NCBI RefSeq assembly: GCF_010731895.1
Contig: NZ_AP022596.1
Location: forward strand, 248,001 to 312,000
Source of the DNA: Mycolicibacterium helvum
GTDB taxonomy: Bacteria; Actinomycetota; Actinomycetes; Mycobacteriales; Mycobacteriaceae
Direction of reading: 5' to 3'
Length of the DNA stretch: 64,000 bases
A program made the translations under genes and the position numbers. The notes beneath the pieces were generated by a model that saw only the letters and a list, made by a program, of their open reading frames with translations, was not told where the DNA came from and ran no database searches. Positions 1 through 64,000 of the stretch are shown piece after piece (position 1 is the first letter of the stretch; each line of letters starts with the position of its first letter).

Positions 1-266
1 TGATCCGGAAGAGCTTCCCCGGCACCTGGGGTGGCCAGATCACCCCGGGCTTCCAGGAGCGTTTCGGACAGGCCTACGACTCGGAGGTCCAGCGTTGGGT
101 GAACGCCGTACACAACGGCCGGTCGACCGGTGATTTCACCGACGGACCGACAGCATGGGACGGCTACGCGGCGGCGGCCGTGTGCGCGGCCGGAGTCGAG
201 TCACTCGACAGTGGCGATCCGGTCGAGGTCACCATGGTTGACCGGCGGTCAGTGCCGAGGGCCTGA
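1..266 (+). CDS. Gfo/Idh/MocA-family oxidoreductase, C-terminal end (5' truncated by window)
   Basis: An open frame runs from base 3 to the TGA at 264-266, giving the last 87 residues of a protein that begins outside the window. The sequence ([14 protein letters not shown], then [15 protein letters not shown] and [17 protein letters not shown]) matches the C-terminal part of inositol 2-dehydrogenase-like NAD(P)-dependent oxidoreductases, where substrate-domain strands end in a helix rich in Ala. The TGA overlaps the ATG of the next reading frame (TGATG), so the two were translationally coupled. The neighbouring isomerase remnant suggests a former sugar or inositol catabolic operon. The exact substrate cannot be read from this fragment. 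Confidence 0.75.
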
Positions 267-460
267 TGAAGATCACCCTGGATCCGACCCCGTTTCACCA
301 TGACTATGAGCTCCTCGAATTCCCGCGGCTGGTAGCCGATCTGGGCTACGAGTACCTGCAACTGACACCGCACCGGGACTTCATCCCGTTCTTCAACTGG
401 GACGAGTTCTTTTCCGGTCTCGCCGAAATCGGCTTCTACGACCGGCGCGCCACCGACTGA
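266..460 (+). pseudogene. Sugar phosphate isomerase/epimerase remnant with internal deletion
   Basis: The frame encodes only 64 residues. Residues 1-44 ([20 protein letters not shown] and on to FIPFFN) look like the N-terminus of an IolE/IolH/IolI-type TIM-barrel isomerase of about 280-300 residues. Residues 45-60 (WDEFFSGLAEIGFYDR) look like the part near the C-terminus of the same family. The frame then stops after RATD. The simplest reading is an in-frame internal deletion of roughly 200 codons plus loss of the tail, leaving no catalytic barrel. It starts inside the stop codon of the preceding oxidoreductase, as an intact operon partner would. The family match is from memory. Confidence 0.65.
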
Positions 461-463
461 GTT

Positions 464-531
464 CGCGCCCAGAGTGCACTTGTTGTACGGAGATTGCGGG
501 TAGCGGCGTGAACAACTGCACTCCCGGCGCG
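464..531. repeat. Imperfect intergenic palindrome (about 24-bp arms)
   Basis: The left arm at 464-488 (CGCGCCCAGAGTGCACTTGT and so on) pairs with the right arm at 508-531 with only a few mismatches around a 19-base loop. Both arms carry GAGTGCA-TTGTT in opposite orientation. It lies just after the isomerase remnant and has no T-run. It could be a terminator-like hairpin or one copy of a dispersed mycobacterial intergenic palindromic repeat. Confidence 0.6.
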
Positions 532-599
532 CCCTTGGCGGCGACGGCGCGACCACCCGCGCTCTACTCTGAGCGCACTGGGCGTGCCAAGATGCCTGA

Positions 600-1319
600 A
601 TGGAGACCAGCTTTCCCGCCCCCGCAGGCCCGCTCCCGGCGTATCAGGTCAGGCCGACCGGGACGGGGCCGTGGCCCGGCGTCGTCATCGTGCACGACGC
701 GATGGGTATGACGCGCGACGCCAAACGCATCACCAACCGATTCGCCGACAACGGCTACCTGTCGATCACGCCGGCGCTCTACCACCGCGGCAATCGGCTG
801 CTGTGCGTCGTGCGCACGTTGCAGGCGTTCCGCAACGGCGAAGGGACCGCCGTCGACGATCTGCTCGCCGCTCGCGATCACCTGGCAGCTGATCCTCAAT
901 GCACCGGAAAGATCGGCATCATCGGGTTCTGTATGGGCGGCGGATTCTGCCTGGTGCTCGGCCCGAGTGGGGCTTTCGACGCCTCGGCCCCGAACTATGG
1001 CGAATGGCCCAAAGACATTTCCAAGATCGCGAATTCATGCCCGACCGTCGCCAGCTACGGCGCCAAGGACCGCATGCTTCCCGGCGCGGCCGCCAAGCTC
1101 GACGGGATGCTCGCCGCCGGTGGCGTGACCCGAGACATCAAGGAATACGCAGGAGTCGGGCACTCCTTCATGAACCAATTCCCCACCCCGGGACCGTTGA
1201 AGGTCATCGAGCGCGTCGCGGGACTGGCCTACTCAGAACCCGAGGCCGAGGATGCCTGGCAACGCATCCTGGCGTTCTTCGGCGAACACCTCACCAGCGC
1301 CGAGTCAGCCGGTAGCTGA
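600..1319 (+). CDS. Dienelactone hydrolase family protein
   Basis: The 239-residue alpha/beta hydrolase has the dienelactone hydrolase catalytic pattern. The nucleophile Cys111 sits in GFCMGGG, Asp157 in GAKDRM and His188 in GVGHSF. The N-terminal GVVIVHDAMGM segment supplies the oxyanion-hole strand. Length and triad are normal for cytosolic enzymes of this family, which hydrolyse lactones or esters; the natural substrate is unknown. It stands alone between the inositol-type remnant and the convergent sulfur cluster. Confidence 0.85.
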   Translation: METSFPAPAGPLPAYQVRPTGTGPWPGVVIVHDAMGMTRDAKRITNRFADNGYLSITPALYHRGNRLLCVVRTLQAFRNGEGTAVDDLLAARDHLAADPQCTGKIGIIGFCMGGGFCLVLGPSGAFDASAPNYGEWPKDISKIANSCPTVASYGAKDRMLPGAAAKLDGMLAAGGVTRDIKEYAGVGHSFMNQFPTPGPLKVIERVAGLAYSEPEAEDAWQRILAFFGEHLTSAESAGS

Positions 1320-1340
1320 GTCGCAGGTGCACGCCGATGT

Positions 1341-2114
1341 CTAGCGGATAAAGATGGTGTCGATGAGCACGTAGGCAGCCACGGCGAAGACCAGGTAGGC
1401 GAACCAGTGCTGCAGGCGTCGGGTGTCGAGTCTGATGCCGAGATGGCCGGCGACCAACGAACCGACGATCGCGGTGCCGACGAACGCGCCGGTGATCGCC
1501 CAGTCGATGCTGCCCACGCTGACATGTGAGACGACCCCCGCCGCCGAGTTGACGACGATGATCAACAGCGAGGTGCCGATGGCGATGGGCATCTCCACTC
1601 CGAGCATCAGCACCAGCGCCGGAATGATCAGGAAGCCTCCGCCGACACCGAAGAGCCCGGTGAGCAGGCCGACGAGGAACCCGGCGGGAATGGATCTGGG
1701 GGCGCAGCGACGCCAATTGATTCCAGAATCGCCGACCTTGCACGCGGTGCCGGTGTCGCCGTTGTCTTGTAGCAGTCGGATCCCCGCGACCACCATCACC
1801 ACCGCGAAGCCGATCAGCAGGACCGATTGGGGCAGGTGTCTGCCGATGGCGGTACCCACGAAGGTGGCGGGGATGCCGGCTGCCGCGAAGATCGCGGCCA
1901 GCCGCCACTGCACTTGCCCGGCGCGAATCTTGGGCAGTGCGCCCACCGCCGAAGCAGTGCCGACCACGATGAGCGACATCGGAATGGCCTGATTGATTCC
2001 CAGCCCGAGCACATAGACCAGCGCAGGAACCGCGAGAATGGACCCGCCGCCGCCGAGCAGGCCTAGCAAAACGCCGATGACGGCGCCAAGGGCCAGGGCA
2101 ATTCCGATGGTCAT
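1341..2114 (-). CDS. TSUP (TauE/SafE) family membrane exporter
   Basis: The 257-residue hydrophobic protein has about eight predicted membrane spans in two related halves, each opening with a glycine-rich loop (LLGGGGSILAVPALVYVLG near residues 19-37 and GLFGVGGGFLIIPALVLMLG in the middle). This is the TauE/SafE layout. Members move sulfite, thiosulfate, sulfoacetate or other organosulfur anions. It is the last gene of the minus-strand sulfur cluster, 35 bp after the sulfide:quinone oxidoreductase, so export or import of sulfite/thiosulfate produced by the upstream enzymes is the likely role. Confidence 0.85.
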   Translation of the reverse strand: MTIGIALALGAVIGVLLGLLGGGGSILAVPALVYVLGLGINQAIPMSLIVVGTASAVGALPKIRAGQVQWRLAAIFAAAGIPATFVGTAIGRHLPQSVLLIGFAVVMVVAGIRLLQDNGDTGTACKVGDSGINWRRCAPRSIPAGFLVGLLTGLFGVGGGFLIIPALVLMLGVEMPIAIGTSLLIIVVNSAAGVVSHVSVGSIDWAITGAFVGTAIVGSLVAGHLGIRLDTRRLQHWFAYLVFAVAAYVLIDTIFIR

Positions 2115-2149
2115 CGAACTCCGCTCACCTGCTGCACATCATCGAATTG

Positions 2150-3352
2150 CTAGGCCAGGCCCTTGAGCATGAGGTTCCAGTACATGAATGGGAGCCCGTA
2201 TTTCTTCAGGTACCAATACGCCCGATGCGGCGTCGTCGGATTGAGCAGTGGGAACGTGGGTTCCAGCTGCAGGTCGTAGTCGAACTCGGCGAGCAGCATC
2301 GCGTGCGACGAGGTGACGATCGGACACGAGGAGTATCCGTCGTACGACGCGCGCAGTGGCTGGCCCTTCAAGAACGCGTCGATGTTGTCGACGACCACGG
2401 GGGCCTGTTTGCGGATCGCGGCGCCGGTCTTGGAGTTCGGCGTCGAACCGGCGTCACCCAGGCTGAACACGTTCGGGTACCGCCGGTGCTGCATGGTGTG
2501 CTTATCGATGTCGACGTAACCCATTGCGTCACCGGTCGACAGCGGGCTGGCCTTGATCCAGTCCGGCGCCGACTGCCGCGGCACGGCGTGCAACACGTCG
2601 TAGGGCAGCATGGCGTCCGTCCCGCCGGCGGCGACACTGGTGATGCCGACTTTATGCGACGCCGCGTCGACGGATGTCACCTCAGAGTTGGTGTGCAAGG
2701 TGATGCCGTAGTCGGCGATGACCTTGTCGAGGCTGTCCGCGATCGCCGGAATCCCGAACGGCCGCGCCCCCGGCATGATCAGGTGGACGTCGATATCTTT
2801 GAGCACGCCCTGCCTGCGCCAGTAGTCCGACGCCAGGTAGGCGATCTTCTGCGGAGCGCCGGCACACTTGATCGCGCCCGAGGGAACGCTGAAAACCGCT
2901 GTACCCGAACGCATCGTGCGGATGAACTCCCAGGTGCGCGGCGCCAGATCGAACCGGTAGTTCGACGACACCCCGTCGCGGCCAAGGGCATCCTCGAGTC
3001 CCTCGGTACAGTTCCAATCGAGCTGGATGCCCGGACAAACGACGAGTACGTCGTAGCCGTAGGTCGACCCGTCGGCGCAGGCCACCGTATTGCTGTCGGG
3101 ATCAACGGCGCTGGCGGCGTTCATGATCCACGTCGCACCCTTCGGCATGACCGAGGACTCGTCACGCTCGGTGGTCGGCGCCATAGCCTGTCCCCCACCG
3201 ACCAGTGTCCACAGCGGTTGGTAGTAGTGCTTGCTCGACGGCTCGATGACCGCGACATCGGGGTAACCCTTGCGGAGCATCCGCGCCGCAACGGTGATGC
3301 CGGCAGTTCCGCCGCCGACGATCAGGATCTGGTGTTTGGCGGTGATGGTCAT
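2150..3352 (-). CDS. sqr: Sulfide:quinone oxidoreductase (SQRDL type)
   Basis: The 400-residue flavoprotein begins with a dinucleotide-binding motif (ILIVGGGTAGITVAARM, residues 9-25). It has the two redox cysteines expected of the eukaryote-like sulfide:quinone oxidoreductases: Cys163 in IKCAGAPQKIAYL and Cys343 in YSSCPIVTS. A second FAD contact is FSLGDAGSTPNSKTGAA. The enzyme should oxidise sulfide to a persulfide at the membrane surface and pass electrons to the quinone pool. It lies 21 bp after the persulfide dioxygenase-rhodanese gene, which would use its product. Confidence 0.88.
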   Translation of the reverse strand: MTITAKHQILIVGGGTAGITVAARMLRKGYPDVAVIEPSSKHYYQPLWTLVGGGQAMAPTTERDESSVMPKGATWIMNAASAVDPDSNTVACADGSTYGYDVLVVCPGIQLDWNCTEGLEDALGRDGVSSNYRFDLAPRTWEFIRTMRSGTAVFSVPSGAIKCAGAPQKIAYLASDYWRRQGVLKDIDVHLIMPGARPFGIPAIADSLDKVIADYGITLHTNSEVTSVDAASHKVGITSVAAGGTDAMLPYDVLHAVPRQSAPDWIKASPLSTGDAMGYVDIDKHTMQHRRYPNVFSLGDAGSTPNSKTGAAIRKQAPVVVDNIDAFLKGQPLRASYDGYSSCPIVTSSHAMLLAEFDYDLQLEPTFPLLNPTTPHRAYWYLKKYGLPFMYWNLMLKGLA

Positions 3353-3373
3353 GGTGGCAGTCCTTCTTGGAAA

Positions 3374-4753
3374 TCAGGCGCTTTGGTGCGCTTCGTCCCA
3401 GGCGCCGTAGCCGCCCAGGATGTCGCTCACGTCGGTGAAACCGTGCTGGCGCAACAGACTTGCCGCGACCGAGGACCGGTAGCCACCAGCGCAGTAGACG
3501 ACGGTCGGTTTGGCGGGATCCAGCTCGCCCATGCGGGCGGGCAGCTGGCCCACCGAAATCGCGATGGCATTCGGGATGGCGCCGGCGGCGACCTCGCCCG
3601 GGTTGCGCACGTCGACGAGTTGCAGACCGGCCAGCTCAGCTGCGCGCTGATCGAATGCCTGGGCGGTCAACCGGGAGGCAACAGCAACGTCGCCGCGGTT
3701 GTCGAACATCACCTCGAAGGGCTTGTCGAGGTAACCGATCACCTGGTCGAAACCGATGCGTGCGAGCCGATTCTTGCCTTCCAGTTCCTGGCCGGGGTCG
3801 GTGAATAGCACGATGTCGACGTCCGACGGAAGCACCGACCCTGCGAACTCGGCGTATCGACCTTCCAGGCCAATGTTGACCGCGCGGCGCAGATGGCCGA
3901 GAGCGAACTCCTCGGGAGTGCGTCCGTCGACCAGCACAGCGCCGCCGTCGATCGCGGCGCGGACCTCGTCATAGGTCATCGCCCTGGGCATCTTGGTCTC
4001 GTCGAGCAGTTCGCGGTCCTTACGGTTGAGGATCGCGTTGTAGACGAAGTAGCCGGGAGCTGGGGGCTGACCCTCGGTGACCAGATTCATGAAAGTCGCC
4101 TTGTCCGGCGCCCGCAGAGCGTAGTTGGTCGCCTTCTGATCACCCATGGTCGACCACAGGTCGGTCGACAGGTTCTTGCCACACGCCGATCCGGCGCCAT
4201 GCGCGGGGTAGACCCGGGTTGCGTCGGGCAGGGTCATCAACTTGTCGTGTAACGAGTCGTAGAGTTTGTCGGCGAGTTCCTCGCGAGTAAACCCGATGGA
4301 GGCCAGCAGATCGGGTCGGCCAACATCCCCGATGAACAGCGTGTCACCGGTCATCACACCGTAAGGAACGGTGTCATCGGCATGCTCGTAGACCACGATG
4401 CTCAACGACTCGGGTGTATGCCCGGGGGTGTGGCGAAACTCCAGCGTCACATCGCCCAGCGAGTAGCGCTCGCCGTCGGCGACACCCATCGACTCAAACT
4501 CGGTCTGCGCAACTGAGGAGTAGACGATCTTCGCGCCGGTGGCCTTCGCCAGTTCCAGATGACCGGACAGGAAGTCGGCGTGGAAGTGAGTCTCGATCAC
4601 CAGCTCGATGGTCAGCCCCTGATCTGCGGCGTCGGCCACGTACTCGGCCACGTCGCGCTGCGGGTCGACAACGACTGCGCGGCCGGTGGTTTCGTCACCG
4701 ATTAGGTACGAAGCATGGGACAGGCAGTCCAGGTAGTACTGCTGCAGGATCAT
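3374..4753 (-). CDS. Persulfide dioxygenase-rhodanese fusion (ETHE1/CstB/BLH-like)
   Basis: The 459-residue protein joins an ETHE1-like metallo-beta-lactamase domain (about 1-240) to two rhodanese domains. THFHAD at residues 55-60 provides His56, His58 and Asp60, and HTPGHT adds the next metal ligand. The first rhodanese repeat lacks its cysteine (VLFTDPGQE). The second has Cys421 in VVYCAGGYRSS. The protein should oxidise low-molecular-weight persulfide to sulfite and transfer sulfane sulfur. The ATG at 4753 is preferred because family members begin close to YYLDCLSHASYLIG; an upstream in-frame ATG at 4798 would fall inside the operator. Palindromic operators lie directly upstream. Confidence 0.9.
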   Translation of the reverse strand: MILQQYYLDCLSHASYLIGDETTGRAVVVDPQRDVAEYVADAADQGLTIELVIETHFHADFLSGHLELAKATGAKIVYSSVAQTEFESMGVADGERYSLGDVTLEFRHTPGHTPESLSIVVYEHADDTVPYGVMTGDTLFIGDVGRPDLLASIGFTREELADKLYDSLHDKLMTLPDATRVYPAHGAGSACGKNLSTDLWSTMGDQKATNYALRAPDKATFMNLVTEGQPPAPGYFVYNAILNRKDRELLDETKMPRAMTYDEVRAAIDGGAVLVDGRTPEEFALGHLRRAVNIGLEGRYAEFAGSVLPSDVDIVLFTDPGQELEGKNRLARIGFDQVIGYLDKPFEVMFDNRGDVAVASRLTAQAFDQRAAELAGLQLVDVRNPGEVAAGAIPNAIAISVGQLPARMGELDPAKPTVVYCAGGYRSSVAASLLRQHGFTDVSDILGGYGAWDEAHQSA

Positions 4754-4798
4754 CGTCGTCTTCTTTCTCTTGACGCCTCGGTAATGCCATCCTGGCAT

Positions 4799-4834
4799 AT
4801 ACCCCTATGGGTATGTCAAGTACCCTGGGGGGTA
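4799..4834. promoter_or_regulatory. Two CsoR/CstR-type operators before the persulfide dioxygenase gene
   Basis: Two palindromes share the pattern TACCC-N4-GGGTA: one at 4800-4813 (extended to ATACCC-CTAT-GGGTAT at 4799-4814) and one at 4821-4834 (TACCC-TGGG-GGGTA). They lie in the 129-bp gap between the small Cys-rich gene and the dioxygenase gene. This is the architecture of CsoR-family operators, and a CstR-like repressor is encoded 265 bp upstream. The inference is a second regulated promoter driving dioxygenase, SQR and TSUP. Confidence 0.75.
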
Positions 4835-4882
4835 TCTTATTCCCGAGGCTCTGACACCAGTGCGCGCGGGACGCGACGCGCG

Positions 4883-5071
4883 TTATGAGGTGCCCTGCGC
4901 GGCCTTCGGCCGCCTGAACCATCTCCTACGAGCTGGAGACGCGGAATCGAAACTCGGGTGACCGGCACACCACTGGCCGGCGGGCACGCTGCGCCTGACG
5001 GCGTCGACGTGCATCCCGCATCCCGACCAGGTGGTCTTGCCGCAAACGCGGCATTTGACGGCACGACACAT
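4883..5071 (-). CDS. Small Cys-rich (zinc-ribbon-like) protein
   Basis: The 62-residue protein starts MCRAVKCRVCGKTTWSGCG and has Cys residues at positions 2, 7, 10, 17 plus a later WCAGH. This pattern resembles short actinobacterial metal-binding proteins of unknown function that often begin MCRA. The ATG at 5071 is chosen because GAAAGGGAG lies just upstream with good spacing; a longer form from 5092 would lack this site. It is the second gene after the CstR-like repressor and may bind metal or sulfane sulfur, but no activity is known to me. Confidence 0.65.
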   Translation of the reverse strand: MCRAVKCRVCGKTTWSGCGMHVDAVRRSVPAGQWCAGHPSFDSASPARRRWFRRPKAAQGTS

Positions 5072-5099
5072 GGGAACTCCCTTTCGATTCAATCAGGGC

Positions 5100-5552
<453 letters not shown>

Positions 5553-5567
5553 TCAGATAGGGAACGC

Positions 5568-6017
5568 ATGATGACGAAGCCGCCGATAATCGGTTGGTTG
5601 AAACGGTTCTGGGTAATCGTGGTGGTCGCGGTCGCGCTCGTTGCCGCCGGAGCCGTTGTCGGCCGACTGCGCACTTTCTTCGACACCGATCAGCCCCTTG
5701 CGCCCGGGGTCGGGCATGCCGACGCCATCGTCGCGTTCAACACCAAAAGGGTGACCTACGAGATCGTCGGTCCGCAGACTGCGACCGGCCGGATCAGCTA
5801 TCTGGATGTCAACGGCAAAACCCTGGAGGCGGGGTTCACCAGCCTGCCCTGGTCGACCACCGTCACCACCACAGCTCCCGGCATGCTGGCCAACGTGGTG
5901 GCACAAGGCGACACCGATGGACTCGTCTGCCGAATCCTGGTCAACGACAAGGTTGTTGACGAGAACCATGCTGTTGGCCGCGATGCCCAGGCCTTCTGTC
6001 TGGACAAAGCCGCATGA
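5568..6017 (+). CDS. mmpS: MmpS family membrane accessory protein
   Basis: The 149-residue protein has one N-terminal membrane span (FWVIVVVAVALVAAGAVVG, about residues 15-33) and an extracytoplasmic beta-rich domain with two cysteines late in the chain. It contains the MmpS-typical VTYEIVG and LPWSTTVTTTAPG stretches. MmpS proteins work with the adjacent MmpL transporter in lipid or siderophore export across the cell envelope. The start ATG at 5568 follows ATAGGGAACGC; a second ATG at 5571 is possible. It overlaps mmpL by 4 bp and faces the CstR-like repressor gene across shared operators. Confidence 0.88.
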   Translation: MMTKPPIIGWLKRFWVIVVVAVALVAAGAVVGRLRTFFDTDQPLAPGVGHADAIVAFNTKRVTYEIVGPQTATGRISYLDVNGKTLEAGFTSLPWSTTVTTTAPGMLANVVAQGDTDGLVCRILVNDKVVDENHAVGRDAQAFCLDKAA

Positions 6018-8974
6018 GCTCCCCCGCCGCACGTCCAGTCATCCCCCGCACGATCCGGATGGCCGCGGTGCCGATCATCCTGATCTGGGTGGCAATCACC
6101 GCCGCGCTCAATCTGTTGCTGCCGCAAGTGGAAACCGTCGGCAAGCACAACGCGGTATCGATGTCGCCGCAGGACGCGCCTTCGGTCATCGCCGCCAAGA
6201 CGATGGGCGCGAAGTTTCAAGAATTCACCTCCGACAGCATTGCGATGGTCGTGCTGGTCGGCGATGAGAAACTGGGCGAGCCGGCACACCAGTACTACGA
6301 CAACCTGATCGGGAAGTTCGAACAGGACACCAAAAACGTCCAGCACGTCCACAATTTCTGGGGTGACCTGATCACCGCCGCCGGTGTCCAGAGCAGCGAC
6401 GGCAAGGCCGCCTACGTCCAACTCAATCTCGCCGGTGACCAGGGCAGCACCCAGGGCAACGAATCGGTGGAGGCAATCCGCGACATCGTCCATGACACGC
6501 CCCCACCGCCCGGCCTAAAGGTCTACGTCACCGGGCCTGCCCCGCTGACGACGGACACCCTCGACAGCGGCGACAAAAGCATGATCAAGATGACGGTGGT
6601 CACCATGATCGTCATCACGATCATGCTGCTGCTGGTCTACCGCTCGATCAGCACCGTGTTGCTCATCCTGGCCGTCGTCGGTATCGAGATGGGATCGGCG
6701 CGCGGCGCGGTGGCCCTGCTCGGGCACTTCCGGCTGATCGACTTCTCGACGTTCTCCGTGCCGTTGCTGACAGCGCTGGCGATCGCGGCGGGCACCGATT
6801 ACGCGATCTTTCTCATCGGCCGCTACCAAGAGGCACGCCAGAGCGGTGAAGACCCGGAATCGGCGTACTACACCGCATTCCACGGCGTCGGTCACGTCAT
6901 CCTTGGTTCAGGCTTGACCATTGCCGGAGCCGTGCTGTGTCTGCGGCTGACACGGCTGGCCTACTTCAAATCGCTGGCCTACCCGTCGGCGATCGGATTG
7001 ATCGTCGTCGTCGCAGCAGCGCTCACCGTGGTCCCCGCCATCATGGTGGTGGCGACTCGGTTCGGCCTGATGGAGCCGAAGCGCGCGATGAAGACCAAGG
7101 GATGGCGGCGGGTCGGCACCGCGGCGGTGCGGTGGCCCAAGCCGATCCTGGCGGCCTCGACCGCCGTCATCTTGCTCGGCATCCTCGCCATGGTCGGCTA
7201 CAAGACCAGCTATAACGATCGTTTCTACGTGCCCGCCGACGTCCCGGCGAACGTCGGCTACACCGCGGCCGAAAAGCACTTCAGCCCAGCGCGATTGAAC
7301 CCCGACATCATGATGATCGAATCCGATCACGACATGCGCAACCCCACCGACATGATCGTGCTGGATCGGATCGCCAAGGCACTGTTCCGGATCCGAGGGC
7401 TCGCCATGGTGCAGAGCATCACCCGGCCATTGGGCTCGCCGATCGCGCACAGTTCAATCCCGTATCAGGTCAGCATGCAGTCGGTACCGATCACCCAGAA
7501 TCTGCAGTTCCTCGAGCAGCGGGTGGCCGACATCAGCAAGATGTCGGACGATCTCGGCGGAATGATCGCGTCCATGACCGAGATGCAGAACCTGATGAAC
7601 CGGTTCTCCGATGCCATGCACCGCACGGTTGGCGGCGCTCACCAAACCCTCGGCACCGCCCACCGCACGGTCGACGACCTGAACACCATGAAGGCCTCGG
7701 TGGACCAGATGCGCGACCACCTGTCCGATTTCGACGACGCGGTGCGGCCTTTCCGCAACTACTTCTATTGGGAGCAGCACTGTTTCGACATCACGGCATG
7801 TTGGGGAATCCGGTCAGCATTCGACGCCGTCGATGGTGTCGACGCCCTCAGCGGCAACATGGCCACGGTCGTCGGTGATATGGATGCGATGGTGCGGGGC
7901 GCGGACGGAGTGGTCAACGGCATGGACCAGATGGACACGCTGGCTCCGCAGCTGGTCGCGCAATTCGGCCCCATTATCCAAACAGCCACCGCGATGCAGC
8001 AGACCCTGCAGACCATCCACGGCAGTTTCGGCGGCCTCATCAACCAGATGCACCAGATGACCGACACCGCGACGGCGATGGGCGAGGCGTTCGACGCTTC
8101 CAAAAGTGACGACTACTTCTACCTGCCACCGGAAGTCTTCGCCAATCCCGATTTCCAAAAGGGATTGAAGCTGTTCCTGTCGCCCGACGGCAAGGCAGCG
8201 CGCTTCATCATCACTCACGACGCCGATCCAGCAACCGAGGAAGGCATCTCCACCGTCGACGAGGAGGTCGTCGCGGCACACGAAGCGGTCAAGGGAACTT
8301 CCCTGGCGGCGGCGAAGGTATACCTCACCGGCACCGCAGCGACCTACCGCGACATCCAGGCGGGCGCGAAATACGACACCATGATCGCTGCGTTCGCCGC
8401 CCTGACACTGATCTTCCTGGTCATGCTCGTCATCACTCGGGCTTTCATCGCCTCCCTGGTCATCGTGGGGACGATTGTGTTGTCGCTGGGCGCCGCCTTC
8501 GGTATCTCGGTTCTGGTCTGGGAACGCATCGCGGGAATCGAGCTGAACTGGATCGTGCTCGCCTTCGCGGTGATCATCCTGATGGCCGTCGGCAGTGACT
8601 ACAACCTGCTCCTCGTTTCGCGCTTCAAGGAGGAGATCGGCGCCGGCATCAACACCGGGATCATCCGCTCGATGGGCAGCACCGGCAGCGTCGTGACCGC
8701 CGCCGGACTCGTCTTCGCCTTCACCATGGGTTCCATGGTGTCCGGCGACCTGCTCAACGTCGGCCAGGGTGGCACCACCATCGGAATCGGGCTGCTCGTC
8801 GACACCCTGATCGTGCGGTCTTTGATGACCCCGTCCATCGCAGCGCTTCTCGGTCCATGGTTCTGGTGGCCATTGAAGGTGCGTTCACGACCCGCATATA
8901 GGGCGCCGAGTCGATTCCTCGCCCAAGCTCCGTCGCCATCGGAGGGCGATGCTGTTTCTCCCGGAGCCGGCTGA
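6014..8974 (+). CDS. mmpL: MmpL family RND transporter
   Basis: The 986-residue transporter has the MmpL layout: N-terminal span, a first periplasmic loop, a block of spans with the proton-relay segment LTALAIAAGTDYAIFLIGRY, a long second loop rich in predicted coiled coil (about residues 500-700), and a second block with AVIILMAVGSDYNLLLVSRF. The Asp-Tyr pairs are the proton-coupling residues of the family. The start codon overlaps the mmpS stop (ATGA). Substrates of MmpL proteins include trehalose lipids, siderophores and drugs. Its placement beside a persulfide-sensing repressor is unusual and its substrate is unknown. Confidence 0.92.
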   Translation: MSSPAARPVIPRTIRMAAVPIILIWVAITAALNLLLPQVETVGKHNAVSMSPQDAPSVIAAKTMGAKFQEFTSDSIAMVVLVGDEKLGEPAHQYYDNLIGKFEQDTKNVQHVHNFWGDLITAAGVQSSDGKAAYVQLNLAGDQGSTQGNESVEAIRDIVHDTPPPPGLKVYVTGPAPLTTDTLDSGDKSMIKMTVVTMIVITIMLLLVYRSISTVLLILAVVGIEMGSARGAVALLGHFRLIDFSTFSVPLLTALAIAAGTDYAIFLIGRYQEARQSGEDPESAYYTAFHGVGHVILGSGLTIAGAVLCLRLTRLAYFKSLAYPSAIGLIVVVAAALTVVPAIMVVATRFGLMEPKRAMKTKGWRRVGTAAVRWPKPILAASTAVILLGILAMVGYKTSYNDRFYVPADVPANVGYTAAEKHFSPARLNPDIMMIESDHDMRNPTDMIVLDRIAKALFRIRGLAMVQSITRPLGSPIAHSSIPYQVSMQSVPITQNLQFLEQRVADISKMSDDLGGMIASMTEMQNLMNRFSDAMHRTVGGAHQTLGTAHRTVDDLNTMKASVDQMRDHLSDFDDAVRPFRNYFYWEQHCFDITACWGIRSAFDAVDGVDALSGNMATVVGDMDAMVRGADGVVNGMDQMDTLAPQLVAQFGPIIQTATAMQQTLQTIHGSFGGLINQMHQMTDTATAMGEAFDASKSDDYFYLPPEVFANPDFQKGLKLFLSPDGKAARFIITHDADPATEEGISTVDEEVVAAHEAVKGTSLAAAKVYLTGTAATYRDIQAGAKYDTMIAAFAALTLIFLVMLVITRAFIASLVIVGTIVLSLGAAFGISVLVWERIAGIELNWIVLAFAVIILMAVGSDYNLLLVSRFKEEIGAGINTGIIRSMGSTGSVVTAAGLVFAFTMGSMVSGDLLNVGQGGTTIGIGLLVDTLIVRSLMTPSIAALLGPWFWWPLKVRSRPAYRAPSRFLAQAPSPSEGDAVSPGAG

Positions 8975-9030
8975 CGTGGGCCATCGTTGGCGGGCGATAC
9001 CTGGGCGATCCAAGTGAAAGGTGATGCGTG

Positions 9031-9363
9031 ATGGATGTATTGGAGATCGACCCCGCAGGTGTGATGGCGCTGGTCGACACGTCCGGCGCCATCCTGCTGG
9101 ACGTTCGAGAGGACGATGAGTGGACCGCCGGACATGCTCCCGGTGCCGTTCATGTACGACTCGGCGCCCTGGACGCGCGCACCTTCGAGGCCGCCGTACC
9201 GATCGTGGCGGTGTGCCGGTCGGGAGGCCGATCCGGTTTGGCGGCAACCAGACTCGCGGCAGCTGGGCTAACTGTTTACAACCTGGTCGGCGGCATGGGA
9301 GCGTGGCAGCGGAGCGGGCAACCGGTGATCCGCGATGACGGCGCGGCCGGTACGATCATCTGA
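9031..9363 (+). CDS. Single-domain rhodanese-like sulfurtransferase
   Basis: The 110-residue protein has one rhodanese domain with the active-site loop VCRSGGRSG; Cys62 would carry the persulfide. LLDVREDDEWTAGHAPGA is the typical upstream motif and NLVGGMGAWQ the C-terminal one. GAAAGGTG upstream supports ATG at 9031, with GTG at 9028 as an alternative. It follows mmpL by 56 bp on the same strand, extending the sulfane-sulfur theme of this region across the divergent promoter. Confidence 0.85.
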   Translation: MDVLEIDPAGVMALVDTSGAILLDVREDDEWTAGHAPGAVHVRLGALDARTFEAAVPIVAVCRSGGRSGLAATRLAAAGLTVYNLVGGMGAWQRSGQPVIRDDGAAGTII

Positions 9364-9406
9364 TCGAGAAGCGCCCGGGGCGCAGACTGTCGGCAGACGT
9401 TCAGGC

Positions 9407-10027
9407 TCAGCCGAAGACACGTTCGACGAACGTGTCCGCGCCCTGTTTCCAGGCAACAACGAAGTTGCCGACGTCATCGCGGCTGATCGCCAGACCGGGG
9501 CAAAACCAGTCCCCGCCGTCCTCGGTGAAGAAATGCGGTGAGCCGACTACGCCACGGGCGCGGCCCTCGTCCCAATCAGCTTGGACCGCTGCGGATGTGG
9601 TCTCTACATCGAAGGGCTCGAGGCCGAAGCGACCAGCGATGGGCTCGATGACGTCGAGCCGGCCGATATCGAGCCCCTCTTCAAAAAGCGCATTGCGCAG
9701 CGCTAGGCCGACCGCTTCGACCAGCACGGGATCGCCCACGCGGTCCGCAGCAGCGGCCAGCGCGTATGCGGTCATCGACGTTTTCGGGAAGGCATCGACG
9801 GAGAAGCCCCCGAACAGGTCGGGACGCACCGACGCGCGAAGCGCCGAAATCTCGGCACCAACGTGGTGGCCCTCAAGCGGGTTGCCGTTGATCAGCTCGA
9901 GTGGCCAGGCCCGGATGCGCAGGCGCGGTTCAGTGAGGCCACGCTCGCTGCGCCGGTCGATCAACGTCCGCAGCCCGACGTGGGTAAACGGACACAGGAT
10001 GTCGGCAAAGACCTCGACGGTGCGCAT
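9407..10027 (-). CDS. DsbA/FrnE-like thioredoxin-fold protein
   Basis: The 206-residue protein opens with a thioredoxin-fold strand and CPFTH motif (ADILCPFTHVGLRTLIDRR), with a single active-site Cys12. It has the late cis-Pro region ARGVVGSPHFF that DsbA/FrnE-family proteins use next to the active site. The second cysteine of a CxxC is replaced by Thr, so a glutathione- or mycothiol-S-transferase-like or isomerase role is more likely than disulfide oxidation. It is convergent with the rhodanese gene. Confidence 0.75.
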   Translation of the reverse strand: MRTVEVFADILCPFTHVGLRTLIDRRSERGLTEPRLRIRAWPLELINGNPLEGHHVGAEISALRASVRPDLFGGFSVDAFPKTSMTAYALAAAADRVGDPVLVEAVGLALRNALFEEGLDIGRLDVIEPIAGRFGLEPFDVETTSAAVQADWDEGRARGVVGSPHFFTEDGGDWFCPGLAISRDDVGNFVVAWKQGADTFVERVFG

Positions 10028-10066
10028 GGCGGCGACAGTACCCGGCCGATTTCCGAACAGTCGATG

Positions 10067-10435
10067 TTACGACGCCTGACCTGCCGCGGCGTCAGCGAAC
10101 TCGCAGAACGCTGTGTAGGCACGCGCGCCGTAGATAGTTGCCGGGCCGCCATGCATCATGATGCTGACACCGATGACCTCGGCCGCCTCCTGCTTGGTGG
10201 CACCCGCGCGGACTGCGCCGCGCGCGTGAGAGGCGATGCATCCGTCGCAGCCCTGGACGACTCCGATCACCATCGCGATCAGTTCTTTGGTCTTGGCCTC
10301 GACCGCACCGGTGCCCATCGCGGCCCGGCTCAGCGCACCGAACCCCTCGTATACCTCGGGAATCATCTGCCGCAGGGCGCGATGCTGCGGGTTCAACTCG
10401 GCCAGCACATCGGAGTGGTGGGCGTGATCTGTCAT
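10067..10435 (-). CDS. AhpD-like carboxymuconolactone decarboxylase family protein
   Basis: The 122-residue protein has the AhpD/CMD core with the redox motif GCDGCIASHARGAVRAGAT, where CxxC and the following His form the alkylhydroperoxidase active site. The ATG at 10435 is chosen because homologues start shortly before ELNPQHRALRQM; a longer frame reaches 10507 but adds sequence unlike the family. It is 39 bp upstream of the DsbA-like gene on the same strand, suggesting a small thiol/peroxide-related operon. Confidence 0.8.
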   Translation of the reverse strand: MTDHAHHSDVLAELNPQHRALRQMIPEVYEGFGALSRAAMGTGAVEAKTKELIAMVIGVVQGCDGCIASHARGAVRAGATKQEAAEVIGVSIMMHGGPATIYGARAYTAFCEFADAAAGQAS

Positions 10436-10526
10436 GGCCCAAACATATGTCGCGAGAATACGATGCAGCAGAGACTTTCGGCCCTGGTGTGGACGATACG
10501 GAATCACTCAGTTGGGGACCAAAGAC

Positions 10527-10562
10527 GACGCCGACGCCCCAGTTGTCCGGGGCGCCGGCGTC
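10527..10562 (-). terminator. Hairpin after the glutamine synthetase gene
   Basis: A 14-bp stem (GACGCCGACGCCCC at 10527-10540 with its partner at 10549-10562, one mismatch) encloses an 8-base loop, 11 bases past the stop of the type III glutamine synthetase. There is no T-run, as is usual for many mycobacterial terminators. Confidence 0.6.
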
Positions 10563-10573
10563 GGCGAAGCATC

Positions 10574-12748
10574 TCAGAGGATGTAGAGCATCTCCTGGTA
10601 CGTCGGCAGCGGCCAGAGGTCGTCGGCGACAACGCTTTCCAAGGTGTCAGCGGCCGAGCGCACCGCATCCATCAAGGGCAGCAGGCTCGCCGCGTGCTCG
10701 GCCTCTTCCTTACCGGTATCGCCGCCGTGCGCACCCAGCGCTGCCTTGAGCGCGGCCAGCGCCCCGGTCAGCTCCGAGATCGGCGTGGATACCGTCTCGA
10801 GCAACGTGGTGTCCGCGGCCAGCCCGGCCGCCTTCAGCGCCGCGACGTTCTGCGCCAGCTCGGTCTGGTACCGAACCGCCGCCGGCAGGATCACCGTCGC
10901 GCCGATCTCCAGCGTCAACTTGGCCTCGACGTTGACGGTCAGGGCGTAGGTCTCGTAGCGAACCTCTTCACGGCTGTGCAGCTCGCGCGAGTTGAAGACG
11001 CCGTACTTCTCGAAGACCTCGATCGCCTCCGGTGTCACCAGCTGCGGGATGGAATCGAGCGTCGTCTTGAGGTTCGGCAGGCCACGCTCGGCCGCCTCGA
11101 CCTGCCAGTTATCCGAATAGCCGTCACCGTTGAACACAACGGCGCCGTGCTCGGTGATGATCTCGGTGAGCAGCTTCTGCACAGCCACATCGAAGTCCTC
11201 GCCACCGGCGACGGCTGCCTCCAGCACGTTGGCCATGTAGTCGAGCGAGTCGGCCATGATCGTGTTGAGGATGATCATCGGCACGTTGATCGTCTGCCCC
11301 GAGCCCGGCGCGCGGAACTCGAACCGGTTGCCGGTGAACGCGAATGGGCTGGTGCGGTTGCGGTCGCCCGGATCGGTCGGCAGCTCGGGCAGGGTGTCGA
11401 CACCGATGATCATGGTGCCCTTGCCCTTTGACGACGTGGCCGCACCCTTGGCGATCTGGTCGAACACGTCGGCCAGCTGATCTCCGAGGAAGATCGAGAT
11501 GATGGCCGGCGGGGCCTCGTTGGCACCGAGGCGGTGATCGTTGGTGGCCGAGGCCACCGAGACCCGCAGCAAGCCGGAGAACTTGTGCACGGCCCGGATA
11601 ACGGCCGCGCAGAACACCAGGAACTGGGCGTTCTCGTGCGGGGTGTCACCCGGTACCAGCAGGCTGCCGAATTGGGCGTTGCCCAGCGAGAAGTTGACGT
11701 GCTTACCCGATCCGTTGACGCCGGCGAACGGCTTCTCGTGGAACAGGCATTCCATGCCGTGCTTCTTGGCGATGTTCTTGAAGGTCGTCATCAGCAGCTG
11801 CTGGTGGTCGGCGGCGATATTGGCCCGCTCGAACATCGGAGCGATCTCGAACTGTCCCGGCGCGACTTCGTTGTGCCGGGTCTTGGCCGGGATGCCGAGC
11901 TTGAACAGCTCCCGCTCGGTGTCCATCATGAAACCGAGCACCCGGTCAGGGATGGCGCCGAAGTAGTGGTCGTCGAATTCCTGACCCTTGGGCGGCTTCG
12001 CACCGAACAGTGTGCGCCCGGCGTTGATCAGGTCGGGGCGTGCCAGGAAGAAGTGCCGGTCGACCAGGAAGTACTCCTGCTCAGGCCCGCAGAACGACAC
12101 GATGTGGTCGAAATCCTTGTGCCCGAACAGCTTCAGGATGCGCTCGGCCTGGGCGCCCATGGCCTGCTGGCTGCGCAGCAGCGGCGTCTTGTAGTCCAGC
12201 GCCTCACCAGTCATCGAGACGAACACCGTCGGGATGCACAGCGTGTTGCCGTTCGGGTTCTCCAGGATGTACGCCGGACTCGTGACATCCCAGCCGGTGT
12301 AGCCGCGAGCCTCGAAAGTGCTACGCAGACCGCCGGACGGGAAGCTGGACGCGTCGGGCTCGCCCTGGATCAGGGTCTTGCCGGCGAACTCGGCGAGTGT
12401 GGTCCCGTCACCAACCGGATCGAGGAAGCTGTCGTGCTTCTCGGCGGTCAGCCCCGTCATCGGGTAGAAGACGTGTGCGTAGTGGGTCGCCCCCTTGGAC
12501 AGCGCCCAGTCCTTCATCACCGAGGCGACGGCGTCGGCGACGGCCGGATCGAGCTTCGCGCCCTTCTCGATGGTCGCGACGACCGACTTGTAGACCGACT
12601 TGGGCAACCGCAACCGCATCTCCGCCAGCGTGAAGACGTTCGATCCGAAGATCTCGCCCGGTGCCTCGCCTGGATCGAAGCTGATGGGGGGAGGCTCGTA
12701 GGCCTCGACATTGGTGATCGCCTGGAGACGGGCCGCGTTTCCGCTCAA
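10574..12748 (-). CDS. glnN: Type III glutamine synthetase
   Basis: The 724-residue length and sequence fit GSIII, which is much longer than type I or II enzymes. Recognisable segments are the N-terminal [17 protein letters not shown], the substrate-binding [14 protein letters not shown], and [17 protein letters not shown] before the nucleotide-binding part. The enzyme makes glutamine from glutamate, ammonia and ATP in the cytosol. It has no linked nitrogen genes here. The ATG at 12748 gives the usual N-terminus. Confidence 0.92.
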
Positions 12749-13054
12749 CTGAGTCTTCCTCTACATCCGAGACGCCCGCGTCTAGTTCGTGGGCATACGA
12801 CCGGCCAACGGTAGGTCGCTTCGATGCCGAACTCGTTACGCCTACGTCAACGTCAGAATGCGGCGCTGATCGGGAACAAGTACACGCAAACTCAATTTGG
12901 GCAAACAAATGCGTATTTGAATCGCATATCTGCACGTAAACGTGCGAAAAAACTAAATGAATTTAATGTGTCGTTCGAGCTCAGCAAGGACTCGACGCGT
13001 CGTATAACCAATAGTGTCCATGTATTGGATACATCTGGGGGTCAGGGGTTTTTT
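12749..13054. other. AT-rich intergenic region upstream of an exported protein gene
   Basis: This 306-bp stretch between the divergent glutamine synthetase and exported-protein genes becomes strikingly AT-rich from about 12880 (for example gaaaaaactaaatgaattta). It holds a small inverted repeat ATGTAT-TGG-ATACAT at 13020-13034. An open frame crosses it into the exported protein, but its composition is unlike coding DNA here. It probably contains both promoters. Confidence 0.5.
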
Positions 13055-14005
13055 ATGTCCACATCACGTGTCATCGCACCATTTGCCATATGCGCCGTCG
13101 TCGCGTCAGCGGCACCGACACTCGGTCCGCTAGATTCGCCGATCTCCGCTTCGGCGGCCACGCTGACGAGCGCATTCCAGCTCACAAGCGTGGATAGCGT
13201 CGACTGGAAACAGTCCCCACCGGCCGCGGTAAAAAGCGTCTCCGGGGGTTCGTTCACCTTTGGGCTAGCCGAAGTTCTGTGGATCATGAACGCGCTGGCC
13301 GCGTTCACCCCCGGTTCTGCCGCAACGATGCACTCTGTGACCACAGCATTGCTCGACGAACTGGCTCACGGCACGCCGCTCGGCGAGGCCCTGGTCAACG
13401 TCAGCCTGCAGCTGTCCCCATCGGTCGGCGGCGGTCCGGCCTCTCCGCTCGAACCGATTCTGAACCAGATCGGCCCGATGTTGGCGTTGGCGCCCACAGT
13501 GCTCGGCGGGGCGATGACAGTTCTCGCCGCCATTCCCGAGGCGGTGATACCGGTGGTCGGGGCGGTGGCGGTCGCCGTCATCAACACCGCCACCGCAGCG
13601 GGTTCGGGTGGATTCGCCGCTGCCGTCCAGGCGGGTCTCTATGGCGTGATGACCGCCGCAGCCAAGGGAATAGCCACGATGGTCAACGTGGTCGAGGCAG
13701 TGCTGCATGACATCGCGGCCGTCGTGACCGGCGGATCTACCTCGAGTGCCGCGGCCGCAGCCGCGGCCAAGGACCTCCGCGCTCCGGGCGGTGGCCAGGC
13801 ATCCGCCAACACGACCAAGACCGACACCACGGCGAAGCGCGCTTCCACCACGCCGGCCAAAGGCGTCGCCGGCCCGCGGTCGAGGCACTCGGCTCCCACA
13901 TCGGCGGCGGCCAGCGGCAATCGGTCCACCGGTTCGGCTCGAGCCACCGGTAAGCGCGACGCGCGCCCGGCCAGCACCAAGGCGAACGCCACGTCAGCCA
14001 GGTGA
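13055..14005 (+). CDS. Exported protein with Ala/Lys/Ser/Thr-rich tail, function unknown
   Basis: The 316-residue protein has an N-terminal signal-like segment (residues 1-32, ending around ISASAATL), a central part of hydrophobic helices (residues 60-235) and a C-terminal low-complexity tail rich in Ala, Ser, Thr, Lys and Arg. The ATG at 13055 follows CAGGGGTTTTTT and gives a proper signal peptide. The general plan (exported, hydrophobic centre, basic tail) is shared with the protein at 23653. I know no function for either. Confidence 0.7.
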   Translation: MSTSRVIAPFAICAVVASAAPTLGPLDSPISASAATLTSAFQLTSVDSVDWKQSPPAAVKSVSGGSFTFGLAEVLWIMNALAAFTPGSAATMHSVTTALLDELAHGTPLGEALVNVSLQLSPSVGGGPASPLEPILNQIGPMLALAPTVLGGAMTVLAAIPEAVIPVVGAVAVAVINTATAAGSGGFAAAVQAGLYGVMTAAAKGIATMVNVVEAVLHDIAAVVTGGSTSSAAAAAAAKDLRAPGGGQASANTTKTDTTAKRASTTPAKGVAGPRSRHSAPTSAAASGNRSTGSARATGKRDARPASTKANATSAR

Positions 14006-14043
14006 ATGCGGGAGGCCGGGGTCCACAGCCTAGATTTGAGGGT

Positions 14044-16380
14044 ATGAGCACCGGCCGCGACATCCCCGCCGATTACGACGAGCACGCGGTACACGTCGGC
14101 GATCCCAAACACGAGGCGGCCGGGGTGAAGGCCGTGATGGTCAGCATGCAGCGCGGCCTGGCCGAGATGGGCCCGGTCCGCACGTTGGCGACGTTGTCGC
14201 GGCTCAATCAGCGCCACGGATTCGACTGCCCAGGCTGCGCGTGGCCCGAGGAACATGGCGGCCGCAAACTGGCGGAGTTCTGCGAAAACGGCGCCAAGGC
14301 GGTGGCCGAGGAGGCCACCAAGCGGCGAGTCACCCCGGACTTCTTCGCTCGCCACACGGTGGCCGAGCTGGCCGCCAAACCCGAGTACTGGCTGTCCCAG
14401 CAGGGCCGGCTGACCCACCCGATGGTCCTGCGGCCCGGCGAGCAGCACTACCAGCCGATCGGCTGGGACGAGGCCTACCGATTGATCGCCGAGCACCTGC
14501 GTGATCTCGGCTCGCCGCACGAAGCGGTGTTCTACACCTCGGGGCGAACCAGCAACGAGGCGGCGTTCCTCTACCAATTGCTGGTCCGCAGCTTCGGCAC
14601 CAACAACCTGCCGGACTGTTCCAACATGTGCCACGAGTCGTCGGGCACCGCCCTGGTCGACTCCATCGGCATCGGCAAGGGCTCGGTGACCGTCGATGAC
14701 GTCGAACACGCCGACGTCATCGTCATCGCCGGACAGAATCCGGGCACCAACCATCCGCGGATGCTGTCGGTGCTGGAGAAGGCGAAAGCCAATGGGGCAA
14801 AGATCATCGCCGTCAACCCGCTTCCCGAAGCCGGCCTGATCCGGTTCAAGGATCCGCAGAAGGTGAACGGCGTCGTCGGCCACGGTGTACCGATCGCCGA
14901 CGAGTTCGTGCAAATCCGCCTCGGCGGCGATTTAGCGTTGTTCAAAGGGCTGGGCCGGCTGTTGGTGGAGGCCGAGGACCGCGCTCCCGGCAGCGTGATC
15001 GACCGCGAGTTCATCGACGCGCACTGCCACGGCTTCGACGAGTACCTCGCCGACGCCCGCACCGTCGACTTGGACACCGTCACCGAAGCCACCGGCATCA
15101 CCCGGCCACAGCTGGAGCGAGTTGCGGGCATGCTGGCCGCCTCGCAACGCACCATCGTGTGCTGGGCCATGGGTATCACCCAGCACACCCACGCTGTCGC
15201 CACGATCACCGAGATGACCAACTTGCTGTTGTTGCGCGGCATGATTGGCAAGCCCGGCGCCGGAGTGTGCCCGGTACGCGGACATTCCAACGTCCAGGGC
15301 GACCGCACGATGGGCATCTGGGAGCAGGTCCCCGAGACCTTCCTGACCGCACTGGACAACCGGTTCGGCATCATCAGTCCCCGCAAGCACGGCTATGACA
15401 CGGTCGACGCCATCCGGGCGATGCGCGATGGGCGAGCGTCGGTATTCCTGGCCATGGGCGGCAACTTCGCCTCGGCCACCCCAGACACCGCGGTGACCGA
15501 GGCCGCGTTGAGCGCGTGCGCGCTGACCGTCCAGGTCTCCACCAAACTCAACCGCAGCCACCTGGTGCACGGGCGCACGGCGTTGATCTTGCCCACCCTG
15601 GGCCGGACCGACCGTGACCTGGTGGGTGGCCGCAAACAGGTTGTCTCCGTCGAGGATTCGATGTCGATGGTGCACCTGTCACGGGGCAGCCTCACCCCAC
15701 CGAGCGACGAGGTGCGTAGCGAAGTCGCCATCATCTGTCAGCTGGCCCGCACGGTGCTCGGCGCTGACCATCCGGTCCCGTGGGAAACCTTCGCCGCCGA
15801 CTACGACACCATCCGCGACGCAATCGCCGCTGTGGTGCCGGGCTGCGCCGACTACAACGCCCGGGTGCGCCAGCCCGACGGCTTCCAATTGCCGCATCCG
15901 CCACGGGATTCCCGCGAGTTCCCGACCATCACCGGCAAGGCCAACTTCGCGGTCAACGAGCTGAACTGGGTACCGGTGCCGCCGGGACGTCTGGTGCTGC
16001 AGACATTACGCAGCCACGACCAGTACAACACCACCATCTACGGGCTCGACGACCGCTACCGCGGGGTCAAGGGCGGCCGTCGCGTCGTATTCGTCAACCC
16101 GGCCGACATTGCGTCGCTCGGGCTGGCCGATGGCGACCGCGTCGACTTGATTTCGGAGTTCACCGACAGCCAGGGCGAGCTACAGGAGCGCCGCGCCAAG
16201 GATTTCCTGGTGGTGCCGTACTCCACCCCCGTCGGCAACGCCGCCGCCTACTACCCCGAGACCAATCCCCTGGTGCCGCTGGATCACGTTGCCGCCAAGT
16301 CGAATACGCCGGTATCGAAGGCCGTCGTGATCCGGCTGGAGCGCGGTGGGCAGGAAAGTGGCGCAGCATGGGGAGGGTGA
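14044..16380 (+). CDS. fdhF: FdhF/YdeP family molybdopterin oxidoreductase
   Basis: The 778-residue protein is a formate-dehydrogenase-alpha-like enzyme of the YdeP type. Near the N-terminus [12 protein letters not shown] (Cys62, Cys65) and Cys81 give a reduced cysteine set. [14 protein letters not shown] carries the presumed Mo-ligand cysteine, and later stretches such as [20 protein letters not shown] are typical of bis-MGD binding. The start at 14044 follows GAGGGT. The fdhD gene overlaps its 3' end, as expected for an enzyme that needs FdhD-dependent sulfuration of its cofactor. Whether formate is the true substrate is unproven for this subgroup. Confidence 0.88.
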
Positions 16381-17231
16381 CGTCGCGGCGGCGGGCCAGC
16401 CACGTCAACGACGGCACGGCCACCGACCGCCCGGAGACGCTGGTCGTCGAGGAGCCGTTGGAGATTCGCGTCAACGGCACGCCGCTGAGCGTCACGATGC
16501 GCACACCGGGTTCCGATGTCGAACTCGCACAGGGCTTTCTGCTGACCGAGGGCGTCATCACCCACCGCGACGACGTTCTCACCGTCCGCTACTGCCGCGG
16601 CTCAGAGCATCGATCCAACCCCGAGTCGCTACGCTCCAGCCCGCCGGAAGACGGCACCAACACCTACAACGTCCTCGACGTGACGCTGCACCCCGATGTC
16701 CCGATGCCCGAGGTGGACGTCACCCGCAACTTCTACACCACATCATCGTGTGGGGTATGCGGCAAGGCCTCGATTGACGCGGTCCGGCTGACCAGCCGGC
16801 ACTCCCCCGGCGATGACCCGTCGGTCGTCACCGCTGCGACACTGACCGCGATGCCCGCCCAATTACGCTCGGCGCAAAAAGTTTTCGCCAGCACCGGCGG
16901 GTTGCACGGCGCGGCGCTATTCGGTGTCGACGGCACCATGCTGGCCGTGCGCGAGGACGTCGGCCGGCACAACGCCGTTGACAAAGTGATCGGTTGGGCA
17001 CTGGAAGCCAACCGCGTGCCGCTCGACGGCACCGTCCTGCTGGTCAGCGGACGCGCGTCCTTCGAACTGACCCAGAAGGCGGTCATGGCCGGCATCCCTG
17101 TGCTCGCCGCGGTGTCGGCGCCTTCCTCGCTGGCCGTCGATCTGGCCACCCAGTCGGGGCTCACTCTGGTCGCTTTCCTGCGTGGTGAATCGATGAACAT
17201 CTATAGCAGGGCCGACCGCGTCCAGCACTGA
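16368..17231 (+). CDS. fdhD: FdhD sulfurtransferase for formate-dehydrogenase maturation
   Basis: The 287-residue protein has the FdhD signature [14 protein letters not shown], whose CxxC cysteines relay sulfur from a desulfurase to the molybdenum cofactor, and the C-terminal [17 protein letters not shown] and [13 protein letters not shown] motifs. The ATG at 16368 overlaps the end of fdhF by 13 bp and follows AGGAAAG; a GTG at 16374 is an alternative. A strong bidirectional terminator follows. Confidence 0.93.
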
Positions 17232-17271
17232 GGGCGACAACGCGATTCTGTCAGTCGGCCGGCCGCACCGG

Positions 17272-17312
17272 TACGAAAAAGCCCCCCACGGCGTGGGGGG
17301 CTTTTCTCGTGT
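17272..17312. terminator. Bidirectional rho-independent terminator between fdhD and clpX
   Basis: A 13-bp perfect stem, AAAAGCCCCCCAC (17277-17289) with GTGGGGGGCTTTT (17293-17305), closes a 3-base loop. The A-run on one side and T-run on the other let it serve both the plus-strand fdhD and the minus-strand clpX. Confidence 0.93.
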
Positions 17313-17317
17313 ACGTA

Positions 17318-18598
<1,281 letters not shown>

Positions 18599-18856
18599 GG
18601 TGGTGGGGTCCTACTTTCCTTCGCCGGGTCTTCGATCGCTGCCAGTCAGTCAGTGCCGGTGTCTGTCCCGACGCTACCCGCTCGCTCTGCCACGGTGCGA
18701 CAGATAAAGCCGAATCGCGTCATGGTATTCGTGCGTGATGGTGAACATATCGCCTGACGCGGCTTCCGTCGCCCCGGAACGCTTAGCTGTGTTTTTGGCG
18801 TGTCGCCGCCGTAACCTAACCGACGCGTTGAGCTGCGCCGAAAGTAAAGTTGCGTT

Positions 18857-19753
18857 GTGGCGTTCGCCGTTCCCCACACTACCGTCCTGATCCTCGATGG
18901 CGGTTTGGCCACTGAGCTGGAAACCCGTGGTCACGACCTGTCCGACGACCTGTGGTCGGCCCGGTTGCTGGTGGACTCCCCCGCCGAGATCGTCGCCGTT
19001 CACGAGGCCTTTTACCGGGCGGGCGCCGATATTGCGACGTCTGCTAGCTACCAGGCGTCCTTCGAGGGTTTCGCGGAGCGCGGATTCGCCAGGGGCGAAG
19101 TCGCCCGGCTCCTGGTTCGCAGCGTCGAATTGGCCAAGACGGCCCGGGAGAACGTCGGCGGCGGCGGCTGGGTGGCCGCGTCAGTGGGGCCCTACGGCGC
19201 GGCCCTGGCCAACGGCGAGGAATACGTGGGTCGCTACGGCCTGACCGTCGCCCAGCTGGCCGATTGGCATCGCCCGCGGCTGGAGGTGCTGGTGTCCGCC
19301 CAGCCTGACGTGCTGGCCCTGGAAACGGTGCCCGATATCGACGAGGCCGAGGCCCTGGTGAGCCTGGTCCGCGAGTTCCGCGTGCCTGCGTGGCTCAGCT
19401 ACACCATTGCCGACGGGCAGACCCGGGCCGGCCAACCTCTGGAGCAGGCGTTCGCGGTGGCCGCCGAGGTTCCCGAGATCGTCGCCGTCGGGGTCAACTG
19501 CTGCGCACCCGCTGAGGTGCTCAGTGCCGTCGAGGTGGCTCGCGCGGTCACCGGAAAGCCGGTGATCGTCTACCCGAACAGCGGCGAACAGTGGGATCGC
19601 CAGCGGCGAACCTGGGTGGGCTCAGGCCGTTTGGCTGGCCACTTCAACGCGAACGCCGCGGCCCAGTGGGCCGCGGCGGGCGCGAACATCATTGGCGGAT
19701 GCTGTCGGGTGAGCCCGGCAGACATCGCCGCGATCAAGCTTTCTCGGGCCTAA
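18857..19753 (+). CDS. mmuM: Homocysteine S-methyltransferase
   Basis: The 298-residue TIM-barrel protein has the zinc-site cysteines of this family: [11 protein letters not shown] and GGCCRVSP near the end. It begins with [18 protein letters not shown], typical of MmuM. It transfers a methyl group from S-methylmethionine or S-adenosylmethionine to homocysteine. It is divergent from clpX and its stop codon overlaps the clpP2 stop tail-to-tail. Confidence 0.92.
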
Positions 19754-20397
19754 GCGTTCTGGGCCGAGAGCTTCCGGTACTCCAGGACGGTGTCGATGAT
19801 CCCGTACTCCTTGGCCGCCGCGGCGGTGAGGATCTTGTCCCGGTCGGTGTCCTTGCGGATGATGGCCGCGTCCTTACCCGTGTGACGGGCCAGTGTCTCC
19901 TCCATCAGGGTCCGCATCCGCTCGATCTCGGCGGCCTGGATCTCCAGGTCGGAGAACTGACCCTGGATGACGCCCCCGAGCGACGGCTGATGGATGAGGA
20001 TGCGCGCGTTCGGCAGGGCCAGGCGCTTGCCGGGCGTGCCGGCGGCCAGCAGCACCGCAGCGGCCGAGGCGGCCTGACCGAGGCACACCGTCTGGATGTC
20101 GGCACGTACGTACTGCATGGTGTCGTAGATCGCCATCAGCGAGGTGAATGAGCCACCCGGTGAGTTGATGTACATGGTGATGTCGCGGTCAGGATCCAGC
20201 GACTCCAGGACCAGCAGCTGGGCCATGATGTCGTTGGCCGAGGCGTCGTCCACCTGCACGCCGAGGAAGATGATGCGTTCTTCGAACAGCTTGTTGTACG
20301 GGTTGGATTCCTTCACACCCCAGCTGGAGTGCTCGACGAACGAGGGAAGGATGTAGCGCGCCTGCGGTGCGAGCCGCGAATCTGTGTAGTCAGGCAT
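19750..20397 (-). CDS. clpP2: ClpP2 protease subunit
   Basis: The 215-residue serine peptidase has Ser111 ([11 protein letters not shown]), His136 ([10 protein letters not shown]) and Asp187 as the triad. It overlaps clpP1 by 8 bp and is co-transcribed. In mycobacteria ClpP1 and ClpP2 form a mixed two-ring complex that is essential for growth and works with ClpX or ClpC1. ATG at 20397 gives the known N-terminus [19 protein letters not shown]. Confidence 0.97.
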
Positions 20398-20986
20398 TGG
20401 ACACTCCGTTGAAGTGGGCGCGGGTGATGATGTGGTCGACGAACCCGTACTCCAGCGCTTCCTGCGCCGTGAACCAGCGGTCGCGGTCGGAGTCAGCCTC
20501 GATGCGCTCAAGAGGCTGGCCGGTGAATTCGGCGTTGAGCCGGAACATTTCCTTCTTGATGAGCGCGAACTGCTCGGCCTGGATGGCGATATCGGCCGCG
20601 CCACCAGTGATGCCGCCCAACGGCTGGTGCATCAGGATGCGGGCGTGCGGCAGCGCGTAGCGCTTGCCCTTGGCCCCGGCGGCGAGCAGGAACTCGCCCA
20701 TCGAGGCGGCCATGCCCATGGCGTAGGTGGCGACGTCACACGGCACGAGCACCATGGTGTCGAAGATCGCCATGCCGGCGCTGATCGAGCCGCCCGGCGA
20801 GTTGATGTACAGCGAAATGTCTTTGGACGGATCCTCGGCGGCGAGCAGAAGAATCTGCGCGCACAGCCGGTTGGCGATGTCGTCATCGACCTGGGAGCCC
20901 AGGAAGATGATGCGCTCGGCGAGCAACCGCTCATACACCGAGTCGGAAAGATTCAGCCCTGGCATGCCCGAACGCATATCAGTCAC
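20390..20986 (-). CDS. clpP1: ClpP1 protease subunit
   Basis: The 198-residue subunit has Ser95 ([14 protein letters not shown]), His120 (ILMHQPLGG) and Asp169. A GTG start at 20986 (GTG ACT GAT ATG) is preferred because AGAAAGCAGG lies upstream and homologues carry a TDMR start; ATG at 20977 is the alternative. It is the upstream partner of clpP2, with trigger factor about 100 bp further upstream on the same strand. Confidence 0.95.
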
Positions 20987-21082
20987 GACTTGATACCTGC
21001 TTTCTACGGACTTCGTTCTACCCGACCCTAACCAACGCAGCGCGCAGCGCACTCCCAGGAGAGTGCGCTTTCGCTGTCGGCG

Positions 21083-22492
21083 TTACTCAGCCTTGTCGGC
21101 CTGCTGCTCAGAGGCCTCGTCGCTCGCGTCGGCCGTGTCGCCTTCGGCGATCTCTGCACCCTCGGCCTCGGCCGGCGGGCCGAAGAACTCGGCGGTGTCG
21201 ACGACGTTGCCGTCGGTGTCGGTGACGGTGGCCGCCTCGACCACAGCGGCTACGGTCAGCCCGCGGCGCACGTCGGCGAACATCGCCGGCAGCTGGTTGT
21301 TCTGCTGCAGGATCTGCAGCAGCTGGGCCGGCTCGATGCCGTACTGGCGCGACATCAGAACCAGCCGCTCGGTGAGGTCGTTCTGGCCGACCTGGATGTC
21401 GAGGTCGTCGGCGATGGCGTCCATCAGCAGCTGGGTCTTGACGGCCTTCTCGGCGGCTTCGCGGGTTTCGGTGTCGAACTTCTCCCGCGAACTGCCCTCG
21501 GCCTCGAGGGCCTCGGCGAACTTGTCTTCGTCGTGGTCGAGGCCGTGGATCGCGTTGTGCACGGTCTGGTCGACCTGGGCCTGGACGATCGCCTCGGGCA
21601 GCGGCACCTCGGTGGTCTCGAGCAGGAGCTCGAGCGCGTTGTCGCGGATCTTCTCGGCCTGGTGGATGCGCTTGACCCGCTTCACCTGGTCGACGAGGTT
21701 CTCGCGCAGTTCCTCGATGGTGTCGAATTCGCTTGCCAATTGCGCGAATTCGTCATCGGCCTCGGGAAGCTCGCGCTCCTTGATCGACTTGACGGTGACG
21801 GTGACCTCAGCGTCCTCGCCGGCATGCTCGCCCGCAGCCAGCTTGGTGGTGAACACCTTCGACTCACCTTCGGCGAGGCCGACGATGGCGTCATCGAGGC
21901 CCTCGATGAGCTGGCCCGAGCCCACCTCGTGGGACAGGCCCTCGGTGGCAGCGTCGGGAAGGTCCTCGCCGTCGACGGTGGCGGACAGGTCGATGGAGAC
22001 GAAGTCGCCTTCCTGGGCGGGACGCTCGACGCCCTTGAGGGTGCCGAAGCGGGCGCGCAGTGACTCCAACTCGGCGGCGACCTCGTCGTCGGTGATCTCG
22101 ATGGGCTCGACCGAGATCTTCAGCGTGCTCAGGTCGGGCAGCTCGATCTCGGGCCGCACGTCGACCTCGGCGGTGAAGACCAGTTCCTCGCCGTCCTCGA
22201 TCTTGGTGACCTCGATGTCGGGCTGGCCCAGCGGGGTCACCTCGGTGGCAGTGACGGCCTCGCTGTAGCGGCTGGGCAACGCGTCGTTGACGACCTGCTG
22301 CAACACCGCGCCGCGGCCGACGCGGGCCTCGAGCAGCTTGGCCGGGGCCTTGCCGGGCCGGAAGCCGGGCAGCCGTACCTGCTTGGCGAGCTCCTTGTAG
22401 GCCCGGTCGAAGTCAGGCTGCAATTCCGTGAAGGGCACCTCCACGTTGATGCGAACCCGGGTCGGGCTCAACTTCTCGACGGTGCTCTTCAC
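21083..22492 (-). CDS. tig: Trigger factor
   Basis: The 469-residue ribosome-associated chaperone starts at a GTG ([20 protein letters not shown] after the initiator) and contains the ribosome-binding motif [17 protein letters not shown], a central FKBP-like isomerase domain (about 155-245) and a helical substrate-binding C-terminal domain with an acidic tail (about 430-469). Upstream in-frame codons reach into the tRNA-Pro gene and are not used. It sits upstream of clpP1-clpP2, the usual mycobacterial arrangement. Confidence 0.96.
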
Positions 22493-22545
22493 TGCGGTAC
22501 TCCTCGGGTCGAATCTTCGGTCGTTTGGGTCGTTCGTTGGGCGTG

Positions 22546-22619
22546 TCGGGGTGACAGGATTTGAACCTGCGGCCTTCCGCTCCCAAAGCGGATGCGCTAC
22601 CAAGCTGCGCTACACCCCG
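22546..22619 (-). tRNA. tRNA-Pro (anticodon UGG)
   Basis: The minus strand folds as a tRNA. The acceptor CGGGGTG pairs with CACCCCG, a D arm contains AGCTTGGTAGC, the anticodon loop is TTTGGGA with anticodon TGG, and the T arm contains GGTTCAAATCC. CCA is not encoded. It lies directly upstream of tig. Confidence 0.95.
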
Positions 22620-22754
22620 GTGCTGCATTTCTCGCGCCCGAATCCTACGGCCCAACGCCTGTTCAGCGGCAATCGACCTCGATGATGCGCTCTCAGGTGG
22701 GCCGATTGGATTTGATCAGGTCGGCGCCGGTACATTTGGGTCCGCAACAAGCAC

Positions 22755-22825
22755 GCGGGCGTAGCTCAATGGTAGAGCCTCAGTCTTCCAAACTGATTAC
22801 GCGGGTTCGATTCCCGTCGCCCGCT
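22755..22825 (+). tRNA. tRNA-Gly (anticodon UCC)
   Basis: Acceptor GCGGGCG (22755-22761) pairs with CGCCCGC (22818-22824). The D loop CTCAATGGTAGAG, the anticodon stem-loop CAGTCTTCCAAACTG with anticodon TCC, and the T arm GGGTTCGATTCCC are complete. The 3' end of a minus-strand protein gene runs across it. Confidence 0.96.
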
Positions 22826-23610
22826 CTCAAGAACCGCCCCCCCTGGGGCTGTTTTTGCTGTTCTATCCACTGTCGGCTGGCCTTTGCCGCGCGGGACAGC
22901 GCACCGCATTCACCGAGATACGAGGCCACGACGCCCACGGCGGGCAGCATGGCCACGTACCGGAACGGGGCGCGTGGGTGCGGTCGCTTCGCCAGCTCGT
23001 CGCCGATGGCATCGAAAACCCCGGCCAACTTCCACAACGCTTTGGCAATGCCGACCGGCGTGAACGGGATCGTCGCCGGCGAATGACGGTTCTCGTGGAC
23101 CACCACTGACAGATCCCGCCCGCACAGCACCGAGGCGAGCATCCGGACCTGACGCCGATAGTCGGTCACACCCAGCTCACGGGCCACGGCGCATAGCACG
23201 ATGGCCTGGCTGGCGAATCCGAGGAGATCCTGAATCGGCAGTCGTCGGCCGAGGACACCCAGCACCCCGGGGAACGCCACCACAACGGTGTTCAGCGCAC
23301 CGACCCGCCACACCCACCAGCTGATCCGGTCGTCGGTGTTCAGGTCGTCCCATGCGAGCGTGCCCGGGACGTCGGCCGCGTTGAGCACCCAGGAGACCGC
23401 GTTCGGCGGGGTTCGTCGCTTCAGCCCGAACGGGTCTGTCCCCCACAACACGTCCAGCAGCGGGTTGATGACCGCGACGGCCCGCGCCAGCGCGTCTTCG
23501 ACGTCGGAGTCAGCGAGTGTCACCTCGGGGGTCGGTAGCAGCTTCACCGTCCCATGATGTCCGATTCTTTGAGTGCTCAAACAGCCGAAATTGTCGCGCA
23601 CGAATGTCAT
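22780..23610 (-). CDS. Conserved hypothetical protein whose 3' end overlaps tRNA-Gly
   Basis: The 276-residue protein is not one I recognise. It has a soluble N-terminal half (LLPTPEVTLADSDVEDALAR), tryptophan-rich ISWWVWRVGALNTVVVAFPG and small hydrophobic helices later on (LPAVGVVASYLGECGALSRA). ATG at 23610 is likely. The last 15 residues (ending GDGNRTRVISLED) are the antisense of tRNA-Gly, so either the protein really stops inside the tRNA gene or the original stop was lost. The upstream part has normal codon use. Confidence 0.6.
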   Translation of the reverse strand: MTFVRDNFGCLSTQRIGHHGTVKLLPTPEVTLADSDVEDALARAVAVINPLLDVLWGTDPFGLKRRTPPNAVSWVLNAADVPGTLAWDDLNTDDRISWWVWRVGALNTVVVAFPGVLGVLGRRLPIQDLLGFASQAIVLCAVARELGVTDYRRQVRMLASVLCGRDLSVVVHENRHSPATIPFTPVGIAKALWKLAGVFDAIGDELAKRPHPRAPFRYVAMLPAVGVVASYLGECGALSRAAKASRQWIEQQKQPQGGRFLRAGDGNRTRVISLED

Positions 23611-23652
23611 GATCGATTCGCCTGTCACGTCGCCGACGACCCAAAGGTAATG

Positions 23653-24366
23653 ATGCGCCGAGGATTCCAGAGCACCGCCGTTCGTCCCTACACCGCTGCT
23701 GCAGCCGTCGCGAGCGCCGGCATCCTCACGCTGGGTTTGGTGACCGCACCGCCCGTGACCGGTGCGGCGCTCCCCCGCATCGAAGTTCACGCGGTACAGC
23801 TCGTGGCCGTCACTGCGGCCGACCTCAGCGCTACGGTGCTCCAGACCGCGACGCCCACATCGGCGTCCCGACCGGCAGCAGCAAGCCCAACCGGCCCCGA
23901 CGCGACTGCATCAGACACCCCGGACTTCCTCGCGTTCGCGGCTGAGATCCTGACTTACCTGAACAGTCTTGGCCTCGGCGCGGGCCCCGGTCTGGCGGCC
24001 ATTGGGCTCAGTGGCTTCGCGGTGGCTTTCGCCGCGACCGCATACGCCTGGAACGCGTTCGCCGACACCGTCAACCCCGGACTGAGGTTCCTCCACATCC
24101 CGAGGGTGCCGAAGTTTCCGGTCTGTTTCACCGGTCAGAGCTGCGCCGGCAGCGCTTCGGCCGCCACCTCGGCGCAGGTGCGGGTGGTTGCCCCCACCAG
24201 CGGTCCGGTCAAGCCCGCCGGCCGTGGGGTGGCCACATCGAAGCGCGTTGCCTCCACCCCGGACAGCAACAAGCCCGCGCCGACGAAAGCCCGCAGTGCC
24301 AAGAAGTCGACGCCATCCTCCGCGTCTGCCGACGGTAAGGGCAGCAGCAAGCGTGGCGCTGCCTAA
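23653..24366 (+). CDS. Exported protein with basic Ser/Lys tail, function unknown
   Basis: The 237-residue protein has a signal-like start (MRRGFQSTAVRPYTAAAAVA, hydrophobic to about residue 37), a Thr/Ala/Pro-rich stretch, a second hydrophobic segment (about 115-140) and a low-complexity tail rich in Ser, Lys, Ala and Pro. AAAGG upstream supports ATG at 23653; ATG at 23650 is adjacent. Its plan resembles the exported protein at 13055. It is divergent from the tRNA-overlapping gene with only 42 bp between starts. Confidence 0.65.
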   Translation: MRRGFQSTAVRPYTAAAAVASAGILTLGLVTAPPVTGAALPRIEVHAVQLVAVTAADLSATVLQTATPTSASRPAAASPTGPDATASDTPDFLAFAAEILTYLNSLGLGAGPGLAAIGLSGFAVAFAATAYAWNAFADTVNPGLRFLHIPRVPKFPVCFTGQSCAGSASAATSAQVRVVAPTSGPVKPAGRGVATSKRVASTPDSNKPAPTKARSAKKSTPSSASADGKGSSKRGAA

Positions 24367-24638
24367 GCCGGGGTCAGCGATATCGGCAGCCAGTGGGTGC
24401 CCGGCCCCTCATCCGGGCAGCCGGCTCCGCCGATGACGAGGGTCCGCTCCCCGAAGAAGCTGCCGTCAGGGTTCGGGATCCAGTAGTCCGAGCGAGTCGC
24501 GGGCACAGCGCTCTTGGGGTCGCGCTTAGGGCAACCGCGCCGACCGACCGCACAACCATCACATACTCCGTTGCCATGATCGATACACCACCCGGCCGAC
24601 CGTCGCGGGATCGGGCTCAGGTGCGCGCATCGAGGCAT
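24363..24638 (-). CDS. Small Cys-containing hypothetical protein
   Basis: The 91-codon frame has GC-rich third positions in its last 45 codons (SDYWIPNPDGSFFGERTLVI), which looks like real coding sequence, and cysteines near the front (CDGCAVGRRGC). It overlaps the end of the upstream hydrolase-like gene by 80 bp in another frame and the exported-protein stop by 4 bp. The true start is unclear: ATG at 24638 has only a weak ribosome-binding site. No function is known to me. Confidence 0.4.
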   Translation of the reverse strand: MPRCAHLSPIPRRSAGWCIDHGNGVCDGCAVGRRGCPKRDPKSAVPATRSDYWIPNPDGSFFGERTLVIGGAGCPDEGPGTHWLPISLTPA

Positions 24639-26028
24639 CGAGTCCCGAGTGATCTTCTAGGGCAAGAACTTCGCGAAGATGAAACGCCACATCACCCTCG
24701 GCGTCGCGATCCGGCTTCTTGAAGTACCACGTCTGCGCTGCCCCCGGCCGCAGTCGCTGCGGAAGGTTGCCGCTGACCGCAATCTCGCGGATACCCGGCC
24801 CGAACAGCGGGCGAAGCACACCGCCGAACCAGTCACCGCGAATACTGCCGCGGCGCACCGGAAACCAGATGTTGGTCCAGCGGGTCACAGCGAACGGCGA
24901 CTGTGCGCCGAGGACTCCGGAACCCCCAGAGCCATAGGTCGCCGGCCCCGGCTCAACAACATCGACCGGCGAGGCCTCCGACCGAGGTGGGCACCGCACC
25001 ACCACGCCCCTGCGGACCAGCCGGTCGAAAAGCTCACGCCGCCGATCGTCGGAGCGACTGAGGCCGCTGAAGATGGGCGGCCGGCCGATGAAGAAGTCGG
25101 CCAACGCCATCGGCGTTCCAACCGTCACGAAGTCTGTTATCCGCCAAGGGTTTCCCTGAGCACGCGCATCCTGCCACAAGTCGAACTGCTTGGCCCGGAA
25201 CTCGTCGAGTGCACCATCTGAGTCCGGCTCGACCGCCAGCCGGTCGGCGGCCGCCTCAAGGCTGCCCAGCGTACGAAGTCCACCCGGGCTCTGGGCCGGT
25301 GCCGCACGCAACTCGTGCATCTCCTCCCACAACGTCGTCAGCGCGTCGTAGGCGATGTAGCCGCCGATGCCGTGGCCCACCACGACAATCCGCGCATAGC
25401 GGCCCTGGTGCAGGGTGTACAACAGGTCGACGAGCCCGCCACGGATCGCCCGCCGCGCCGCATGGGACTCGGGCACAGCCGGATCGAAGTAGCGGGCGAC
25501 GTTGACGAAACCGGTGGTCAGAAAGCTGCGGGTCAGCGCCCGCGGCAACATGCGGAACACCGCAAGGACAACACTGAGCACCACCACGCTGGTTACGAGC
25601 CCGATGATCCACCCGGCAATCCCCGTCTGCAGGAAGTAACCGCCCACCACCAACAGCCCCGCCAGCACGGCGAGCGGCACGAGCAGCACCAACCACACCG
25701 CGCGCCAGATGCCGAACACCTGGTCGGGCACGTGGCGAGGGCGTCGCAGGAACAGCCGGGCCAGCGCGGGCATGAAGCCCGCGTATCGCGTGCTCGTCAT
25801 CAGGAATGACCAGTCGTACTCGTACAGTTCGACTCCGCTCGCGGGGGCGACGTAGCGGCGCGCCTCGTAGGAGTCGGTGATCTCGATGGGTTGGGGGTAG
25901 TACTCCCAGCGGCCCTCGTGCGGAGCCAACACCGTCTTGGCGAAATCGTCGAAGGTGTCCATCGGCCGGCGTTCGAGCAAGCCGTGCACGAAGACCACGG
26001 CGGTGCGTACGGCGTTGTCGGTGCTCAA
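24559..26028 (-). CDS. Membrane-anchored alpha/beta-hydrolase-like protein with altered nucleophile elbow
   Basis: The 489-residue protein begins TTG after GAGGAGGACGA, so the SD decides the start. It opens with an alpha/beta-hydrolase strand (AVVFVHGLLERRPM). Two or three membrane spans lie at about 110-160. The expected nucleophile elbow reads VVVGHGIGGYIAYDAL, with Gly where the catalytic Ser of GHSxG should be. It may be a non-catalytic or re-tuned member; the C-terminal third is soluble. The function is unknown. Confidence 0.7.
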   Translation of the reverse strand: MSTDNAVRTAVVFVHGLLERRPMDTFDDFAKTVLAPHEGRWEYYPQPIEITDSYEARRYVAPASGVELYEYDWSFLMTSTRYAGFMPALARLFLRRPRHVPDQVFGIWRAVWLVLLVPLAVLAGLLVVGGYFLQTGIAGWIIGLVTSVVVLSVVLAVFRMLPRALTRSFLTTGFVNVARYFDPAVPESHAARRAIRGGLVDLLYTLHQGRYARIVVVGHGIGGYIAYDALTTLWEEMHELRAAPAQSPGGLRTLGSLEAAADRLAVEPDSDGALDEFRAKQFDLWQDARAQGNPWRITDFVTVGTPMALADFFIGRPPIFSGLSRSDDRRRELFDRLVRRGVVVRCPPRSEASPVDVVEPGPATYGSGGSGVLGAQSPFAVTRWTNIWFPVRRGSIRGDWFGGVLRPLFGPGIREIAVSGNLPQRLRPGAAQTWYFKKPDRDAEGDVAFHLREVLALEDHSGLDASMRAPEPDPATVGRVVYRSWQRSM

Positions 26029-26113
26029 TCGTCCTCCTCGGACCGCGCGGCCCGCAGGTTAGCACTTTGCCAAAACGCCCACAGGGCGTAGACAGCCAGG
26101 CGCACCATGAGCC

Positions 26114-27478
26114 ATGGCCGATGTGGACTTTTGCGTGGTCGGCGCAGGCTTCGCCGGACTCACCGCTGCATTGCGACTGAAACAAGCGGGCCGATCGGTG
26201 GCCGTTCTGGAAGCCCGCGACCGCGTCGGCGGGCGGACGTTCACCGTCGAAGGCCCCGAGGGCACTTGGATCGACCGTGGCGGTGCCTGGATCGGACCCG
26301 GCCAGGATGCCATCTACGGGCTGATGAAGGAATTTGGCGTCGCCAGCTACAAGCAGTTCATCGAAGGCCAAGCCATGATGGTCGTCGACGGCAAGCACTA
26401 CCGCTACGAAGGCACCATTCCGCTGACGATGAGCCCGTGGGCGGCACTCAATATGGGCGCGGTGTTCCTCGATCTGACCCGGCTGTGCAAGACGATTCCT
26501 CTGCAGGCGCCCTGGGAAGCAAAGAACGCCGACAAGCTGGACCGCATCAGTTATGCCGAATGGCTGGACAACCACACGCTGTCCAAGCCGGCCCACACGT
26601 TGCTGGAAGCCGCGATTGCGGGCCTGTACACCTCGGCGGCGTCCGAGACCTCGATGTTGTTCGTCCTCCGCCAGCTGGCCTCCGGCGGCGGCCCGTCCTT
26701 CGTGCTCGGTATCAAGGACGGATCCCAGGATTCCCGCGTCGTCGGCGGCATGGGTGCGGTCTCCGGTGCGATAGCCGCCGAACTTGGGGATGCGATCCAG
26801 CTGAGCACACCGGCACGGCGCATCATTCACAACGACGACGGCATCACCGTGGAAGCCGACAACACGACCGTGCGGGCCCGCCGTGCCATCGTGGCCGTGC
26901 CGATCGCGATCGCCAGCCAAATTCTGTACGAACCGATGCTGCCGGCGGATCGGTCGTTCCTGCATCAGCGCATGCCCAGCGGTGCCGTTGTGAAGATCAA
27001 TATCGTGTACGACGAACCGTTCTGGCGTAACGACGGGTTGACCGGTCAGACGTTCGCGCCCAACACACTGGCCACGTTGACTATCGACGCGTCCACCGAC
27101 CAACCCCGTCCCGGGGTGATGTGCGTGATCACCGAGGCCGGCGCGGCGCGCAGGTATTCCCGGATGGACCATGACGAGCGAAAGAAGGAAGTGCTGGCGA
27201 ATCTGGTTGAACGATTCGGCGGCAAAGCCGCCGACCCGGTGGCCTACCTCGACCAGGACTGGTCGGTGGAGCGGTACTCCGGCGGCGGCATGCTCAGCCA
27301 CTGCCCACCCGGTGTGCTCACCGAGTTCGGGCCTGCCATAACCCAACCCTGCGGTCGCATCCACTGGGCGGGCACCGAAACCTCGGCGGTCATGCACGGC
27401 TGGGTGGACGGCGCCGTGCGCTCCGGTGAGCGCGCAGCCAAGGAAGTGATGCGACTTGAACCGGCAACGGCCGCCTGA
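26114..27478 (+). CDS. Flavin monoamine oxidase family protein
   Basis: The 454-residue FAD enzyme has the N-terminal Rossmann motif (VVGAGFAGLTAALRLKQAG), the second-strand GGRTFTVE, and the C-terminal FAD-contact IHWAGTETSAVMHGWVDGA. The pattern is that of bacterial amine oxidases such as putrescine oxidase, which oxidise primary amines to aldehydes with release of ammonia and peroxide. The substrate is not evident from neighbours. The gene is divergent from the hydrolase-like membrane protein. Confidence 0.88.
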   Translation: MADVDFCVVGAGFAGLTAALRLKQAGRSVAVLEARDRVGGRTFTVEGPEGTWIDRGGAWIGPGQDAIYGLMKEFGVASYKQFIEGQAMMVVDGKHYRYEGTIPLTMSPWAALNMGAVFLDLTRLCKTIPLQAPWEAKNADKLDRISYAEWLDNHTLSKPAHTLLEAAIAGLYTSAASETSMLFVLRQLASGGGPSFVLGIKDGSQDSRVVGGMGAVSGAIAAELGDAIQLSTPARRIIHNDDGITVEADNTTVRARRAIVAVPIAIASQILYEPMLPADRSFLHQRMPSGAVVKINIVYDEPFWRNDGLTGQTFAPNTLATLTIDASTDQPRPGVMCVITEAGAARRYSRMDHDERKKEVLANLVERFGGKAADPVAYLDQDWSVERYSGGGMLSHCPPGVLTEFGPAITQPCGRIHWAGTETSAVMHGWVDGAVRSGERAAKEVMRLEPATAA

Positions 27479-27721
27479 ACGAACGAATGGCTCGACATCA
27501 TCTGTGCAACAACAGATTTCACGGAACTGCACGGCAGTGCGGCACCCGCCACTGACGAGCGACTCGCCACACCCACACCCAGGACGCCTACCCGAATCAC
27601 GTAACGCACCCACCCGAAAACCTTGACTCAGCTAATTGCTCTCTCTAACTTGTTTCTTGCATCCTTGAGCCGACTGCAATTCACGAGGTCGACGCCCTGG
27701 GTGACACCAGGGGGGAATAAC

Positions 27722-29254
27722 GTGGTCGAGCGCCGCTTGCGCAATCGTCGGATACCGCTGCAGCTGATCCTGCCCGTGACCTATGCGGTCGTGGCGGGGG
27801 GCGCGTTGACCGGCGGCATCGCCGTCGTCATCGGCGCCTCGGCGACCGGCTCGCAGGGACCCGCCGTGGCGTTGACATCGACTGAGTTTGCGTTGATTCC
27901 GCAGAGTCCGGCGACCACAACCGACAACGACCTCTGGTTACTCGACCACAATGCGAAAGCTCCGGCGGCCTCCGGGGTCCCGTCGCGCGCACTGGCGGCG
28001 GCCGCCAACGTTCAGCCCGTCATCGGCTACGGCGGCTGGCTCATCGGCAATGGGGTCGACGCCCCATTGAATTGCACGGGCACGGCATGCAACGGCGGAA
28101 ACGCCGGCCTGCTGTGGGGCAACGGCGGTAGCGGTGCCAATGGCGGCAACGGCGGTAGCGCAGGCCTGCTGTTCGGCAACGGCGGCAACGGCGGCAACGG
28201 CGCGGTAGCCATCTACAACAGCGACGGATCCTTGTATTCAGAGGCGACAGCGGGTGGCAACGGTGGTCGCGGCGGCCTCTTCGTCGGCAACGGGGGCGCG
28301 GGCGGCGACGGCGCGATCGGGCTGTACCGCAGCAACGGGGACTCCGCGCCCACGAACGGCGGAAATGGCGGCGCGGGCGGTGGTCTCCTCGGCAACGGCG
28401 GAGCGGGCGGTAAGGGCGGCGACAATTTCAATCCGTACCGGAATGTCCAGCTGACGTCCGCCGGTGCCGGCGGCAACGGCGGCAAGGCCGGTTGGCTCGG
28501 CAGCGGCGGCGCCGGCGGCGCCGGCGGCAGCACCTATGCGAATTACGCGGTTACCGGCGGGGCCGGCGGCGCCGGCGGGAGCGCCCAGTTCGGAAACGGC
28601 GGTGCCGGTGGAGCCGGCGGCTCGGCTGAATCGGTGCTGTCGCGCGCCGACAGCGGCATCGGCGGCGCTGGCGGCTCCACCTTCGCCGGGACCGGCGGCG
28701 CCGGCGGCGCTGGCGGCGGCGCCTTGTCGCAGCAGTGGCATAGCTTCGGCGCCATCGGCGGTGGCGGTGGCGGCACCGTCATCGGAACCGGCGGCACTGG
28801 TGGCGCTGGCGGATATGCCGAGACCTGGGGCACCGGGACTGCCACTGCCGGCAACGGCGGTACCGGCGGCAACAACTTCGGCGGCGTCACCCCCGTATTC
28901 GGCACCGGCGGTCGTGGCGGCAATGGCGGCGACGCGCGTGCGCGCGGAAACGGCAACGCCATAGCCGGCCAAGGCAACGCCGGCGGCCCCGGCGGCGAGA
29001 TCCTTGGAACCGGCGGCAACGGCGGCAACGGGGGCTTCGCGAGAGTTGACGGCGCCGGATCCGCCGTTGGCGGCGCCGGCGGATCCGGCGCGTTCGGCGG
29101 ACAGTTCGGCGGCAGCGGCGGCAATGGCGGAAATGGCGGCGACGCAAGTGCACCCACGCAGGACAAATCCACACCCGGCGTGGGTGGGCGTCCGGGCTAC
29201 GCCGGCATCCGCGGTCACACCGGCCGCGTGGGTCGCGCTGGTGTGCGGCGTTAA
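27722..29254 (+). CDS. PGRS-type Gly-Gly-Asn repeat protein without a PE domain
   Basis: The 510-residue protein starts at a GTG behind a strong AGGGGGG site. Residues 1-45 contain a basic start and one hydrophobic signal or anchor segment (LQLILPVTYAVVAGGALTGG). Residues 100-130 read VIGYGGWLIGNGVDAPLN, like the linker before PGRS domains, and the rest is hundreds of residues of GGNGG/GGAGG repeats ending in a basic tail. Known PE_PGRS proteins begin with a 100-residue PE domain; here a plain signal segment takes its place. It is followed within 20 bp by an aspartic protease gene. Confidence 0.85.
   Translation: MVERRLRNRRIPLQLILPVTYAVVAGGALTGGIAVVIGASATGSQGPAVALTSTEFALIPQSPATTTDNDLWLLDHNAKAPAASGVPSRALAAAANVQPVIGYGGWLIGNGVDAPLNCTGTACNGGNAGLLWGNGGSGANGGNGGSAGLLFGNGGNGGNGAVAIYNSDGSLYSEATAGGNGGRGGLFVGNGGAGGDGAIGLYRSNGDSAPTNGGNGGAGGGLLGNGGAGGKGGDNFNPYRNVQLTSAGAGGNGGKAGWLGSGGAGGAGGSTYANYAVTGGAGGAGGSAQFGNGGAGGAGGSAESVLSRADSGIGGAGGSTFAGTGGAGGAGGGALSQQWHSFGAIGGGGGGTVIGTGGTGGAGGYAETWGTGTATAGNGGTGGNNFGGVTPVFGTGGRGGNGGDARARGNGNAIAGQGNAGGPGGEILGTGGNGGNGGFARVDGAGSAVGGAGGSGAFGGQFGGSGGNGGNGGDASAPTQDKSTPGVGGRPGYAGIRGHTGRVGRAGVRR
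28088..29140 (+). repeat. PGRS-like GGC-rich tandem repeat tract
   Basis: The stretch is built from degenerate copies of GGCGGCAACGGCGGC-like units encoding Gly-Gly-Asn/Ala triplets. The same tract creates long open frames on the other strand that are not genes. Such DNA is prone to slippage and recombination. Confidence 0.9.
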
Positions 29255-29272
29255 GGCGAATTGGGGACAGCC

Positions 29273-30952
29273 ATGAATCAGACCTTGGACGAGTTCGCCG
29301 GCGAGACGGGCGCGCCGCGCAAGCGGGCACGCCGAACGCGCACGCCCTACGCGTGGCTCGGCGCCGGTGCGCTCACCCTCGGTATCGGCGCCGCGCTGGT
29401 GTCCGGCAGTGCGATCGCCAATGCCGACACCGGGCAGTCCGGAACTTCATCGGGCAAGGCGGAATCGTCGGCTGCCAGCGCTAAACCCCGCACCGCCGTG
29501 GCTCATTCGCGCCCGAAGGCCGCCCGAACTGTCGCCGGCCCGGTGCGATCGGCGTCGGCGACAGCCTCGCAGCGTTCAAACGTCAGCGCCGGAACCGCTC
29601 GTGCGAGCGCGACCGCAACGGTCACTGACGTGGCCGACATTTCTCAGAGCGCAGCCCCAGACGGTTACGGCGGAACCTCCTATCTGCCCGACAACGCGGT
29701 TGTGGTGCCCGGCAGCGCAGTGCGCTTGTCGCTGCAACAGATTGGCCAGACCCAACAACTGCTCCAGTCCACAACCTGGGGGGCGGGCAACGTCGCTGCC
29801 GGGTTGGCTTCCGTTGTGCCCCAAATGTTTTTGGCACAGGCCGCGTGGTCACTGACCACCTGGCAGAACTCCATCGAGCCGGCCAAGGCGGCGGTGGCCA
29901 ACACCGTCGGTGTTCCGGTTGCGCATCAGCTGGCGCAGCTGTCGCTGTTGGGTACCTTGATGCTGCCCACCGTGGCCGGCATGGCTCTCGACGCCGCGAC
30001 GCTCACCATGCCCCTGGTCGGGCTCCTCGGTGCGCCCACCGCCGCATCCGAGGCGAAGGGGCTCGTCGGTGCGGCAAAAACCAACGGTCAGGTCTACGCC
30101 GTTCGGCTGATGAAGACCGTCTACACCACCCAACAGATCGTCTACATCTCGGTTAACGGCGGGCCCGTCGTCCCCGTGCTGTTGGACACCGGTTCGTCCG
30201 GACTGACCATCATCAACAAGTACGTCGGTCAGAAGGACCTCGGCCCACCGGGTGAAAAGGGTACGAGTGGATACGGCGACTCGACCGCGTCCGTCAGCTA
30301 CAGCTACACCAAGTATTCGACGAAGGTCGACTTCGGCGGCGGCGCGGTCACCGCCCCCTTTGATGTGCGGGTCGTGGACCCAAGCTCCGAAGCGTCGTAC
30401 CTGAACTACTCGAACGCCGGCGTCGGCGTCGTGGGCACATTGGGAATTGGGGTCAATACCGCGTCGGGCCCGACGATGACCGCGCTGCTCCCCGGCGAGC
30501 TCAAGGACGGGGTGCTGATGTACGAGAACATCATCGGCCCGTACGGCCTGGTGGTGTTCGGCCCCAATCCACTGCCCTCGAAGGGGTCGATCAGTGGTGG
30601 ACCGATCGGTGATTTCCAGGTGAAGATCAATGATGAGACGCCGGTACCGCTACGGGGCAACGTCGATTCCGGTGGCGTCTGGGGCGGCCTGCCGGATTGG
30701 GTCGCTGGAGACGCCGCCCAAGGATCGAAGCTGAAGCCTGGCACTCGAGTATCGGTGTATACCGCTGACGGGCTGATCCTGCTGTACACCTACGTCATCG
30801 GCCCGTCGAAGAAGAGCCCAGACATCTACAACTCGCAGACTGCGACGAGTTCGCGGCCGAATACCGGCAACATCCCCTTCCAGCTCGGCCCGGTGTACAT
30901 CGACAACGGCACCCCAGATCGCCTGGGCGCTACGCACTTCGACATCTGGTGA
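29273..30952 (+). CDS. PecA-like exported aspartic protease without PE domain
   Basis: The 559-residue protein has a signal or anchor segment (about residues 27-50), a Ser/Ala-rich linker, and a pepsin-like domain from about residue 275 to the end. The two catalytic aspartates fall in VLLDTGSSG (Asp305) and NVDSGGVWGG (Asp465). This is the arrangement of PecA/PE_PGRS35-type proteases, which cleave PE-domain proteins at the cell surface, but here no PE domain is present. It starts 18 bp after the PGRS-type gene, so that protein is a candidate substrate or partner. ATG at 29273 follows GGGGAC. Confidence 0.82.
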   Translation: MNQTLDEFAGETGAPRKRARRTRTPYAWLGAGALTLGIGAALVSGSAIANADTGQSGTSSGKAESSAASAKPRTAVAHSRPKAARTVAGPVRSASATASQRSNVSAGTARASATATVTDVADISQSAAPDGYGGTSYLPDNAVVVPGSAVRLSLQQIGQTQQLLQSTTWGAGNVAAGLASVVPQMFLAQAAWSLTTWQNSIEPAKAAVANTVGVPVAHQLAQLSLLGTLMLPTVAGMALDAATLTMPLVGLLGAPTAASEAKGLVGAAKTNGQVYAVRLMKTVYTTQQIVYISVNGGPVVPVLLDTGSSGLTIINKYVGQKDLGPPGEKGTSGYGDSTASVSYSYTKYSTKVDFGGGAVTAPFDVRVVDPSSEASYLNYSNAGVGVVGTLGIGVNTASGPTMTALLPGELKDGVLMYENIIGPYGLVVFGPNPLPSKGSISGGPIGDFQVKINDETPVPLRGNVDSGGVWGGLPDWVAGDAAQGSKLKPGTRVSVYTADGLILLYTYVIGPSKKSPDIYNSQTATSSRPNTGNIPFQLGPVYIDNGTPDRLGATHFDIW

Positions 30953-30955
30953 GTG

Positions 30956-31693
30956 CTATCGGGGTGGATCACCCTTCCACTGAAAGCTGTTGATGTACTT
31001 GCCCAGATCCTGGGCAAGTTGCAGGTTGGCGCCCGACGGCAGGCTCGGGCCGTCGCCGGGCCGGAACGGGTGATACGGGCCAATCGCGCCACCGACGAGC
31101 GCGAGGTCGTTCTTGACCGCAGCCATCACGATAATGCGGGTCCGCCGGGTGACCCCGCTGGTGCCCTGCGGGTAGACGTCAAGGACGGCGCCGTACCCGA
31201 GCTGATAGCCGACCGTAGCGTTCGGCAGCACGTAGGCCACTGTCGCGTCAGGCTGCTTCTCGTGCAACAGATCGTCGACGACCTGTTCGGCCGTGCGGCC
31301 CTTGGCAGGGACCGCGAACAACTCCATCGCGCCGCCGTCACCGCCGGTGAACACCGCATTGACCCCGTCATCCTCCTTGGTGATGGCGTAGGCCGCACCA
31401 GGCCCCGGGTAAGCCACCGACCACGAGCCGTCGGCCGGCGAGAACCGCGGATTGGCTTGCACCGGAACACCGGTCGGCGGCCGTCCGCAATCCGGCGGGC
31501 AGGCGTAGCGGACCGGCGGAGCCGCGGTCAGTAGCGAGGCCGTGGTCATCGCACCCACCACGACCACCAGCCCCACCGTCAAGAGGAGCAGCAACCGCCG
31601 AAGCGGCGTGTACGGCAGCGGCCGCGCCACATACGATCCCGACAACACGGAGTAACCGGGCACCAGCTCGCGGGACACCGACGGCGCGCTCAT
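30956..31693 (-). CDS. Single-pass membrane protein with extracytoplasmic domain
   Basis: The 245-residue protein has a cytoplasmic N-terminus, one membrane span (about 36-62) and a soluble outer domain with a CPPDCGRP motif and terms typical of mycobacterial exported domains. ATG at 31693 overlaps the stop of the zinc-ribbon protein by 4 bp; the longer in-frame extension upstream is low-complexity shadow. It is the last gene of the sedolisin operon and ends 3 bp from the convergent protease gene. Function unknown. Confidence 0.7.
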   Translation of the reverse strand: MSAPSVSRELVPGYSVLSGSYVARPLPYTPLRRLLLLLTVGLVVVVGAMTTASLLTAAPPVRYACPPDCGRPPTGVPVQANPRFSPADGSWSVAYPGPGAAYAITKEDDGVNAVFTGGDGGAMELFAVPAKGRTAEQVVDDLLHEKQPDATVAYVLPNATVGYQLGYGAVLDVYPQGTSGVTRRTRIIVMAAVKNDLALVGGAIGPYHPFRPGDGPSLPSGANLQLAQDLGKYINSFQWKGDPPR

Positions 31694-32874
31694 CGCCCCA
31701 CCAACTCGGTGCCCGGTACCGGCCGGTCCTGTCGGCGGGCCTCCCTCGAGGAACGTGACGCGGCGTGCGCAGCGACACCGCACGCCGGGCAGAACGCCAT
31801 GTCGGGAACAACGTGCCCGCACCCCGGGCACAGGATCGGCAGCTCGGGATGCAGCGGGTCCTGCGGCTCGTGCAGTACCGCTACCTGAATTCCCACTCGC
31901 AGTGCCACCACCGCCGCCAGAGCCAGCCCCACATGCACCAAAAGTTGGAGTTCCGAAGCGATCTGAAGCACCTCGACCAGACCGACGTTGGCGTAGGCCG
32001 CGGCGGCGACCACCAGGACCAGCACGCCGCTGGCCACATGGCGAACGCGGGATGCATCCGGTCGTCGCGTGTACCACAGCCAGATCCCGAACAATCCGCT
32101 CACCGTGGCTGCCGTGAGCGGCATGGTGAGACCTCGCACACCCGCCTCGATCAGCAGGTCGGTGACGGACTGATCGCCAAGCGCGATACCGGCGTCAATC
32201 TCCTGGACCAGCCGGACCATCGTCGCCGTCACCGCAAACACGGTCGCCCCCAGAACGCCGATGACAAAGCCGTACAATGACTCTCGAATCGGCGGACGAG
32301 TCAGCCGGACCACCACGGTGGGCAACTGCATCACCAGCAATCCCCCGAACGGGATCACCAGCGCATCGCGCACCAATATCGTCGTCGGCACTTCGGTACC
32401 CAGCCCGAGGCTGTACGACTCGGCGACGATAGAGGCGGTCAGCAGCGTCCACCCCACTCCGGCCGCGATACCCAGCACAACAGTCAAAGCCCAGACCCGC
32501 CAGGACAAGTCGGCGATCACGCCCGCTTCGTGCAGATAGATCACGAACAGCAGCAGCGGGGCGAACGTGGCTACCGCCACCATCGGCACGTACCAATGCA
32601 GCACGCAGAACACGACCAATAGGAGGAACACCAGTGCCAGTCCGACGCGGAATGTGCCATGCGAGCGCCGCGGCAGGTGCGGGAACAATGAACTGACCAG
32701 CGAAGGCTGCAGCACGTTCTCGCCCGGTGCCGCGATAAATGCGTTGATCCGCAGCCAATCTGGACCGCTGCCCTGTTCGCGTACCAGCCGGGCGCCGCAC
32801 CGGCCGCAGAATCTGCCCGCCGGCACATCGTGCCCGCACACCCGGCACGGCATGGTCTCGGGTTGTTCGGTCAC
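31690..32874 (-). CDS. Multi-pass membrane protein with zinc ribbons at both ends
   Basis: The 394-residue protein has an N-terminal zinc ribbon (CRVCG and CGRCG within residues 10-27), eight or so membrane spans in the middle, and a C-terminal zinc ribbon (LCPGCG, FCPACG). Genes before and after overlap by 4 bp, so it is translated together with the S53 peptidase. It could be a processing or transport partner of the peptidase, but no family function is known to me. Confidence 0.7.
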   Translation of the reverse strand: MTEQPETMPCRVCGHDVPAGRFCGRCGARLVREQGSGPDWLRINAFIAAPGENVLQPSLVSSLFPHLPRRSHGTFRVGLALVFLLLVVFCVLHWYVPMVAVATFAPLLLFVIYLHEAGVIADLSWRVWALTVVLGIAAGVGWTLLTASIVAESYSLGLGTEVPTTILVRDALVIPFGGLLVMQLPTVVVRLTRPPIRESLYGFVIGVLGATVFAVTATMVRLVQEIDAGIALGDQSVTDLLIEAGVRGLTMPLTAATVSGLFGIWLWYTRRPDASRVRHVASGVLVLVVAAAAYANVGLVEVLQIASELQLLVHVGLALAAVVALRVGIQVAVLHEPQDPLHPELPILCPGCGHVVPDMAFCPACGVAAHAASRSSREARRQDRPVPGTELVGR

Positions 32875-34448
32875 GCCACCCCCCGCTGAACATCGAGGAT
32901 GTCTCGTGCCAGGTTGTCGACGTTGGGTGTGCCCAAACCGGTCACCATGTCGTAGCCCGGGCCCGCGACGGCGACCGCGTTGGTGCCCAGGACGATGTCA
33001 TGGAAGGCGGGCCGGATGGCCCCACCTGCGATGCGGTACAGGGTCGGATTGAATTCCCCCAACCGGCGGCCGCCGTTATCGAGCAGGAACTGGGTCATCA
33101 CCGCCGCAATGCCGGCCCACAGCGGCGCCGCCTGCGAGGTGCCGCCCCCCACAACCAGCTGCTGGCGCAGGACGATGACGGCGCCGGTGGCGGTGTCGGC
33201 GACGGCCGAGACATCCGGTGTCAGGCGGCGCAACGCGGTCTCGGGTGCCGCGGTCTGCCACGGCGGCCGCTCGAACAAGGCCGAGATCCCGCCACCACTG
33301 CCCTGGGTCAGCGGCCCGTCGCTCCATCCGTGCTCGGCGAGCCAGCGGTAGTGCTCGTCGGTCGACAGGGACGTGCCTCCGACCGTCGTCACCTCCGGAA
33401 GTGAGGCGACCGCGTCCAAGCCGACATCGGACGGGCCGGGTGGGGCCGACCAGTCGTGGCCGCGTTTGCATTCCAGACCCGCAAGATCGCCGCTGGCGTT
33501 GAACACGGTGGTGCCGCTCGACACGGCGTCGGCCACCGCTTCACGGACCGGAGTCAGGTCGGCGGCGGTGATCATCCGGTCGCAGCCCCAGCCGATCGAC
33601 AGACTCCACACCGCGCCCGGGAAGCGGCGGGCCGCGTCCTGCATCATCTCGGCGATCTTGACGTAGGTACCCCCGCCGCCAACCGTCGGACGGGCATTGA
33701 CCAGGACCTTGCGCGCGTCCGGCGCCAGCGCGTGGGCCACCTGTAGGTCCATCGAGGCCTCGTTGTTGCGCTGCTCGGGCATCCCGCCGACCACTTCGGG
33801 GGTGAACTTCGGCAATCCGTAGGTCTGGGCATACATGTCGAGGTCGGCCTGATCGAAACCGTCGAACGCGAACACCACGATCGTGGTGCCCTTGCCGGTG
33901 TAGCCCGCGTCAGCCAGCGGCCGCACGTTGTAGATGGTGCGCAACGCGTCCGGCGGCAGACTGTGGTCGGGCACATCAAGGGGCCGAATCGACGGACTGC
34001 TCGAGTGATACGGGGTGTAGCTGAGGATGCGACCTAGCCCCGACACCGAATCACGCAGCGCCGCAGGCACTGACGGCTGCTCGGGCGAGGCGTAGAACTG
34101 CTCGCCGAGCGGGGTGCGGTAGTCGCGGACCGGCACACTCAACGCGGCAGCGACACTGGCCGGCGGGCCCTGCAGCACCGCCCACCCCGCACCCTGCTGC
34201 CACCGGACCGACAGACCGTTGGCCACCGCCCATCGCTGCAACTGGTTCGGGGGCTGGGTACCGCGGAGTTCGGCGGTGAGCTGCACCACCGAAGCGCTGG
34301 AGTCACCGAGGTTGGCAGAGGCCTCCAACAGCAGCGCATACGGTCCGGTAATCGCCTGTGCCGAAAGCGAATCGGTGTCTGGCCGTGCACCGCATCCGGC
34401 AAGCGCGAGCACGCCCACCGATAGCAGGGCCAGCACCGTACGAGTCAT
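32871..34448 (-). CDS. S53 (sedolisin/kumamolisin) family lipoprotein peptidase
   Basis: The 525-residue protein begins with a lipoprotein signal (VLALAGCG, Cys19). A pro-domain covers about residues 25-160. The peptidase domain carries the Glu/Asp pair in NNEASMDLQVAHALAPDA and the Ser in GGTSQAAPLWAGI, completing the Ser-Glu-Asp triad of sedolisins. It should be an acid-active endopeptidase tethered outside the cytoplasm. The downstream zinc-ribbon gene overlaps its stop by 4 bp. The upstream gene is the small exported protein 73 bp away. Confidence 0.85.
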   Translation of the reverse strand: MTRTVLALLSVGVLALAGCGARPDTDSLSAQAITGPYALLLEASANLGDSSASVVQLTAELRGTQPPNQLQRWAVANGLSVRWQQGAGWAVLQGPPASVAAALSVPVRDYRTPLGEQFYASPEQPSVPAALRDSVSGLGRILSYTPYHSSSPSIRPLDVPDHSLPPDALRTIYNVRPLADAGYTGKGTTIVVFAFDGFDQADLDMYAQTYGLPKFTPEVVGGMPEQRNNEASMDLQVAHALAPDARKVLVNARPTVGGGGTYVKIAEMMQDAARRFPGAVWSLSIGWGCDRMITAADLTPVREAVADAVSSGTTVFNASGDLAGLECKRGHDWSAPPGPSDVGLDAVASLPEVTTVGGTSLSTDEHYRWLAEHGWSDGPLTQGSGGGISALFERPPWQTAAPETALRRLTPDVSAVADTATGAVIVLRQQLVVGGGTSQAAPLWAGIAAVMTQFLLDNGGRRLGEFNPTLYRIAGGAIRPAFHDIVLGTNAVAVAGPGYDMVTGLGTPNVDNLARDILDVQRGVA

Positions 34449-34521
34449 GGGTGAACCGAACCATAATGCACTGACGTGCGATTTGTGCGGCCTTGGCTAT
34501 GCGGGTTCGATCACCGCCGCG

Positions 34522-34773
34522 TCACGGCTGGAAGCCGTTCCACTTCGGGTTGTAGCCCAGCGGCCGCCACTTCGGATTCGATTGGCCCGCGGACGCGGGC
34601 AGCGCGTGCGGTGCCGCGTAGATCTGCGCATTGCCTGGCGCCTGACAATCGGTCGATCCTCCGGTTGCCACGCAGCTCGAGTTGTCAGCGGCCGTTGCCA
34701 CCGGCGCCGAAATCACTGCCGAAACAGCGACGGCGACCAGTACACCGGTCAGATGCTTCACGCTCCTGGCCAT
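34522..34773 (-). CDS. Small exported protein behind a CsoR-type operator
   Basis: The 83-residue protein has a clear signal peptide (residues 1-28, ending SAPVATAA) and a short mature part with two cysteines (SSCVATGGSTDC) and a tail ending in NPKWRPLGYNPKWNGFQP. AGGAGGG five bases upstream fixes the start at ATG 34773; an upstream GTG overlaps the SD. A perfect palindrome lies 29 bp upstream of the start. The two Cys could form a disulfide or bind a metal. Function unknown. Confidence 0.75.
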   Translation of the reverse strand: MARSVKHLTGVLVAVAVSAVISAPVATAADNSSCVATGGSTDCQAPGNAQIYAAPHALPASAGQSNPKWRPLGYNPKWNGFQP

Positions 34774-34801
34774 CTTGACCCTCCTCACATCCTGGCCCCA
34801 C

Positions 34802-34819
34802 TATACCCCATGGGGTATA
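34802..34819. promoter_or_regulatory. Perfect CsoR/CstR-type operator (TATACCCCATGGGGTATA)
   Basis: This 18-bp perfect palindrome has the same ATACCC-N4-GGGTAT layout as the sites near the CstR-like repressor. It sits 29 bp upstream of the small exported protein start, overlapping the likely promoter. It may bind the CstR-like repressor of this window or a copper-sensing CsoR/RicR paralogue elsewhere in the genome. Confidence 0.75.
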
Positions 34820-34925
34820 TACCAAGTCTTCCGCCAGTCTGGAGTCCCTCGGTGCGCGGAGCCACCTACACCGGAATCGAGCGGCTCACCGGTTAGCGCC
34901 GCGGCCGGCGGTTCAGCCGAAGACG

Positions 34926-36599
34926 CTAAGCGCGGACCTGACGGCGGTAGGTCAGCTTGTCGAACTCCCGGCCGTATTCGTCGACGGCCGTCACATCCAT
35001 CTCGCTCATCAGGTTTCCTGGCCGCACGTCGACGCGAATGAACGCGTAGTTGCGGAACCGCACCCGTGACCAGTCGACCGCCTCGGCCTTCTTGTGACCG
35101 TCGGACGTCCAGACATAGCTGTTGGGCACGAAGGTGTCGGGTAGCTCGTGGCCGCGGTAGCTCTCCTGCTCCCCCGGTTGGAAGTTGTAGCGGCGCCGCC
35201 CGCCGGATCCCACGGTGTAGTAGACCGTGCCGTCCGTTTCCGGGTAGACGATGGCGTTGTCCTCGGCAACCCTGGTGGGCGCACCGCCCCGGATCGGATC
35301 GGTCCGTTCGAAGGCATGGTTGTGGCCTTGAAGCACCAAGTCGACCTGGTGGCGGTCGAACAACGCACCCCAGGCGGCCCGTACGCCCCCGTCGCTGGCG
35401 TGGTCGGAGACCGTGGAGTACGCGCAGTGATGGAAGAAGGCGACGATGAAGTCGATGTCGGGGTTCGCCCGATGCGCTGCCAATGTCGTTTCCACCCAAG
35501 CATTTTGGGCTCCATGGGAGTAACCAGTATTGGCGGTGATCTCATCGCTGACATCGTTGGCGTCCAGCGACAGCACCGCAACATTGCCGTAGGTGAACGA
35601 ATACACCGACGGGCACCCCGCCGGGCCATTGCCCGGAAAATCCAGCCGCGCCAAATGTCCGCCGTAGCCGTGCACCGGGTAGGCGGCTTCCATGTCGTGG
35701 TTACCGGTGGCGAACATCCACGGGGTGGTCGACACACTGGCCTCAATAGAATTGAGGTACACGTCCCACACGTACGGGTTGAACTTGTCGAACCCCTTGG
35801 GGGGATTTCCTTTTCGGACGAATGTCGCGGGTTTACCCTCCCCGCTGGGATCGGCGTAGGCGATGTCACCGGCGAGCACGTGGAAGTCCGGACGCGAAGC
35901 GATGATCTGGTTGAGCACGTTGTCTGCATGCGCGACCGACGGGTCGTTGTCGGGCTTGTAGGAGTTGTCGTCGTAGTCGCCGGGGGCGAGCCCGGGTGGA
36001 GCCGACGGCGTTTCGTTGGTGCCCTGGTCGCCCATCATCGTGAATCGGAACCAGCCCAAGGCATTTCGCGCACTGGGCATCGCCGTGGTCGCGGAGCGTA
36101 TGTCAGACACGAAACCGTCATCGGTGCGCCACTGGTAGAAGTGCGGTGTGCGGCCCGGCAACCCGTCCAGCGGCGCGTGGACGTAGAACTGCTCGGCTGA
36201 GAGCACTCCGCCGCTGCTGTCGGGAATCTGGGTGAGCAGGTTGCGGACTTCGGCCTCGACCGTCGCCCCCAATCCCGGCGTCGGGCCGTGATCGAGGAAG
36301 ACCTTGGTTGCGCCGGGATTGCGCGACAGCTGCGCGGCCAGCCTCAGCTGACTCGACGCATCCGAGCCGTATCCGACGCGGCGGCCCGCCACCCCCAGGG
36401 GTGCGTCTTGGGCGTAGGCCCGGTGCCCGAACGGACTGGTGCCCAGGGCGGCCACGGCCGCGGCGGCTGCCGACCCGCGCAAGAAGCTGCGCCGGGAAAC
36501 CCGGTGGCGACGCAGATTCCGCTGATGCCATTCGTGCTGCTCGGCCATCGTCATGCGGGCGGCCAGAGTCGGCGGTACGCCGGTGTCGGGAATCTCCAC
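34926..36599 (-). CDS. Tat-exported purple-acid-phosphatase-like metallophosphoesterase
   Basis: The protein has a twin-arginine signal (RRHRVSRRSFLRGSAAAAA), an N-terminal beta-sandwich-like region and a calcineurin-like metallophosphoesterase domain with GDIAYADPSG, GNHDMEAAY, FFHHCAYS and GHNHAFER supplying the dinuclear metal site. It should hydrolyse phosphomonoesters outside the cytoplasm. Start is uncertain: GTG 36599 (shown, 557 residues), ATGs at 36554/36548, or the longer form from 36662. Confidence 0.85.
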   Translation of the reverse strand: MEIPDTGVPPTLAARMTMAEQHEWHQRNLRRHRVSRRSFLRGSAAAAAVAALGTSPFGHRAYAQDAPLGVAGRRVGYGSDASSQLRLAAQLSRNPGATKVFLDHGPTPGLGATVEAEVRNLLTQIPDSSGGVLSAEQFYVHAPLDGLPGRTPHFYQWRTDDGFVSDIRSATTAMPSARNALGWFRFTMMGDQGTNETPSAPPGLAPGDYDDNSYKPDNDPSVAHADNVLNQIIASRPDFHVLAGDIAYADPSGEGKPATFVRKGNPPKGFDKFNPYVWDVYLNSIEASVSTTPWMFATGNHDMEAAYPVHGYGGHLARLDFPGNGPAGCPSVYSFTYGNVAVLSLDANDVSDEITANTGYSHGAQNAWVETTLAAHRANPDIDFIVAFFHHCAYSTVSDHASDGGVRAAWGALFDRHQVDLVLQGHNHAFERTDPIRGGAPTRVAEDNAIVYPETDGTVYYTVGSGGRRRYNFQPGEQESYRGHELPDTFVPNSYVWTSDGHKKAEAVDWSRVRFRNYAFIRVDVRPGNLMSEMDVTAVDEYGREFDKLTYRRQVRA

Positions 36600-36832
36600 C
36601 CCTGGATCGTGACGCAAGCACCTACGAGAACGTGGAATCGGCAGGAAACTCCGCATGAACAAATTTCTGAGGAACCGCGCTGATCACGACGGGGTTGCAA
36701 TTGCGCTCCAATCGTCCTCCAAGCTTTTCTGGCTACTGTCATCTCCGTAGATTCGGCTGTGATTCCCGCGGGCAGGACCCGGGGAGATATCCCGGCGGCC
36801 GCCCCGGTTGGGACTGTCGGCTAGGAGGCGCG

Positions 36833-38014
36833 TTGAGCGACCAGATACCCATCGGCGGTACATGTACCGCGGGTTTTGGCGCGGTCCGGGACGCCTTCGA
36901 GAAGAACTTCACTTCCTGCGACGAGGTCGGCGCCGCCGTGGCGGTGTGGGTCGACGGAGACCTGGTGGTCAACCTGTGGGGCGGCTACGCCGATGCCCGA
37001 CGGCGGCGGCAGTGGCGGCAGAACACGCTGGCCAGCATCTTCTCCGGAACAAAGGGCCTGACCAGCACCTGCGTGCACCTACTGGCCGACCGCGGTGAGA
37101 TCGACCTGTATGCACCGGTCGCGCAGTACTGGCCGGAGTTCGCCCAGCACGGCAAGCAGGACATTACGGTCGCATCGGTGCTCGGGCACCGCTCGGGCGT
37201 GATCGGACCGCGCACTCGCCTGCACTGGAGTGACACCTCCGACTGGGATCGGGTGTGCGCCGATCTGGCCGCCGCCGAGCCGTGGTGGCCGCCGGGCACG
37301 GCGCAGGGGTACCACATGGTGACCTTCGGCTTCATCCTCGGCGAGGTGGTCCGCCGCGTCACCGGGCGCACCATTGGCCAGTACCTGCGGACCGAGATCG
37401 CCCAGCCCATGGGCATCGACGTACACATCGGTCTGCCGGTCGCCGAACACATGCGCTGCGCCGAGATGGTCAACAAGCCGCACATCCGCGACGTCCTCGC
37501 CAACGGCCAGGCGCCCAGCCATCCGACCTCGCTCGACGAACATCCGATGGCCGGGTTGTCGATTGCCATGGGTTTCGTCCCCGACGACGAACTCGGTTCC
37601 AACGAACTCACACGGTGGCGCTGCAGCGAGTTCCCGGGCACCAACGGTCACGTCTCGGCGCTGGGTCTGGCCACGTTCTATAACGGGCTGGCGCAGGAGA
37701 AGCTGCTCAGCCGCGACCATCTGGAATCCGTGCGCGTCTCGCAAGGCGGATTCGACGCCGACGTGGTGCTGGGGGCCCGGGTCGCCGATCACGGCTGGGG
37801 CCTGGGCTACATGCTCAACCAGCGTGGGGTTGCCGGGCCGAACCTGCGCAGCTTCGGCCACGGCGGTTCGGGCGGCTCCTACGGCTTCGTCGACCTCGAA
37901 CACCGGATCGGCTACGCCTACGTGATGAATTACTTCGACGCCACCAAATGCAATGCGGACCCGCGCAGCACCGCGTTGAGTGACGCGGTCTACCGCGCGC
38001 TCGGCGTGCTCTGA
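36833..38014 (+). CDS. lipP: Serine beta-lactamase-like esterase LipP
   Basis: The 393-residue enzyme has the class C beta-lactamase/esterase motif SGTK (Ser71-Lys74) and a conserved Tyr in AQGYHMVTFG. The TTG start at 36833 is fixed by AGGAGG at 36823-36828; no ATG fits. By content and position it corresponds to M. tuberculosis lipP (Rv2463), which lies between tig and nei. Likely a cytosolic or cell-envelope-associated esterase. Confidence 0.85.
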   Translation: MSDQIPIGGTCTAGFGAVRDAFEKNFTSCDEVGAAVAVWVDGDLVVNLWGGYADARRRRQWRQNTLASIFSGTKGLTSTCVHLLADRGEIDLYAPVAQYWPEFAQHGKQDITVASVLGHRSGVIGPRTRLHWSDTSDWDRVCADLAAAEPWWPPGTAQGYHMVTFGFILGEVVRRVTGRTIGQYLRTEIAQPMGIDVHIGLPVAEHMRCAEMVNKPHIRDVLANGQAPSHPTSLDEHPMAGLSIAMGFVPDDELGSNELTRWRCSEFPGTNGHVSALGLATFYNGLAQEKLLSRDHLESVRVSQGGFDADVVLGARVADHGWGLGYMLNQRGVAGPNLRSFGHGGSGGSYGFVDLEHRIGYAYVMNYFDATKCNADPRSTALSDAVYRALGVL

Positions 38015-38059
38015 CAAGCAAATTCTCGTTCTCCGGAGCACTTTCACAGGATCGGTACT

Positions 38060-38926
38060 GTGGACGCCATGAACGGTGTGCTGCTGGTGCTCATCCTGGT
38101 CGTGGTCGCTGCGATCGTGCTGGCGGTGGTCAGTTCGTCGCGGGCCTCGGGCAATCGCAATGCCGCCTCACTGGCCGATGCCAAAGCTGAGGCGCGGCGG
38201 TTGATCGAACGTCTCGGCGGCCAGGTGCTCAACCTGTCCGGGAACAACGACGCCTCCACCCAGGCGCTGGCCGACGCGTCGGAACGGTTCACCGCCGCGT
38301 CCTCGCAGATCGAGCAGGCCACCACCGCCAAGCAGGCGATGCTGGCCAAGGAGAGCGCGATCGAGGGGCTGTACTACGTGCGCGCCGCGCGCACCGCGAT
38401 GGGCATGGATCCGGGCCCCGAGCTTGAGACGATGGCCGGCCAGAAGTCGGCGGGTGCGGTCACCGAGGACCGCAAGGTCGCGTTCGAGGGCCGCGAGATC
38501 GAGGCCTCCCCCGTGCCGAGCCAGCGCACCCCGAACTACTACCCCGGCGGCCGGGTCGCGGGCCGTCCGGTGCCGGCCGGCTGGTATTCCGAGCCGTGGT
38601 GGAAGACGGCGCTGGTCGCCGGGGCCTGGGGCGTGGGTTCGGTACTGCTGTTTGACGCGTTGTTCTCCGGTATGGGCGGGGTCGGTTACGACGCTTCCGG
38701 ATTCGAGAACGGCTACGGCTCGGGCTTCGATCAAGGCTTCGACCAGGGTTACGACCAGGGTCTGGACGCGGGCGGCGGCCAAGACGCCGGCTGGGGCGGT
38801 GACGGTGGCGGCTGGTCGGGCGATGGCGGTGGCTGGGGTGGTGACGGCGGCGGCCTCGGCGACAGCGGCGGCTGGGGCGGCGACTTCGGCGGGGGCGACT
38901 TCGGCGGCGGGTTCGGCGACTTCTAA
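38060..38926 (+). CDS. Membrane protein with DUF1542-like helical domain and Gly/Trp-rich tail
   Basis: The 288-residue protein has an N-terminal membrane span (LLVLILVVVAAIVLAVVSSS), a helical region of about 110 residues (ADAKAEARRLIERLGGQVLN onward), a second possible span (about 180-205) and a C-terminal repeat of GGGW and GGDFGG units after FDQGFDQGYDQG. GTG at 38060 or ATG at 38069 may start it. Function unknown. Confidence 0.7.
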   Translation: MDAMNGVLLVLILVVVAAIVLAVVSSSRASGNRNAASLADAKAEARRLIERLGGQVLNLSGNNDASTQALADASERFTAASSQIEQATTAKQAMLAKESAIEGLYYVRAARTAMGMDPGPELETMAGQKSAGAVTEDRKVAFEGREIEASPVPSQRTPNYYPGGRVAGRPVPAGWYSEPWWKTALVAGAWGVGSVLLFDALFSGMGGVGYDASGFENGYGSGFDQGFDQGYDQGLDAGGGQDAGWGGDGGGWSGDGGGWGGDGGGLGDSGGWGGDFGGGDFGGGFGDF

Positions 38927-38958
38927 AGCCGGCGGGCAGGAGCGAAGCGACCCGGGGA

Positions 38959-40650
38959 TTAGAGTCTGCTCTCCATCCGGGCGGTCACGCTCGCCTCTTG
39001 CAGATCGAGGCGCCCGAGCATGGCGCGCACGGCCTCGTCGTCGATCTGGCCGGCGTCGCGCTCTCTGATCAGCGCGGCCCGCTGGGCAGCCAGCACCTCG
39101 CGATACAGGGTGGAAAACACTTCCGCACGCAGGTCGTGCTCCTCGGGATCCGGCATCTCGTCGGCGTCCTTGGAGTGCCGGGCGATCCAGTTTCGGATGT
39201 CGGTCAGCACCTGCGGATCGAGGCCTCCGGGCGGATTCGCCTCGAACCAGGCGAGCACCTCGTCGGCCGCGGCGTGGACCGTGCCCTCGGCCTTGAGGGT
39301 CTCCTCTCGGTCGTAGGCGCGGTCGTCCTCCTGCGACGACAGCTTGAGCCGGCGGATCAGCGGCGGCAGCGTCCACCCCTGCAGCAGCAGCGTGCCGACG
39401 GCCACGACGAAGGCGATCGCCTGAATGGTGGCGCGCTCCGGAAACGGTTCACCGCTGGCGATGGTCGGCGGGATACCGGCCGCGGCGGCCAGCGTCACCA
39501 CTCCGCGCATCCCGGTCCAGGACACCACCACGTTCTCCTGCCAGGTCAACGAGGTGTGGTCGATCATCGACCGCCACTTGCCTTGTGGCCGCGCTCGTTT
39601 GCGCACACCGAGCGCGCCTCGGCCGCCGCGTTCGGGGATCGGCACACTCAGTTTGCGATCGACGTGTCGGAACAGAACGCCGCGGCCGAACATCACGAAC
39701 ACCGACAGCGGACGGATCACCAGCACGATCGCCAGCACCACGGCGGCCGCGACACCGACCTCCACCAGCGACTCGTAGGCCTCGCGCAGGTCTTCTAGGA
39801 CGAACCGCAGATGCAGGCCGATGTAGGCGAACACGAACGCCTCCAGCAGCACGTCGACCGAGTGCCAGACGTAGCGCTCTTGCAGCCGGGTCTGGTAGCC
39901 CGCACTCAGCGTTCCGCTGCCGACGACGAACCCGGCGGCCACCACGGCCAGCACTCCCGAAGCATGAAACCGTTCTGCGGTGATGTAGGCGGCGAACGGC
40001 ACCACCAGGCCCTGGATCGTCTCCAGGCTCGCGCTGTTCAGCCGGTCGCGGATCCACAGCGTGATGTAGCCAAGCGCGACGCCGACTGCCGGGCCGAGCA
40101 CCGCGCTATAGCCGAACAACAGCAGCGGGTTGTCGATGAAGGTGTGGGTGCCGGCGACCTGGGCAACCGCGATCGAAAACAACGCCAGCGCGGCGGCATC
40201 GTTGATCAGGCTCTCGCCGGTGAGGATCGTCATGACCCGCTTGGGCAGGCCCAGTTTGCGCCCGACCGCGACGGCGGTGACAGCGTCGGGCGGCGCGACG
40301 ATGGCGCCCAGGACCAGCGCGGTCGCGAAGGTCAGCGGCACCACGACCAGCCATGCGGAGACGGCGGCGACGGTGAAGGCGGTGACCACCACCAGGGCGA
40401 CCCCGAGGCCGAGGATCGGTTTGATGTTGCGCATGAATGCCGGGAACGAGAAGTCCAGCGCCGCCGAGTACAGCAGCGGCGGCAGCACCACGGTGAGCAG
40501 GACATGTGAGTCCAGTTCAGGTGCGGTGAATCCCGGCAGGAACGACGCGGCAATGCCGACGAGGACGATCATCAGAGCGGGCTCCAGGCCACGCTGCTTT
40601 GCGATCGCCGCTACAGCGATGGCGCCGACGACGACGAGAATCAGTTCCAT
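38959..40650 (-). CDS. Na+/H+ antiporter, CPA1 family
   Basis: The 563-residue protein has about a dozen membrane spans in the first 400 residues, with the CPA1 ion-binding pattern AIVAPPDAVTAVAVGRK and LTGESLINDAAALALF. A cytoplasmic C-terminal domain of about 150 helical residues follows. It exchanges monovalent cations for protons in pH and sodium control. It is convergent with the Gly/Trp-rich membrane protein gene. Confidence 0.92.
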   Translation of the reverse strand: MELILVVVGAIAVAAIAKQRGLEPALMIVLVGIAASFLPGFTAPELDSHVLLTVVLPPLLYSAALDFSFPAFMRNIKPILGLGVALVVVTAFTVAAVSAWLVVVPLTFATALVLGAIVAPPDAVTAVAVGRKLGLPKRVMTILTGESLINDAAALALFSIAVAQVAGTHTFIDNPLLLFGYSAVLGPAVGVALGYITLWIRDRLNSASLETIQGLVVPFAAYITAERFHASGVLAVVAAGFVVGSGTLSAGYQTRLQERYVWHSVDVLLEAFVFAYIGLHLRFVLEDLREAYESLVEVGVAAAVVLAIVLVIRPLSVFVMFGRGVLFRHVDRKLSVPIPERGGRGALGVRKRARPQGKWRSMIDHTSLTWQENVVVSWTGMRGVVTLAAAAGIPPTIASGEPFPERATIQAIAFVVAVGTLLLQGWTLPPLIRRLKLSSQEDDRAYDREETLKAEGTVHAAADEVLAWFEANPPGGLDPQVLTDIRNWIARHSKDADEMPDPEEHDLRAEVFSTLYREVLAAQRAALIRERDAGQIDDEAVRAMLGRLDLQEASVTARMESRL

Positions 40651-41524
40651 ACGAAGATTGTCCCGTCCGCCCTATGAGTCCGCCCGGTGTGGTTACAAAC
40701 CGGGCGTGAGCCAACAAATCGTCCGGGTTTCTTGGATCGGGAAGGCAGGCATGAAGTCGTCGGCGAAGGGTCTCGGTGGCCATCGGCGATTCGCAACGAC
40801 GGGATCGCTCAGCAGTCCCGAGCGAGACCCCGGTACTTCGGCGGCTTTCGCGTTGGCGGGGCCAGCATCGGTGAACATTCAGATCGACCATGTACTGAGC
40901 GCCTGGCAACCTGGCGGCGCTTGTCTACTCGAGGATGCCGTAATGAGGACCGGAGGAACCGCCGCGCAACCGAATGGCTCTGAATTTCGAATCAGCCTGG
41001 GCCGCCTGCAAATACGGTCGACCCGGCTTACAGCAAGCTGCTCAACTCAACGTACCGATAGCAGACCTTATGTCAAGTATAAGCGAGAGGTGTTGTCCCC
41101 CAACACAGTTGGTGTTGTTGTTTGGTGACCACCGATGTCGTCGTCGTCATCGTTGCCTCTGCTTCATCATCCGGTCCACTGTCTGTTGCGTTACTCCCTG
41201 TGGCAATGAAGTTACCGTTGTTGGCAGCAACGTTGTGTCCTTTCGGATTCGGCTGTTTTCGCTGTTGGCATCTCGGTTCGGCGTCGAGAATTGCTCGGGT
41301 GCAGCGCCATTCGATTGACTAGAGCAACGGACCGACGCACGCATTGATGCATCAGATGAAGCGATGCCTCGGCTTTGTGCGAGCGGCTACGGATGAGGTC
41401 GTCCAGGCTCCGATGGGACATAGGGAACAGCGCAACCGCTCCCCCGGCGGGGGATAGGCGTCTGTGTTCAGCATCTAGGTCGTCAATGCATTCGTTTCGC
41501 GCTGCCCGCCATAATGGGAAAATT
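40651..41524. other. Left margin of the accessory island; no convincing gene
   Basis: These 874 bases hold only short frames without conserved features (one of 140 codons from GTG 40707 has poor codon use). There is a weak inverted repeat CAACAC-AGTTG-GTGTTG near 41101-41117. The composition changes from typical mycobacterial coding DNA here. Confidence 0.5.
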
Positions 41525-42541
41525 ATGAGGTTCAAACGCCGCAATTCGGAATCGCTCGCAGACCTGATCTGCGGCAACGTCGGCTCCGATGCCCCGACCG
41601 TCGGCGTCGAGCCGAAGTACTTCCCCTACCGGTCGAGTATGTACATCACCGAGTTCTTCCGCGACATGGACACTGAGTACCAGCACGACGGTTCGACCCG
41701 ACATCGGTGGGTGGCTGACGTGATCGACATGATGCTGGACGAGCCGCATGAAGGCCCCGCACACCCGCCCGAGGTGTTCTGCCGCCTCATCGACCACCTG
41801 ATGACCACGGCAGATGCCATGAACGAAGGTGCCGACCGCCCCAACGCGCTGCGACTGCTCAATGAGGTACTGACCCGTGAGGGGTTCGAGGCGTTCTACG
41901 GCGATGACCGGCACTGCTACCTGCGACACGTCGGCTCGAACACCGTCACGGTTCTGCAGGCCAATCCGCACCGGCCATTGTCAGCGGCCGAGCAGAAGCG
42001 CCGCGACCAGCTCGAGGGATACCTCGACTTCTGCAGCGAGGACGAGCTGATCGAGGAGGTTTTACTACCTCTGTTCCGGCAGTTGGGATTTCACCGCGTC
42101 ACCGCGGTCGGACATAAGGACAAGGCACTTGAATACGGCAAGGACGTGTGGATGCGGTACGCGCTGCCGACCCAGCACCGTCTTTACTTCGGTATCCAGG
42201 CGAAGAAGGGGAAGCTCGACGCGTCCGGCGTCACTAAGACCGGCAACGCCAACATCGCCGAGATCCACAATCAGGCGTTGATGATGCTGGCGCATGAGAT
42301 TTTTGACCCTGAAACCAATCGGCGAGTGCTGGTCGATCATGCATTCATCGTCGCTGGTGGCGAGATCACCAAGGCGGCACGCAACTGGCTTGCCAATGCC
42401 CTCGACGCTACGAAGCGCAGCCAGATCATGTTCATGGACCGAACCGACATCGTGAACCTGTACGTGGTGACCAACCTACCGCTGCCCGCGAAGGCGCTGC
42501 CGCAGGAGACCGATCCATGGGGTGCCGAGCCGCCCTTCTGA
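41525..42541 (+). CDS. AbiJ-N-terminal-like protein with PD-(D/E)xK/Mrr-like nuclease end
   Basis: The 338-residue protein has an N-terminal segment with PYRSSMYITEFFRDMD and DGSTRHRWVADVIDMM, a pattern I associate with AbiJ N-terminal (AbiJ_NTD) modules of abortive-infection proteins. Its C-terminal half has the spacing of a Mrr-type nuclease: Glu203 and Asp207 in ALEYGKDVWM, then Gln225-x-Lys227 in FGIQAKKGK. ATG at 41525 is used because the longer frame upstream is not conserved-looking. It may be a stand-alone antiphage effector that cuts nucleic acid. The fold assignment is by eye. Confidence 0.65.
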   Translation: MRFKRRNSESLADLICGNVGSDAPTVGVEPKYFPYRSSMYITEFFRDMDTEYQHDGSTRHRWVADVIDMMLDEPHEGPAHPPEVFCRLIDHLMTTADAMNEGADRPNALRLLNEVLTREGFEAFYGDDRHCYLRHVGSNTVTVLQANPHRPLSAAEQKRRDQLEGYLDFCSEDELIEEVLLPLFRQLGFHRVTAVGHKDKALEYGKDVWMRYALPTQHRLYFGIQAKKGKLDASGVTKTGNANIAEIHNQALMMLAHEIFDPETNRRVLVDHAFIVAGGEITKAARNWLANALDATKRSQIMFMDRTDIVNLYVVTNLPLPAKALPQETDPWGAEPPF

Positions 42542-42735
42542 CTGGCTCAAACGCAGAAACGGCCAGGCCGGCCTCATCCCCCGGGCAGATCAATCCCTCG
42601 CCTCAGCGCTGAGGAAGCAGGAGGCACGCGGCGAGCTGCGCATCCTGCCGCGGGCCGAGATGGGTTTGGGCTCAGCGGAGTAGGTCGTCAGCCCAGCGGT
42701 TCGGTGTACACGCCGACCTCAGCCAGCCCTGGCGC
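42542..42735. other. Gap with a possible C-terminal gene remnant
   Basis: From 42542 an open frame without a start codon runs to the TAG at 42679-42681 (LKRRNGQAGLIPRADQSLA near its front). It looks like the tail of a lost protein but I cannot name it. Nothing else is visible before the convergent kinase gene. Confidence 0.3.
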
Positions 42736-44667
42736 TCACCAGCCCCACGCCAGGTCACCGTTCAGGTCTGCCTTGCAAGTGGCGATCCCGTCGGTCTGCA
42801 CGACACGGGCGCGCGCCCCCGGCTCGCTGCACGCCGACCCGACCTGGACCGCCGGCCGACTCTCGTGGGTCTTGTCTCTCCACGAACCCGTCTCCATGCT
42901 GCAGTACAGCGTGCCGTCGGGTGATACATCGCCGGACTCCGCTGGGGTGCACGGCTTGCCTTCGTAGAGGAAGGGAGCCGCGGTGGTCGTCGTCACCGCG
43001 GTGCGGGTCGAAGTGACCGCGGGCGTTGCCGGCTTGTCCTCCCCGACGTAACCGGCTCCGCCCCAATGTAAGTCCTTGTCGGTCCATGTCCCGTTGGCGC
43101 ACGAGGGTGTGCAGTCGTTCTGGTGTTCGCGAAGTACGTATCGTCCGTCGACGCCGGGACCGATCAGCTCGGTGTCGAGCATGTCCTCACCGGTGGTCCT
43201 GAACCCCTGTGCGGTCGGGACCAACACCAGAACCATTGCAGGGTTGTGCGCTCCGCCGCCGTGGTAGCGAATGAAGAGATTGCCGGTGAGATCGGTCGCT
43301 GGCTCGGCAAACTCGAATCCGTAGCCGAACTTGACGGGAATCGGCATGAGAACCGAGCCGGCAGCGGTCACAGCAGAGATGCAGGCGCCGTCACCGACCG
43401 CGGCGCCGTACGACGGTGTCTGGGGGATGATGAAAACCCGCATCCGGCCCACATACGGATGCTCGAGGTCGTGGTGAGAGGTGGCGGTGCCTGGGCAGCC
43501 TGCGTTTGGTGATGGGTTGTCGGGCAGCGGCGCAGCCTGCGCCGATGACGGCGGCGCGCTCACCGGGGGCACGGTTGCCGTTGTCGAAGTCTCCGCCGTC
43601 TTGGCCGCCGGCGCCGCAGCTTCATCGCTCCCACCACGGGTGGCGTAGATGCCGACCGCCGTCGCAGCGACTGCGACCGTCGCCAGCACCGCAGCGGCGG
43701 TAGGCGCCGTCCGAGACTTCGGCTGCGGTCGCGGCAAGGCCTTCGCTACAGCCTTCCGCACCTGCGTCGGCTCGTTCGACGGCTGCGTGACCGCTGCCAT
43801 GGTCGGCGCGAACGCTGCAACTTCTCCGCGAGCCGCCTCCTGCAGCGCGGTGATGAACTCCGCACAGGACTGGTACCGGTCGTCGGGGCTCTTCGCCAGC
43901 ACCCGTTCGAAGACCGCGTCCATACCCTCCGGAAGGCGCGCGTTGGCTGCGGTGATGGACGGCACCGGCTTGGTCAGGTGCGCGGACATCGCCGAGGCGA
44001 TCGAGGTTTCCGTGAACGGCGGCTTCCCGGTGAGCAGGTGGAACGCGGTGCAGCCTAGGGAGTAGATGTCCGACCGGTTGTCGACCTCCTCGCCCTCGAT
44101 CGCCTCCGGCGAGATGTACTGCATCGTCCCGATCGTCATCCCGGTGGACGTCAACGAGGTGGACTCACCGGCGGCCTTGGCGATGCCGAAATCCGCGAGC
44201 TTCACCGACTCAATCTGCGGCGCCCCATCGGTCTCGTCGATCCCGACCAAGATGTTCGCGGGCTTCACATCGCGGTGCGTCACGCGTTGCTTGCGCCAGG
44301 CGTGGTCCAACCCCGCGGCCGCGGCACCTACCAGCTGGACCGCAAGGTCGGGTTCCAGCGGACCGTCGACCCTGAGCAACTCCGAGGCGTCCGTGCCGTC
44401 GATGTACTCCATCGTGATCCACAGCCGGCCCTCGAACTCGCCGCGGTCGTGCAGCGTGACGATGTTCGGGTGGCTCAACTGAGCGAGCAGGTCCGCCTCG
44501 CGCTGGAACCGCACCTTGAAGTCGTCGTTGCGGGAGACCCCGGCGTCGAGCAGCTTCAGCGCGTCCTGCCGCGGTAGTCGCGGGTGCTGCACGAGGAACA
44601 CCTGCCCCATCCCGCCCGCACCGAGCTGACGGATGACGCGGTACCCCGCGATCTCGGTGATTTGCAC
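42736..44667 (-). CDS. Receptor-type Ser/Thr protein kinase (PknB-like)
   Basis: The 643-residue protein has a complete Hanks-type kinase domain (1-270): glycine loop GAGGMGQVF, Lys38, Glu57, HRDVKPAN with Asp133, ADFG with Asp159, and an activation loop with several Thr before SPEAI. A Pro/Arg-rich juxtamembrane part, one membrane span (about 345-365) and a 270-residue outer domain with several cysteines follow. The GTG at 44667 gives the normal start. The outer domain lacks PASTA repeats and should sense an unknown signal. Confidence 0.9.
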   Translation of the reverse strand: MQITEIAGYRVIRQLGAGGMGQVFLVQHPRLPRQDALKLLDAGVSRNDDFKVRFQREADLLAQLSHPNIVTLHDRGEFEGRLWITMEYIDGTDASELLRVDGPLEPDLAVQLVGAAAAGLDHAWRKQRVTHRDVKPANILVGIDETDGAPQIESVKLADFGIAKAAGESTSLTSTGMTIGTMQYISPEAIEGEEVDNRSDIYSLGCTAFHLLTGKPPFTETSIASAMSAHLTKPVPSITAANARLPEGMDAVFERVLAKSPDDRYQSCAEFITALQEAARGEVAAFAPTMAAVTQPSNEPTQVRKAVAKALPRPQPKSRTAPTAAAVLATVAVAATAVGIYATRGGSDEAAAPAAKTAETSTTATVPPVSAPPSSAQAAPLPDNPSPNAGCPGTATSHHDLEHPYVGRMRVFIIPQTPSYGAAVGDGACISAVTAAGSVLMPIPVKFGYGFEFAEPATDLTGNLFIRYHGGGAHNPAMVLVLVPTAQGFRTTGEDMLDTELIGPGVDGRYVLREHQNDCTPSCANGTWTDKDLHWGGAGYVGEDKPATPAVTSTRTAVTTTTAAPFLYEGKPCTPAESGDVSPDGTLYCSMETGSWRDKTHESRPAVQVGSACSEPGARARVVQTDGIATCKADLNGDLAWGW

Positions 44668-44725
44668 GCTGTGAGTGTGGCAGGCGCGTTCGCTCACGGG
44701 ACCGGATCCCGTGGGCCAAGCACGG

Positions 44726-44842
44726 TCAACATGGCTCCTCATGCTGGTGGGGTGTATGGCGCGGCGCCGAGAAAGTTGCGACGAGTGCGGCGATCACGAA
44801 CCCGACGATTGCGAGGGCGAGGGTGAGTGCTGTCCCCCGCAC
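44726..44842 (-). CDS. Possible small membrane protein upstream of the kinase gene
   Basis: A 38-codon frame starting at GTG 44842 encodes one membrane span (TALTLALAIVGFVIAALVAT) and ends in a His-rich tail (HTPHQHEEPC). Codon use is GC-rich in third positions. There is no good ribosome-binding site, perhaps because the upstream side is insertion-sequence debris. It lies 58 bp before the kinase start. Confidence 0.35.
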   Translation of the reverse strand: MRGTALTLALAIVGFVIAALVATFSAPRHTPHQHEEPC

Positions 44843-44861
44843 TGAAATCGTAGGTGGAGGC

Positions 44862-45360
44862 GTCTCATATCCTGTCTCCAATCCTCACGCGGTCAGCCGG
44901 CGACCCGCCCACCACGCCATCAGCTCGATCCGCCAGCTCAAATGAGACGGCCGTGCACCGATGCGTCTCACTCAGCCTGGCGGTTCGCTGCATCAGGCCG
45001 CCGGGTCAAGTGAGAACGGACAGTCTGATGTAATTCCGCTCCCCAACCTTTGATGACATCCTCCCCCGTCGGTGATGCCCGTCGCCGAACGTCACGGCAA
45101 CCGGCTCCACCTGCCCTAGGCGGCCTCGGGCAGTGCGCGGGTCTCGGTGCGACTCATGGCAGACGGAGTTGCCGAAGGTCCACTGAGTTTCGGACGCGAG
45201 GAAGATCTCCAGCTCCCCTGCGGCGCCTCAGGTTTCGCGATCGATGCCCGCCATTACGCAAGTGACAAATTCATTGAGACGAGTCTGACCGCGATCGTCT
45301 CAGTGAACTTGGCACCTTCGCAGCTGGCGGGTGACAACTCCATTGAGACCGGACATTTCG
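44862..45360. repeat. Insertion-sequence-like terminal repeat cluster without transposase
   Basis: Degenerate copies of a roughly 20-bp motif around TTGAGAC lie here. Direct copies are at 45263-45283 (TGACAAATTCATTGAGACGA) and 45332-45351 (TGACAACTCCATTGAGACC), with an inverted copy at 45295-45315. Weaker copies are at 44938-44950 (TCAAATGAGACGG), 44964-44970 and 45005-45020 (TCAAGTGAGAACGGAC). The multiple-end-repeat style resembles IS21-type elements. No transposase remains. It separates the kinase from the helicase gene. Confidence 0.5.
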
Positions 45361-45384
45361 GAGGAATCGTGGGAATCCGATCGC

Positions 45385-48300
45385 TCATCGTCGATACCGT
45401 GAGGCATCCTCGACAAAAGAATTTAGTGTCGCCAGCAGCCTCATGTCGTTGACGGTCCGAGCGCGCGTGTTGAGTAGTTCCTCGGTGCACACCAGATAGG
45501 CGAGACAGCGCGCTCGGCTGACCGCGACGTTCAACCGGTTACGCGAAAACAAGAAGTCGATGCCGCGGACGATGTCTTCGCCGCTCGATGTCGCCATGCT
45601 GAAGAACACGACCGCTGCTTCCTTGCCTTGGAATTTATCCACCGTGCCCACCGGCACGCCGGCAGTGACAGCGTGCCGCGCGAGCCCGTCACGGATCGCA
45701 CGCACCTGGTCGTTGTAGGGCGTGACGACCATGAAATCAGTTGTTATAAGCGGTTTCGTACACCCGTCGAAGTCGGTCCATTCGGTGCCGATTAGCTGAC
45801 GAATCTGGTCGACGATGACGTCTGCTTCCTCGGTCGAAGAGGTCCCGTTCCCGTCGTGCGCTGCCTGTAGCCATCGCAAACCTGTTCCCGCGGAGGTTGA
45901 TTGTCGCTCGCAGTCGGGGTGGTGCGTGAGCCGCCCCTCGTAGATTTGCTCGGAGATGAAGCCACAAACGTCCGGGTGCATACGCCACGTCTCCGTGAGG
46001 AACACACCACGGTCATCGGCCAGGGTGACGTTCTCCCCCACGATGTGCTCAAGGACACTGCGCCCGCTTCCACGTGGGTGGACCGCTTGGGCGACTTGAG
46101 GCAGTTGCAGCGGATCTCCTAGCACAATCAAGTTGTGGGCAGCTCGCGATGCAGCGAGCGTATCGGCCAGCGACATTTGGCCTGCCTCGTCCACGACGAG
46201 TACGTCGACCGGTTCGGCAGCCATGGCGTTCGACGCGAATAACCACGTTGTTCCTGCAACGAGGTTGAAGTTCGAACCTGCGCACGCCGCATTCGTCGTG
46301 GCACTAGTGGCTCCGATCGGCGAGGGAACACCCTCGGGCCCTTTGTGCGCGGCGCGTAGGTCAATGAGGCGACCGTTCCGAGTGAACACGGCGATCACCT
46401 TCTGCAAGAGGTGGGTGATGGCGACGTGGCTTGTAGCAGTTATTCCGACCCGCATGCCGGCGGTGATCAGCGTGTAGATGAGGTGCGCGGCGTTGTGGGT
46501 CTTCCCCGCGCCCGGCGGACCTTGAATCGCGACAAAACTGTGGTCAAGCTGGGTGACCCATCGTGTCATGTCGACGAGGTCGTCGATGAACACCCCGTCG
46601 GCCGGCCCGCCCGCGGTGAAACGCGGGAGTTGTCGGTCAATCAATCCAACAGTGACAGGGTTCGGCGGGCGACCGGCGAGTATGTCGTCGGCAAAGGCCT
46701 GTAGAGCCAAGGCCTTCGATTTGGGATCGACCCAGTCGTCGAGAACGACGGATGCAGGCACACAACCCGATTCGCGCAACTTCTCCCCCCAGATGAGGTC
46801 TACCTCGCCCGACGCGCGATCCAGGCGCTCGATGGTGGAATACAGCCGCTTGCCATCCAAATCGAGGAAGATGACTGTGCCACCTCCGCGCGGAAAGCGT
46901 TCCAAGTTCTGGGCCGGGAAGCTGAACCGCATCAGCGGACTGATCGGCCGACCTCGTTTGCCGATTCTCTCAATTCGCGTGACAAATTCCATGCAGGCCA
47001 ACGCTTCAGGGTCTGTCAGGAGGTCGTCAGGGTCGGCTTGGAGCTTGAGTGTTCGGGGGACGATGTACGCCTTCCACTCGCGCCACCAATAGCCCAGCAG
47101 GTCTCCGAGGAAGAATTCTCGGGTGCCCTCACCAAACTCGTGGAGCCGGACGACGCGTTCGTTGAGTTCCGGGATGCCCTGTTCGGGTTCGGTGACCGCG
47201 TCGCGGAAGGCCAGGCCAGCTGGGCGATTGTCCAGCAGCCAGTGCCGCAATGCCCGTGTCGCGCGGACGTCGTCTTCGTTGTAGGCAGCGATTGGTGCCA
47301 GTGTCGCTTCATCGCCGTCCACCATGTATTGCTCGTATTGGACAACGGCCCCGGCGCCCTTGTCGATGTCGTGGCTGCGTTGAAACTTGGCGAGCCGCTC
47401 CAGCGATTTCAATCCATAGGACTCGGCGCCGACTTGAAAACTATTGAGTGCCACCGCATACAGGTCCACAAACGCGCCAGTATCCACCAGTTCGGTCAGC
47501 TCAGCCTCAGTGACTCCGTAGGATTCGGCTAACCCCCTCAACGCCGAACGCTCGGTGTGGTTGTAGTGATAAACATGCATGCCCGGGTACAGATTGCGGC
47601 GCTCACGCAGATAGACGACCAGCTCTCCAACCGCGTCAGCTTCCTGCCCCTGGTCATGGGCCCACCACGCCCGATAGGTCCAATCACTGCAACCGTTGCG
47701 CTCAAGTAGTCCGAAGAGAAAGAACAGCCCAGTATCGGGCCGCCAAAACGGATGACCCTCAAAGTCGAGGAACACGTCGCCGTCGTCCGGTGCGGGCAAC
47801 TGCTCCAGCCCACGGCCCCACACCGGTTCATTACTCGGCGCGATTATCGAAAACGGTGGTGGCCCAGCAAGATCGACGCGTGCCTGCAGTTGCAGAGCTG
47901 CCTGCCCAACCAAGCGAGTCAGCCGCGTGGGATTCATGCCCTCGACGGGATCGGTAGCTCCCGCCAGCTGAGTCAGCGTCGGCAGGTCAGCTCCGGTCAG
48001 AGTGGTGATGTCACGCTGACGGATGCCGGCAACGTAGACCAGTGAGTCCTCGCTGCGCCAACGCTCCTCACACACCGAGTCGAACTCGCAGTAATCGCAA
48101 TGCAGACATGGTTGTGGGACCGTGGCTGCATCAGGTCCGCGCACGATCGCCTCGGAGAGCTGAGTACGCAACCGACGCCAATACGACCGGAACTCATTGA
48201 CGCGCAGCGACTCTAGGTGCCCGGAGCCCAACCAAAGGTGCATTCGATTGACCGGCGTGTGTGTGAGCGCCCTGAGGGCTTCGGCGTAGAAACACAGCTG

Positions 48301-48738
48301 CAAGACGTGTCCTGGCTTGGCTTCGACGCGAGTCAGCTTGGCGTCAACGGGCTCGTACGAGACTGTGCCCGTTTCCGAATCGTGCCCGCGGATCACGAAG
48401 TCGGCGATGCCCTGGATGCCGTCGTGGATGAATGGCATCTGGTAGAAAACGTCGTAAACGCCCGCCAACGGGTTCCCAATCCGCTCGACCCAGTCGGAAA
48501 AGCGTTCACCCTCTTGCCGCTGAGGAACCTCCAGGATCGACTTGCCTTGACGGCGGTAGTTCTCTAGACAGTCGCGTTCATGCGCGATCCCTTTGTCGGC
48601 GACAAGTCGCGCGAAGGACCCGAACACCGGTTTGGGGTCGTCAATGAGGCCGCCGTCGACCTGCCCGCGGAGCGTGAGATAGTGAGGGCACTCTAACCAG
48701 GCAGTGACCTTCGAGGGCGTCATCGGTCTTGGTGGCAC
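45385..48738 (-). CDS. RecB-like nuclease, RNase H-like and SF1 helicase fusion (TM0106 type)
   Basis: The 1,117-residue protein starts at GTG 48738 behind GGAGG. Its N-terminal RecB-like nuclease domain (1-230) has Cys17 (LECPHYL), active-site YEPVDAKLTR and three Cys in CLHCDYCEFDSVCEERW that could hold an iron-sulfur cluster as in Cas4/AddB. A DEDD RNase H-like domain (about 320-520) begins with VFLDFEGHPFW. The SF1 helicase (about 730-1,110) has Walker A IQGPPGAGKT, DEAGQMSL, and VDKFQGKEAAVV. Such proteins process DNA ends; the genomic role is unknown but they recur in mobile and defence contexts. Confidence 0.88.
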   Translation of the reverse strand: MPPRPMTPSKVTAWLECPHYLTLRGQVDGGLIDDPKPVFGSFARLVADKGIAHERDCLENYRRQGKSILEVPQRQEGERFSDWVERIGNPLAGVYDVFYQMPFIHDGIQGIADFVIRGHDSETGTVSYEPVDAKLTRVEAKPGHVLQLCFYAEALRALTHTPVNRMHLWLGSGHLESLRVNEFRSYWRRLRTQLSEAIVRGPDAATVPQPCLHCDYCEFDSVCEERWRSEDSLVYVAGIRQRDITTLTGADLPTLTQLAGATDPVEGMNPTRLTRLVGQAALQLQARVDLAGPPPFSIIAPSNEPVWGRGLEQLPAPDDGDVFLDFEGHPFWRPDTGLFFLFGLLERNGCSDWTYRAWWAHDQGQEADAVGELVVYLRERRNLYPGMHVYHYNHTERSALRGLAESYGVTEAELTELVDTGAFVDLYAVALNSFQVGAESYGLKSLERLAKFQRSHDIDKGAGAVVQYEQYMVDGDEATLAPIAAYNEDDVRATRALRHWLLDNRPAGLAFRDAVTEPEQGIPELNERVVRLHEFGEGTREFFLGDLLGYWWREWKAYIVPRTLKLQADPDDLLTDPEALACMEFVTRIERIGKRGRPISPLMRFSFPAQNLERFPRGGGTVIFLDLDGKRLYSTIERLDRASGEVDLIWGEKLRESGCVPASVVLDDWVDPKSKALALQAFADDILAGRPPNPVTVGLIDRQLPRFTAGGPADGVFIDDLVDMTRWVTQLDHSFVAIQGPPGAGKTHNAAHLIYTLITAGMRVGITATSHVAITHLLQKVIAVFTRNGRLIDLRAAHKGPEGVPSPIGATSATTNAACAGSNFNLVAGTTWLFASNAMAAEPVDVLVVDEAGQMSLADTLAASRAAHNLIVLGDPLQLPQVAQAVHPRGSGRSVLEHIVGENVTLADDRGVFLTETWRMHPDVCGFISEQIYEGRLTHHPDCERQSTSAGTGLRWLQAAHDGNGTSSTEEADVIVDQIRQLIGTEWTDFDGCTKPLITTDFMVVTPYNDQVRAIRDGLARHAVTAGVPVGTVDKFQGKEAAVVFFSMATSSGEDIVRGIDFLFSRNRLNVAVSRARCLAYLVCTEELLNTRARTVNDMRLLATLNSFVEDASRYRR

Positions 48739-49540
48739 GGCACCTCCACGAGTGGGTTCAAACCGTTAAAGGATCGCATTGACCGGACCCGAAAAGGGAC
48801 GTCTAGTGTGCAAAACGAAGACGTTGTTGCCTCGGCTCGGTGCTCCTATTCCAACACAGTGCTGGGACCAAAGTGCACACTTGCAATTTCCGACGCGCTC
48901 GACCACGCGGTCACTCGATGACTCGGGACTGGGATTCCCCCGACCGTATGTCATTCTGCGATCGCGGCTCCGAGACAGTCATTCACTATCCCCAGATGGC
49001 GAATGAACATTCTTTGGGCATGGTGCAAACATCAGACATTCAGGGTCAGAGTAGGCCGGGGTAACGTTTTGCCCTAGCCAATGTCCGCAAACAACGCGAG
49101 TGAACTCAGGTTTGAGGCGAATCGCCCTAGGTTCCGACGGCCGCTCGGCGTCATAACTAATGACCCACGATGTTATCTGAGTGACACCTGCCGAAACCTG
49201 CCGAGCCTCGCCCATCCAACGCACGTCGTTGGTCCTCTCGCCAGCGCGTGGGTCGCCATGCAACGCCCCGCCCACAAATGGCAACGGAGACGCCCAGCAA
49301 ATGAAAGGGCGCGTGCCTCGGCCACGCCGCGCCTACCGTCTCCCATAAGCCCCGGGGATCGGACTGGTGCTGCGGAGATCGGCAAGGCCGCTCGGTTACT
49401 TCGACAAAACGTCGGCGTGCTGCGTAGGCCTGCTAGTCTTCGCCCGCGGCCACGCCACCTAGGCCGTCATGCGGCTACCGATACGCGCACAGCCGATGAA
49501 CTATCGGACGGCGCTCGGGGCGACAACCCTTGGAGGCGCG
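48739..49540. other. Intergenic region between divergent helicase and nuclease genes
   Basis: About 800 bp with no gene-like frame on either strand. It must hold both promoters, one for the minus-strand helicase fusion and one for the plus-strand nuclease protein. I see no strong palindrome. Confidence 0.45.
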
Positions 49541-51505
49541 GTGGGATACAACATCGAGTGGGACGGCCACACCGTCACATTTCCGCCAGCGGGTGATCCA
49601 GAGGGCGCGGTGTCATTTAAGCCCTTTCGTGAAGGTGTGCTTCGGCTGAGGAGGTATGCGGTCGCCATGTTCAATTCGGCCGCCGGCCGTCCGATGCGAA
49701 TATCGTTACCGGTTGTCCTCATCCCCCTTGGCGGACCCTACGACCGTGTGTCGGTCGCGGCACCGCAATCCGTCGGGGGCGACAAGGAAGTCCGGCACAT
49801 TGGCTTTCTAGACGACAAGTTCGTTCGGTTACTCGAACGCAGCGGACGCGACGCCATATGCCGGCTTGCTGAACGGTCCGGCGGCGAGATTGGTTGCACC
49901 GCAATCATTGTGCGTGACAATGACTACGACGGCCTCGACTTTGACAATCCAGGCGACCTCAAGCGCGCCTACACCGATATCAAACTCGACTTGCCCAGTG
50001 CCGCTGAAGTGGCCGGTGCCATCGAAGACTTCGGGCGTCTGCGCACCGATCATGTGCTCGACCGCTTGCGGACGTTTGAGACCGCAGAAATAGAGATTGG
50101 TGCATTGTCCGTGACGCTTGAAGAGGGAGTGTACAAACAACCCAGTACGCTCAACGTCGTCTCCGACGGCGTGCACATCGGGTGGGTCGCGCTAGGTTGC
50201 CTTTTTCTCAAGGATGACCGTCAGCGCGCCGCAGTCCTCGACGGCCTGAACAAACTTGGAATCCCGGCAGCAGCGCCCCGAGAGCCACGACCAGAAGCCG
50301 CTGAGAGCCCGGAATGGGATCCCAACGAGGTACCAAACGTGTTCGTTTCATGGGCTGCTGGCGGGCACAGCTTCACGTGGGTCCCGCCAGCTGACCTCCC
50401 GACAGTCCCAATATTTCGACGCACGTTCGCGCACTACAACCCCACGACAAAGACTCTGTGGGTTGAGGACGAGAGGCTCGTCGCGCCCACCTGTCTAGTC
50501 GCAGCCCGCGTGGGCCTGGACGTTGTGAAAATTGGTCTGCCTCAGCAGAGTTGGAGCTTGTGGCAGCAAGTGGATCGAAGTGAACTGCGGGACCTGTCCT
50601 ACGATCATCACCCCTACAAAGTGCGGGAGTTGCACCCGCGCGTAGCCGAGCTCGTGCCGAAAGACCTCTTCGACCAACAAGACTTAGAGCGCTTCGCCCC
50701 TCCCGAAGGGAAGACCGGCCAAGAGCCAACAGAGTTGTTGGAGAGGCTCACCCTCCGCCGGCTCGCCCTATTTCCGAACCACACGTATCTCGATGAACTA
50801 GGCACATGCCGGATCTGTGGACGCCCGGCCGGCCGATTTCGCATACCCATCTGCGCCGAGACCCTCGCGTATTGCCACCGCTGCCTCGCCATCGCCGACA
50901 AAGGCCTTTCGGACGGCTACCTGAAGAAGCGATCCATCCCTCGAGCGACAGTCGCAGTGCGGGCCCTCGCGGACCACGAGTTCGGCGGCGCCGCGTTCGT
51001 CGAGGCCCAACTGGCCACCGTCCACGGTGACCCTAAACACCCCGTGCAAGCACGCGACATCGACCGCAGGCTGATACTGCGTATTGCCATCGTGCGCCGA
51101 CAACTCGCATGGACCCACATCCTGATCGACGTCGGTCTGGCCGAAAACGGTGTCCGGCTGTCGCGTGGCACGGTCCTCAAAGCGATGGACGGGCACATGT
51201 GCTATTCCATGCTCGAGAAAGCTGTCGACGACTTCCTACACGAGCACGGCATCGACCACGTGCGAGAACCGTTGTATCCGTTCGACGAACAGCTCAATCC
51301 AAACACCCGCCGCCGCGCCGACTGGTTACTCAGCGACGACGGAACATTCATTGAAATGTGGGGCATGGTCGACGACCCGGCTTACGCCGAAAAGATGCGC
51401 GAAAAGATCGAACTGGCGGCTCGCCACCAGCTGCGCCTTATCGGAATAACCCCAGCAGACACGGGGAGCCTGAGCGCTATCTTCGCCGATTGGACAAGAA
51501 AGTAG
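49541..51505 (+). CDS. Large protein with zinc finger and Vsr/DUF559-like nuclease end
   Basis: The 654-residue protein starts at a GTG four bases after TTGGAGG; further upstream codons have no SD. Residues 1-260 are unrecognised. About residue 425-470 is a treble-clef-like zinc finger (CRICGRPAG and YCHRCL). The last 100 residues have a Vsr/DUF559-like PD-(D/E)xK nuclease pattern: LEKAVDDFLHEHGI, Asp594 in RRRADWLL, Glu605 in FIEMWGMVDD and Lys in AEKMREKIELA. I infer a nucleic-acid-cutting protein of a defence or mobile-element system. Its partners are not obvious. Confidence 0.6.
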   Translation: MGYNIEWDGHTVTFPPAGDPEGAVSFKPFREGVLRLRRYAVAMFNSAAGRPMRISLPVVLIPLGGPYDRVSVAAPQSVGGDKEVRHIGFLDDKFVRLLERSGRDAICRLAERSGGEIGCTAIIVRDNDYDGLDFDNPGDLKRAYTDIKLDLPSAAEVAGAIEDFGRLRTDHVLDRLRTFETAEIEIGALSVTLEEGVYKQPSTLNVVSDGVHIGWVALGCLFLKDDRQRAAVLDGLNKLGIPAAAPREPRPEAAESPEWDPNEVPNVFVSWAAGGHSFTWVPPADLPTVPIFRRTFAHYNPTTKTLWVEDERLVAPTCLVAARVGLDVVKIGLPQQSWSLWQQVDRSELRDLSYDHHPYKVRELHPRVAELVPKDLFDQQDLERFAPPEGKTGQEPTELLERLTLRRLALFPNHTYLDELGTCRICGRPAGRFRIPICAETLAYCHRCLAIADKGLSDGYLKKRSIPRATVAVRALADHEFGGAAFVEAQLATVHGDPKHPVQARDIDRRLILRIAIVRRQLAWTHILIDVGLAENGVRLSRGTVLKAMDGHMCYSMLEKAVDDFLHEHGIDHVREPLYPFDEQLNPNTRRRADWLLSDDGTFIEMWGMVDDPAYAEKMREKIELAARHQLRLIGITPADTGSLSAIFADWTRK

Positions 51506-51565
51506 CCCTTCGCAGCCGAGCCGTGTTGTTCATGTTGTATCGCAGCATCGCGGCTGGTTCTGAGG

Positions 51566-52327
51566 TCAGACGCTGACGTCCCCCGCATGCGTGGATGCGA
51601 TCAGTATGTGTGTGGTGGGATGGCGTGTGTCGTCGGTGGAGATGCGCAGTGCGCAGAACCGATCGATGAGTTGGTGTGCCGCCCAGCGATGGTCGATCAG
51701 CGGGCTGAGGAGTTGGGCGCGTGCGAGTAGATCGATTGTTTCGTCCCAGCTGAGCAAGTAGTCCCCGAGCAGGTGGTAGGAGGTGCCGGATCGTAGGAGG
51801 TAGCCGCCACGGATATCGAGGGCCGTGGCGACTTCGATGGCGATGTCGTCCGCGCTGGAGCTGTGCGGTACCGAAAAGTCCAGCATGGGAACATGTCCCG
51901 AGCCATCCGCGGTTTCGATCCGCGAACTGAGCGACACCATATCCCGGGCCGAAAGACCAAAGAAAGCCCCTTTCCGCAAGTCTGTGACGAACTTCCCGAC
52001 TGGGACGGCCGTGGGCGGTGCGGCGTTGTGCTGGATAACGCGCGACAGCAGAGCGCGCCGGGTTACCTCGTCAGCGTGGATGGCGGTGGTGAGCAGGCTG
52101 TCCCAGAATCCGTATCCTCGGGCGCGGTACTCAATTCGCGCGGCCCGTATGAGCTCGTCTGCCGTCGGTGTGAGGTCCCCGGTGTGCAGCGAGAAAGGTC
52201 GCTGCAAATAGATCAATGCGATACGCAGTGCGCCGATGCCGTTCAATAGCTCGGGCAGGACCGAAACCAGATCGGCGGGCACGTCTGTGCGCCGCCAGGT
52301 GCTCGGCGGTGTTTGAGAAGACGTCAT
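51566..52327 (-). CDS. Archaeo-eukaryotic primase-like (primase 1D-like) protein
   Basis: The 253-residue protein has a C-terminal stretch (YLLRSGTSYHLLGDYLLSWD, then DHRWAAHQLIDRFCALRIS) that I associate with proteins annotated primase 1D-like, an archaeo-eukaryotic primase relative. Its N-terminal half is helical (ALLSRVIQHNAAPPTAVPVG). It is the last gene of the SIR2 operon, 116 bp after the phosphoribosyltransferase gene, with an inverted repeat between. Catalytic residues cannot be assigned by eye. ATG at 52327. Confidence 0.55.
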   Translation of the reverse strand: MTSSQTPPSTWRRTDVPADLVSVLPELLNGIGALRIALIYLQRPFSLHTGDLTPTADELIRAARIEYRARGYGFWDSLLTTAIHADEVTRRALLSRVIQHNAAPPTAVPVGKFVTDLRKGAFFGLSARDMVSLSSRIETADGSGHVPMLDFSVPHSSSADDIAIEVATALDIRGGYLLRSGTSYHLLGDYLLSWDETIDLLARAQLLSPLIDHRWAAHQLIDRFCALRISTDDTRHPTTHILIASTHAGDVSV

Positions 52328-52353
52328 GGCGCGAGGTCTCTTGTTCGGGTCCG

Positions 52354-52377
52354 TACAGCGTGGATGTACACGCTGTA
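52354..52377. promoter_or_regulatory. Perfect 9-bp inverted repeat upstream of the primase-like gene
   Basis: TACAGCGTG (52354-52362) and CACGCTGTA (52369-52377) flank a 6-base spacer, 27 bp upstream of the primase-like start and inside the 116-bp gap after the phosphoribosyltransferase gene. It could be an operator, a processing site or an attenuator-like hairpin. No T-run follows. Confidence 0.5.
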
Positions 52378-52443
52378 GGAGTATGCAGCGCGTTTCAGCA
52401 AATTCTGTGTGATCCCGTGAATTCGAGGCGGTGCTGCCAGCCG

Positions 52444-53193
52444 TCAGCTGACGATCGGGCTCGTCGACCAGGTGAATCCGGCCGCAATCTGTCGATCCCA
52501 CAGCGCCTGGGCGTCCGGGTGGAATTCCGTCCGTATGCGGCGGGCGATGGTGAATGCGCCGGTGATGATATGTCCTCCCCCGCGCAGGGCCGTCGCTGCG
52601 CTATTGATGTGGGCCCCCGTCGTGTAGACGTCGTCAACCAGCAGCACCCGCTGGGGTGTTTGGTGGGAGGCCAGTCGATAGCCGTCCGCTGCAGGCTTGT
52701 TGAAGTCGAGATCACCAGGACCACGGACGAGCAGCGGAACCACTGGCACGGGTAAATCGATTGTTGCTAATGCCTTTTCGAGTGGGTGCGGAGGTGGGCG
52801 ATGGGTGGAAGGAACCACCACGATGCAGTCGAGTCCGCCACCGCGAGAGATGAGGCGCTCAGTGTGATCGTTGAAGAACTGCCATAACAGCGCTTGGATT
52901 TTCTGCTCGTACTCCGGGACGTAAGGATCGTCGCTGTCTGGGCGCCCCTTGTATGAGGTGAGCCAGTCTCGCAGCAGGGAGGGTTTGCGGTAGAGCGTGA
53001 TGACGTCAACTGTGACGGCGGCGTCGGTGAGGACGTCCTCGACGAGCATGCAGTTGCTGCACACCGTCTGATCTGGTTGGTCGTTCCATGTCCGGCACGT
53101 CGGACAAATTCCTGGACCCGGTCGAGGCGGGGATACCAGCTCCGGCACGAGTGTCTGGGCATGCAGCTGCAACTGTTCAGCCGATGGGCGCAT
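52444..53193 (-). CDS. ComF-like phosphoribosyltransferase with N-terminal zinc ribbon
   Basis: The 249-residue protein has CPTCRTWN and CSNCML spaced as a zinc ribbon (residues 30-50), then a central part, and the PRPP-binding loop VLLVDDVYTTGAHINSA (about residues 185-205), the signature of type I phosphoribosyltransferases. The layout is that of ComF. ATG at 53193 lies 5 bp after the DprA stop; a TTG at 53202 overlapping that stop is possible. Coupling with DprA-like and SIR2-SLOG genes suggests a role in a nucleotide-based response rather than natural competence. Confidence 0.8.
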   Translation of the reverse strand: MRPSAEQLQLHAQTLVPELVSPPRPGPGICPTCRTWNDQPDQTVCSNCMLVEDVLTDAAVTVDVITLYRKPSLLRDWLTSYKGRPDSDDPYVPEYEQKIQALLWQFFNDHTERLISRGGGLDCIVVVPSTHRPPPHPLEKALATIDLPVPVVPLLVRGPGDLDFNKPAADGYRLASHQTPQRVLLVDDVYTTGAHINSAATALRGGGHIITGAFTIARRIRTEFHPDAQALWDRQIAAGFTWSTSPIVS

Positions 53194-53198
53194 CGCGG

Positions 53199-54074
53199 TC
53201 AAATCGCGAGTCCTATCCGATCCAGGACCTCGTCAGTTGAACTGACGAACATGCCCCGCCCGGTGCTGACCAGTTCGTGTGCCCAGGGCTGAGAGGCCAA
53301 CACTGGTTCCCACAGAAGGGCCGGTCGGCCGTAGGCCACTGCTTGTTCGATCTCGTGGCGGCTGCCGCTGCGGCAGCGCCCGTCGATGATGAGGCTGACG
53401 TCCGACAGCCCAGCGATGACATGGTTGCGGCGTAGAAACGTCGTTCCGGTGCGCGGCGCGTCGGGCGCGAACTGCGAGATGAGGACGCCTTCACGGCGTA
53501 TCCGCTCGCTTAAAGGACCGTTCTCGGCGGGGAAGACACGCCGAATGCCAGTCCCGAGAACGGCGATGGTGACGCCGTCGGCCTCGAGAGCACCGGCGTG
53601 CGCCTGGGTGTCCACGCCGGCAGCGAGCCCGGAGATCACCACCACGCGGTGCTGGGCCAGCGTGTAGCCGAGTTTCTGTGCGTCAGACAATGCGCGATCA
53701 CCCGCTTCGCGGCTGCCGATGATCGCTACCGCGGGTCCATCGGGCACCGCACCGGTGGTGAATAAGACCGGAGGCGCATCCCAGCACCGAGCCAGTCGGG
53801 CGGGGTATTCAGCCGTCCCGGCCAACACGGGGCATGCGGTGTTCGACTCGACCGTCTCCGACAGGGCTTTGAACCACCATTCGCGGCGTCCGACGTCGAT
53901 TTGCTCGCACAGGTAGCTGACGAGGTCGCCGCACGAGGCGTGGTGGTCTAGATCGAGCAACGCCTGACGTTCTGCAGGGTTGCGCAGGATTTGGGTCAGG
54001 TCGCTGGGGCTGGCGGGCAATAATTCCTGGGCAGCCATGATCGTGGCCACTTCCATGAGGGCGCCGGTATCCAT
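53199..54074 (-). CDS. DprA-like (SMF, SLOG-fold) protein
   Basis: The 291-residue protein has the DprA Rossmann core: AIIGSREAGDRALSDAQKLG, VVVISGLAAGVDTQAHAGAL, and FLRRNHVIAGLSDVSLIIDG. DprA loads RecA on incoming single-stranded DNA; this copy is shorter than the usual 350-380 residues and lacks a clear C-terminal winged helix. It lies between the SIR2-SLOG effector and the phosphoribosyltransferase with almost no spacing, so it is probably a dedicated system component (DNA sensor or nucleotide binder), distinct from the housekeeping dprA. Confidence 0.85.
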   Translation of the reverse strand: MDTGALMEVATIMAAQELLPASPSDLTQILRNPAERQALLDLDHHASCGDLVSYLCEQIDVGRREWWFKALSETVESNTACPVLAGTAEYPARLARCWDAPPVLFTTGAVPDGPAVAIIGSREAGDRALSDAQKLGYTLAQHRVVVISGLAAGVDTQAHAGALEADGVTIAVLGTGIRRVFPAENGPLSERIRREGVLISQFAPDAPRTGTTFLRRNHVIAGLSDVSLIIDGRCRSGSRHEIEQAVAYGRPALLWEPVLASQPWAHELVSTGRGMFVSSTDEVLDRIGLAI

Positions 54075-54141
54075 GGATCCAACTGTAAGTCAGGGGTGTG
54101 ACATCTCCTCGTATTTACGGGATGAATGCCCTGTTCAGCGT

Positions 54142-55554
54142 CTATTTCTGCGGGGTGTACATGGCTTGTTTCAACAGGGCGTGGGCGGCGCGGGCCGCGA
54201 CGGCATGCTGATCGCTGTTGAGGTTTGACCAGATTTGCTGATCAACGGTTTGGCCGCCGAGCGCCGGGGGCGTGGTGGTGCGCTCCGACCAGTAGTCCTG
54301 CGCGGCGCCGCCGGATGCGGCGATAGGAATGATTCCGACGCCGCGGGCTTCTGCCCATCGGATTTCCTCGGCGGTTCGCTCCCCACCTCGGATCACGATC
54401 AACGCACGGCACTCATCGAGGAGCTGTCCCACGAGTTGTTCGCGGGGAAGGTCGGTATATACGGCTGTGCCCAGACGCATTTCCATTGGGGGCGGTGGTT
54501 CGTCGTTGGCCCGGAAGTGAAACGTTAACGCGTCGGGGTCGTAGGTGCCCTCGGCGCGGCGGGCTTGCGCGACTCCGCTAGTGACATCCCATCCGGCAGG
54601 GCCGCCCAGTGAGGTCAGCTGCCATCCGGTCTCCCCGATCAGCACGTCGGCGACGGCTTTGCACCAAGGCACGATGATGTCGCGATCAGGGTCCCCGCCA
54701 GCGGCTGCGGGCTTCTGGCTGCCTGCCACAAAGATTCGGGGTGGCCGAGTCCTGCGGACCAGATCATTGAGCAGCGGGACGATTTCGTCGTACCCATCGA
54801 TTTCGTGGACCCTGACGCCGCTGGATTCCAGGTCTTTAACGCGCAGATCATGAAGCCGTCGTGGCGTCGAGTCGTCGGCCGGCCGTCGCAGAACGGTCAT
54901 ATGCCGATCGTGCACATTGGTTCCCAGTGTTCGTGCCAGGCGGAGAAGGATCTCGATGTTCGGGTCGGTGAAGCTGAATCCGAGGAACAAGAAGGTGCGG
55001 CTCAAGTACGCAGCGCGAAGCAGCGACCAGGTACGCGGACGGTTGATCTCGTAAGCCTCGTAGTCGCTGCGCGTAATGACGGGTTCTTTCGCCCAACGCC
55101 TTTCGGCAGTCACAACGCTGCCGTGCATCTTGATGATCGTCGCGGTGGCGCTGCCGATCGACTGGATTTGTTCTTCTTGGATGGCGACTGACGCGCCGGG
55201 CACCGCTTGTTCGATCAGCTCGTCGTAATTGGTCGTCCAGATTTCCTTGACCCGCAGCTTCGGGATCAAGCGGTGGCTGTCGGTCGGGGTGGGGTTGGCA
55301 CCGACGATTTGGTCAAGAATGTGATGCTCGAGGCGGTCGCGGCCACCGTGGCGCCGGTCGGCGTCGATGTATTCGGCCACCAGCGGTAGGTCGGTCAGCT
55401 CCGCAGGGACTTCGCAGTCGCTGCGCAGCGAGTCCAGCAGATCCGACCAGTTCGGCACGCCGGCATCCAGCGACAAGCCGGCGCCGACGAACAGCGCCGC
55501 GTTGCCCTCCAACACTGCAGCGCCGAACGTATCGATCAACTCGAGCCTGTTCAT
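54142..55554 (-). CDS. SIR2-SLOG (STALD) protein, ThsA-like
   Basis: The 470-residue protein has an N-terminal SIR2 NADase domain (1-265): ALFVGAGLSLDAGVPNW, TTNYDELIE with Asn109, and IKMHGS with His144, matching the catalytic Asn/His positions of ThsA. The C-terminal SLOG domain (about 272-420) shows PRIFVAGSQ, SLGGPAGWDVTSGVA, and the nucleotide-loop VIRGGERTAEEIRWAEA. This domain order is the ThsA plan of Thoeris, where the SLOG domain binds a signal made by a TIR protein (ThsB). No TIR gene lies in the window. ATG 55554 follows GGGGG with suitable spacing. Confidence 0.8.
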   Translation of the reverse strand: MNRLELIDTFGAAVLEGNAALFVGAGLSLDAGVPNWSDLLDSLRSDCEVPAELTDLPLVAEYIDADRRHGGRDRLEHHILDQIVGANPTPTDSHRLIPKLRVKEIWTTNYDELIEQAVPGASVAIQEEQIQSIGSATATIIKMHGSVVTAERRWAKEPVITRSDYEAYEINRPRTWSLLRAAYLSRTFLFLGFSFTDPNIEILLRLARTLGTNVHDRHMTVLRRPADDSTPRRLHDLRVKDLESSGVRVHEIDGYDEIVPLLNDLVRRTRPPRIFVAGSQKPAAAGGDPDRDIIVPWCKAVADVLIGETGWQLTSLGGPAGWDVTSGVAQARRAEGTYDPDALTFHFRANDEPPPPMEMRLGTAVYTDLPREQLVGQLLDECRALIVIRGGERTAEEIRWAEARGVGIIPIAASGGAAQDYWSERTTTPPALGGQTVDQQIWSNLNSDQHAVAARAAHALLKQAMYTPQK

Positions 55555-55915
55555 CGCTAGCCCCCGTCCAACCGCTCGCACTCCGAACCCCACAAGTTAA
55601 CAGGAGCGGTGGGTCCAAGCCTGTAAAGCGCCATAACGTTGTGTGGCAGCGCGACGTCTCGCCGCCGAGATGGGATCGATGCCCCCTTTGGCGGAGTCCA
55701 TCACGAACGCCGCACGGTGCCAGGCATGGGATCTCTCGCGGGGACTGCGCAAGAAGCACTGCTGTTGAGCGGCCGCGAATCACAGACCAGGCAGACCAGC
55801 TGCACCGCGCCGACCACCGCAATGCCGATAACTGCCGAATATGTCAGCCTCAGTTGGCCTGCGGCGCAAGCCCTGGCCCAATGAGCGCAGGGCATTTCCC
55901 GATTTTCGGGCGCGA
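55555..55915. other. Right margin of the island, before nei
   Basis: About 360 bp. A minus-strand frame (LRLTYSAVIGIAVVGAVQLV) predicts a small membrane segment but has no convincing start or ribosome-binding site. The promoter of the SIR2 operon should lie in the first 100 bp. Confidence 0.4.
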
Positions 55916-56707
55916 CTACACCTGGCAGCTGGGACACCAGAAGACATTGCGGCCCTCCAGCACGGCGGTCAGGATTCCGGTGGCGCACACGCGGCACGGG
56001 TCGCCGGCGCGCCGGTAGACGTAGGTGCGCGGTCGGTTCGGCGCATACGACGGTGCGCCGTGATCGTGCTCGGGTGCCACCACCACGATCTTGCCCGTGC
56101 GCACACCGACCTTCATCAACGCGACCAGGTCGGTCCAGGCGTCGGCGAATTCCACGTCACTGACGTCGCGGCCCAGCCGGTAGGGGTCGATGTGGTGCCG
56201 GAACAGCAACTCGCTGCGGTACACATTGCCCACCCCGGCGATCACGCTCTGGTCCATCAGAAGTGCTCCGACAGTCTTGCGGGACTTGGAGATTCGCGCC
56301 CACGGCAGCGCCGGGTCGGCGTCCCGGCGCAGCGGGTCGGGTCCCAGCCGCGCCACGATGGCCGACACCTGCGCTTCGTCCACGACGTCGCAGGCCGTCG
56401 GGCCGCGCAGGTCGGTGCCGTACTCAGTGCCCACGACCCGCATGCGTACCTGGCCGACGGGCAGCGGCATCGGCACCGGCGCCTCGGTGAAGGTGCCGTA
56501 CAACCCCAGATGGATGTGCACGATCGGGCCGCCGTCGTAGTGATGGAACAGGTGCTTACCCCACACCGATGCGCGGGTGAACACCCGGCCGTTGAGGATC
56601 GCGGCGTCGGTGAACCGGCCCTGCGGGCTCGATACGGCTGCCGGGGCGCCGGCGAAGCGGCGCTGATGCAGCCGGGCGAGCCGGTGCAGGGTGTGGCCTT
56701 CCGGCAC
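55916..56707 (-). CDS. nei: Endonuclease VIII-like DNA glycosylase (Fpg/Nei family)
   Basis: The 263-residue protein starts MPEGHT, so Pro2 and Glu3 are the catalytic N-terminus. A helix-two-turn-helix (QSVIAGVGNVYRSELLF) and a C4 zinc finger (CRVCATG and WCPSCQV) follow. It removes oxidised pyrimidines and cleaves the strand. The position matches M. tuberculosis nei (Rv2464c) next to rpiB. Confidence 0.93.
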   Translation of the reverse strand: MPEGHTLHRLARLHQRRFAGAPAAVSSPQGRFTDAAILNGRVFTRASVWGKHLFHHYDGGPIVHIHLGLYGTFTEAPVPMPLPVGQVRMRVVGTEYGTDLRGPTACDVVDEAQVSAIVARLGPDPLRRDADPALPWARISKSRKTVGALLMDQSVIAGVGNVYRSELLFRHHIDPYRLGRDVSDVEFADAWTDLVALMKVGVRTGKIVVVAPEHDHGAPSYAPNRPRTYVYRRAGDPCRVCATGILTAVLEGRNVFWCPSCQV

Positions 56708-56710
56708 GGG

Positions 56711-57190
56711 TCAGGCCGGCGCGCCCGGCACCGGTGGCGGCACGTGGGTGCGCTCGTACTCATCGAGGATGTCGATACGCCGTTGGTGGCGTTCGGCTTT
56801 CGACCACGGGGTGGCCAGGAACGCGTCGACGAAGGTCAGCGCTTCCTCAACCGGGTGCATGCGGCCGCCGATACCGATCACTTGAGCGTTGTTGTGCTCG
56901 CGGGCCAACGACGCGGTCTCCACGCTCCATGCCAGCGCGCAGCGGATGCCGGGCACCTTGTTGGCTGCGATCTGCTCGCCGTTACCGGAGCCGCCGATGA
57001 CGATGCCGAGGCTGTCGGGGTCGGCCAGCGTCCGCGTCGCGGCGGCGATGCAGAACGCCGGGTAATCGTCCTCGGCGTCGTAGGTGTACGCGCCGCAGTC
57101 GATCGGCTCGTGACCACCCTTTTTCAGGTGTTCGATGATGGCTTGCTTGAGTTCGTATCCGGCATGGTCTGAGCCGAGGTAGACACGCAT
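56711..57190 (-). CDS. rpiB: Ribose-5-phosphate isomerase B
   Basis: The 159-residue protein has the RpiB start MRVYLGSDHAGYELK and the active-site VIGGSGNGEQIAANK, with Glu where many bacterial enzymes have Cys, as in other mycobacteria. It interconverts ribulose 5-phosphate and ribose 5-phosphate. The ATG at 57190 starts a normal-length protein; it runs 3 bp before nei. Confidence 0.94.
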   Translation of the reverse strand: MRVYLGSDHAGYELKQAIIEHLKKGGHEPIDCGAYTYDAEDDYPAFCIAAATRTLADPDSLGIVIGGSGNGEQIAANKVPGIRCALAWSVETASLAREHNNAQVIGIGGRMHPVEEALTFVDAFLATPWSKAERHQRRIDILDEYERTHVPPPVPGAPA

Positions 57191-57220
57191 GGCGTTAACC
57201 CTACTTCTGCCCGCCGGCAC

Positions 57221-57775
57221 TCATCGGGTCGCCACCAGACCGTCGACCAGCAGGTCGAGCATCCGGCCGGCCTGCTCGGACGAGTGGCTGGCCAGGAAGA
57301 TGCCGATCAGGCTGGACACCACGTCGTCGCCACTGACGTCGGCCCGCAGACTGCCGTCCGCAGCACCCGCCGCCAGCAGGGTGGTGACTGCGCTCAGGAC
57401 GCTCTCCCTGGTCTGACTGGGCTGCACGGCACCGGAGGCGAACATGGCATGTAGTGATTCGGCCATCCCCCGTTTCGCCGCGACGAAGCCGGCGTAGCGA
57501 TCCATCCACCGGCGCAGCGCCACGGTGGGCGGATAGCGGTCCAGCAGTTCGCCCGCCGAGGCAGCGACCTCGGCGAGTTCAGTGCAGAAGACGGCTTCCA
57601 CCAGCGCCTCGCGATTCGGAAAGTGTCGGTACAGCGTGCCGATCCCGACGCCGGCGGCCCGGGCGATCGCCTCCAGCGAGACGGTGGTGCCGTTGCTGGC
57701 GGTGAACGCGGCAGTGGCCGCCGCGACGAGACGCTCCCGGTTCCGGTGCGCATCAGCCCTGACCCGCTCAGCCAT
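57221..57775 (-). CDS. TetR family repressor
   Basis: The 184-residue protein has an N-terminal helix-turn-helix (TVSLEAIARAAGVGIGTLYR) and a helical ligand domain of typical length. ATG at 57775 is preferred because a palindrome overlapping the promoter lies directly upstream. It is divergent from the aldo/keto reductase gene and likely controls both genes. Confidence 0.88.
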   Translation of the reverse strand: MAERVRADAHRNRERLVAAATAAFTASNGTTVSLEAIARAAGVGIGTLYRHFPNREALVEAVFCTELAEVAASAGELLDRYPPTVALRRWMDRYAGFVAAKRGMAESLHAMFASGAVQPSQTRESVLSAVTTLLAAGAADGSLRADVSGDDVVSSLIGIFLASHSSEQAGRMLDLLVDGLVATR

Positions 57776-57776
57776 A

Positions 57777-57827
57777 GCGGAGGCTCCTCCGTTTCTGCTA
57801 CGTTCGAATAAGCGGAGGTTCCTCCGC
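57777..57827. promoter_or_regulatory. Two GCGGAGG palindromes (TetR operators)
   Basis: CGGAGG-CT-CCTCCG lies at 57778-57791 and GCGGAGG-TT-CCTCCGC at 57812-57827, 34 bp apart centre to centre, in the divergent promoter between the TetR gene and the aldo/keto reductase. Repeated palindromes in this position are expected to be the TetR binding sites. Confidence 0.8.
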
Positions 57828-57855
57828 CTCTGTCGAGTATGCACCGAGGAGCACC

Positions 57856-58782
57856 ATGACACCCACCCAACCCCCCGGCGGCGTCGGCCACATCGGCGAA
57901 CGACCGGTCGCTCGGATCGGCTACGGCGCCATGAGCCTGGCTACGGGCTCCACCGACGACAGCAGCGCCCTGCTGCACCGCGCTGCCGAACTCGGGGTCA
58001 ACCACATCGATACCGCGTCGTTCTACGCCGACGGCGAGGTGAACCGCCGAATCCGGCAGGCGCTGGCCCCGTACCCGGACGACCTCGTCCTCGTGAGCAA
58101 GGTCGGCGCGCGCAGCGTCACCGGCAACACCCCCCTGGCCTTGGCACAGAAACCCGCCGAACTACGCGGGGCCATCGACCTCGACCTAGCCGGATTGGGC
58201 CTCGACAGCATCCCGGTAGTGAACCTGCGACGCGCAGATATCGGACCTGGGCTGGTCGCCGAGGGGGACCAGGTCGTCGACCTCGACGACCAGCTGGCCG
58301 AGATGATCGCGCTACGCGACGAGGGCAAGATCGGGGCGATCGGCATCAGCAATATCGACCTGCCAACGCTGCGCCAGGCGCTGCCCGCGGGGATCGTCTG
58401 CGTCCAGAACGCGTACAGCCTGCTCGACCGCAAACGCGAAGACCTGCTGGAACTTTGTGTCGAGCAGGACATCGCCTGGGTGCCGTATTTTCCGCTCGGC
58501 TCGGCGTTCCCGGGATTTCCCAAAGTGGCTGAAAACCCTGTCGTGCAACGCATTGCGGCCGAAATCGATGCCACGTCCGCTCAGGTCGGGCTGGCCTGGC
58601 TGCTCTCCCATGCGCCCAACACACTACTAATCGCGGGCACTGCGTCGATCACGCACCTGCAGGAGAACCTGCGCGCTGGCGAGCTACGCCTGAGTGCGGA
58701 TCAGCTCGCCGACCTCGATGCCGTTCCGAGCGGGGACCTACCCCACGGTGATGGCGTCGAGGCGTTCCTTGATAAAGGCTGA
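57856..58782 (+). CDS. Aldo/keto reductase
   Basis: The 308-residue protein has the AKR barrel with Asp52 (NHIDTASFY), Tyr58 and Lys82 (LVLVSKVG) as catalytic residues. The usual His position reads VVNLRRAD, as in several AKR subfamilies. It reduces aldehydes or ketones with NADPH. It is controlled by the divergent TetR protein, so it may respond to an aldehyde or xenobiotic. Its 3' end overlaps the 2OG oxygenase gene by 45 bp tail-to-tail. Confidence 0.88.
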   Translation: MTPTQPPGGVGHIGERPVARIGYGAMSLATGSTDDSSALLHRAAELGVNHIDTASFYADGEVNRRIRQALAPYPDDLVLVSKVGARSVTGNTPLALAQKPAELRGAIDLDLAGLGLDSIPVVNLRRADIGPGLVAEGDQVVDLDDQLAEMIALRDEGKIGAIGISNIDLPTLRQALPAGIVCVQNAYSLLDRKREDLLELCVEQDIAWVPYFPLGSAFPGFPKVAENPVVQRIAAEIDATSAQVGLAWLLSHAPNTLLIAGTASITHLQENLRAGELRLSADQLADLDAVPSGDLPHGDGVEAFLDKG

Positions 58783-59691
58783 ACATGTCACGGGATCCAG
58801 CCCGGCCACCCGCCCGATCGGCGGTGCCAGCGGAGTGACCAGTGCATCGTGGTTGGCCTCGTAGAAGTAGATCAGCGAGATCAGGTCCTCCTCGGGGGCA
58901 TGCGGCTGCGGGGGCAGCACCCGATGCCGGCCCGACGGCCAGCGCCGTCCACTCCAATACTCGAGTAGGTCGCCGATGTTGATCGTCAGCGCCGCCGGAT
59001 CATAGGGGGCGTCAGCCCAGCCATCGGCCTCGGAAAAGACTTGCAGCCCACCGGCTCCGGGCTCCCGATCGAGGATCGTGACGGTGCCGAAGTCGGTGTG
59101 GGGCCCGATCCGGAACTGCCCGGGCTCGGGCTCCCCGACGACGCTGACCGGCGGGTAGTGGTTGATGTTCATCGTCCACGTCGGCCGATCGGCCAGGGTC
59201 GCGAACGGATTGTCCGTCAACCCGAGCGCATGGGCCATCAGCGCCAACAGATCGTCGGCCAGCCGACGCATGGCCGCGGTGTAATCGGTCACCACCGACT
59301 GCAGTTCAGCCACCTCGTCCGGCCAGACGTTGGGCGCGAACCAGATCCGGTCGACCTCGGGATCCCCGACCGCGGTCTCCGCGCCCAGGCTGTAGCTCTC
59401 CTTGAGGTCAGGCGGTGTCTCGGTGCCCTCGGCGTAGGCGTTGGCCTCCGCACCGGGTGCGATCCAGCCATGGCCACCGACCGCCACCGAGTACCGCCGT
59501 TTGACGTCGTCGGGCAGGCTGAAGAATCTTCGTGACGCCGCCCGCACCCGGGCGGCCAGCTCCGGGTCGATGCCGTGGCCGGTGACCAGGATGAAGCCGG
59601 CCTGCTGCAGCCCCTCGTCGAGGTCGGCGGCGACGGCGTCGGCCTGCGCTCCCCCGGCATACCAGCGGGAGATATCGATGGTGGCGATCAC
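58738..59691 (-). CDS. 2-oxoglutarate/Fe(II) dioxygenase (isopenicillin N synthase-like)
   Basis: The 317-residue protein has the DIOX_N region (GFILVTGHGID) and the jelly-roll facial triad His198, Asp200 (GPHTDFG) and His256 (SGRHRVL). GTG at 59691 overlaps the deaminase stop by 4 bp. With a deaminase and a purine/cytosine permease it may hydroxylate or demethylate a nucleobase or related heterocycle. The best match class is the IPNS-like oxygenases. Confidence 0.85.
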   Translation of the reverse strand: MIATIDISRWYAGGAQADAVAADLDEGLQQAGFILVTGHGIDPELAARVRAASRRFFSLPDDVKRRYSVAVGGHGWIAPGAEANAYAEGTETPPDLKESYSLGAETAVGDPEVDRIWFAPNVWPDEVAELQSVVTDYTAAMRRLADDLLALMAHALGLTDNPFATLADRPTWTMNINHYPPVSVVGEPEPGQFRIGPHTDFGTVTILDREPGAGGLQVFSEADGWADAPYDPAALTINIGDLLEYWSGRRWPSGRHRVLPPQPHAPEEDLISLIYFYEANHDALVTPLAPPIGRVAGLDPVTCSAFIKERLDAITVG

Positions 59692-60134
59692 TCGGCCACT
59701 CCGATGTCTTCGTTCCACAGTTCGGGATTCTCGGCGATGAACTCGGTCATCATCGTCACGCAACGTTCGTCGTCCAGCACCGTCACGTCGACACCGTGCG
59801 CGGCCAGCCAATCGTGGCCACCGGTGAAGGTAGTGCTCTCCCCGATCAGCACCGCACCGATGTTGAACTGGCGCACCAGCCCGCTGCAGTACCAGCACGG
59901 CGAGAGCGTGGTGACCATGATCGTCGAGCGGTAGTCACGCTGACGGCCGGCGGCCCGGAAGGCATCGGTTTCGGCATGCACCGACGGGTCGTCCTGCTGT
60001 ACGCGGCGGTTGTGACCGCTGCCCAACAGCACGCCGTCAGCACTGAACAGCGCAGCCCCGATCGGAATTCCGCCTTCCGCCAATCCTTTTCGAGCCTCGT
60101 TATAGGCGACTTCGAGCATATCCAGCGACGTCAT
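59688..60134 (-). CDS. Nucleoside/cytosine deaminase family protein
   Basis: The 148-residue protein has the zinc-site motifs HAE (His53, Glu55) and PCWYC (Cys80, Cys83) of cytidine/deoxycytidylate-deaminase-fold enzymes. The length is typical of cytosine deaminase (yeast type) and guanine deaminase. It is the middle gene of a three-gene operon with 4-bp overlaps. Confidence 0.88.
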   Translation of the reverse strand: MTSLDMLEVAYNEARKGLAEGGIPIGAALFSADGVLLGSGHNRRVQQDDPSVHAETDAFRAAGRQRDYRSTIMVTTLSPCWYCSGLVRQFNIGAVLIGESTTFTGGHDWLAAHGVDVTVLDDERCVTMMTEFIAENPELWNEDIGVAE

Positions 60135-61540
60135 ACCGCTGCGCGTTCGGCGGCTATCTTCGATCGGCATAGCACAAGATAACTCGCGCCGGCGATCAGG
60201 AAGCCCACGAAGAACGTGATGTCGCCGAGCTGGGGCAGCGTCCTGGCGATGTAGCCGACGAACTTCTCCTGGTTGGAGAACAGCAGCACCGACACCACCA
60301 GGCCGACGGCGAAGGACGCGAATCCGCCCCAGTTGGCGTAGCTGCGGTCATAGAGGAATCCGGCGATCGACTGGCCCTGGCGCAGATATTGGTCGGCGAA
60401 CACCACGCCGAGCCACGGACCGATCCAATAGGCGATGATCAGCAGGAAGGCTTCGTAGCTGGCGGCCGCATCAGCCAGGGCCCACCAGGCGATCAGGAAG
60501 CCCGCGACGCCGAAGAACACCGTGACCAGCGCACGTGCGATGTGGTGCGGAAGCTTGACGCCAATGGTGACGAAAGCCATTGCTCCCGAATAGATGTTGA
60601 TCGCATTGGCCGCGATGGCACCCACGGCGATGGCCAGCAGGGTGGCCTTGGCCAGCGGCGAGGCCAGCTCGCTGGTGAACGCCTCGGTGGGATTGTCGGA
60701 CAGCGCCGGCCCGATGGTCACCGATGCGGCACCGACGGTCTCGAGGATCACGCACGACAGGAATAGCCCCATCGAGGCGAACAGCCCGGTGCGAGCCGTC
60801 GACACCGTGGCCGGCAGATATCGGGTGTAGTCGGCGGCGTAGGGCGTCCAGCCCGCGGCATAGCCGAAGGCGGTACCGACGGTCAGCAGGAAGCCACCGA
60901 GACCACCGACGCCACCGTCGACCGCTGGCGCGTCGAAGTGCGATTTGGTCAGGATCACCACGGAGGCGACGGCGAAGATCACCGCGAGCACTGGGAACGA
61001 CCAGCGTTCGAAGGCTTGGACCAGGTTGTGACCGAAGAATGCGAAGGCTGTCTGGATCAACACGATGATGACGAGCGCCGGCAGCGGCCCGATGTGGAAC
61101 AGAGTGGACAGGGCGAATGCGCCGCTGACGCTGTTGGTGGCGAACCACCCGACCCCCGCGGTCACCGACATCAGTACCGACGGCACCGCGTTGCCCTTGA
61201 AGCCGAACGCCATCCGGCCCAGCACCATCTGCGGCACACCGTGCAACGGGCCGCGGGCCGACAGGAAGTAGTGCGCGACCGCGCCCAGACCGGTGCCGAT
61301 CACGATGCCGGCGACGGCCTGCCAGAACGACATCCCGTAGACGGCCACTGCGAGCACACCCACGAAGATCGTCGCGAATTCGAGGTTGGGTGAGGTCCAC
61401 GTCCAGAACAGCTGACTCGGCTTGCCGTGGCGGTCTTCGTGGGCGATGAACTCGTTGCCACCGGGTTCGACGGCCACCAACTTGTCGCGGTAGGTGCCGT
61501 CGGTCTGCACGCTCGGCTCAGTCGGGTCAGCCACTGTCAT
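60131..61540 (-). CDS. NCS1 family purine/cytosine permease
   Basis: The 469-residue protein has about twelve membrane spans and the NCS1 pattern: a front end HGKPSQLFWTWTSPNLEFAT, GYAAGWTPYAADYTRYLPAT in the middle and paired helices. It imports nucleobases or related heterocycles with a cation. ATG at 61540 is used. It is the first gene of the operon with the deaminase and oxygenase. Confidence 0.9.
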   Translation of the reverse strand: MTVADPTEPSVQTDGTYRDKLVAVEPGGNEFIAHEDRHGKPSQLFWTWTSPNLEFATIFVGVLAVAVYGMSFWQAVAGIVIGTGLGAVAHYFLSARGPLHGVPQMVLGRMAFGFKGNAVPSVLMSVTAGVGWFATNSVSGAFALSTLFHIGPLPALVIIVLIQTAFAFFGHNLVQAFERWSFPVLAVIFAVASVVILTKSHFDAPAVDGGVGGLGGFLLTVGTAFGYAAGWTPYAADYTRYLPATVSTARTGLFASMGLFLSCVILETVGAASVTIGPALSDNPTEAFTSELASPLAKATLLAIAVGAIAANAINIYSGAMAFVTIGVKLPHHIARALVTVFFGVAGFLIAWWALADAAASYEAFLLIIAYWIGPWLGVVFADQYLRQGQSIAGFLYDRSYANWGGFASFAVGLVVSVLLFSNQEKFVGYIARTLPQLGDITFFVGFLIAGASYLVLCRSKIAAERAAV

Positions 61541-61589
61541 GGCTACAAGGTTGTACCTGACGCCCCGGCGCGCAACCGGAAGGCGAAAG

Positions 61590-61635
61590 TTAGTCGAACT
61601 TGGGGCGCCGCGATCCGCGTCCGCTTGAGCTCCCA
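61590..61635 (-). pseudogene. Fragment of an Rv2466c-like C-terminus (decayed copy)
   Basis: The minus strand encodes WELKRTRIAAPQ, then one extra G, then TTC GAC TAA (Phe-Asp-stop). This matches the end of Rv2466c-family mycothiol-dependent reductases (ELKRTR...PPQFD, from memory) apart from a one-base insertion. Sequence further upstream shows no similarity. A second copy of this tail lies at 63865-63909. Confidence 0.65.
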
Positions 61636-61640
61636 GACGT

Positions 61641-62045
61641 GCGCGGCCCTCGGGTAGGGCGTCGCTGCACGTGACGACGACGGCCTGACCCGCGACGCCG
61701 AATTCAAGGCCCACCACGTCGTGGCGCTAGTGATGGGGGGCATCCACGCCGAAACCGAGGTCGGCTGGCCGGCCTCGTGTCGGACCTGACGCACAAATCT
61801 CCCCGGGTTCGGATCCGAATTGTCCTGGGCTCGCGGCCGAACATAATTCGACATATCTTTGCGCTAATAACTTTCGGCAGTTAAGTGTCAACATCAATAA
61901 CGGCTACACAAATTTGCTGTTGAAACGATATTAAAATACTAGAGAGTTTCGGCGAGAGCATCACATCTTCTGTCTGGGTTACCGAGGTGCGGCACCCTGT
62001 CCACGTCGTTTCCTTCACCCCTTAGCGTTAACTAAGCTATCCAAT
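61641..62045. other. Decayed DNA between the permease operon and the MarR region
   Basis: No gene-like frame. From about 61850 the sequence is AT-rich (for example gttaagtgtcaacatcaata), unlike nearby coding DNA, and may be the edge of an inserted or eroded block. Confidence 0.45.
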
Positions 62046-62151
62046 ATGGCCATACTGTTTCGCGTAGGTGCAATCACTCCGCTGGCGCTTGCTGCCGCAT
62101 TTTTTCACGGCGCGGCGAATGCAGGCGTCGACGTAAACGGGACCTACTAGG
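62046..62151 (+). pseudogene. Secreted protein remnant (signal peptide plus frameshift)
   Basis: MAILFRVGAITPLALAAAFF looks like a signal peptide. A run of seven Ts at 62100-62106 shifts the frame; with six Ts it would continue HGAANAGVDVNGTY, a start typical of mycobacterial secreted proteins, and then hits TAG at 62149-62151. Reading past the TAG keeps an open frame to a TGA at 62317-62319. A degraded gene is the simplest reading. Confidence 0.4.
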
Positions 62152-63367
62152 ACACGACGTCGGGCGTCTTTCGGGCGCCGATTATCACAACCTCGGTTAC
62201 CGGCACCGCAGCGGGCTCGGTGACTGCGCGCTCACCAGTAGTCATTTCCGTTGCATCGGCTCAATTTACGGTCTGGTATTCGACATCCGGTTTCCGACCA
62301 CAAATATCAGCAACATGAAGATGCTCATCCAGATCCGGCGAATTCGATATATGTGTGCGCTAGCACATCCGGCAACACCGTCTCCGGCCCGACGGCTTTA
62401 GGAGGTGATATGTCGCGCAGACCATACCCGGCCCAATTCCCGGTGGCTCGTCCTGCACGGCGTCTGCGGTCACCGTGAACGCGTCGGTCACCGCCGCCGG
62501 CTCGGTTGCCAGCCAGTATGCCGCCACTAGTTATATAACCTCGGCATGAGCTTCGACCACTATCATTGCGGGAATGCACCCGTGACAACGAACCGCTACC
62601 CGGGTCCTCGCCAGCGCGACCGCTGCCCAACTCTGCAAGTCGGACAGACCGGCGGATAGCGGACGACAAACAGCTGACTGTACGCATGGTCGGCGCTGAC
62701 CGAGTTGGGGTCGGATTCAGCGGGTGATGTGGACGACCGTAGCGGTGAATGGCTCTCGACGTGGCAGCCCAGTCGGGCGTCGTTGCTATTTCCCAGTCGC
62801 AGTCGAATGGCGGCCATCCTCTCCCCAGTTCTTTATCGGAGCTTTTGAATTCGTCCGTCAATGGTCCTGTACCGCGCCATCGGCGACTCTCGGGAGATAG
62901 CGTTTACCATCTGAATTTGCCAAACATATTTCCATAAATTCGGGAGAATGGAAGGACAACTGATGCCGTTAATAACGCGCGATTCACACTCGCGTTTTCG
63001 GACAAGGACTCCAACTCTGCGGGGTTATGAAACACCAATCAGCCGGGTTGCATACAGGACTGCGCTCCCCGATGAGACGATCGCGCGCACCGGTCTTGGT
63101 TGCCGAATACCGACACACGCTGGCACAATTCGGCCCAAACCCCACGTTGCCCGCAGGCCCGACCGCACCAGTGTTGGTGTGGCGCTGCGGCTGAATCCGT
63201 CAGCGGCGCATGTTGCCAGCCAAGTTCGCTGTCGCCCCTTCGAGTACACGTGTCGATAAACGCCACGAAGGCCACTCGATCATGCGTATGATGAAGCTCC
63301 ACCACAAAGAAAAGCCAACGGTCAGCAGAACCGGGTCAAGCCCAGGCTGGGGAGGTCTTTTCATCGG
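62152..63367. other. Decayed intergenic stretch upstream of the MarR gene
   Basis: About 1.2 kb with no convincing gene on either strand. Short Ala/Ser/Thr-rich coding-like pieces (for example around 62456-62550, SVTAAGSVASQYAATSY) suggest remnants of secreted-protein genes. Confidence 0.4.
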
Positions 63368-63853
63368 ATGCCAACCGAACTCGCTCGGATCTCGGTAATG
63401 CTCAAGAGAACAATGGAAGCGCTTCATGCGTCCTCCGACGACGTAGCCCGCGAACTGGTGCGAGTGCTCGGCGTCAACCAAACAGACCGACGCGCCCTGG
63501 AACTCATCCTCTGCGCCGGCGAGAAGGTCATGACACCAGGACTTCTCGCCGACCAGCTCGGCCTCACCGCCGCCGGCACCACGATCGCCCTCGACCGCCT
63601 CGAAAAACTCGGCTACGTCACCCGATCCCAACACCCCACCGATCACCGCCGAGTAATCGTGGTAGCCACCGAGCTCGCTGCCCACCGCGTCTCCGAACTC
63701 CTCTCCCCCCTATTGAGCCACGGCGGCAAGGTGCTGTTCAGCCACTACAACCCAGCCGAACTCGCCCTCATCATCGACTTCCTCACCCGCACCGACGAAC
63801 TACAACAAGCACACGTGAACCGAATGCGCGAACTCGATCCCTACCCCCACTAG
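63368..63853 (+). CDS. MarR family regulator
   Basis: The 161-residue protein has a winged helix (TPGLLADQLGLTAAGTTIAL, then the wing RSQHPTDHRRVIVVATEL) and flanking dimerisation helices. It stands alone in decayed DNA, so its target gene is not evident; it may have moved in with the region. ATG at 63368 gives the normal length. Confidence 0.85.
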   Translation: MPTELARISVMLKRTMEALHASSDDVARELVRVLGVNQTDRRALELILCAGEKVMTPGLLADQLGLTAAGTTIALDRLEKLGYVTRSQHPTDHRRVIVVATELAAHRVSELLSPLLSHGGKVLFSHYNPAELALIIDFLTRTDELQQAHVNRMRELDPYPH

Positions 63854-63864
63854 GGTTCGCCCGC

Positions 63865-64000
63865 TCAGTCGAATTGCGGCGGCTCCATATGAGACCGCTT
63901 CAACTCCCAAAGTGCGGATTGGCCGCAAACGTCACCGAGACGTCCCACAGCTTGCCGGCTTCATCACCGCGCGGACTGCGCGGACTGTGCGGCGACACCG
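63865..64000 (-). pseudogene. Rv2466c-like mycothiol-dependent DsbA-family gene, frameshifted 3' end
   Basis: The minus strand encodes PRGDEAGKLWDVSVTFAANP in one frame and WELKRSHMEPPQFD-stop in the next, which together match the C-terminus of Rv2466c. The junction CACTTTGGGAG lacks one base compared with the expected CAC TTT TGG GAG, a one-base deletion or a sequencing error. A 9-bp tandem duplication (GCGCGGACT twice, about 63970-63987) lies just upstream. The gene continues outside the window. Position after rpiB fits M. tuberculosis order. Confidence 0.72.

Follow-up and report, generated by a model that had tools for sequence, protein, structure and literature searches.

A ShosTA-like DprA-phosphoribosyltransferase pair beside a ThsA-like SIR2-SLOG protein in a rare actinobacterial gene set

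The operon and its proteins

The 64-kb stretch of Mycolicibacterium helvum DNA analysed here (the window) carries an operon of four minus-strand open reading frames at 51566-55554. We verified all four frames with their coordinates and with the spacing given in the initial annotation: 67 bp separate the SIR2-SLOG and DprA genes, the phosphoribosyltransferase (PRTase) gene overlaps the DprA gene by 4 bp if read from TTG or lies 5 bp from it if read from ATG, and 116 bp separate the PRTase gene from the AEP-like gene. In 2-kb windows the GC content is 0.605-0.638 across 45-56 kb, compared with 0.657-0.668 at 42-45 kb and 0.666-0.688 at 55-59 kb; the region at 40-43 kb is likewise GC-poor (0.615-0.621). 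No Rfam match was obtained across 49000-56500. Neighbouring genes encode formamidopyrimidine-DNA glycosylase and RpiB domains, and past the operon lie two more candidate defence genes, P0005 (convergent) and P0006.

Table 1. Coordinates of the four genes and of the SLOG domain within the window
Feature	Position	Strand	Remarks
SIR2-SLOG protein (P0001), ThsA-like NADase effector candidate	54142..55554	-	470 aa, ATG start
SLOG domain of P0001, ~residues 271-470	54145..54744	-	GGxRTxxE motif
DprA-family protein (P0002), ShosA-like	53199..54074	-	291 aa; DNA_processg_A 9.5e-48, PADLOC ShosA 3.7e-51
Zinc-ribbon type I phosphoribosyltransferase (P0003), ShosT-like	52444..53202	-	252 aa from TTG; 249 aa from ATG 53193
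AEP 1D-like protein (P0004)	51566..52327	-	253 aa; Pfam PF24387

The gene families assigned in the initial annotation are upheld, with the Pfam matches to the SLOG and PRTase domains falling under their cut-offs. P0001 matches SIR2_2 at 1.3e-26 and STALD (SLOG) at 18.7 bits (cut-off 24), and it strongly matches ThsA in both fold and profile, as judged from PADLOC, solved structures and profile alignment. From its sequence and model P0001 would qualify as a ThsA-type SIR2-SLOG effector of the Thoeris kind, and its predicted NADase motifs are intact. The SLOG residues R371, T394 and E397 are invariant across the aligned relatives. In BcThsA, the contacts to 3'cADPR described in PMC10022894 are R371, K388 and E403; by profile alignment rather than by coordinates, the first and last of these, two of the three, align with the invariant R371 and E397 of P0001, and K388 falls in a SLOG loop that is absent from P0001, where GGxRTxxE is found instead. 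As a lone query, the SLOG piece of P0001 matched no solved chain. A search of the entire 6.4 Mb genome, made with two Pfam TIR models, gave no match to ThsB_TIR (PF08937) and none to TIR_2 (PF13676).

The second and third genes had been linked to competence through DprA and ComF. Membership of the DprA family and the PRTase assignment both stand; the competence link does not, and the pair instead resembles ShosTA. P0002 scores 145.4 bits against the competence dprA model TIGR00732 (cut-off 191.15) and P0003 scores 24.1 bits against the comF model (cut-off 233.55), while a second DprA elsewhere in the genome outscores P0002 with PF02481 (220.8 versus 163.5 bits); we therefore rejected a competence DprA/ComF set. 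DprA has a SLOG-superfamily fold, so that SLOG-type domains are present in both P0002 and the SIR2 protein. P0003 matches Pfam Pribosyltran at E 0.0043 (16.8 bits, cut-off 26.3) and PADLOC ShosT weakly (E 2.4e-4, 19.1 bits, residues 182-225 only), and the ShosT profile is matched at E<=0.01 by all 34 aligned PRTase relatives. The PRPP motif residues D190, D191, T194 and G196 are kept in 34/34 of these rows and the four zinc-ribbon cysteines in 33/34, the remaining row being a gap.

P0004 belongs to the AEP-like Pfam family PF24387 (4.2e-45, 153.2 bits against a cut-off of 27). AEP catalysis needs a motif I with two acids (DxD). Placing motif I by sequence rather than by superposition, we find D150 in 23 of 23 rows and an acidic residue at 152 in none, in contrast to the AEP primases and PrimPols RepB', AsfvPrimPol and LigD PolDom, which have the second acid. 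Because P0004 is a divergent AEP that lacks this residue, the earlier proposal that it makes or extends primers is doubtful. With the AEP model, Foldseek returned nothing at E<=0.001.

Recurrence and shared descent of the gene set

We sought relatives separately with the AEP, SIR2-SLOG and PRTase proteins; DprA was never a query. The AEP search found two genome contigs, from M. llatzerense (L002) and a Herbiconiux MAG (L003), and two plasmids, pMYCCH.01 of M. chubuense (L004) and one from Pantoea (L005). The SIR2-SLOG search of plasmids gave 81 records, only two of which cover at least 80% of the query (L004 and L007, the latter from M. vanbaalenii), the other 79 being weaker matches, and plasmid neighbourhoods were taken from these two; the protein was also found in 1 of 108 genomes of another genus (L108). 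With the PRTase, 12 of 351 family genomes were positive, including M. helvum itself, and all of the other 11 loci were inspected.

Nine loci are of the SIR2-SLOG type: the window, L002, L003, L004, L007, L094, L095, L096 and L108. They are few, all are actinobacterial and two are plasmid-borne; the closest to the window are from Mycolicibacterium (L002, L004). The order SIR2-DprA-PRTase-AEP, with all four genes, is present in the window, L002, L004, L094 and L108. L007, L095 and L096 have the first three genes, with no AEP found in the available stretch, and L003 has AEP-SIR2 and a convergent PRTase, with no DprA seen and a first gene that begins 310 bases away from the end of the contig. DprA is thus present in eight of the nine loci, in every one of which the order is SIR2-DprA-PRTase, and it adjoins the PRTase in the window and in seven of the eight others. 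The 4-bp DprA/PRTase overlap recurs in L095 and L108 (longest-ORF starts). These related sets at eight other loci go beyond chance, bear out the operon proposed in the initial annotation and show that its genes recur together in a conserved order.

As the nine loci were selected for SIR2-SLOG, co-occurrence is judged more fairly by the query through which each locus was found. SIR2-SLOG and PRTase occur together in 3/4 loci found by AEP (L002-L005), and DprA and PRTase in 3/3 loci found by a close full-length SIR2-SLOG (L004, L007, L108); L108, picked up by the SIR2-SLOG profile alone, has the complete four-gene set in the order seen in the window. DprA adjoins the PRTase in 11/11 PRTase-found loci. 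SIR2-SLOG is present in the three best-scoring of these (L094-L096) and absent from the remaining eight (L097-L104), so the DprA-PRTase pair also exists on its own; the window PRTase is 20-27% identical to the PRTases of those eight pairs. The AEP is not a constant member of the set, not being found in the 14-21 kb around three of the nine loci, and among the five SIR2-SLOG loci not found by AEP (L007, L094-L096, L108) two have it (L094, L108). The AEP-like relative on the Pantoea plasmid (23.8% identity) occurs without SIR2-SLOG, DprA or PRTase, and adjoins a gene annotated as a dGTP triphosphohydrolase.

The families are rare. Counting M. helvum itself, the AEP family occurs in 1/198 genomes of the genus and 1/396 of the phylum, and SIR2-SLOG in 1/198, 1/396 and 1/249 genomes; only 4-8 candidates were scored per genome for the latter, so some may have been missed. 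Two further genera gave SIR2-SLOG in 1/108 and 1/37 genomes, the second being only genome G1080 again. The viral contig collection yielded no relatives for the AEP or PRTase alignments and 73 SIR2-SLOG relatives, all at most 35% identical; searched with the same profiles, the 73 loci of these distant relatives (6.6-13.4 kb each) gave no PRTase, DprA or AEP match. A phage collection yielded no AEP relatives and two distant SIR2 proteins only.

Comparison of the flanks of eight loci (without L108, with the window taken from 40000 on and low-GC3 ORFs excluded) showed that, beyond the set, a tyrosine recombinase and a PIN gene are common to the two plasmids only and a protein kinase to the window and L007. 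Certain shadow ORFs within the set matched as well. In the PRTase tree a single branch (support 99/98) sets the nine SIR2-linked rows apart, and in the DprA tree, which includes the housekeeping copy on a long branch, a single branch (99/100) sets apart the eight. Identity to the window is 94, 86, 86 and 83% for SIR2, DprA, PRTase and AEP at L004, and 60, 57, 54 and 47% at L094. Over seven loci, the identities between pairs of loci are correlated among SIR2, DprA and PRTase (Spearman 0.79-0.84), which fits co-inheritance but would equally follow from ordinary relatedness.

In metagenomes, PRTase and SIR2 homologues had longest contigs of equal size 19 times, against a chance mean of 0.55 and maximum of 4, and the same was seen seven times for AEP-PRTase (chance 0.08) and six times for AEP-SIR2 (chance 0.07). 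The sample comprised 119/135 PRTase, 119/745 SIR2 and 24 AEP matches with sizes from 2400 bases, and chance was estimated from 2000 trials in which sizes were shifted by up to 10%. Equal size does not prove that two genes share a contig, and one of the contigs, at 2436 bases, is too short for three complete genes. The four-gene set is a real, rare and conserved unit in which the AEP is often present and not obligatory.

A possible mechanism and its alternatives

We propose, with a probability of roughly one half, that the operon is a single abortive-infection antiphage unit in which a ShosTA-type DprA/PRTase pair controls a ThsA-like, ligand-gated NADase, often with the AEP-like protein as an accessory. 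Starting from the co-occurrence and order of the genes, the NADase and PRPP motifs, the ThsA-like fold, the lack of a match to two TIR families and the grouping of the SIR2-linked DprA and PRTase proteins, we infer a defence role that ends in loss of NAD and a direction of signalling that runs from PRTase to SIR2 protein. DprA, as a DNA-binding protein of SLOG fold, would keep the module off until infection, through abnormal ssDNA or host interference, frees the PRTase. With PRPP, the PRTase would then produce a nucleotide or upset its balance; the SIR2 protein would detect this PRTase-derived nucleotide in its SLOG pocket, and the SIR2 domain would degrade NAD, halting the cell. The AEP-like protein may bind DNA ends or nucleotides and so adjust sensing. 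A tentative, more specific form of this proposal is a TIR-free chemistry in which the DprA-gated PRTase makes a PRPP-derived (phosphoribosyl) nucleotide that activates the SLOG-gated SIR2 NADase, with the catalytically altered AEP as the DNA or nucleotide sensor; one half of ShosTA and one of Thoeris would then be combined in a single new system of signal and effector.

The PRTase may, however, be a plain second toxin rather than a signal maker. In this somewhat unlikely alternative there are two effectors, a ShosT-like PRTase that drains PRPP or purines and a SIR2 protein that destroys NAD, both restrained by DprA. The invariant PRPP motif is compatible with such a drain, and a review ascribes to ShosT phosphoribosyl transferase and pyrophosphatase activities that upset purine metabolism and lead to cell death (PMC12593503). 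With PRPP drained, NAD salvage routes that depend on it would be closed as well, and neither cell nor phage could easily restore the lost NAD: Nampt combines PRPP with nicotinamide to form NMN, and pathways that rebuild NAD are present in phages (PMC12774641, PMC12300627), both of which could bear on the operon. Two effectors nevertheless leave the invariant SLOG residues R371, T394 and E397 unexplained, since with no match to two TIR families another source of ligand is needed.

Control by protein contact is less probable again. Here DprA would bind directly to the SLOG region of the SIR2 protein and hold it inactive until drawn off by phage ssDNA, with the PRTase modifying or stabilising the complex; the SLOG-type domains of both proteins and the adjacency of the SIR2 and DprA genes in 8/8 DprA-bearing loci are as this would predict, but the pocket of the SLOG domain keeps invariant, ligand-type residues, which point to a small molecule. 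A variant of Thoeris with a TIR partner that has diverged beyond the reach of the models used, or is supplied from another source, seems very unlikely: the strong ThsA match and the two aligned 3'cADPR contacts are set against the lack of a match to ThsB_TIR or TIR_2 in the genome, the missing K388 loop and the regular presence of DprA and PRTase as partners. Least credible is a chance gathering of unrelated defence genes in a defence island, which the adjoining candidates P0005 and P0006 and the DprA-PRTase pairs without SIR2-SLOG in 8/11 PRTase-found loci might suggest, but which we rejected given identical genes and order amid different flanks, the grouping in both trees, the full set at L108 and the 0/73 viral control.

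Under the proposed ligand-gated unit, the three-gene core of SIR2-SLOG, DprA and PRTase connects two defence modules that have been studied separately, one made up of DprA and PRTase and the other a SLOG-gated NADase. The activators of SLOG-gated NADases described so far in the literature searched, as far as its accessible text goes, are products of TIR enzymes; the set is of interest because such a NADase, in a genome with no detected TIR enzyme, is paired with an enzyme that is a candidate for making the signal. Should the NADase be opened by the PRTase product, we would learn what the PRTases of defence systems synthesise, and the immune nucleotides would gain a new class; should the PRTase remove PRPP instead, the operon would have a built-in block of NAD repair.

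Relation to known systems

In Thoeris, cADPR isomers made by ThsB TIR proteins open the SIR2-SLOG protein ThsA (PMC11204291). P0001 shares the ThsA architecture and differs in its DprA/PRTase partners, in the SLOG loop replaced by GGxRTxxE and in the lack of a ThsB_TIR or TIR_2 match in the genome; because neither of these two TIR models matched, we rejected membership of Thoeris.

PsyrTA also combines a DprA-like protein with a PRTase, and P0002 matches PADLOC PsyrA (2.3e-28) and P0003 PsyrT (E 0.018), but both matches are weaker than those to ShosTA, and the PsyrT profile has 689 positions compared with the 252 residues of P0003. There is also a likeness to KomBC of the Kongming system. Its SIR2 NADase chains have been solved with dITP and NAD, according to PDB titles, placing a purine nucleotide at the switch.

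The initial annotation knew of no described system with this exact set. No report that unites DprA, PRTase and SIR2-SLOG in a single system was found in the open literature searched, and in the accessible portions of PMC9122126 and PMC7824862 the three terms occur, but in separate places. A DprA+PRTase pair has, however, been described as protecting against T7 and lambda, with DprA homologues as antitoxins (PMC9122126), and the statement therefore holds for the whole set only. In the review cited above, ShosA is a DNA-binding antitoxin and T7 Gp0.7 a trigger of ShosTA (PMC12593503); actinobacterial ShosTA is described as tending to plasmid carriage (PMC10482375). Like ShosTA, the operon has DprA beside a PRTase, with a PADLOC match to ShosA and a weak one to ShosT; unlike it, its DprA and PRTase group apart and sit with SIR2-SLOG in nine loci, often with an AEP. 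On present evidence the operon is best described as a ShosTA-type pair joined to a ThsA-like NADase, rather than as a categorically new system.

Possible signs of mobility around the set

On both Mycolicibacterium plasmids, M. chubuense pMYCCH.01 (L004) and that of M. vanbaalenii (L007), the set lies a few genes away from a tyrosine recombinase gene, and the two recombinases are related (64% identical). The set on these plasmids is possibly a mobile unit. Beyond the set in genome G1080 (L096) lie ORFs that, judged by eye, resemble a resolvase and transposon TniA/TniB/TniQ proteins.

Coordinates of features around the operon and related loci
Feature	Location	Strand	Description
P0005	window 49469-51505	+	678 aa; convergent to operon
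P0006	window 45385-48738	-	1117 aa; RecB-like nuclease, RNase H-like, SF1-type helicase
AAA ATPase	L003 3909-5276		PF13304, 'putative AbiEii toxin'
Distant AEP-like protein	L005 9824-10471		Pantoea plasmid
PRTase open frame	L097 8207-10189		660 residues stop to stop; adjoins DprA
Tyrosine recombinase	L004 3312-4244		plasmid
Tyrosine recombinase	L007 7315-8352		plasmid
ORFs after set	L096 10231-14775		G1080

Component families in other settings

At locus L097, DprA and the phosphoribosyltransferase (PRTase) are neighbours without a SIR2-SLOG gene of the operon type. A midpoint-rooted tree places this PRTase as sister to the SIR2-linked PRTases, and a Pfam search of its open frame gave no match at 0.01. 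Genes annotated as HD domain and dGTP triphosphohydrolase directly precede the distant Pantoea AEP-like gene (L005), a further nucleotide-linked setting for this family.

Neighbouring genes

An AAA ATPase gene lies close to the Herbiconiux version of the set (L003). In the window, P0005 gave no Pfam match at E<=1, and its C-terminal part resembles the PADLOC candidate PDC-S69 (1e-10). The P0006 gene, close to the operon, is a candidate defence gene, its product matching the profiles TIGR03491 (5.1e-59) and PADLOC MkoA (7.3e-45).
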